Origin: a virus
IMG/VR virus record: IMGVR_UViG_3300028840_006088
Location: 1 to 24,656 of that record
DNA length: 24,656 bases
Strand: one strand, 5' to 3'
Part shown: piece by piece, positions 1-24,656 of the stretch
Layout of the letters: every line of letters starts with the position of its first letter
Numbering within the stretch: the stretch's first letter is position 1
Translations under genes and position numbers: made by a program
The notes under the pieces: model-generated
Databases searched by the model: none
Told to the model about the DNA's origin: nothing
Seen by the model: only the letters and a program-made list of their open reading frames with translations

Positions 1-105
1 CGTGAAAATCGCCTGAACTGAAAAATGCCTGGTATCTCCGAGGTCAAAGTCTGCCGTAATGTTTGACGACGCATCTGTTGACGGGATCAATTCCTTCTCA
101 ATCAT
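1..105 (-). CDS. Start of a virion-type gene, cut by the window edge
   Basis: The first 35 codons of a minus-strand gene run off the left edge. The start ATG at 103-105 overlaps the TGA stop of the preceding gene (102-104) in an ATGA arrangement. A strong Shine-Dalgarno GGAGGA lies 5 nt upstream (plus-strand tcctcc at 111-116). The visible N-terminus begins MIEKELIPSTDASSNITADF and continues with a short stretch of alternating polar and hydrophobic residues, compatible with a beta-rich structural protein. Too little is present to name a family. Being translationally coupled to the Gly-rich virion protein, it is probably part of the same morphogenesis operon. Confidence 0.75.
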   Translation of the reverse strand, partial: MIEKELIPSTDASSNITADFDLGDTRHFSVQAIFT

Positions 106-1859
106 TGGTTTCCTCCAGTTTCAAATTGGGATCTATAATTAGGGATTTTCAGCAGTGCCGCATGCGTCGCAGCCATCGCAGCAGGCCCCCTCTCAGCCGC
201 CTTCATGAATACATTTCCCCATCTCTGCACAAAATCCGGGTTGCTTTTGGCGATTTCAGCAATTTTTCTCAGTGTGACAGCTCCGGCGGCGCTCCCCCTT
301 TCCCGAGCCAGTTTGTTTGCACCGCCCGCCAAAGCGGCAACGATCGCCCCGGTGATCGGCTCTCCCGTCATGAGCCCCATTGTTGCACCGGCTCCGATGC
401 CTGTCCCGTAGTCGGATGGCGAAACCAGCCTGTTCGACAAATTCTTGAGAGCCCTGTCCGATGCGGCATCGCCAGCCTGCTTGAATGAACCGTATTTGCC
501 TTTCAGCTTTTGATAGCTTCCCAGCAAATCCCTGACACGCTCAAGCCCCTGTCTGGTCTCACCGGGGATCACCTCATCCCTGACTACAAGTTCAGTGCCC
601 TTGAGAGGCATGTTTTCCGGAACGTCCTGAGCAAGTCTCTGCCCGATTCTTTTTTCAAGAGCATCGGCTGTCTCATCCATTTGGGTGCCGATGATGTTTC
701 TTATCTTGTTGGTGACGTCCTGATCCGACACAAGGATATCGGCATCGGTTGCCTTGTGCTTGAACTGATTTTTCCAGTCCTTGGCCCTCTCGAAGGTAAG
801 CATACCCTCGCCCTCGAGGTTTTCAGCCTCCTTGTAAATTCTCGTTTTCAGGGCTTTCCCCTTTTCGTTGGGGACAAGTTCATCTGCGTAGCTCCGGAGC
901 CTGTCGGCCATGCGCTTCCCGTCGACCGCACCCTGTGGATAAAATGCGTCGACCGCCTTGCCGACCTTGCCAAGCTCGCCCCCGTAAAATTTTCTGGTCT
1001 CTGCCAGCTTCGGAGCGAGAGTCTCGACATTTTCAGTACCAGTCAAAAGAGGCTTTCCACTTGGAAGCCGTTCTTCGATGATGTCCTCTCCGACTTTCCT
1101 CAAACCCTTTTCAAGCTTTTGAATGTCGCCCGCACCTTGATGTGTGCTTTGTGCAATCTTTCTCAGAGCCCCGATGTTCTGCCCGGTCGCAGCCTTGACT
1201 GCTCTTTCAGCGGCCTTTTGCGTTGCCTTCTCCGCGATCCCGGTTTTCGCTTGATTCAGAAGTCCTGCGCCTCCCCGCGCCAGTTTGTCGATCCCGTATT
1301 GGGAAGCGCCTCCGATTCCGGCTCCAATCCCGACATCCGTTGCAAGGTCCCCGACCTCCCCTTCCGTCAAATCAGCCTCGGAGTATCCTCCCCCCGCAAG
1401 CCCGCCCATCGCAGCAGCCTGTCCGGCTTTTGCAAGAGCCCCCGCCCCCTTGGCAAGCCCGACGCCGGGAATGAGCATGCTTGCTCCTCCTCCCCCCATC
1501 ATGCCGGCCATAAAGATTCCGGGATTTTCACGTTCGGCTCTTTCATAACGCGGACGAACCTCTTCGTCCCTTATCTGCTTGTAGCGAGCAAGAAGGTCCT
1601 TGAGTTCATCGGGGCCGGTAGCAATCTCGTAGAGGGCACGCCCGGCCGATTCAAGTTCATCGGGATAACCCATGAGAGCGCCCTGAGCGGCGCCCAGAAG
1701 ACCGGACTGCATTGGGGTAAAGGAAGATCCCATCATATCCTCATCAGTGAGATATCTGGGGTTGCCTCTTGCCGTCCTATCCGTGGTTTCCCCCTGCATC
1801 ATATCCTCATCAGTGAGATACATGGGGTTGCCTTTTTTGGTTCTTTCCATTTCCGGCAT
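102..1859 (-). CDS. Gly/Ala-rich internal virion (ejection-type) protein
   Basis: A protein of 585 residues when started at the ATG at 1857-1859. I prefer this start because GGAGG (plus 1867-1871) sits 7 nt upstream; an in-frame ATG at 1883 lacks a spaced Shine-Dalgarno. Residues 9-21 and 31-43 repeat the motif GNPxYLTDEDMM with a period of 22 residues. Residues 113-200 are strongly Gly/Ala-rich and hydrophobic with several GxG clusters, and a second such stretch lies near residues 500-550. The region between is charged and helical. Gly/Ala-rich, potentially membrane-active segments in a long protein following the portal are typical of podovirus ejection proteins. That role is inferred from composition and position; no enzymatic motif is seen. 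Confidence 0.75.
   Translation of the reverse strand: MPEMERTKKGNPMYLTDEDMMQGETTDRTARGNPRYLTDEDMMGSSFTPMQSGLLGAAQGALMGYPDELESAGRALYEIATGPDELKDLLARYKQIRDEEVRPRYERAERENPGIFMAGMMGGGGASMLIPGVGLAKGAGALAKAGQAAAMGGLAGGGYSEADLTEGEVGDLATDVGIGAGIGGASQYGIDKLARGGAGLLNQAKTGIAEKATQKAAERAVKAATGQNIGALRKIAQSTHQGAGDIQKLEKGLRKVGEDIIEERLPSGKPLLTGTENVETLAPKLAETRKFYGGELGKVGKAVDAFYPQGAVDGKRMADRLRSYADELVPNEKGKALKTRIYKEAENLEGEGMLTFERAKDWKNQFKHKATDADILVSDQDVTNKIRNIIGTQMDETADALEKRIGQRLAQDVPENMPLKGTELVVRDEVIPGETRQGLERVRDLLGSYQKLKGKYGSFKQAGDAASDRALKNLSNRLVSPSDYGTGIGAGATMGLMTGEPITGAIVAALAGGANKLARERGSAAGAVTLRKIAEIAKSNPDFVQRWGNVFMKAAERGPAAMAATHAALLKIPNYRSQFETGGNQ
1731..1835 (-). repeat. Two 37-39 bp direct repeats, period 66 bp
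   Basis: Positions 1731-1767 and 1797-1833 match with two differences. Both encode GNPxYLTDEDMM in the N-terminus of the Gly-rich virion protein. The period of 66 bp is a whole number of codons (22). Confidence 0.85.
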
Positions 1860-1861
1860 TT

Positions 1862-2863
1862 CTAATCCTCCAAAGCCTTCCATCTTCCATCGGGTAGCTT
1901 CATATAGCGATCCCCGTTTTTTTCTCTGATTTCGGGCTCACCGGCCACGGCTGTTCCGTCCTCTCTGGCCTGTCGCCCTTTTTGCTTTTGAGCCATGTCC
2001 ACGTCATATGTCTTCGCAGTTTCCCGCCTTGCAGCAAGAGCCTCTTCAGGATTGATCCCCTTGGTTTTCATTCTTTCGGCAAATTCAACATAAAGATTCT
2101 TGAGCTTGGATCGTTGCATTTCCTCGCTGTCGAACACAGTGGGTGCCATTTTCAGAAAGCGGGCCTCCTCGTCCTTGTTAATCGCCCCGCCCGACTGCAA
2201 CCTGCCAAGAGCTTCTTGGAATCTGGTTCGAGATGCGGTGTAGGGGTTATCTCCGATCAGTGAAAAAGTGAAAGACCTCGAAGGTCCGAAAAGAGCCTCT
2301 TCCATATCGACAACACCTTGGAGGGCCATGCCCGCTTTTTCAAAATTGGCTTTGTCGGTTGGGTTCATGGCCGCAACTTTTTTCTGATAGTCAGTAAGGG
2401 GCTTTCCGGCGGCGTCGACCTTCGCTTTCTTTGGATCGATCTTCGCGAGATAATCCTGCTGGCGCTTCCACAGGTTGAATTTTTCATCCTGCTGGGCCTG
2501 CCGCTGAGGTCTGTAGAGGTCGGCCTTGAAGCTCGCCAATGCCATTTGGTCTTGGAAATCCCGATCCTTCATCCTTTCACGTTCGGCCATCTGCTCTTTT
2601 CGCCTTTGGGCATCCATGAGATAGGACATCAGTTTGCCCTCGCGGGCGTCGCGCCTCCTTTGAAAATCCCTTTGGGATGCCTGTTCCCCCTGAGCCCATT
2701 TCTGGACGCCGGAAGTATCCGCAGTGCGGCCGTCAACCATTCCAAATTGCGAGGCGGCATCCATCATGCTCGCAACGAGAGACGGATCAACAGGCGAATC
2801 AGATCTGTCACGTTCTGGCCTCATCAAATATTTGATCACCCTTGGATCTATGTTTCCGTTCAT
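1862..2863 (-). CDS. Charged helical virion-associated protein, function unknown
   Basis: A protein of 333 residues starting at ATG 2861-2863, with AGGAG (from plus-strand ctcct) 6 nt upstream. It is dominated by Arg, Lys, Glu, Asp, Gln and Met; roughly residues 50-180 are predicted helical and coiled-coil-like, rich in RxxRDxR and QxxxxKxQ patterns. There is no signal peptide, membrane segment or catalytic motif. It lies 9 nt after the previous gene, and its stop comes just before the preferred start of the next gene. Placed between two other long helical proteins after the portal, it is most likely a minor or internal virion protein. I do not recognise the family. Confidence 0.7.
   Translation of the reverse strand: MNGNIDPRVIKYLMRPERDRSDSPVDPSLVASMMDAASQFGMVDGRTADTSGVQKWAQGEQASQRDFQRRRDAREGKLMSYLMDAQRRKEQMAERERMKDRDFQDQMALASFKADLYRPQRQAQQDEKFNLWKRQQDYLAKIDPKKAKVDAAGKPLTDYQKKVAAMNPTDKANFEKAGMALQGVVDMEEALFGPSRSFTFSLIGDNPYTASRTRFQEALGRLQSGGAINKDEEARFLKMAPTVFDSEEMQRSKLKNLYVEFAERMKTKGINPEEALAARRETAKTYDVDMAQKQKGRQAREDGTAVAGEPEIREKNGDRYMKLPDGRWKALED
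1867..1871 (-). promoter_or_regulatory. Ribosome-binding site for the Gly-rich virion protein
   Basis: GGAGG on the minus strand is spaced 7 nt from ATG 1857-1859. It lies just before the stop of the previous gene. It supports the 585-residue start over an ATG at 1883. Confidence 0.7.
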
Positions 2864-2872
2864 TTCATGCTC

Positions 2873-4150
2873 CTATCCATAGATATTTGATCGACCGTAG
2901 CCGTATGCCTGCCTGTCCTTTTCAGCCTCTTCCCGCCTGTATTTCCGATCGGCGCTTGATGCCAGACCCTGTGCAAGGACATTGCTGAAGCCTTGTATTG
3001 CAGCGTTATCGGCAGCCGCGCTTCCGGCAATGTCGCCTCTTCTTTCCCTTACGACTCCTGCCATTCCAGCCATCTTGTCCTGTGTGTCTTGATAGCCCTG
3101 CTCCTTCCACCTGTTGAGCCAGTCTGTATTGCCCTGCCTCCATTTCGCCCTCAAAATTTCTCTGGCATCGTCGTACGATCTTTGCTGAACCAGCCTGTCG
3201 TACTCGTCTCTTGCCAGCTGATCCTGTCGCGCTCTCTCGCGATACCTGTTTTCATAGTCCTGAAGTGCAATGCGGTCGGCCCTCTCACGATCTAATACCT
3301 TCGCTTCGTTCCTTCCTGTAACGTTCATGTCGGCCAGCCTTTGGGCCTCCTGAATATTCCTCAGATCAGCTCGGTTCATCGCATCGGCACGCATCTGCTC
3401 CCAATCCTGATGCCTTTTGCTCATCCGCTGATTGAAACTGTTTATTATGTCGAGGTTTTGCTGCTGAAGACCTATGTCTTCGGCCCTGATCCTTCCACCA
3501 AGGTCCGCTCCCTGCGAGAGTGCCTGAAGCTGGTTTCGGTATGCCTCGGCTTCCGCAGCCAGCTGCATTTGGGCATTTCGATCCATGGCCTGACTTGCAG
3601 CACCGATCTTGCCGGCAAGTTCAAGACCCGATCCGGCCAATCCCCTTCTTTCGAAATCTTGCTGGATAGAGGCCGTCCTTGACTGGGCTTCGGCCTGCGC
3701 CCTGTTTTGCGCATCCATTACCCGCTGCTGAAAAATCGGATCATATCCATCCTCTCCGATTTCCATAAAGCGGCGAAGAGCCTGCTTTTGCGCTTCCCTA
3801 CCCTCACCCATGGCCTCAGTCTCTTTAATGAGTTCGGGCTTCTCTTCCAGAATCAACGGCGCGATTCGGGGCTGGTATTTTTCAACAATTTGATATTCTT
3901 CAGGGCTGAGCTTTTCCATGTTGTATTGGATTTTTTCCAGCTCCCCGGCGAATACCGGTTCTTGAAGCCTCTCGGCATGAAGCTCTGGAGGGTCCTCAAT
4001 TGTAAGATCATAGTCAGGTGGTACAAGCCCCTCGTACATTCTGGCGATTTTGTCCAGCTCCGCCTTCGACGCAGCCCGAGCCTTCTCAGCCTGATAATGT
4101 TGCGCGATTGCACTGACTGCCGCGATTCCAGCTATTGCTGCAAGTGCCAT
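2873..4150 (-). CDS. Gln/Ala-rich coiled-coil internal virion protein
   Basis: A protein of 425 residues. The N-terminus (residues 1-18, MALAAIAGIAAVSAIAQ) is a short hydrophobic helix; the rest is highly helical and rich in Ala, Gln, Arg, Asp and Glu. Around residues 160-240 it contains a QQDFERRGLAGSGLELAGK segment followed by a long Ala/Gln helix. I associate this pattern with conserved podovirus proteins encoded near portal and ejection genes, but only from memory. The start ATG at 4148-4150 has a GGAGGG Shine-Dalgarno upstream, and the gene directly abuts the stop of the previous one. The likely role is an ejected internal core protein, with the hydrophobic N-terminus possibly engaging a membrane or the portal. 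That is inference from position and composition. Confidence 0.75.
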   Translation of the reverse strand: MALAAIAGIAAVSAIAQHYQAEKARAASKAELDKIARMYEGLVPPDYDLTIEDPPELHAERLQEPVFAGELEKIQYNMEKLSPEEYQIVEKYQPRIAPLILEEKPELIKETEAMGEGREAQKQALRRFMEIGEDGYDPIFQQRVMDAQNRAQAEAQSRTASIQQDFERRGLAGSGLELAGKIGAASQAMDRNAQMQLAAEAEAYRNQLQALSQGADLGGRIRAEDIGLQQQNLDIINSFNQRMSKRHQDWEQMRADAMNRADLRNIQEAQRLADMNVTGRNEAKVLDRERADRIALQDYENRYRERARQDQLARDEYDRLVQQRSYDDAREILRAKWRQGNTDWLNRWKEQGYQDTQDKMAGMAGVVRERRGDIAGSAAADNAAIQGFSNVLAQGLASSADRKYRREEAEKDRQAYGYGRSNIYG

Positions 4151-5908
4151 TTACAATCCCTCCCATTGCAAATTAGGGTCCGGTGACAATGTTGGCATCA
4201 TTCCCGCCAGTAATTCCGAATCAAGAGTACCACCCGGCGCATCCGGCACGCTAAGGTCGACCGCACCACCGGCCTGTGCTTCCGCCGCCCTTCTCTCGGT
4301 GTCCATCTGATAATCCCTTCGAGCTTGCTCGAGCATTGGATTGAGCCTGTCGAGCAGGTACTGCCTGTAGTTTGCCTCGTCAAGAAAACCCCCGCCCATC
4401 TCGGCACCGCCCGCTCCGTATGCCTGTGTCAGTCCCAAGTCGGCACTTATCTCATTCAATGACTGGGCCTCTTCCGGCGTAAGCACGTCGTATGCCCCCA
4501 AATCTCTCGCATACAGCGGATCAACAGTTATGTCCTGATACTGTGAAGCCATTGCGGGATCATAAAACTCTCTGAGGAACGGATTTTCCTGCAGGACCTG
4601 TTCACCTATTTGTGCAAGTCTGGGCTCATAGGAACCCCTCAGCTCGGCAACCCTTGCATCCTCGATATCGGCGCGCGTCTGGGCACCTCCCAAAATCTGA
4701 TCCATTAGAGATCGCTGATCAATATCCCTTTGGGCTCTCAGGTCTCTTGCCTGCCCGGCAATATTTTCATAGTAGCCCCCTTCGTCCACGGAGTATTGCG
4801 GCCTCAACGCTCCAGCGGCACCGTAAGCCTGGCCCCCTTCGCCGAGCATACCCATGATCCTGTTGAATTGATCCGCCTCGGTCTGATCGACAAACTGCCG
4901 ATAGCCGTAGTCGGGCTGATCAACAGTAAGGTAGTCGGCTATGTTTGCCTGGGCCTGTTCGAGTTGGGGGGCGATCCTCGAACCGTATTCCTGGGTCAAA
5001 TCACCCTCAACCTGTTTTCTGATCCTCTCGGATTCCTCTCCGCCCAGTGTTCCAACATCAAGGTTTCTAAGCATGTCATTGTATGCATCGGCCTCAGCCT
5101 GATTTTGAGCTTTGAGTTGAGACTCTCTTTCAGTGAGAAAATCTCTCGCCTTTTCCCGTCCGGCTTCAAACCGCTCCTGTCCATATTGTTGGGCCTGCGC
5201 TTCAAGTTGTCCCGGAAGTGAGCCCCTTTCACGTTCGAGGGCTCTTTCGTCTATTCGAATATCAGACACGGTATCAAGGAAGGTAGGGTCTCTTTGCATG
5301 AGCATTACATCAAAAGCACTCATCCCCTTTGTGTATCGGGGGCCTTTTCCCTGTGAGGCCAACCTCATCAGTCCGGCGCTTGTGGATAAGTCATCAACAC
5401 CCTTTACGCCAAGTCCTTCAGCTCCCGTGAACTGATCGGGCATGTCCGCCATTCCCCGGCCCATGATGCCCTGAATGCGCTGAAAATCCTCTCCGCCCTG
5501 GCTGACGGCACGCTCCAAGGTGGGACGTGTCACATCGTATTTTTGCGAAGCCTGCTGCTGATATTGTTGCGTGTATTCGTTTGCCCTGTTCTGCAAAAGC
5601 GCCTGATTTCTGTCGATACGCCCCCTCAAATCCGAGAGCCCTTCGGGAGCCGCCGTTTTTCCCACGTTGGCCTGGAGCGCCATCGCCTTTGCTGAAGATC
5701 CCGGATCTTTCGTATGTTTGACGGATTCCGGAGCCCCTATGTGAGTTGTTCCGATTTCTCCCTCGGTTGTGGTTTTCACCATTTCCGAACCCATCGGAAG
5801 AGGAGCGCCCTGTCCACCACTTTCCTCTTGCATCCCGCCCCCGAAAATATCCTGCTTTTCAGGTTCTGCTCCCACAGCCTCATCGATTTTTGAAAATGCA
5901 TAAGCCAT
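4151..5908 (-). CDS. Long Gln-rich virion protein following the portal
   Basis: A protein of 585 residues starting at ATG 5906-5908, with AGGGGAT upstream and only 2 nt after the portal stop. The first 80 or so residues are low-complexity, rich in Gly, Glu, Lys and Thr, and probably disordered. The remainder is helical, with many Gln, Ala, Glu and Tyr residues and repeated Gln-rich coiled-coil stretches (about 95-130, 225-275 and 295-320). No catalytic motif or membrane segment is visible. Position immediately after the portal and composition resembling ejected core proteins of short-tailed phages suggest an internal virion protein. I do not recognise a named family, and a portal-associated or scaffolding-like role is also possible. 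Confidence 0.72.
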   Translation of the reverse strand: MAYAFSKIDEAVGAEPEKQDIFGGGMQEESGGQGAPLPMGSEMVKTTTEGEIGTTHIGAPESVKHTKDPGSSAKAMALQANVGKTAAPEGLSDLRGRIDRNQALLQNRANEYTQQYQQQASQKYDVTRPTLERAVSQGGEDFQRIQGIMGRGMADMPDQFTGAEGLGVKGVDDLSTSAGLMRLASQGKGPRYTKGMSAFDVMLMQRDPTFLDTVSDIRIDERALERERGSLPGQLEAQAQQYGQERFEAGREKARDFLTERESQLKAQNQAEADAYNDMLRNLDVGTLGGEESERIRKQVEGDLTQEYGSRIAPQLEQAQANIADYLTVDQPDYGYRQFVDQTEADQFNRIMGMLGEGGQAYGAAGALRPQYSVDEGGYYENIAGQARDLRAQRDIDQRSLMDQILGGAQTRADIEDARVAELRGSYEPRLAQIGEQVLQENPFLREFYDPAMASQYQDITVDPLYARDLGAYDVLTPEEAQSLNEISADLGLTQAYGAGGAEMGGGFLDEANYRQYLLDRLNPMLEQARRDYQMDTERRAAEAQAGGAVDLSVPDAPGGTLDSELLAGMMPTLSPDPNLQWEGL

Positions 5909-5910
5909 TG

Positions 5911-7914
5911 CTATCCCCTTTGAAGCAAGTCTGTTGCCGGTTGAGCCACATCTCCCACCACCGGCGAAGTCGGTGCATCGATGCCTGCCGGTGCGGGCTC
6001 GTCAACTGCGCCCGGAATCGGCGGACCTCCAGGGCCGGCCGGCGGAGGAGGAGGTGGCGGTGGCGCTGGAGGTTGCAGACCTCCCTCCGGCATCTGCCCC
6101 GTCTTCATGATCCCCATGAGCACCGGGTCACCCTGCTTGAGCTGCTTGTAGTGATCCATTATGTGTTGAAGTATTGTTTGCACGCTCTTTCCGTTCAGCC
6201 TGTTTTTTATGTCGGAAAGACAACCCGAATGATCCTTCATATGCATTAGATGATCGTCAGTCGCAAGCACTGGAACCATCTCGCCCATTTCAAGGGCTTC
6301 ATTTTCCTGAGCGATGAGATCGCCCTCGTTGAGTTCATTTTTGTAGATGCTGTCGAGCGGCCTTCCTTCAAGGATGGATACATAGTCGGGCCATATATCC
6401 TTTGGCACTGTCAAAAGCTTTTCACCGACCTCAAGCCTTCCGGCAAAGCTCTTGAGAAGAGGATTCACAGTCTCAAGCTTCATTGAAGATACATTTGATA
6501 TGTCTTCACCCTTGAAATCCCGATATGTCAGCTGCCCGCCTTTGCCCTTGAGTTCCACTTTCTGTGGAATCTTCGCAAATTTCTTGTAGGCATTGACAGC
6601 ATGCATCATCGTTTTTTCCCAGCAAAGATTATAGGATTTGGAAATGCTGGTAATGAATTCGATCGAGTTTGCCGACAGAGTTGCAATAGCGGTTCCCGAA
6701 GACACGCCGGGGGGAAGATTTCCCGTCATTGCACCTGATATGAAGCTCAGATCCTGCATGAGGTCCTCAAGCTTGTCTGTGAACTTGAAGGTTTCAGGTG
6801 CGGACTTTGTCAGGTTCAAAGGTGTCGGGGCTCCACCTCCGGGAATGCCCGGAACAGGTGTGTACGATATGAAATTCATGCCGTTGATTTCATCAACCTG
6901 AACATTAGATCCTCGTGGATTCAGCACATTTTGAACAGCAAACTGACTTTGGTTGGTTGCCACTGCTGAAAGGGATGCATCAAACATTTCCTGACAACCT
7001 GAAAGATCGGTTAGTTTTGAATAGCCGGTTCCCGTGTCAAGAACCGCCTCCGGAATATTGGGCTCGACCGGTATTGCACCGTACTTGTTGGGACCGTCGT
7101 AGAAAATTGTTTCCGAGTCCGTATAAAAAATCATCCTCCCCTTTGGAAGGGAGGGAGTCGGCTTGTGAAAAAACTCGTAACAATATATTAGATCGTCTTC
7201 ATCAAGCAATTGGCGGTCAATCCAGTTGTTGGGTCCGTTCTCCTCGTTGACGCTCGGAATGCTCTTGATTTCCCTTTCGAGATCCGGGTGCTCGGCAATC
7301 AGGTCCCACCTGTTTTTTTTGACCCGAACCTCAACCCATGGTTGATCATCCCAAGGGACCATAAGGTTATAGAATACATTGAATGGCGAATGAATGGATA
7401 CATTGACGCTGCCGGTGTTTATGATTCTGCCGGAAGCGTCTTTAGTATATGGAGTTCCTCCGGCTGTGTCCCAGGTAGCCTTCGTAAACCATGCACCGCA
7501 CACCAATCCGCCTTCGCACAGCTGATCACCCTTTATGTCGAGCCTTTGCGAATCAACGACCTGCTCGGCAACGGCATTTCCAAGTTTTATCTCATTTATG
7601 GCATCGGCTCCGTCAGTTTGGGCCGATGCCTTGAATGCAAGCCTTTGCTTTGTGACAACTGATGTGAGCTGTCGAATGAGGGTTCTTGCCTTCGGAGTAT
7701 AGAACCTTGTCAGCTCGCCCTGTATCCCCTCGAAGATCAGAGATGTGTCCCATGCCGAGGGATGAAGAACCGGAGAGTAATACGCATAGTAATTTCTCAG
7801 CCACATTTGCTTGAAGGGAGATCCGTGCCATGAATACCAGTGGGTGTGGAAATCTATCAGACGATCACAGACATCCTTTCCCTCCCGATAAAGCCAGTAT
7901 TCATGCTTGCTCAT
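5911..7914 (-). CDS. Portal protein (podovirus type)
   Basis: A protein of 667 residues, close to the length of large podovirus portals. The portal is the dodecameric ring at one capsid vertex through which DNA is packaged and ejected. Visible features are an aromatic-rich N-terminal wing-like region (residues 25-60), a middle region with conserved-looking IHSPFNVFYNL (174-184), and the segment PPGVSSGTAIATLSANS (401-417). That SG-x-A-x-x-L pattern is characteristic of such portals and precedes the long stem helices. The C-terminal 60 residues are Pro/Gly/Ala-rich, with eight consecutive prolines at 618-625. The start ATG overlaps the nozzle stop in an ATGA arrangement, with AAGGG upstream. 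It lies far downstream of the terminase and capsid genes, which is unusual. Confidence 0.85.
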   Translation of the reverse strand: MSKHEYWLYREGKDVCDRLIDFHTHWYSWHGSPFKQMWLRNYYAYYSPVLHPSAWDTSLIFEGIQGELTRFYTPKARTLIRQLTSVVTKQRLAFKASAQTDGADAINEIKLGNAVAEQVVDSQRLDIKGDQLCEGGLVCGAWFTKATWDTAGGTPYTKDASGRIINTGSVNVSIHSPFNVFYNLMVPWDDQPWVEVRVKKNRWDLIAEHPDLEREIKSIPSVNEENGPNNWIDRQLLDEDDLIYCYEFFHKPTPSLPKGRMIFYTDSETIFYDGPNKYGAIPVEPNIPEAVLDTGTGYSKLTDLSGCQEMFDASLSAVATNQSQFAVQNVLNPRGSNVQVDEINGMNFISYTPVPGIPGGGAPTPLNLTKSAPETFKFTDKLEDLMQDLSFISGAMTGNLPPGVSSGTAIATLSANSIEFITSISKSYNLCWEKTMMHAVNAYKKFAKIPQKVELKGKGGQLTYRDFKGEDISNVSSMKLETVNPLLKSFAGRLEVGEKLLTVPKDIWPDYVSILEGRPLDSIYKNELNEGDLIAQENEALEMGEMVPVLATDDHLMHMKDHSGCLSDIKNRLNGKSVQTILQHIMDHYKQLKQGDPVLMGIMKTGQMPEGGLQPPAPPPPPPPPAGPGGPPIPGAVDEPAPAGIDAPTSPVVGDVAQPATDLLQRG

Positions 7915-10900
7915 ACAGATACCCTTTCTCCATAAGGACGGATTGCAAATGAAAATGCCTGAATGTTTGTAGGCTCACCCGCCCTTGTATGTGTGATAAT
8001 TGGTTGCAAAAACGTGTTTCTCGCCTGAAACGGCGGGACATAAACACGAATCACCGGTGCTGGTTGTGTTCTCGTTGTGAGTTCTATTCCGGTTTCCTGG
8101 CCCCACGGTTCGAAACCCCATGGGAAATTTCCCCATCCGGCGAAGCTTATCGATGAATTCCATTCTATTTCACTCGAACCGCCATAGGTTTGGCCGGTAA
8201 AACTGATGGTCGCCTTGGAAATGGAATTGTCTCTCAGGTGTACGCTCATTTGGGCGAAGAGCTTCATGCGACCGACAAGTCCGGCATGAAACGGACTGAG
8301 TTTTACAATTCTTTCAAACCGTTCGTATAGTATGGGCGTATCGGAAACTGCGAGGTTGTTCACAGCCGATACTGTAGCACTGTATTGATTTCCGGCTATA
8401 AGAGAAGGATCGGAGTCGATATAGGTGATAACTGAGTCCTTCACTATCATGTCGCCCTCTTCGGGGACGGCTGTGCTTATCGTGAAGGTTACAGTCAGGC
8501 CGCTGATCGCATCGATCGTAATTGTATGGTTTTGGTCTGCAAAATCAGTTCTATTCTGGACCTTTCTTTCCCGCTGTATTTCGTTGTCGGTGCTGATGTA
8601 ATAAAGTTTGTCGCCGGGTCCAACCACTCCGCCTGTGAAAAGCCTGTCCCAGGTTGTCCACTCCTGAGTCACGATGTTGAAGCAGTATGCTACGGACGCA
8701 CTTGTTTCATTCGGTTTTGTCGTTGTGAGCAGGTAAAGCCTCTCAGTCTCGTAGGCAATGCCCGACGTCTCTGAAGACAGGTTTGTCTGTCCCAAAATAG
8801 GCTGGATCAGCTCCTCAATGCTCTCCCTGCTTACAATCTGGACGGATGATTCTGTGACAAGGCAGACGCCCTGATTCGAAAGAAAGATTACTTGATTGTT
8901 TATCACGTCGGCGCTGTTGGCGGCAACGCATACAACTGTCCCGTCAAGAAGAGTTGCATTGAAATTGTTGGGACTGTCACCTGTGATCCTCCAAACCCCG
9001 TCTTCCTTCAAGAGGATCAGCGAGTCTCTTAGTGCCTTCGATCTCAGTATCTGGGCGTTTTTCGAACCCACGGGAAACCTGTTAACCAGTGGAACCGCTT
9101 CGGGTTCGTTCTCCTTTGAGGCTAAATACGTATGAGGCAAATTTTCGTTGGTTGATGTGACCTGCGTGCCCGAGTCGAAAGCGGTCGGAAATATCGGGCT
9201 GAAGGCTTGGGCGACTGTCGAGTCTGAAGCCCTAAAGCTGATGCCACCGCCGAATCCCTTGGCCTGAAAACGCAACAGGCCGGGTATGTCGTTTATTCCG
9301 CTGACATACTGCCCGTATATCACAGCCGAGCTGTCCCGGTTGACAGCTCTTACAATGGCTTCGGCAGTGTCCCGCAGTCTTACAGACGCGCTTGCATCTT
9401 CGGAAAGATAAAACATGGGATAATCGCCGGCCTGTTCAGTGACTCCCTGTATTTCGCATGAGGTCTCATCCGTCCAGCTTACTGAAGCCCCGCCTTTTGT
9501 AAGGGATATTTCGAACGTGTCGGCTGTTTTGCTCACAACATAATATGTACCCGATGACAAGGTGCCTGTGACATTGCCTATGTAGACTCCGTCTCCGTCT
9601 GCAAATCCGTGTGCGACATAAGTTACCTGCAGGTCCCCGGAGGCGCTGGCGACTGTCGCATACGCTGTGCGGTTTCCCAGTCCGGTCTGTGCGACATACC
9701 TTCTTGTCACCGCATCCACCTTGATTTCAATCCAGTCTGTTGCCGTAATTTTGGTTGTGTCGACAACAGATATGTCAATCAAGTGACGGGTTGTGCAGTT
9801 CGCATAAATTGCATGACCTTTGAAAAAAGTCACATCCTCGCACACAGGGGGCCTGTAGTTGGCCTGCAGCTCACCCTCCCGGCTGTTTTCGTTGGTATAG
9901 AGTTCGGCTCCGAGAAGTATGTCGTCGATGTCGTCATCGAAATAAGCGATACCCGCCGATATTTCGGCGCTTGTAAGTTCACGCTCGGCAACAAGCTTGA
10001 AATCGCTGAATATGCCCACTGATGCGTTTTGCTGTGAAGATCTGTATACCTGATAGAACCATGTGAGGGATGTGGAAATTTCGCTTGGTATGCTCAATTC
10101 GACTCGCACAGGCATAGCATAGGCATAATCAATATCCGAGCCCGAATCATCGCTGTCCGTGTGAGTGAAGGTAAATGTTGTCGTGCTTGCCACCGTTATC
10201 TGATACTGCCCTGCCGGAACAGGGTTTGTTCCATCAGAGTCGACCGGCACCGTAATGTACATTCCGGTCGTGAGCCCGTGGGCCGATGATGTTGTTACTG
10301 TCACCGTGTTCGAGACTCTCGCCCATGAGTTTGTTTCAACAAGAGTGTTTTGTATGGTGGCTATTTGGCTGGGAGCCCCCAATATGAGGTTGTCGTTGGC
10401 ATCCCTGTAGCCAAACAGAGCCCGGTATCCCACCAATCTCGATGCAGTCGTGACAGGAAAGAATGTTGAAAGCGAACCCACAAGAAACCGGGGTGATATA
10501 TCGAGACCCTGCGGAGCACCCGCCTTTACCGTCTGCGAATTGAATGCAGTCATCTTTATCATGCCGTTGTTTGTAGTCATGTAAAGATTTGTATTTGCTT
10601 TCAAATCACGGGAAATCCGTCCGGAACACGATATTGTTTCGCCGGTGATTGCGGATTCGGATCCTGTTTCATTCGGTGCAGTACCTGTATCGGTGTAATA
10701 GCGAAGTTTCGAGTTGTATATCGCTATAAGAGTCGATTGATATGTAAACAGGTTGTTCAGCGTGCCCGATGATGGGTCAAAATACTCATAAAATCCACGC
10801 CGAGACGATACAATGTTGTCGTTCTTCAATACCACATTTTTAGCAATCTCAAGTGATCCATCGGGGACAGTGAAGCTGTTCCGCTCGAGATAGAGCCCCT

Positions 10901-10937
10901 TCATTTTTTTGATTTCAGGAGTCTGGTATTGAGTCAT
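7911..10937 (-). CDS. Tail nozzle / tail tubular protein B-like (gp12-like) protein
   Basis: A beta-rich protein of 1008 residues. Its length, the N-terminal section (KGLYLERNSFTVPDGSLEIA, residues 14-33), the central segment ALRDSLILLKEDGVWRITGD and the following IFLSNQGVCLVTE segment match the style of the large beta-propeller nozzle proteins of short-tailed phages, which close the tail tip and conduct DNA. Two modules (about 210-258 and 430-480) share the pattern AHGLxxGMYI...GQYQITVASTTTFTF, a small beta-fold often found inserted in phage structural proteins and resembling the FCCH-type domain. It overlaps its upstream neighbour by one base (TAATG) and the portal in an ATGA arrangement. 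It follows the adaptor gene directly, as gp12 follows gp11 in T7. The assignment rests on pattern and context. Confidence 0.75.
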   Translation of the reverse strand: MTQYQTPEIKKMKGLYLERNSFTVPDGSLEIAKNVVLKNDNIVSSRRGFYEYFDPSSGTLNNLFTYQSTLIAIYNSKLRYYTDTGTAPNETGSESAITGETISCSGRISRDLKANTNLYMTTNNGMIKMTAFNSQTVKAGAPQGLDISPRFLVGSLSTFFPVTTASRLVGYRALFGYRDANDNLILGAPSQIATIQNTLVETNSWARVSNTVTVTTSSAHGLTTGMYITVPVDSDGTNPVPAGQYQITVASTTTFTFTHTDSDDSGSDIDYAYAMPVRVELSIPSEISTSLTWFYQVYRSSQQNASVGIFSDFKLVAERELTSAEISAGIAYFDDDIDDILLGAELYTNENSREGELQANYRPPVCEDVTFFKGHAIYANCTTRHLIDISVVDTTKITATDWIEIKVDAVTRRYVAQTGLGNRTAYATVASASGDLQVTYVAHGFADGDGVYIGNVTGTLSSGTYYVVSKTADTFEISLTKGGASVSWTDETSCEIQGVTEQAGDYPMFYLSEDASASVRLRDTAEAIVRAVNRDSSAVIYGQYVSGINDIPGLLRFQAKGFGGGISFRASDSTVAQAFSPIFPTAFDSGTQVTSTNENLPHTYLASKENEPEAVPLVNRFPVGSKNAQILRSKALRDSLILLKEDGVWRITGDSPNNFNATLLDGTVVCVAANSADVINNQVIFLSNQGVCLVTESSVQIVSRESIEELIQPILGQTNLSSETSGIAYETERLYLLTTTKPNETSASVAYCFNIVTQEWTTWDRLFTGGVVGPGDKLYYISTDNEIQRERKVQNRTDFADQNHTITIDAISGLTVTFTISTAVPEEGDMIVKDSVITYIDSDPSLIAGNQYSATVSAVNNLAVSDTPILYERFERIVKLSPFHAGLVGRMKLFAQMSVHLRDNSISKATISFTGQTYGGSSEIEWNSSISFAGWGNFPWGFEPWGQETGIELTTRTQPAPVIRVYVPPFQARNTFLQPIITHTRAGEPTNIQAFSFAIRPYGERVSV

Positions 10938-11875
10938 TAGACGCCCCCGTAAAGCCAGCGGCGCTGCTGAAATCTTCCGCCCCTGACAAGGCTGTGCCGG
11001 TTTATGCAGACTTTCGGCTCGCCCTCGTTTCTGGGTTCCAGAAGCTTCAGAAGCTCCTCCTTTTCCATGGCCACATCCTGATTCAACGCGACTGCACCCT
11101 GATCATCTCCGATCGACTTAAGCACTCTTTGGGCTGCACATGTTTCAATGTATGGCGAACATTCATCGGGTATCATCGTTATCACGGGTGCGAATCCGGC
11201 AAGTGCAATGTAATCTCCGGCGGCAAGAGAAGATGGTATGTCTGAGGCATCAAACGTCAGGGTCGTCCCGCTTACGTTTGTACAGGTTTTATCGAAATCG
11301 TAAATCTGATTTCCGGATTTTCCCTGAACGAAGTCAATGACTGCTCCAGTCGTTATGTCCCCAACGGACTCGACTTCTACGCTTGGGCTCGATACGCTGG
11401 TCACCTTCGCCGCATTGGCAAGTTTCACTAGATAGGAAGGTCTCATCTTGAACCATATCTGAAGAGACTCACCGGAGGAATAGCTGCTTCCAACCTCGGG
11501 TACAAGCCGTATCTGATCGCCCCGGAATGTGTGGCCCCAGCTCAGTGCAGTGTCGTTGAAAAGATGAATGTCCTCCGGAGCAATGTACGGACAGTTTCGC
11601 GGTGTTCCGCTCGAATCCTGAATTTTCAGGTCACGAATGGTTCTTCCGATGGCACGGTAGGGAATGGCGTACGAACTCTGTCCCGCAACAAGTGAAGTCA
11701 GGGTCTGAGTGACAAAAAACTCGCCGTTCACGCTGTCGACAAGAGGAACAGCCTTGATTTTGATGACATCGTCAATCAAATCCAATATGCCGTCGTCATC
11801 GACGGTGACCTGATTCGTCGACACTAAAGCCCTTCTTTTTGTCCCCGCAAGTATTCTGTCAGCTGTCACAGCCAT
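10937..11875 (-). CDS. Head-to-tail adaptor (gp11 / tail tubular A-like) protein
   Basis: A protein of 312 residues starting at ATG 11873-11875, with GAGGT upstream. The N-terminal helical segment VDDDGILDLIDDVIKIKAVP (residues 25-44), followed by a beta region with FFVTQ, is typical of the adaptor family bridging portal and nozzle in podoviruses. The central part, roughly residues 90-240, is beta-rich and probably an inserted domain. The C-terminus is helical and ends in basic and aromatic residues (GGRFQQRRWLYGGV). It sits immediately upstream of the nozzle gene, the usual gp11-gp12 order. Absence of a tail-tube or tape-measure gene nearby supports a short tail. An alternative is a minor structural protein of unknown role. 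Confidence 0.68.
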   Translation of the reverse strand: MAVTADRILAGTKRRALVSTNQVTVDDDGILDLIDDVIKIKAVPLVDSVNGEFFVTQTLTSLVAGQSSYAIPYRAIGRTIRDLKIQDSSGTPRNCPYIAPEDIHLFNDTALSWGHTFRGDQIRLVPEVGSSYSSGESLQIWFKMRPSYLVKLANAAKVTSVSSPSVEVESVGDITTGAVIDFVQGKSGNQIYDFDKTCTNVSGTTLTFDASDIPSSLAAGDYIALAGFAPVITMIPDECSPYIETCAAQRVLKSIGDDQGAVALNQDVAMEKEELLKLLEPRNEGEPKVCINRHSLVRGGRFQQRRWLYGGV

Positions 11876-11878
11876 GAG

Positions 11879-12196
11879 CTACCTCTTTTTCCTGGGTTTC
11901 CTTTTGACTTTCGCCTCTGTGACCGGTGCGGTCTTGGGGATGATTCTGGGTTTCTGCTTGGATTCCTTGGGTTCTTTCTTTTTCTGAAAAAATCCCTGAA
12001 CAATTTTTTTCAAATCATCACCGGAAACATCCTTTTTAAGGCTCTTATCGACCTTTTTTTCTTTCTGGCTTTTCGCCTTCACCTTTGGGGGCTCCGGCTT
12101 TTCGCCCGAACCCTTTTTGTACTCGTTGTATTCGATCTTATACATGGAGCTGATAAGGTTTCTCAGCGCACTTTTCTTTGATTCTGTTTCGCTCAT
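11879..12196 (-). CDS. Small Lys-rich protein in the tail gene cluster
   Basis: A protein of 105 residues if started at ATG 12194-12196; a TTG one codon upstream (12197-12199) is also possible. A GGGGGA Shine-Dalgarno lies just upstream, which makes the ATG the better choice. About a third of residues are lysine or arginine, with clusters such as KSQKEKKVDKSLKK and a C-terminal KVKRKPRKKR. No cysteines, membrane segment or catalytic motif are visible. It lies between a beta-rich virion protein and the adaptor with tight spacing (3 nt to the adaptor). Such a basic, disordered protein could bind DNA or the inner face of the tail, but the function is unknown. Confidence 0.65.
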   Translation of the reverse strand: MSETESKKSALRNLISSMYKIEYNEYKKGSGEKPEPPKVKAKSQKEKKVDKSLKKDVSGDDLKKIVQGFFQKKKEPKESKQKPRIIPKTAPVTEAKVKRKPRKKR

Positions 12197-12205
12197 CAAT
12201 TCCCC

Positions 12206-13360
12206 CTACATGCTATCCGCCAAAAGAATGTCAAATCGTGCTGTCACACCAGTGTTGTTTGCCGAACACGATGTTATCCTGACGGAGATATCCGATTTTT
12301 CTGAAAAAGGCTCTCCGCCGTATATCTTCTCACTGTATTTGGATGTGTTCGACGCGGTGAATGTTCTGACCAGTCTCGGGGATGCCCCGAATTCCCTATA
12401 CCAGACCGATCCGTTTACAACCGACGTGATCGCCCTGTCGACCTCCACCGTGAAATCTTTCATGTATCCGTTTTTGCCGGCAGGTATCGTAAAACAACCG
12501 ATCTGGGTTTGGTTCGTTCCGGCTGGGACCTTGCAGAAAATATTGGCGGTCGTAGTTTTATGGGCGACGGAAAGTACCCCGGCGTTGAATGCCTGATTCG
12601 AACTCCCCGAAGTCAACACCTTTAAGCGATTGACTCTTGTGTAGGTATTGACAGAGTCAACAAGGTTCGTGCCGTCGAGCGTAATATCCTCGTTTTGTTC
12701 CTCATAGTTTGCATCAAGCCCGAAAATTCTGACTGTTCTGGCACCGGTCCCCCCGCTGGCATCATTTGCATCGGATGATGCAACTGTAACGAGTTCCGCC
12801 GACCCTGTCGGGAATCCCGTATAGAGGCCACCGCCCTCCCACACATCTTCTGGCACTGTGGCTGTATCGATATCCGAGTTTTTCCCAAATTTGTTGGTGA
12901 TGCTGTAGCCGGACCTGAGCCCCTCGACAATCTCCGTTTCAGCATCAAATGATCTTACTGCAATGGCATCACAGTCCTGTCCCAAAGCAGTGTTGTAGGG
13001 GGACACGATATTTTGATGAGCACCCACAAAAGTGTTTATGTGGAAACTGGTTTGATTTGTCGATCCGTTGACATACTGCACCCGAAAATAGGGCCGGTTG
13101 ATTGTCTGCCTGTGCGCGGGTTCGTCAACTCCCCCCGTTACGTCGTAGGTGGTTTCATAATCGACGGTGCTTTCATCGGTCGAAAACTGAAGCTTCAGCG
13201 TGCCGTCTACGTTCGACTTTGCAGCGACAATGACCGAGATATAGCAGCTCACATCGACCCAGTTCCCGGTAAAGGTTTGAGCTGCGGTCAAAACCCTTGA
13301 CGTGCTGTTGTTGGCCAACTTTCTTGATTCGTTTCCCCCGAAGGGCACGTTGTAGTACAT
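12206..13360 (-). CDS. Beta-rich virion protein next to the tail fibre
   Basis: A protein of 384 residues starting at ATG 13358-13360, with AGGGG 5 nt upstream. It is Asn, Thr, Ser and Val-rich and predicted nearly all beta. The first 115 or so residues resemble a small jelly-roll or Ig-like unit with FRVQYVNGSTNQTSFHINTF near the end. The middle contains EDVWEGGGLYTGFP and GTGARTVRIFGLDANYEEQN, motifs I recall from conserved hypothetical structural proteins of environmental podoviruses; this is from memory. Between fibre and adaptor, it is a likely tail or virion surface protein. The partial gene at the left edge may start with a similar beta unit, but too little of it is visible to compare. 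Confidence 0.7.
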   Translation of the reverse strand: MYYNVPFGGNESRKLANNSTSRVLTAAQTFTGNWVDVSCYISVIVAAKSNVDGTLKLQFSTDESTVDYETTYDVTGGVDEPAHRQTINRPYFRVQYVNGSTNQTSFHINTFVGAHQNIVSPYNTALGQDCDAIAVRSFDAETEIVEGLRSGYSITNKFGKNSDIDTATVPEDVWEGGGLYTGFPTGSAELVTVASSDANDASGGTGARTVRIFGLDANYEEQNEDITLDGTNLVDSVNTYTRVNRLKVLTSGSSNQAFNAGVLSVAHKTTTANIFCKVPAGTNQTQIGCFTIPAGKNGYMKDFTVEVDRAITSVVNGSVWYREFGASPRLVRTFTASNTSKYSEKIYGGEPFSEKSDISVRITSCSANNTGVTARFDILLADSM

Positions 13361-13371
13361 GTATTCCCCTC

Positions 13372-15708
13372 TTATTTAGGTTTGTTCGGATCTTCCTGAT
13401 CCGGTTCCAAAATCGGCCTGCCGTTTTCGTCGGTCCAGTTGGTTGCCTTTATGTGATCATCGTCCCTCTCACCTATCACCATCCAGGATATTCTGTCGGT
13501 CGATGCCGGATCTTGAGATTCAATTGTCAGCACCGTTGCAAGATCGACTATCGCCACCGAGGATTTAACCGGCGTAAACCCAGATTCATTTGACGTCATG
13601 CTGATTCTGTTGGTCAAAAGCCTTCTGAGGGTTCCGTTGGTCATCTTGAAATGAGAGTCCAAATCAATCTCAGCTCTTCCATTCACCAAATTGACTCTGC
13701 CCCGGTAAATAAGATCACAATAGGGGCCTTCGATAAATGAGTGAACTAGATGATGGGTCGATTTTTTGTTTATGAGCGGATGTTTTATTCGGAACGAACC
13801 CGAACCCTTTGAAAGCGCCCCGACAACCTCGACATTACTTGAAGAGTCAAGTCTAAGGTTTGCATATGTCCCTGGAAGATCGGAATCGTAGACAACGTCG
13901 CCGGCACTCGCCGCACTGTTGTTGAAAATCGAGAGCTTGCCGTCACCCCCCAGGTTGAAACCAAACGAATATCCCGATTCAATTGCAAGAAATTCATTGT
14001 TTCCGCTTGCATTCGGCTCTACGTTGCTGCCGATCACGTTGCCACCGCCGGGAGATACTCCGGTAGTGACATTGAACCGCTGAGCGCTCCCGCCGGGCTC
14101 GACCTCGAAGATTGTGTTCGCATCAGATATGCCTACACCGACATACTGGCTGTCGTTGATCGTCATTGCCGTGGTTGCGTCTGTCGCGAATGACATTGTA
14201 TCGGTCGTATGATTATACGTGATCAGTCCCTTTTCGACTCCGCTTCCAGACAAACCGAAAAGTATGCTTTGCGTGCTCCCGTAATAAAACTGTGTAGAGC
14301 TTAACCCACCCAGATCCATGCTGGTAATGTGCCATGAGCTGCCATCGCAAAAGACTGTGACATACGAGTATCTTTTAGGCAGCATAATCGTTGCCTGACC
14401 GTCGATTGTCTCAGCACCTTCTCCGTCAAGTATCACAGAAAAGTTGCTGCTGTCAGATTTTCGCACTGTGATGTAGCGTCCGTCGTTGTCGGAGGCGGTC
14501 GGAAGCGTGATCGTCCTGTTGGCAGTCAATGTTGTGGCCATATTGATTATGTCGTAGCCGTCTGTATCCGTAATTGTGTAGTTGGCATCTCCGGGATTGT
14601 GATCCCGATCGACACAAACGGGGACATAAGTCGTGATCGTGCCAGTCACCGTTGATGATGCGACAGGAACCGCAGTTGCAGAACCCCATTTGAGACCAGT
14701 TGACTGGGTCGAGTCGGCTTCGAGGAACTGGCCGTTCGTCCCTACGGCAAGCCTGACATGATTGGTTCCGTCAAAGACAAGCACATCTCCCTTTGTCGTT
14801 CCGGGAGCCAAGGCATCGAAGGCGGCAGTCTTTGCAGTTTGACCCGTTCCTCCGTTTGCGATCGGAAGCGCGCCCGTCACCTGAGAAGTAAGGTCCAGTG
14901 ACCCGCCGATATTTGCGAGGTCAAAATTTGCCTCGGCAGCGTCGATCGTGGGATTTCCTGAAACACCATTCCCGTTTGTTATCGAAATTTTGGTTGATCC
15001 GGCTGTAATGGTTCGAAATGTCCACGTATCCGAAGCCGTCCTCGTTGACAACCCTGTGCTTGCGGAAGCTGCAAGAGCTGTCAGGTCCGCATCAAGCGGC
15101 TGCTTGTTGTCCAGCTGTGTTTGTATTGCACTTGTCACACCGTTGACATACCCGATTTCAGCGGAAGTGGTGGTTGCAACAGCAACATTGCCGGATACAT
15201 CAGACACCAAGGCCCTTGATGCCGTCAATCCACCAAGATCCCCGGCAGTGAGACCGGGCTTCAATCTCCCCGCAACCTTCCAGTCGGTCGCTGAAGAGTC
15301 ATAGATCAGTATGACTGATTCCTTGTTTGTGGTAAGCGTCGTATTCGCAGCACCTTCGATGGTCTCTGTTCCATCGGGTGTTATCGTTACTGTATTTGTA
15401 GCTGCATCGCCAGTCTCATCGTAAATGATAAAAACCTGCTTGTTCGCCCCTGCAGGCAGATTGACAGCAACCGCACCCGCAACGGCAAGTTTGGTTGTCA
15501 CGACACAATCGGTGGTTGCCACAGTCACCGGGGTTGTTGTCGCCTGTCTTATTGCGAATTTTTGGAACGTCGTACATTGCGCCCCATCGGCCAGGGCTTG
15601 GAGGAAAGTGTTCAGCGCGGCCCAGTTTACTTCGCCAGAGTCCGGAATCGAATATGATGCAGCTGTAACGTTTGTCGCTCCGCCAGGCCAGGTCTTGCTG
15701 GTCGCCAT
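13372..15708 (-). CDS. Tail fibre protein
   Basis: A protein of 778 residues, rich in Thr, Ser, Gly, Ala and Asp and nearly all beta. Fibres of this kind form trimers that bind the host surface. Residues 280-291 (ALPIANGGTGQT) carry the GGTGxT motif common in tail fibres. Two related modules (about 104-146 and 422-462) share a TVTIxxxGxETIxG core ending in DWKV or SWHI. The last 145 residues (634-778) form a distinct end domain with GSFRIKHPL, HSFIEGPYCDLIYRGRV and ISWMVIGERDDDH, which I recall as a conserved C-terminal domain of many environmental phage fibres. The start ATG has GGAGG 6 nt upstream. The gene follows the terminator-like hairpin after the capsid gene. Confidence 0.82.
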   Translation of the reverse strand: MATSKTWPGGATNVTAASYSIPDSGEVNWAALNTFLQALADGAQCTTFQKFAIRQATTTPVTVATTDCVVTTKLAVAGAVAVNLPAGANKQVFIIYDETGDAATNTVTITPDGTETIEGAANTTLTTNKESVILIYDSSATDWKVAGRLKPGLTAGDLGGLTASRALVSDVSGNVAVATTTSAEIGYVNGVTSAIQTQLDNKQPLDADLTALAASASTGLSTRTASDTWTFRTITAGSTKISITNGNGVSGNPTIDAAEANFDLANIGGSLDLTSQVTGALPIANGGTGQTAKTAAFDALAPGTTKGDVLVFDGTNHVRLAVGTNGQFLEADSTQSTGLKWGSATAVPVASSTVTGTITTYVPVCVDRDHNPGDANYTITDTDGYDIINMATTLTANRTITLPTASDNDGRYITVRKSDSSNFSVILDGEGAETIDGQATIMLPKRYSYVTVFCDGSSWHITSMDLGGLSSTQFYYGSTQSILFGLSGSGVEKGLITYNHTTDTMSFATDATTAMTINDSQYVGVGISDANTIFEVEPGGSAQRFNVTTGVSPGGGNVIGSNVEPNASGNNEFLAIESGYSFGFNLGGDGKLSIFNNSAASAGDVVYDSDLPGTYANLRLDSSSNVEVVGALSKGSGSFRIKHPLINKKSTHHLVHSFIEGPYCDLIYRGRVNLVNGRAEIDLDSHFKMTNGTLRRLLTNRISMTSNESGFTPVKSSVAIVDLATVLTIESQDPASTDRISWMVIGERDDDHIKATNWTDENGRPILEPDQEDPNKPK

Positions 15709-15771
15709 CTTTGTCCTCCAATTAAAATGGGGAGGGGATCGCCCCCCCCCGTGACATCATGAGCCAAGCAC
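15709..15771 (-). other. Intergenic region between capsid and fibre genes
   Basis: This 63-nt gap separates the major capsid stop from the tail fibre start. It holds a strong GC hairpin plus the fibre ribosome-binding site (GGAGG 6 nt before the fibre ATG). It is the only gap in the structural block with a clear terminator-like element. Confidence 0.8.
15722..15750 (-). terminator. Intrinsic terminator-like hairpin after the capsid gene
   Basis: On the minus strand, nine Gs (15742-15750) pair with CCCCTCCCC (15729-15737) across the 4-nt loop CGAT. This gives a 9-bp stem with one G-U pair. It is followed by ATTTTAAT, a short U-rich tract, which is the layout of an intrinsic terminator. It lies 21 nt after the capsid stop and before the fibre start. 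The U-tract is short and broken, so partial termination is likely, which would raise capsid mRNA relative to distal genes. The G9 run makes local sequence errors possible. Confidence 0.75.
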
Positions 15772-17103
15772 TTAAGCGGCGCTCTCGTCATTGATGTTCT
15801 TGAAGTAGATATTGTCTGCGGGTCTGTGGCAGAAAATGTACTGATCTGCATAAGACCTAAAGGCATATCCGGCCTGATTCTGAAGTGGGAAGATGATGTC
15901 CTGACTCATTCCCGGAATTTGGAAGCTTGCCTCTGCGGAACCGGACCTCGTCCAAGTCGAGGGGCTGAGTGCAAAAGCATCGCCTTCCTTAACGCACCTG
16001 TGTGCGTAGAAAGTCGCCATTCCGTTCATCGAGTGATATTCGGCTCCCTGCGCGCCGTTGATAAATTTATCAGTCGGCTTGTATTTGGAGTCATGCCTGA
16101 CAATATTTGTTTCGGCGGTTACAATGTCAGCCCATGTTCTGGGGTTGACATATATGTTTAGATCGCCTTCCATACCGCCCCTGTTGACCATTTCGGCTAC
16201 CGCGTCTTGGAAGAGTTCAATAGAGAGCTTCCTGCTCTGGCAGTCGAAAACATTCCCCTGCCACAGCGAATAGCTTGATGTGGATATGCCGAAAAGAGTC
16301 GAAGAGTTGTTCAGGATATTGTGAACCCCTATGATGTCTTTTGAGTCTTCCTGGCCGTCGTAGCAAATTCTGTGGGACGTCGTCGATGTCGCAGCTATGG
16401 GCGTAAAATCGACGGTTATGTACCCGAGAGGTGCGTTTACGGCAGTCAGCGTTCCTGATCCTACAATTGTACCGCTTGAGTTCACCTGATTGATCTTGAT
16501 TCCTTCCTTGCCGACAAACAGGCCAGCTGCGAAAGATCCGGGGGCCAAAAGGATTGTCTTGGAAGTTGTGTTTACACCGTTTGTAAATGTAAGCGTACTT
16601 CCATCCTTTAGAGTCAGTGTGCCGGTTCCGCTTGTGAATGAAACTCCCCTGTAGTCGGCAGTCGCATAGGACACATATCCGAGAAGGTCCGAAGATCGAC
16701 CGTAGAGCCGGAGGATTTCTAAAAGGTTGTAGTGTGACTTGATGTTGTTTTTGACGATGTATTTTGTGGCATCGAAAAAAGCCTTTTTCCCATTGCCTGC
16801 CGATCTGGAAATGATGCCCCAAGGGACAATCGACGGCAGAACGGAAATGTACGGTGTCACCTGAGCCTGCTTTACGACTCCGGCCCTTGCAGGATTGAGT
16901 TCAAAGGCATCGGTGGAGTCCGACAGGGTAAAACCCGTCTCAAATGTGAGAGTTACACTCTCATTGAAGTTTTCACCGACCTTGTGCTTTTCGCTGAAAG
17001 GCATCATTTTTGCCAGATGCTGGTCATCGGGCAGCAGGTCGTTGTGATCGCCGTAGCATTCCTTGAAAAGATCTAGTACGTCATTGTTTGATATTTGACC
17101 CAT
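15772..17103 (-). CDS. Major capsid protein (HK97-fold)
   Basis: A protein of 443 residues. The MCP forms the icosahedral shell. The assignment comes from position directly after scaffold and decoration-type genes, from length, and from composition. Helical N-terminal residues 1-45 are followed by a beta region, a long helix about 106-135 (DATKYIVKNNIKSHYNLLEI), and a later helical section around 290-310. The C-terminus is a beta/axial-type region ending near RSYADQYIFCHRPADNIYFK. Residues 150-250 are an unusually beta-rich, Gly/Thr-rich insertion that could be an I-domain-like surface domain. The start ATG at 17101-17103 overlaps the previous stop (TAATG), with GGAGGG 8 nt upstream, the best ribosome-binding site in the capsid set. 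A strong hairpin follows the gene. Confidence 0.83.
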   Translation of the reverse strand: MGQISNNDVLDLFKECYGDHNDLLPDDQHLAKMMPFSEKHKVGENFNESVTLTFETGFTLSDSTDAFELNPARAGVVKQAQVTPYISVLPSIVPWGIISRSAGNGKKAFFDATKYIVKNNIKSHYNLLEILRLYGRSSDLLGYVSYATADYRGVSFTSGTGTLTLKDGSTLTFTNGVNTTSKTILLAPGSFAAGLFVGKEGIKINQVNSSGTIVGSGTLTAVNAPLGYITVDFTPIAATSTTSHRICYDGQEDSKDIIGVHNILNNSSTLFGISTSSYSLWQGNVFDCQSRKLSIELFQDAVAEMVNRGGMEGDLNIYVNPRTWADIVTAETNIVRHDSKYKPTDKFINGAQGAEYHSMNGMATFYAHRCVKEGDAFALSPSTWTRSGSAEASFQIPGMSQDIIFPLQNQAGYAFRSYADQYIFCHRPADNIYFKNINDESAA

Positions 17104-17600
17104 TATTTAGCCCTCCAATGAACCTCAATTATGACCTGACCCGCTGTCAGTGCGTCAAAGTCGGGGGTGTTCCCCCAAGCAATCTTGATGCCGATGTTTC
17201 CGCTTGATCCGACTGCAGCCTCGCTTTGGAGAGTTGAGTCAGTCAGGGTTGACGATGACTTGAATTCCCTTTCAACAAGAGTTGCACCGGCTGTTCCGGA
17301 GTAGCAATGTGCCTTGACCAAGACCAGCTCCTCACACTGCCCGCCCATGTCGATCAGAATACCTTGGGCGTCGTTGCCCATTGCAGTCGCATCAAACTGC
17401 GCAGCAGTGAATTCGCCGGATGTTCCCAAATGAGAGTTGATGATCGCCTGCGTGAAGTCAGCCGCATCAAACCCTGTGTATGCCGAAGAGTCATCAATCG
17501 GAAGAGGTGACTGAGTCTTTGCGGCAGTAATGTCAAAACGCCAAAAATCCACCTGAACCGCTTTTGCGCGGCGAGGCGTGTAAAGAAAATTTGATAGCAT
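17103..17600 (-). CDS. Candidate head decoration or capsid-associated protein
   Basis: A protein of 165 residues, beta-rich, with Ala, Ser, Thr and Gly dominant. It lies between the scaffold and the major capsid genes and overlaps the capsid start by one base (TAATG), so the two are probably translated together. The sequence begins with basic residues (MLSNFLYTPRRAK) and ends in IIEVHWRAK. The arrangement and size match small capsid stabilising or decoration proteins, which often precede or follow the MCP. I do not recognise a family signature, so this role is inference. An alternative is a minor head protein. The Shine-Dalgarno (AAAGG) sits about 8 nt upstream of the ATG. Confidence 0.62.
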   Translation of the reverse strand: MLSNFLYTPRRAKAVQVDFWRFDITAAKTQSPLPIDDSSAYTGFDAADFTQAIINSHLGTSGEFTAAQFDATAMGNDAQGILIDMGGQCEELVLVKAHCYSGTAGATLVEREFKSSSTLTDSTLQSEAAVGSSGNIGIKIAWGNTPDFDALTAGQVIIEVHWRAK

Positions 17601-17638
17601 TGATTCAACCTTTCATGATTGATCCCCGCTACCGATTT

Positions 17639-18535
17639 CTATCGGCTGAAGAATGCCCTTTGATAGTCTCTGAATTCGGCATCCTGCGTACGGGGCTTTT
17701 GTTTTTCCCTCGTTTCAGCGTCAATCTTCCCAATTGGGAGATATTGGCTGTCGACCTTGTCAAGGTCGTTTTTGCGGATGCCATCTCTAATCTCTTGAGG
17801 TAGGTCATCAATGAATTTTTTTGGATCTTTTTTGAAATTCCGGATCATATGTTCCGAAAATCCCTGATTGAGCTGGTTCAGAGCGTGAGAGAGAGCCTGC
17901 TTGCCGGTGATCCTCGTATTGCCCGCATCAAGCGCGGCATACATCACCTCGGCTGTTTTCCTCACAAGAGTAGCATTTCCCTTCATGCTCAGGTCCATCT
18001 CCTTGAAAGCGCCCATGATGTCATTTTCAATTGCAATGGCGGCCTGTTGAGCTGAAGCCCTTTTTTTCGACTCATCGTTGGCCTTTTCAGATGCCTGGAG
18101 TCTTTTCTCAAGCTCGTCATTGCGTCTTTTTTGAATGACTGCATCCTGTTCTGCTTTGGACATATCGTTGAATCGAACAATATCCAGCAAATGATTTTCA
18201 GAAAACTGGGTAATTGCCTCTTCGGGAACGCCCATTTCACGCAAAACATTCAAATCACCCTTTTTAAGTCTTTCTTCGACTTCCTTGGATGACTTCGCCA
18301 TCTTCATTGCTTCGGCGGCTTCCATAAACCTCTTGTCGGAAGCCTTGACCTTCTGATAACCCCTCACGAGTTCATCTTCAGTGACTTCCATCTCTTTACC
18401 GTCGACCTTCACTTTGTATTTCTTGGAAGTGTCTTGGTCAGTCCCAGAGCCAGCACCATCGGGAGTTATATCCGCAGGCCCGGTATCCGGGTTGTCGTTG
18501 CCCTCGACGTTCAAACCGTTCATATCTTCCGGCAT
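17639..18535 (-). CDS. Scaffold-like protein
   Basis: A protein of 298 residues. It has an acidic, Gly/Asp-rich disordered N-terminus (residues 1-35), then KYKVKVDGKEMEVTEDELVRG (about 40-60), a segment typical of podovirus scaffold-type proteins (VDG-x-E-x-x-V-x-x-x-E-L-V-x-G-Y). A long charged helical coiled-coil middle and a basic helical C-terminus follow. Scaffold proteins assist procapsid assembly and then leave or are degraded. It lies just upstream of decoration and MCP genes, as scaffold usually does. The start ATG at 18533-18535 is preceded closely by GAGGAT. No protease domain is visible. Identification rests on the domain pattern and gene order. Confidence 0.75.
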   Translation of the reverse strand: MPEDMNGLNVEGNDNPDTGPADITPDGAGSGTDQDTSKKYKVKVDGKEMEVTEDELVRGYQKVKASDKRFMEAAEAMKMAKSSKEVEERLKKGDLNVLREMGVPEEAITQFSENHLLDIVRFNDMSKAEQDAVIQKRRNDELEKRLQASEKANDESKKRASAQQAAIAIENDIMGAFKEMDLSMKGNATLVRKTAEVMYAALDAGNTRITGKQALSHALNQLNQGFSEHMIRNFKKDPKKFIDDLPQEIRDGIRKNDLDKVDSQYLPIGKIDAETREKQKPRTQDAEFRDYQRAFFSR

Positions 18536-18591
18536 AAATCCTCGTCTTGCGATAGAGAAAAATTTACAAAGTGCAATGTCTCAGGCAAATA
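18536..18591 (-). other. Gap before the scaffold gene
   Basis: A 56-nt AT-rich gap between the 133-residue protein and the scaffold. It contains the scaffold Shine-Dalgarno. A weak minus-strand promoter-like pair (TTGCCT, then TAAATT after 16 nt) is present, but the match is poor and I do not call a promoter. Confidence 0.4.
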
Positions 18592-18993
18592 TTACCCGAA
18601 AAATATGATGAGTTCAACAGTGATTTGTTCTGAACTTGGAGGGGAACCGGAAAAGCCAGCCTTCACGACAAGCTGGCCGAGGGAATTGTACTTCCACCCG
18701 AAACTGTCGAGGACGTAATATACGTCATCGACGACTCTCCTTACCATTACCTGAGTTGCACGCCTGTCCCTCGGATCAGCGGAGAAGATGATGCTCTCCG
18801 TGTTCGGAGTCAGTGCAACCTGCCGGATACGGCAGTCAAGATTTTCCTGAAAATTAAGACCGTTTCTAAGGGACCTTGTTATCACCTCCACGAATTCGGA
18901 AAGGTAAATGAGGGCATCGCTCAATTGCTGGCCAGCCTCGGTGGCAAGATACTGGGAAACTTCAAACAGTCTCGATATCGTTATTTTCGCCAT
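18592..18993 (-). CDS. Conserved-type structural protein, 133 residues
   Basis: A protein of 133 residues. The N-terminal half is helical (MAKITISRLFEVSQYLATEA, then SDALIYLSEFVEVITRSLRN). Residues 44-54 read LRNGLNFQENL. The C-terminal half is beta-rich, with DSFGWKYNSLGQLVVKAGF, and ends in a hydrophobic strand. I recall similar small proteins upstream of scaffold and capsid genes in metagenomic phages, but cannot name a function. No catalytic residues stand out. It lies after an 86-nt gap that separates it from the helix-turn-helix gene and may start the structural subgroup. It is likely a minor virion or head-tail component. The ribosome-binding site is weak (GAAGAGAT). Confidence 0.6.
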   Translation of the reverse strand: MAKITISRLFEVSQYLATEAGQQLSDALIYLSEFVEVITRSLRNGLNFQENLDCRIRQVALTPNTESIIFSADPRDRRATQVMVRRVVDDVYYVLDSFGWKYNSLGQLVVKAGFSGSPPSSEQITVELIIFFG

Positions 18994-19079
18994 TTGTCAT
19001 CTCTTCATAAGTTTCTTCATTTTCGTTTAAATAAAGTCACTAAGATCATTTACTTCCTTTGCGATTTTTATCGCGACTT
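18994..19079 (-). other. 86-nt gap between regulator and structural genes
   Basis: The largest gap inside the minus-strand block. On the minus strand it holds a perfect 5-bp palindrome just after the helix-turn-helix stop, then AAAGGAAG and AT-rich DNA, with two micro-ORFs of 7-10 codons that I do not call. No clear -35/-10 pair is visible. Its position, between the packaging set and the head set, makes it a candidate control point. Confidence 0.45.
19061..19074. repeat. Short palindrome GCGAT-TTTT-ATCGC
   Basis: A perfect inverted repeat with 5-bp arms and a 4-nt loop. It begins 5 nt after the stop of the helix-turn-helix gene. On the minus strand it is followed by AAAGG rather than Us, so it is not a usual terminator. 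It could be an RNA hairpin or a binding site for the adjacent DNA-binding protein; either is speculation. Confidence 0.5.
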
Positions 19080-19328
19080 TTACCGTCCCCCCTCAACTCT
19101 CTCCACCGGCACACCCATCATCGCCCTGTAGTGATCATCGTCTGTTATGTCGAGCACCTTGGCAAGGGGTTTTCCCATATTCAGGGGATATCCTTGTGCG
19201 AGCCATCTGCAATACGTGCTGTAAGGTACATTCAGCTTGGCCGATACCTCAAGATTAGTGAGTCCCTTTTCAGTTAAAGCCCTGTCGTAAATTTTCCTGT
19301 TGATTGTCACGGTGTCTCGTCTCGGCAT
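19080..19328 (-). CDS. Small helix-turn-helix DNA-binding protein
   Basis: A protein of 82 residues if started at ATG 19326-19328, where GGAGG lies 5 nt upstream. A longer in-frame start at 19340 lacks a Shine-Dalgarno. The segment KGLTNLEVSAKLNVPYSTYC followed by RWLAQG (about residues 20-45) fits a helix-turn-helix: a first helix, a turn around NVP, and a recognition helix STYCRWLAQG. The basic N-terminus (MPRRDTVTINRK) supports nucleic-acid binding. The C-terminal half is less distinctive. It probably regulates phage transcription or acts at a phage DNA site, but it is not clearly a repressor. It sits inside the late-type block, between the zinc-ribbon protein and the structural genes. Confidence 0.6.
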   Translation of the reverse strand: MPRRDTVTINRKIYDRALTEKGLTNLEVSAKLNVPYSTYCRWLAQGYPLNMGKPLAKVLDITDDDHYRAMMGVPVERVEGGR

Positions 19329-19339
19329 TTTTTCCTCCA

Positions 19340-19618
19340 TCAGCCATATGATTTTTCATTAGGTTGCCAGCCTTTTCCCTTGATGTGATATTGACGCGTG
19401 TATTTTTCTCCAGGGTGATTCCATCTTCCAAACCAAGTGTCGCATGCGTCGCAAATCTCCTTTTGACCTTTCCCCCCGATCCAGTCTCTTATTTTGAAAA
19501 GTCCATCCAATTCATCACCGAGCTTGGGTGTTTTCAAGCAGACAGCAATCTTTTTTTTACACCCAGGGCACTCTATCAAATCGCCCTTGACAACCTTCTC
19601 ATGCTCTTTTATTTGCAT
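19340..19618 (-). CDS. Small zinc-ribbon protein
   Basis: A protein of 92 residues when started at ATG 19616-19618, which has AGGAGG 9 nt upstream. Longer in-frame starts (to 19714) would overlap the previous gene without a good ribosome-binding site. Two CxxC pairs (ECPGCKKK near residue 17 and ICDACDTW near residue 55) suggest one zinc ribbon. Between them is a Gly/Lys/Leu-rich linker; the C-terminus has aromatic and basic residues (HPGEKYTRQYHIKGKGW). Such proteins often bind DNA, RNA or protein partners. The gene comes after the large terminase and one other small gene. Its stop overlaps by one base an upstream alternative start of the helix-turn-helix gene. Function unknown. Confidence 0.6.
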   Translation of the reverse strand: MQIKEHEKVVKGDLIECPGCKKKIAVCLKTPKLGDELDGLFKIRDWIGGKGQKEICDACDTWFGRWNHPGEKYTRQYHIKGKGWQPNEKSYG

Positions 19619-19643
19619 AAGATCGAACCTCCTGTTGGTATGG

Positions 19644-19901
19644 TTATTTGAGACTGTCATCCACTTCCACATCGTGAATGAAATCTTGCAAACACTCTCT
19701 GAGCAACCCCTCATTTTTGTCTGGGCAATCTTTCATAAGCTTCGCAACTATATCTTCCATATTATTCAAAACGTCGAGATACTTGAAATAGTGACATTTA
19801 CCATCCGTCGGCAAAACAGCAACATATTGGCCAGCCTTAGTGGTTTTATCGCTATTGTCGTCCCAATAAATGTAAAACTCAGGCCATCTGCTGTACGACA
19901 T
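19644..19901 (-). CDS. Small protein after the large terminase, unknown function
   Basis: A protein of 85 residues starting at ATG 19899-19901, with AGGAGA 5 nt upstream. It begins MSYSRWPEFYIYWDD, an aromatic-rich pattern I recall from small phage proteins that start MSYSRW. The rest is a mixed alpha/beta domain with acidic C-terminal residues and three cysteines that do not form a clear metal site. No known catalytic motif is visible. It lies about 20 nt after the large terminase stop. It could be a packaging accessory or a host-interaction protein. The family is not recognised with confidence. Confidence 0.58.
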   Translation of the reverse strand: MSYSRWPEFYIYWDDNSDKTTKAGQYVAVLPTDGKCHYFKYLDVLNNMEDIVAKLMKDCPDKNEGLLRECLQDFIHDVEVDDSLK

Positions 19902-19920
19902 TAATATCTCCTATCATTTA

Positions 19921-21444
19921 TCATTTCGCAAAACTCCCAAATTTCCTGCCGGTCTGGCCGAACGATTTACCACCCAGAGATTCGAGTGACTTTGAATTTT
20001 CCTGGGGTCTCACAAACACCTGCTCATGAGGTGGGAGGTCCGCATCCGACTCTAAGGGATTATCCCTGTTTTGGCATCTTATGCCGTACATTGCTGCGGC
20101 AAGGGCGTCGCAGTGCCCCAGAAATTCGCTTCTCTCAAAATCCGTGCGCGTTTTGTTTAGCATCCCCGCCTTGATCGAGGCAATGAGAAACTTGCATCGG
20201 GGATGGATTCGGATTTTCTTTGTAGCAAAGCGTGCGGCCATTACATTGACACCCCCAAGCCAATCACTTTTGGGGGGTAAGTTCAATGGATAGTTGTATT
20301 TGTTTGAGTCGTTGAGGTCGATGAACAGTTGTCCCGGCACGTCAGCCCATCGGGTATCTCTCGTGTCAGGGTACATGTCGTCCCATTTTCGCAAATCTGA
20401 AATGATTTCATCGGTGGTTGTGTTTGGGTCATATACCAGCTCATCGATGAACATGTCAAGGTCCGCCGTGTAATTATATGCCATGACGTAGCACGCGGTC
20501 TTGTCCCGCACTCCGCCCCAATCTATTATTATTTGCTTTTTCCAGAAGGATGCAGGTTCAAATGCTACGACTGTTTCTTTCTCATGGAAAACGGGCACCA
20601 CCATAAGCGATCGGGGCCGAATTATCAGTGCCAGGTATTCACGCTTGAAATCGTCTGATACATGAATGCCCATCTCCTTGGCAATCTCAAGTATCTTATC
20701 GACATCGTCCTTGTGCTTTCTCGCCCTCCTGACGAAATCAATCTCAACAATGGTGTTGGATCGATTTGCCGCCTCCACAATGGCCGAATCCGTGATTGTG
20801 GGAGATTGAAACACATTGTATTGGAACAGGGTGCCGATCGTTTCACATGCCGGCATGATCTCGGTGTGAAGCGGATGATCCGGTTGTTCCGATGGGGAGC
20901 TGATGAACATCTCATGACCTTTTGACCTTAAAAGCTGAGGCCCGATGACGGATTTCACACCGTAGTTGAAATCATCTCCTGAAACAAAACCGCACTCCTC
21001 ATATATGATAAGAGAGGCATTCCCACCCCTGTTCTTGTCGACATACTGCCTTTCCAATGCACCCATCCTAAGGCTCGATCGATTGAAAAGGTTCCATCTG
21101 TTCTTGGTTGTCGACCTTGCAATCAACCCATGCGGGACGTCCATTAAAATGATGTTGAGGTTGTCCTCAACTATCTCCTCGCATTTTTCCCTTGTGGGTG
21201 CAATGACCCTGCAAATCTTGCCGGGGTTTCTTATGAGGAACGCCAGAGCGAACACCATTACCCAGTATGATTTGCCGATCTGCCTTGAAGAGAGGACACA
21301 GATCTTTTTGGCCATGTTGTAATTTTCAACGACGGTATTGTGAATGTGGATCTGAAGGGGATCAAGCTTGTACTCCAGATCCCCCTCAAGCCATAAAAAC
21401 TTGCGAATCGTCTCTTCCGAAATGAGTTCGGTGTCTGAATTCAT
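19921..21444 (-). CDS. terL: Terminase large subunit
   Basis: A protein of 507 residues. It is the ATPase motor and nuclease that cuts concatemeric DNA and packs it into the procapsid. Visible motifs are a deviant Walker A SRQIGKS at residues 53-59 (the T4 gp17-like SRQxGKS/T type), APTREKCEEI at 82-91, Walker B LIIYEE at 145-150, and the coupling motif ISSPS at 181-185. The C-terminal RNase H-like nuclease begins with IIIDWGG (Asp308), has acidic residues around 368-379, and ends in GHCDALAAAMYGI with Asp446. The start ATG overlaps the preceding stop (ATGA). Length and motif order are complete, so the enzyme should be active. Confidence 0.92.
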   Translation of the reverse strand: MNSDTELISEETIRKFLWLEGDLEYKLDPLQIHIHNTVVENYNMAKKICVLSSRQIGKSYWVMVFALAFLIRNPGKICRVIAPTREKCEEIVEDNLNIILMDVPHGLIARSTTKNRWNLFNRSSLRMGALERQYVDKNRGGNASLIIYEECGFVSGDDFNYGVKSVIGPQLLRSKGHEMFISSPSEQPDHPLHTEIMPACETIGTLFQYNVFQSPTITDSAIVEAANRSNTIVEIDFVRRARKHKDDVDKILEIAKEMGIHVSDDFKREYLALIIRPRSLMVVPVFHEKETVVAFEPASFWKKQIIIDWGGVRDKTACYVMAYNYTADLDMFIDELVYDPNTTTDEIISDLRKWDDMYPDTRDTRWADVPGQLFIDLNDSNKYNYPLNLPPKSDWLGGVNVMAARFATKKIRIHPRCKFLIASIKAGMLNKTRTDFERSEFLGHCDALAAAMYGIRCQNRDNPLESDADLPPHEQVFVRPQENSKSLESLGGKSFGQTGRKFGSFAK

Positions 21445-21743
21445 GTTGACTCAGTATTTGGAGCATTTTGCCTCATCTTGAGCTGATCTGCCCCCTCCCG
21501 GAACCAGAGCCATGATTGTCTCAAAGACTTGATTGCCTCAAAAGCCTCGGGTCCCTGAATGGGAGATTTATTAAGCTTGGAAATAAGAGCCGTATAATCA
21601 TCGGCCATTTGGCCCAGTATAAAATCAACCGGTATTTCAATCTGGCCCTCGCTCCTTTCAGGTTTCTTTTCCGGCTTCGGCGCTTCCTTCAGTGTTTGTT
21701 TCTTGCTCGTCGCTTTTTTCGCTGTATTCTTTTTTTTCTTCAA
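21441..21743 (-). CDS. Lys-rich small protein between the terminase genes
   Basis: A protein of 100 residues if started at the TTG at 21741-21743, which has GGGGAGA 7 nt upstream. An ATG start at 21815 would add 24 residues (MILNGILRRMLVKTT...) but has only a weak site (AAGGA). I prefer the TTG, with moderate confidence. The N-terminus is very basic (MKKKKNTAKKATSKK), followed by a Pro/Glu/Lys-rich stretch and a helical C-terminal half with an AFEAIKSLRQSWLWFREG segment. A basic tail plus a helical domain between small and large terminase genes suggests a packaging-associated or DNA-binding protein. I do not recognise it. It overlaps the large terminase start in an ATGA arrangement. Confidence 0.55.
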   Translation of the reverse strand: MKKKKNTAKKATSKKQTLKEAPKPEKKPERSEGQIEIPVDFILGQMADDYTALISKLNKSPIQGPEAFEAIKSLRQSWLWFREGADQLKMRQNAPNTEST

Positions 21744-21815
21744 TTGGTTTTCTCCCCATGAATGCCCTAATGTCGTTTTTACTAACATCCTTCGCAATAT
21801 TCCATTTAAAATCAT

Positions 21816-22079
21816 TCATTCCTTCAGCCTTTCCAACTCCTGTTCAAGCGGTACAGCGTTTTCGCGCCAATTTTCCAAGCTTTTCAAGCTTTCCTCAATT
21901 CTGGTCAATCTTGTGTTGATCATCTCTGAATCCATGGCTTCAAACTTCCGGAAAGCGCGTGTGCGCCTGAGAGATTCCTCCAAATTTTTGGGCAAACATT
22001 CCAGATCACGACACAGATTTGAAAAGTCCTTCTCAAGCTTGTCAAGTCTCTCACTAACAGTGACTCTTTGCCAAAACAT
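21816..22079 (-). CDS. Small coiled-coil protein after the small terminase
   Basis: A protein of 87 residues, highly helical. From residue 8 it shows heptad-like spacing (RLDKLEKDFSNLCRDLECL), and coiled-coil potential continues through RLTRIEESLKSLENWRE to the end. No membrane segment or metal site is seen. It starts at ATG 22077-22079, with GAGGAGGT some 10 nt upstream; that motif also forms the end of the small terminase gene. Position beside the terminase genes suggests a packaging accessory or a partner of the small terminase. Function unknown. Confidence 0.6.
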   Translation of the reverse strand: MFWQRVTVSERLDKLEKDFSNLCRDLECLPKNLEESLRRTRAFRKFEAMDSEMINTRLTRIEESLKSLENWRENAVPLEQELERLKE

Positions 22080-22087
22080 TTTTGATG

Positions 22088-22480
22088 CTACCTCCTCACG
22101 ATTTTAAGCAGTTCTTTTCTCGGAACTGATTTAAGCAATTTGTGGTCTTCGCTGTCCGCATCGATATTGTTTTGGATGTTGAGGTCTGTCCTATCGGTCC
22201 ACCTGAACCTGTTTTTCATATTGAATATGAACGACGTGGCATTGAAATTTTCGATCTTGCCCAACGATGACGCAATTGCTATCCTCTCCCAGAACTTGAG
22301 ACATTTTGCAAACCCGATTTTTTTAGCCTCGGAAAACTCCTTATGCCTGCGTGCCCACTCGTGCACCGTATCCTGATTCACGTCAATATTGGCTGCGAAG
22401 CTTTCGAAACTGTAACCTTGCTCCATATGCTTTACAACATCTTCACAATACTTTTTTTTGTATTTTGACGGCCTACCCAC
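22088..22480 (-). CDS. terS: Terminase small subunit
   Basis: A protein of 130 residues when started at GTG (22478-22480), which has the ideal AGGAGG (plus 22487-22492) 6 nt upstream. A TTG at 22528 would add 16 residues but lacks a good Shine-Dalgarno. With the GTG start the protein begins MGRPSKYKKKYCEDVVKHME, a form typical of this family. The N-terminal helix-turn-helix (SFESFAANIDVNQDTVHEWA, about residues 24-43) recognises viral DNA. The following helices end in FNMKNRFRWTDRT, a common small-terminase segment. The protein forms rings that recruit DNA to the large subunit. The GTG overlaps the methyltransferase stop (GTGGGTAG). Confidence 0.85.
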   Translation of the reverse strand: MGRPSKYKKKYCEDVVKHMEQGYSFESFAANIDVNQDTVHEWARRHKEFSEAKKIGFAKCLKFWERIAIASSLGKIENFNATSFIFNMKNRFRWTDRTDLNIQNNIDADSEDHKLLKSVPRKELLKIVRR

Positions 22481-23627
22481 GTTTCGCCTCCTTTCCCGTA
22501 AAATCCTGCCATCGCTTGATGATGACAAAACAATAATGCGGATCTAATTCCATGCCGTAGCACTTTCGGTTAGTTTTTTCGCAAGCTATGATTGTTGATC
22601 CCGAACCGCTGAAAGGATCTAATATCGTGCTCTTGCTTTTCGATGAATTCATTATCGCGTACTGAACCAAGGCTATTGGTTTCATGGTCGGATGTTCGGT
22701 ATTTTTATTTGGCCTGTCAAAATTCCAACAAGTTGTCTGCTTTCGATCACTGTTCCAGATGTGCGGTTTTCCTGCCTTCCAACCGTAAAGAATTGGTTCA
22801 TGCTTCCAATGATAATCTTGTCGGCTCATTGCCAATTTGTTTTTGATCCACACAACGACTTGTTTTAAAAGCCACCCTGATTCAATAAGAGATTTGCGAA
22901 AATTTATTCCCTCAGTATCTGCGTGACAAATGTAGATAGGTGCCCCTTCCTCAGCAAATATGTACATGTTTGTGAATGCATCGTATAGAAACTTATAAAA
23001 AATTTCGTCTTTCTGATTGTCATTTTGTATCGTAAGCTTATCGGGATTTTTCCCTTCATAATTCACGTTGTACGGAGGATCAGTGAAAACCATATTTGCC
23101 TTGGTTTCGCCCAGCAACTTCTCATAAGATTCAATTTGAGTTGCATCTCCACAGAATAGAGTGTGTTCTCCGAGTTTCCATATATCTCCACAGGTGACTC
23201 CAAATTCATTCCTTTTGGTTTCTGAGATGTCGTCATCTTTCTCACTTGCTTCCGGTATTACTTCAGGCAACTCAAAGTCATCATAGGCGACACTTCTCAG
23301 CTCATCATCAAGGCTTTTAAGCTGATCTGTCAATCCATCCATATCCCATTCCGCAAGCTCCGATGTGCGGTTATCCGCAATAGCGTAGGCGGTCAATTCA
23401 GCCGGCTCCAGATCTGAAACCACAACCCCTATCCTGTCCCAGCCAAGTTTCTTGGCGGCAGCGAGTGTCCCGTTCCCGGCTCTTACTATATTGTTTTGAT
23501 CAACTACGATCGGTTTTTGCTGGCCGAATCTCTTCAGGCTCGCCGCAATGGCATCGATGTTTTTTTCATCGTGCTTCCTGACATTGGACGGGTCGAAAGA
23601 CACCTCTTTTATGCTTATCAATTTCAT
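22473..23627 (-). CDS. ParB-like domain fused to a DNA adenine methyltransferase
   Basis: A protein of 384 residues. Residues 1-100 are a ParB/sulfiredoxin-like domain: NVRKHDEKNIDAIAASLKRF, then a GNGT motif (51-54) and ADNRTSE (84-90). Residues 145-384 are a beta-class N6-adenine or N4-cytosine methyltransferase. The catalytic motif DPPYNV (183-188) comes before HPTMKPI (312-318) and the AdoMet-binding DPFSGSGST (337-345), the order of the beta class. The NV after DPPY favours N6-adenine. No restriction gene is adjacent, so it is probably an orphan enzyme that protects or marks phage DNA. The start ATG overlaps the upstream stop (ATGA). Such fusions are known in phages and mobile elements. 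Confidence 0.87.
   Translation of the reverse strand: MKLISIKEVSFDPSNVRKHDEKNIDAIAASLKRFGQQKPIVVDQNNIVRAGNGTLAAAKKLGWDRIGVVVSDLEPAELTAYAIADNRTSELAEWDMDGLTDQLKSLDDELRSVAYDDFELPEVIPEASEKDDDISETKRNEFGVTCGDIWKLGEHTLFCGDATQIESYEKLLGETKANMVFTDPPYNVNYEGKNPDKLTIQNDNQKDEIFYKFLYDAFTNMYIFAEEGAPIYICHADTEGINFRKSLIESGWLLKQVVVWIKNKLAMSRQDYHWKHEPILYGWKAGKPHIWNSDRKQTTCWNFDRPNKNTEHPTMKPIALVQYAIMNSSKSKSTILDPFSGSGSTIIACEKTNRKCYGMELDPHYCFVIIKRWQDFTGKEAKRG
22487..22492 (-). promoter_or_regulatory. Ribosome-binding site fixing the small terminase GTG start
   Basis: A perfect AGGAGG on the minus strand sits 6 nt before GTG 22478-22480. It lies inside the end of the methyltransferase gene. This decides the GTG over the upstream TTG as the small terminase start. 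Confidence 0.8.
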
Positions 23628-23920
23628 CTGACGCTCTTCCCTCCGGGCATTCTGTGAGATTGTATCATGTTTATCCGGTCCTCGAACGATGTCACCTTCA
23701 TTTGGATGTCGGACAGCATCTCACCAAGCGAGTTGTTTGCCTTGCTGGCTTTTTCCGTCACGTCATTGAATTCCTTTATCTTTTGCTCAAAATCCCGCTT
23801 GCTGTTCCAACAACCAACCTCCGCGTCACGAACCGATTTCAAAAGAAAGAAGAACGCGCCGGCCATTGATGAACATACGACTATGAAAAACATAACCAGA
23901 CAAAACAAAAGCGTACTCAT
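23624..23920 (-). CDS. Membrane-anchored coiled-coil protein, function unknown
   Basis: A protein of 98 residues. Residues 4-27 (LLFCLVMFFIVVCSSMAGAF and following) form one hydrophobic membrane segment, with few charges before it, and a charged coiled-coil tail follows (residues 40-90). The start ATG at 23918-23920 has AAGGA upstream. The stop overlaps the methyltransferase start (ATGA). A single N-terminal membrane segment with a helical tail could fit an i-spanin, a membrane-associated regulator or an envelope-associated protein; no enzyme motif or lipobox is seen. It is the first clear gene of the minus-strand block. Function unknown. Confidence 0.6.
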   Translation of the reverse strand: MSTLLFCLVMFFIVVCSSMAGAFFFLLKSVRDAEVGCWNSKRDFEQKIKEFNDVTEKASKANNSLGEMLSDIQMKVTSFEDRINMIQSHRMPGGKSVR

Positions 23921-24001
23921 TTAATCCTTTACCCCCTTTTTATTTTCTGGTAATTTTCGCCCCTGTAAACCATAGGTTTTAAGTAACTTATTTTTGTTCA
24001 T
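23921..24001 (-). CDS. Possible 26-residue small protein before the block
   Basis: An ATG at 23999-24001 opens 26 codons that end in TAA immediately before the start of the membrane-anchored gene (TAA-ATG). The translation begins MNKNKLLKTYGLQGRKLPEN and ends in KKGVKD; it is strongly basic. No convincing Shine-Dalgarno precedes it. The exact abutment with the next start and the compositional bias make it worth recording, but it may be chance in AT-rich DNA. Confidence 0.3.
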   Translation of the reverse strand: MNKNKLLKTYGLQGRKLPENKKGVKD

Positions 24002-24025
24002 AATGCAACCAAAAGGACACCATAA
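23921..24025. other. Divergent intergenic region
   Basis: A 105-nt AT-rich gap between the minus-strand block and the plus-strand genes. It probably contains promoters in both directions, but no -35/-10 pair is convincing; CATAAT at 23999-24004 is the best -10-like hexamer for the plus strand. AAAGGA (24012-24017) is the ribosome-binding site of the plus-strand gene. Confidence 0.5.
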
Positions 24026-24328
24026 ATGACTGGTATACCTAAAGGTATTTTGTCAGAAGAAGTGGCAAAAAACATATCTGGCACCCTCGTAAATGAAATG
24101 GAGATCAAAAAAAGAATGGGCAAGTTCTTGAGTCAGATGGGCCAGCTTGATGGCTTTATGCCATTATTGGAAAAAAATAGACCGATGCTCGACGAGTATC
24201 GAGCAATCATGATTCAAGAAATAATGAATTCCTTTAAAGCTGCAAATTTGTATGATCAGATGAAAGAGGAGGGAGTCTTTGAGAAATTAAAGAACACTCT
24301 TCCCAAAGAAGAAAACAGCAACTTTTAA
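24026..24328 (+). CDS. Small helical plus-strand protein, unknown
   Basis: A protein of 100 residues starting at ATG 24026-24028, with AAGGA 8 nt upstream. It is predicted all-helical and rich in Glu, Lys, Met and Leu, with SEEVAKNISGTLVNEMEIKK near the start and MIQEIMNSFKAANLYDQMKE later. No membrane segment, cysteine pair or catalytic motif is visible. It is the first gene of the plus-strand side and is 3 nt from the next. Being divergent from the morphogenesis block, it may belong to an early or middle module. Family not recognised. Confidence 0.6.
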   Translation: MTGIPKGILSEEVAKNISGTLVNEMEIKKRMGKFLSQMGQLDGFMPLLEKNRPMLDEYRAIMIQEIMNSFKAANLYDQMKEEGVFEKLKNTLPKEENSNF

Positions 24329-24331
24329 TAT

Positions 24332-24634
24332 ATGGGCATGCGGATGTTTTTTTACAGACTGAACGATGACGTGGAAGCGGTCCTGTGTGAAGAATTCACG
24401 CTGGATCGAAGCCATAATATTACTACAAAAATAGGCAACTATTTAGTTTCAACTGTATTTTTGTCGATGGATCATAATTGTACCGGCGAAGGGGGACCGC
24501 TGGTCTGGGAAACAGCCATCTTTGGTCCTGGGGATGAAGACTATTGGGGCCGTTGCAATATATTTGCCAGATATTCGACTTACGAGGAGGCAAAAGCCGG
24601 GCATGATAGAGCATGTGAAGAGATTAATAACTAA
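24332..24634 (+). CDS. Conserved phage hypothetical protein
   Basis: A protein of 100 residues. Central TKIGNYLVSTVFLSMDHN and GGPLVWETAIFG, then a C-terminal YSTYEEAKAGHDRA, recall a widespread phage family with the pattern I-x-V-S-T-V-F-L-x-x-D-H...P-L-x-F/W-E-T-x-x-F-G and Y-x-T-W/Y-E-E-A-x-x-G-H. Its function is not known to me. The start is uncertain: ATGs at 24332, 24338 and 24344 lie close together, and none has a clear Shine-Dalgarno. It follows the preceding plus-strand gene by 3 nt and ends 22 nt before the window edge. Confidence 0.62.
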   Translation: MGMRMFFYRLNDDVEAVLCEEFTLDRSHNITTKIGNYLVSTVFLSMDHNCTGEGGPLVWETAIFGPGDEDYWGRCNIFARYSTYEEAKAGHDRACEEINN

Positions 24635-24656
24635 AAAAGTAGTGATTGTGGTCGCA

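Follow-up and report, generated by a model that had tools for sequence, protein, structure and literature searches.

The window analysed here is a stretch of 24,656 nucleotides of viral DNA (IMG/VR virus record IMGVR_UViG_3300028840_006088, positions 1 to 24,656). Directly downstream (3') of its portal gene lie four consecutive, uninterrupted open reading frames on the minus strand, designated A to D (Table 1), which an earlier note had described as virion proteins of 585, 425, 333 and 585 residues and proposed as a candidate ejection apparatus. The reading frames are real and the composition ascribed to them also holds: A, B and C are rich in glutamine, alanine and charged residues, the N-terminus of B is hydrophobic over residues 1-19, and D contains 13.8% glycine and 13.0% alanine. 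From the portal to D the genes show an operon-like packing with gaps of 2, 0, 9 and 2 nt, if the 585-residue form of D is taken. This start of D, at 1859, is likelier than the first ATG at 1883 because it is preceded by GGAGGA. Direct Pfam and PHROG searches with A, B and C returned nothing significant; D matched the unannotated family phrog_5880 (E=1.7e-9). Elsewhere in the window an ORF at 22473-23627 resembles, by eye, a fusion of a ParB-N domain with a DNA methyltransferase bearing a DPPY motif.

Table 1. Position of the A-D cassette and of associated genes and features in the window
Feature	Position	Strand	Description
A	4151..5908	-	585 aa; Gln/Gly/Ala-rich, helical; first gene of the cassette
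B	2873..4150	-	425 aa; hydrophobic N-terminal helix followed by long helices (predicted)
C	1862..2863	-	333 aa; charged, helical; C-terminal motif common to Mx8 p56
D	102..1859 (first ATG at 1883)	-	585 aa (593 aa from the first ATG); Gly/Ala-rich; putative P22 gp16 / Mx8 p57 type
D N-terminal doublet, ERTKKGNPMYLTDEDMMQGETT + DRTARGNPRYLTDEDMMGSSFT	1716..1847	-	Residues 13-56 of the 593-aa form
Portal	5911..7914	-	667 aa; match to the PHROG portal family at E=4.7e-8; relocated in this lineage to the tail/ejection cassette
Putative nozzle	7911..10937	-	1008 aa; match to phrog_511 (internal virion protein) at E=2.3e-10; lies upstream of the cassette
Adaptor	10937..11875	-	312 aa; SU10_adaptor-like, weak in the window, E=0.0077
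S	18592..18993	-	133 aa; E=1.8e-17 to the S family (the profile included the S of the window)

The nozzle role of the gene upstream of the portal is suggested by its PHROG match and its position. The adaptor can be assigned on sequence similarity to the SU10 family, the SU10_adaptor domain exceeding the Pfam cut-off at the adaptor gene in the records of relatives (the match in L111 falls outside the studied locus). The order of genes in the clade of the window is terminase-S-scaffold-coat-...-adaptor-nozzle-portal-A-B-C-D, and that in the other clade is terminase-portal-scaffold-coat-...-adaptor-nozzle-S-A-B-C-D, where S has ~137 residues. The portal gene and S are reciprocally swapped between the two clades (loci L052-L098 versus L034-L049). 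A portal gene after the terminase is the usual order for short-tailed phages (P22 and SU10 were compared), so the proximity of A-D to the portal is a derived state that by itself is no evidence of their role; it is the adjacency to the adaptor and nozzle that is such evidence. The location of the four genes after the portal, as given in the earlier note, is thus true of the window but lineage-specific, the ~137-residue gene filling the place of the portal elsewhere. S was also considered as a counterpart of T7 gp13 or P22 gp14, which it resembles in size and place, but no similarity was found.

A tblastn search of 50,697 phage records revealed a single near relative, Silvanigrella aquatica phage MWH-Nonnen-W8red 1 (W8red1; CP017838, a record without annotation), in which the order adaptor-nozzle-portal-A-B-C-D is identical. 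Its portal shows 37% identity to that of the window over 84%, and its B shows 30% identity. A, C and D fall below BLASTP detection; A and C were assigned by position and N-terminal likeness, and D has the same build as D of the window, with a doublet of its own (FNPDEYL twice). A-D are therefore not orphan genes, as this phage shows. In its record (L001) apparently identical runs of ORFs occur at 22669-24358 and 31731-33420 with masked bases nearby, which are a repeat or an assembly artefact. Viral contigs were also scanned with alignments of the portal, nozzle and B, yielding about 110 loci, and in about 78 related loci, with W8red1 among them, the order A-B-C-D recurred after adaptor and nozzle genes, which argues that the arrangement is not due to chance. 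A protein in the A position was present in 76 of the 78 loci with a nozzle and B, C in 70 and D in 73. Scans of host genome contigs found nothing. Profiles from the clade of the window ranked proteins of the other clade higher than every decoy in 39/39 cases for B, the best conserved member of the cassette, and in 34/40 for D, and by this measure B and D are coherent families. The corresponding figures were only 12/40 for A and 3/39 for C, from which it is apparent that these two diverge fast and that position is the basis for many of their assignments.

A profile built from 60 non-redundant D proteins was compared with known ejection proteins. With the HMMER filters off it matched P22 gp16 with 39.9 bits, the alignment covering profile positions 26-521 of 556 and nearly the whole length of gp16, whereas the best of 600 local shuffles, made within blocks of 10-40 residues so that regional composition was kept, reached 7.8 bits. 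The first 620 residues of SU10 gp24 scored 23.5 bits against 5.3 for the best shuffle. The best match of D was p57 of Myxococcus phage Mx8 (583 aa), annotated as a virion structural protein, at 104 bits, with 59 and 84 bits from the single-clade profiles and at most 22-29 from shuffles. Each single-clade profile also ranked gp16 proteins top among 796 real proteins, drawn from P22- and T7-like loci plus references, and about 760 shuffled ones. A caveat that must be applied is that the gp16 match was seen with the filters off only, the background search with filters on giving none, and that searching in the reverse direction, from the gp16 PHROG, gave no match. The hhalign probability of D against gp16 was 20%, the best of all families against the reference families in a comparison that was low throughout. 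Judged from these profile alignments D is a remote homologue of Mx8 p57, P22 gp16 and the N-terminus of SU10 gp24. P22 gp16 is needed for DNA delivery, and D, like gp16 in P22, is encoded at the end of its putative ejection operon.

Similar observations were made for C, the C-terminal core of which matched Mx8 p56 at 35 bits (best shuffle 4.7). Mx8 p56 directly precedes p57 and is also annotated as a virion structural protein. Matches of C to ORFs in the gp20 position, directly before gp16, of some P22-like prophages were weak (14-15 bits), and P22 gp20 itself was not matched in the profile search with C. In position C is the equivalent of P22 gp20 and T7 gp15, and the weak homology together with this position suggests that it may be a gp20-type tunnel protein.

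B is the positional equivalent of T7 gp14 and P22 gp7, without a link in sequence; for ejection genes, counterparts are often assigned from size and synteny alone (PMC8954989). Homology of B to T7 gp14, P22 gp7 or SU10 gp21/22 was rejected, there being no profile match to any of them. The N-terminal hydrophobic segment is found in B of the window and in 31/59 members of the family, and this feature and the position of the gene suggest a gp14/gp7-type protein that would begin in the outer membrane. One relative of B (L056:14793-15932) has at its C-terminus an S74-type intramolecular chaperone domain, which is normally found on fibres and spikes. A match of one B relative to the PHROG 'DNA ejection protein' (phrog_4287) depends on the S74 domain and was not used.

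Structure prediction, which the earlier note had put forward as a check, left both A and B without a counterpart. A was predicted as a helical protein with a core at about residues 69-445 (pLDDT 77.6, with 265 residues at or above 90), the fold of which had no match in the PDB, and B as very long helices in a weak model (pLDDT 68, pTM 0.31) for which Foldseek returned nothing significant. A profile search also found no sequence relative of A among known ejection proteins, and a relationship to N4 gp52 was rejected, with 14.7 bits from one profile and 2.1 from another. Within the A family, Pfam searches detected an intein-like Hint domain and DUF6582, each in one relative. The profile comparison with the internal proteins of T7, P22 and N4, also proposed in the earlier note, thus connected D to P22 gp16 and gave no match for A or B. 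The suggestion that the set is distinct from known ones does not stand for D, probably does not stand for C, and may hold for A and B, which have no detectable relative.

Members of the A-D families are cysteine-free in 230 cases out of 238, with 15 cysteines in about 120,700 residues. Among the neighbouring proteins this was true of 0/81 nozzles, 4/77 adaptors and 5/60 portals, which carry about 6-7 cysteines per 1000. T7 gp15 and gp16, P22 gp7, gp20 and gp16, and SU10 gp20-24 are also cysteine-free. The scaffolds of these phages, however, share the feature (38/42), so the absence of cysteine fits ejection but does not prove it and was rejected as a specific mark.

A doublet was found at the N-terminus of D, which in the window opens with ERTKKGNPMYLTDEDMMQGETT-DRTARGNPRYLTDEDMMGSSFT. 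A significant two-copy repeat within the first 70 residues was detected in 36/60 D proteins (p<=0.01 versus shuffles), with a period of about 16 residues. The same test elsewhere was positive for 1/61 A, 0/59 B and 7/58 C proteins, and for 1/54 portals, 3/70 nozzles, 0/69 adaptors, 3/49 scaffolds and 1/46 coat proteins. Mx8 p57 also has a doublet (ELPPVDVEWE/DMPPPDVEWD, p=0.001); by this test P22 gp16, SU10 gp24 and T7 gp16 have none. The peptide varies from phage to phage (FNPDEYL, FLTDEEM, GPWEKY, ENWEEVP, YDFSGL and others), and no convincing case of it was found elsewhere in the same locus. The two copies have 64% DNA identity, and 42% of their identical residues are encoded by different codons, against 52% in unrelated pairs. 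A recent origin of the doublet by duplication of DNA is therefore mostly rejected, and the likeness of the copies appears to be maintained at the level of protein. A literature search found no description of such N-terminal doublets.

The ejection role proposed in the earlier note is largely supported by the position of the genes behind the adaptor and nozzle, by the homology of D and C, by the cysteine-free composition and by the lack of any match of A-D to another role. In the loci compared, the ejection genes of T7, P22 and SU10 likewise lie downstream of the adaptor and nozzle. With a probability of roughly 85%, A-D are the internal proteins that a short-tailed phage akin to P22, SU10 and Mx8 ejects. 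SU10 virions contain gp20-24 and no longer have them once the genome is released (PMC9509320), and the similarity of D to gp24, one of the proteins lost, supports an ejected role for D. The four proteins would be packed in the head during assembly, would exit through the portal, adaptor and nozzle ahead of the DNA, and may build a conduit across the Gram-negative envelope. In the proposed division of labour D would be the gp16-type protein of the set, and A would be a further helical protein of the set, which may form a ring or part of a core at the portal.

An unlikely alternative is that only B, C and D are ejected and that A is a head-assembly factor, either a second scaffold-like protein or a portal-associated ring. 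Such a role would be consistent with the lack of a relative of A among ejection proteins, with the presence of three and not four large members in the P22 and T7 sets, and with the helical, cysteine-free nature that scaffolds share. However, the head module has its own scaffold gene and A is encoded outside it, in the ejection cassette, and the composition of A is like that of B-D; moreover, five proteins are ejected by SU10 (PMC9509320) and hence four are not odd. It is highly improbable that A-D constitute a wholly novel ejection system with no kinship to the P22 and T7 sets: plain searches (Pfam, PHROGs and tblastn against 50,697 phages) return almost nothing, as such a system might lead one to expect, but family profiles tie D to gp16, SU10 gp24 and Mx8 p57, and C to Mx8 p56. 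Hardly to be entertained is the idea that one or more of A-D is a tail fibre, spike or other external tail protein, as the PHROG tail-fibre matches of one B relative, L056, stem from its S74-type domain and vanish once L056 is removed, and no fibre, spike or needle family was matched by members of A, C or D. A strong match to another role, such as a tail spike, was what the earlier note had named as evidence against ejection.

The closest known systems share some features with A-D and differ in others. In Mx8 p56 and p57, homologous to C and D, end the structural module, both are cysteine-free and p57 has the N-terminal doublet, whereas the protein in the nozzle position is smaller (536 aa), the gene in the portal position directly follows the terminase and no homologue of A was found. 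In P22 the genes for gp7, gp20 and gp16 are adjacent after the nozzle region, gp16 is homologous to D and all three proteins are cysteine-free, but there are three genes compared with four in the window (A being extra), gp7 is not alignable to B and gp16 lacks the doublet. SU10 (Kuravirus) shares the adaptor family and has gp20-gp24 after the nozzle, with the first ~600 residues of gp24 similar to D; it differs in that gp24 has 1473 residues and in that gp20 has, according to its authors, transglycosylase activity, no such domain being found in the window set. T7 resembles the window in the order and relative position of gp14-gp15-gp16 and in the hydrophobic N-terminus of gp14, as in B, but there is no match in sequence or fold, gp16 has no doublet, and its peptidoglycan hydrolase domain is absent here, none having been found in the A, C or D families. 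Most likely the set is an ejection apparatus comparable to those of P22, Mx8 and SU10, with A as an extra member and the doublet of D as a new N-terminal feature. Few models exist for the passage of protein and DNA across two membranes by short-tailed phages, and the comparison ties a large group of phages, most of it metagenomic, to the P22/Mx8 sets. To these the group adds a putative further component, A, with its confident but unmatched helical fold, and the doubled, sequence-variable N-terminal peptide on a gp16-type protein.

The doublet may bear on how gp16-type proteins are recruited into the procapsid. Scaffolding mutations in P22 block the incorporation of gp16 (PMC8402733), and by analogy the doublet of D is proposed as a two-site docking tag that would load D into the procapsid. 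A conserved architecture with a phage-specific sequence is what would be expected if the peptide follows a changing partner, whether the scaffold or another head protein. It can be put forward only tentatively, at somewhat less than even odds, that the gp16-type proteins of the group are loaded via a fast-evolving two-copy docking peptide, the architecture of which is kept while the sequence varies. A two-copy N-terminal peptide was recorded also for L217 (31525-33276).
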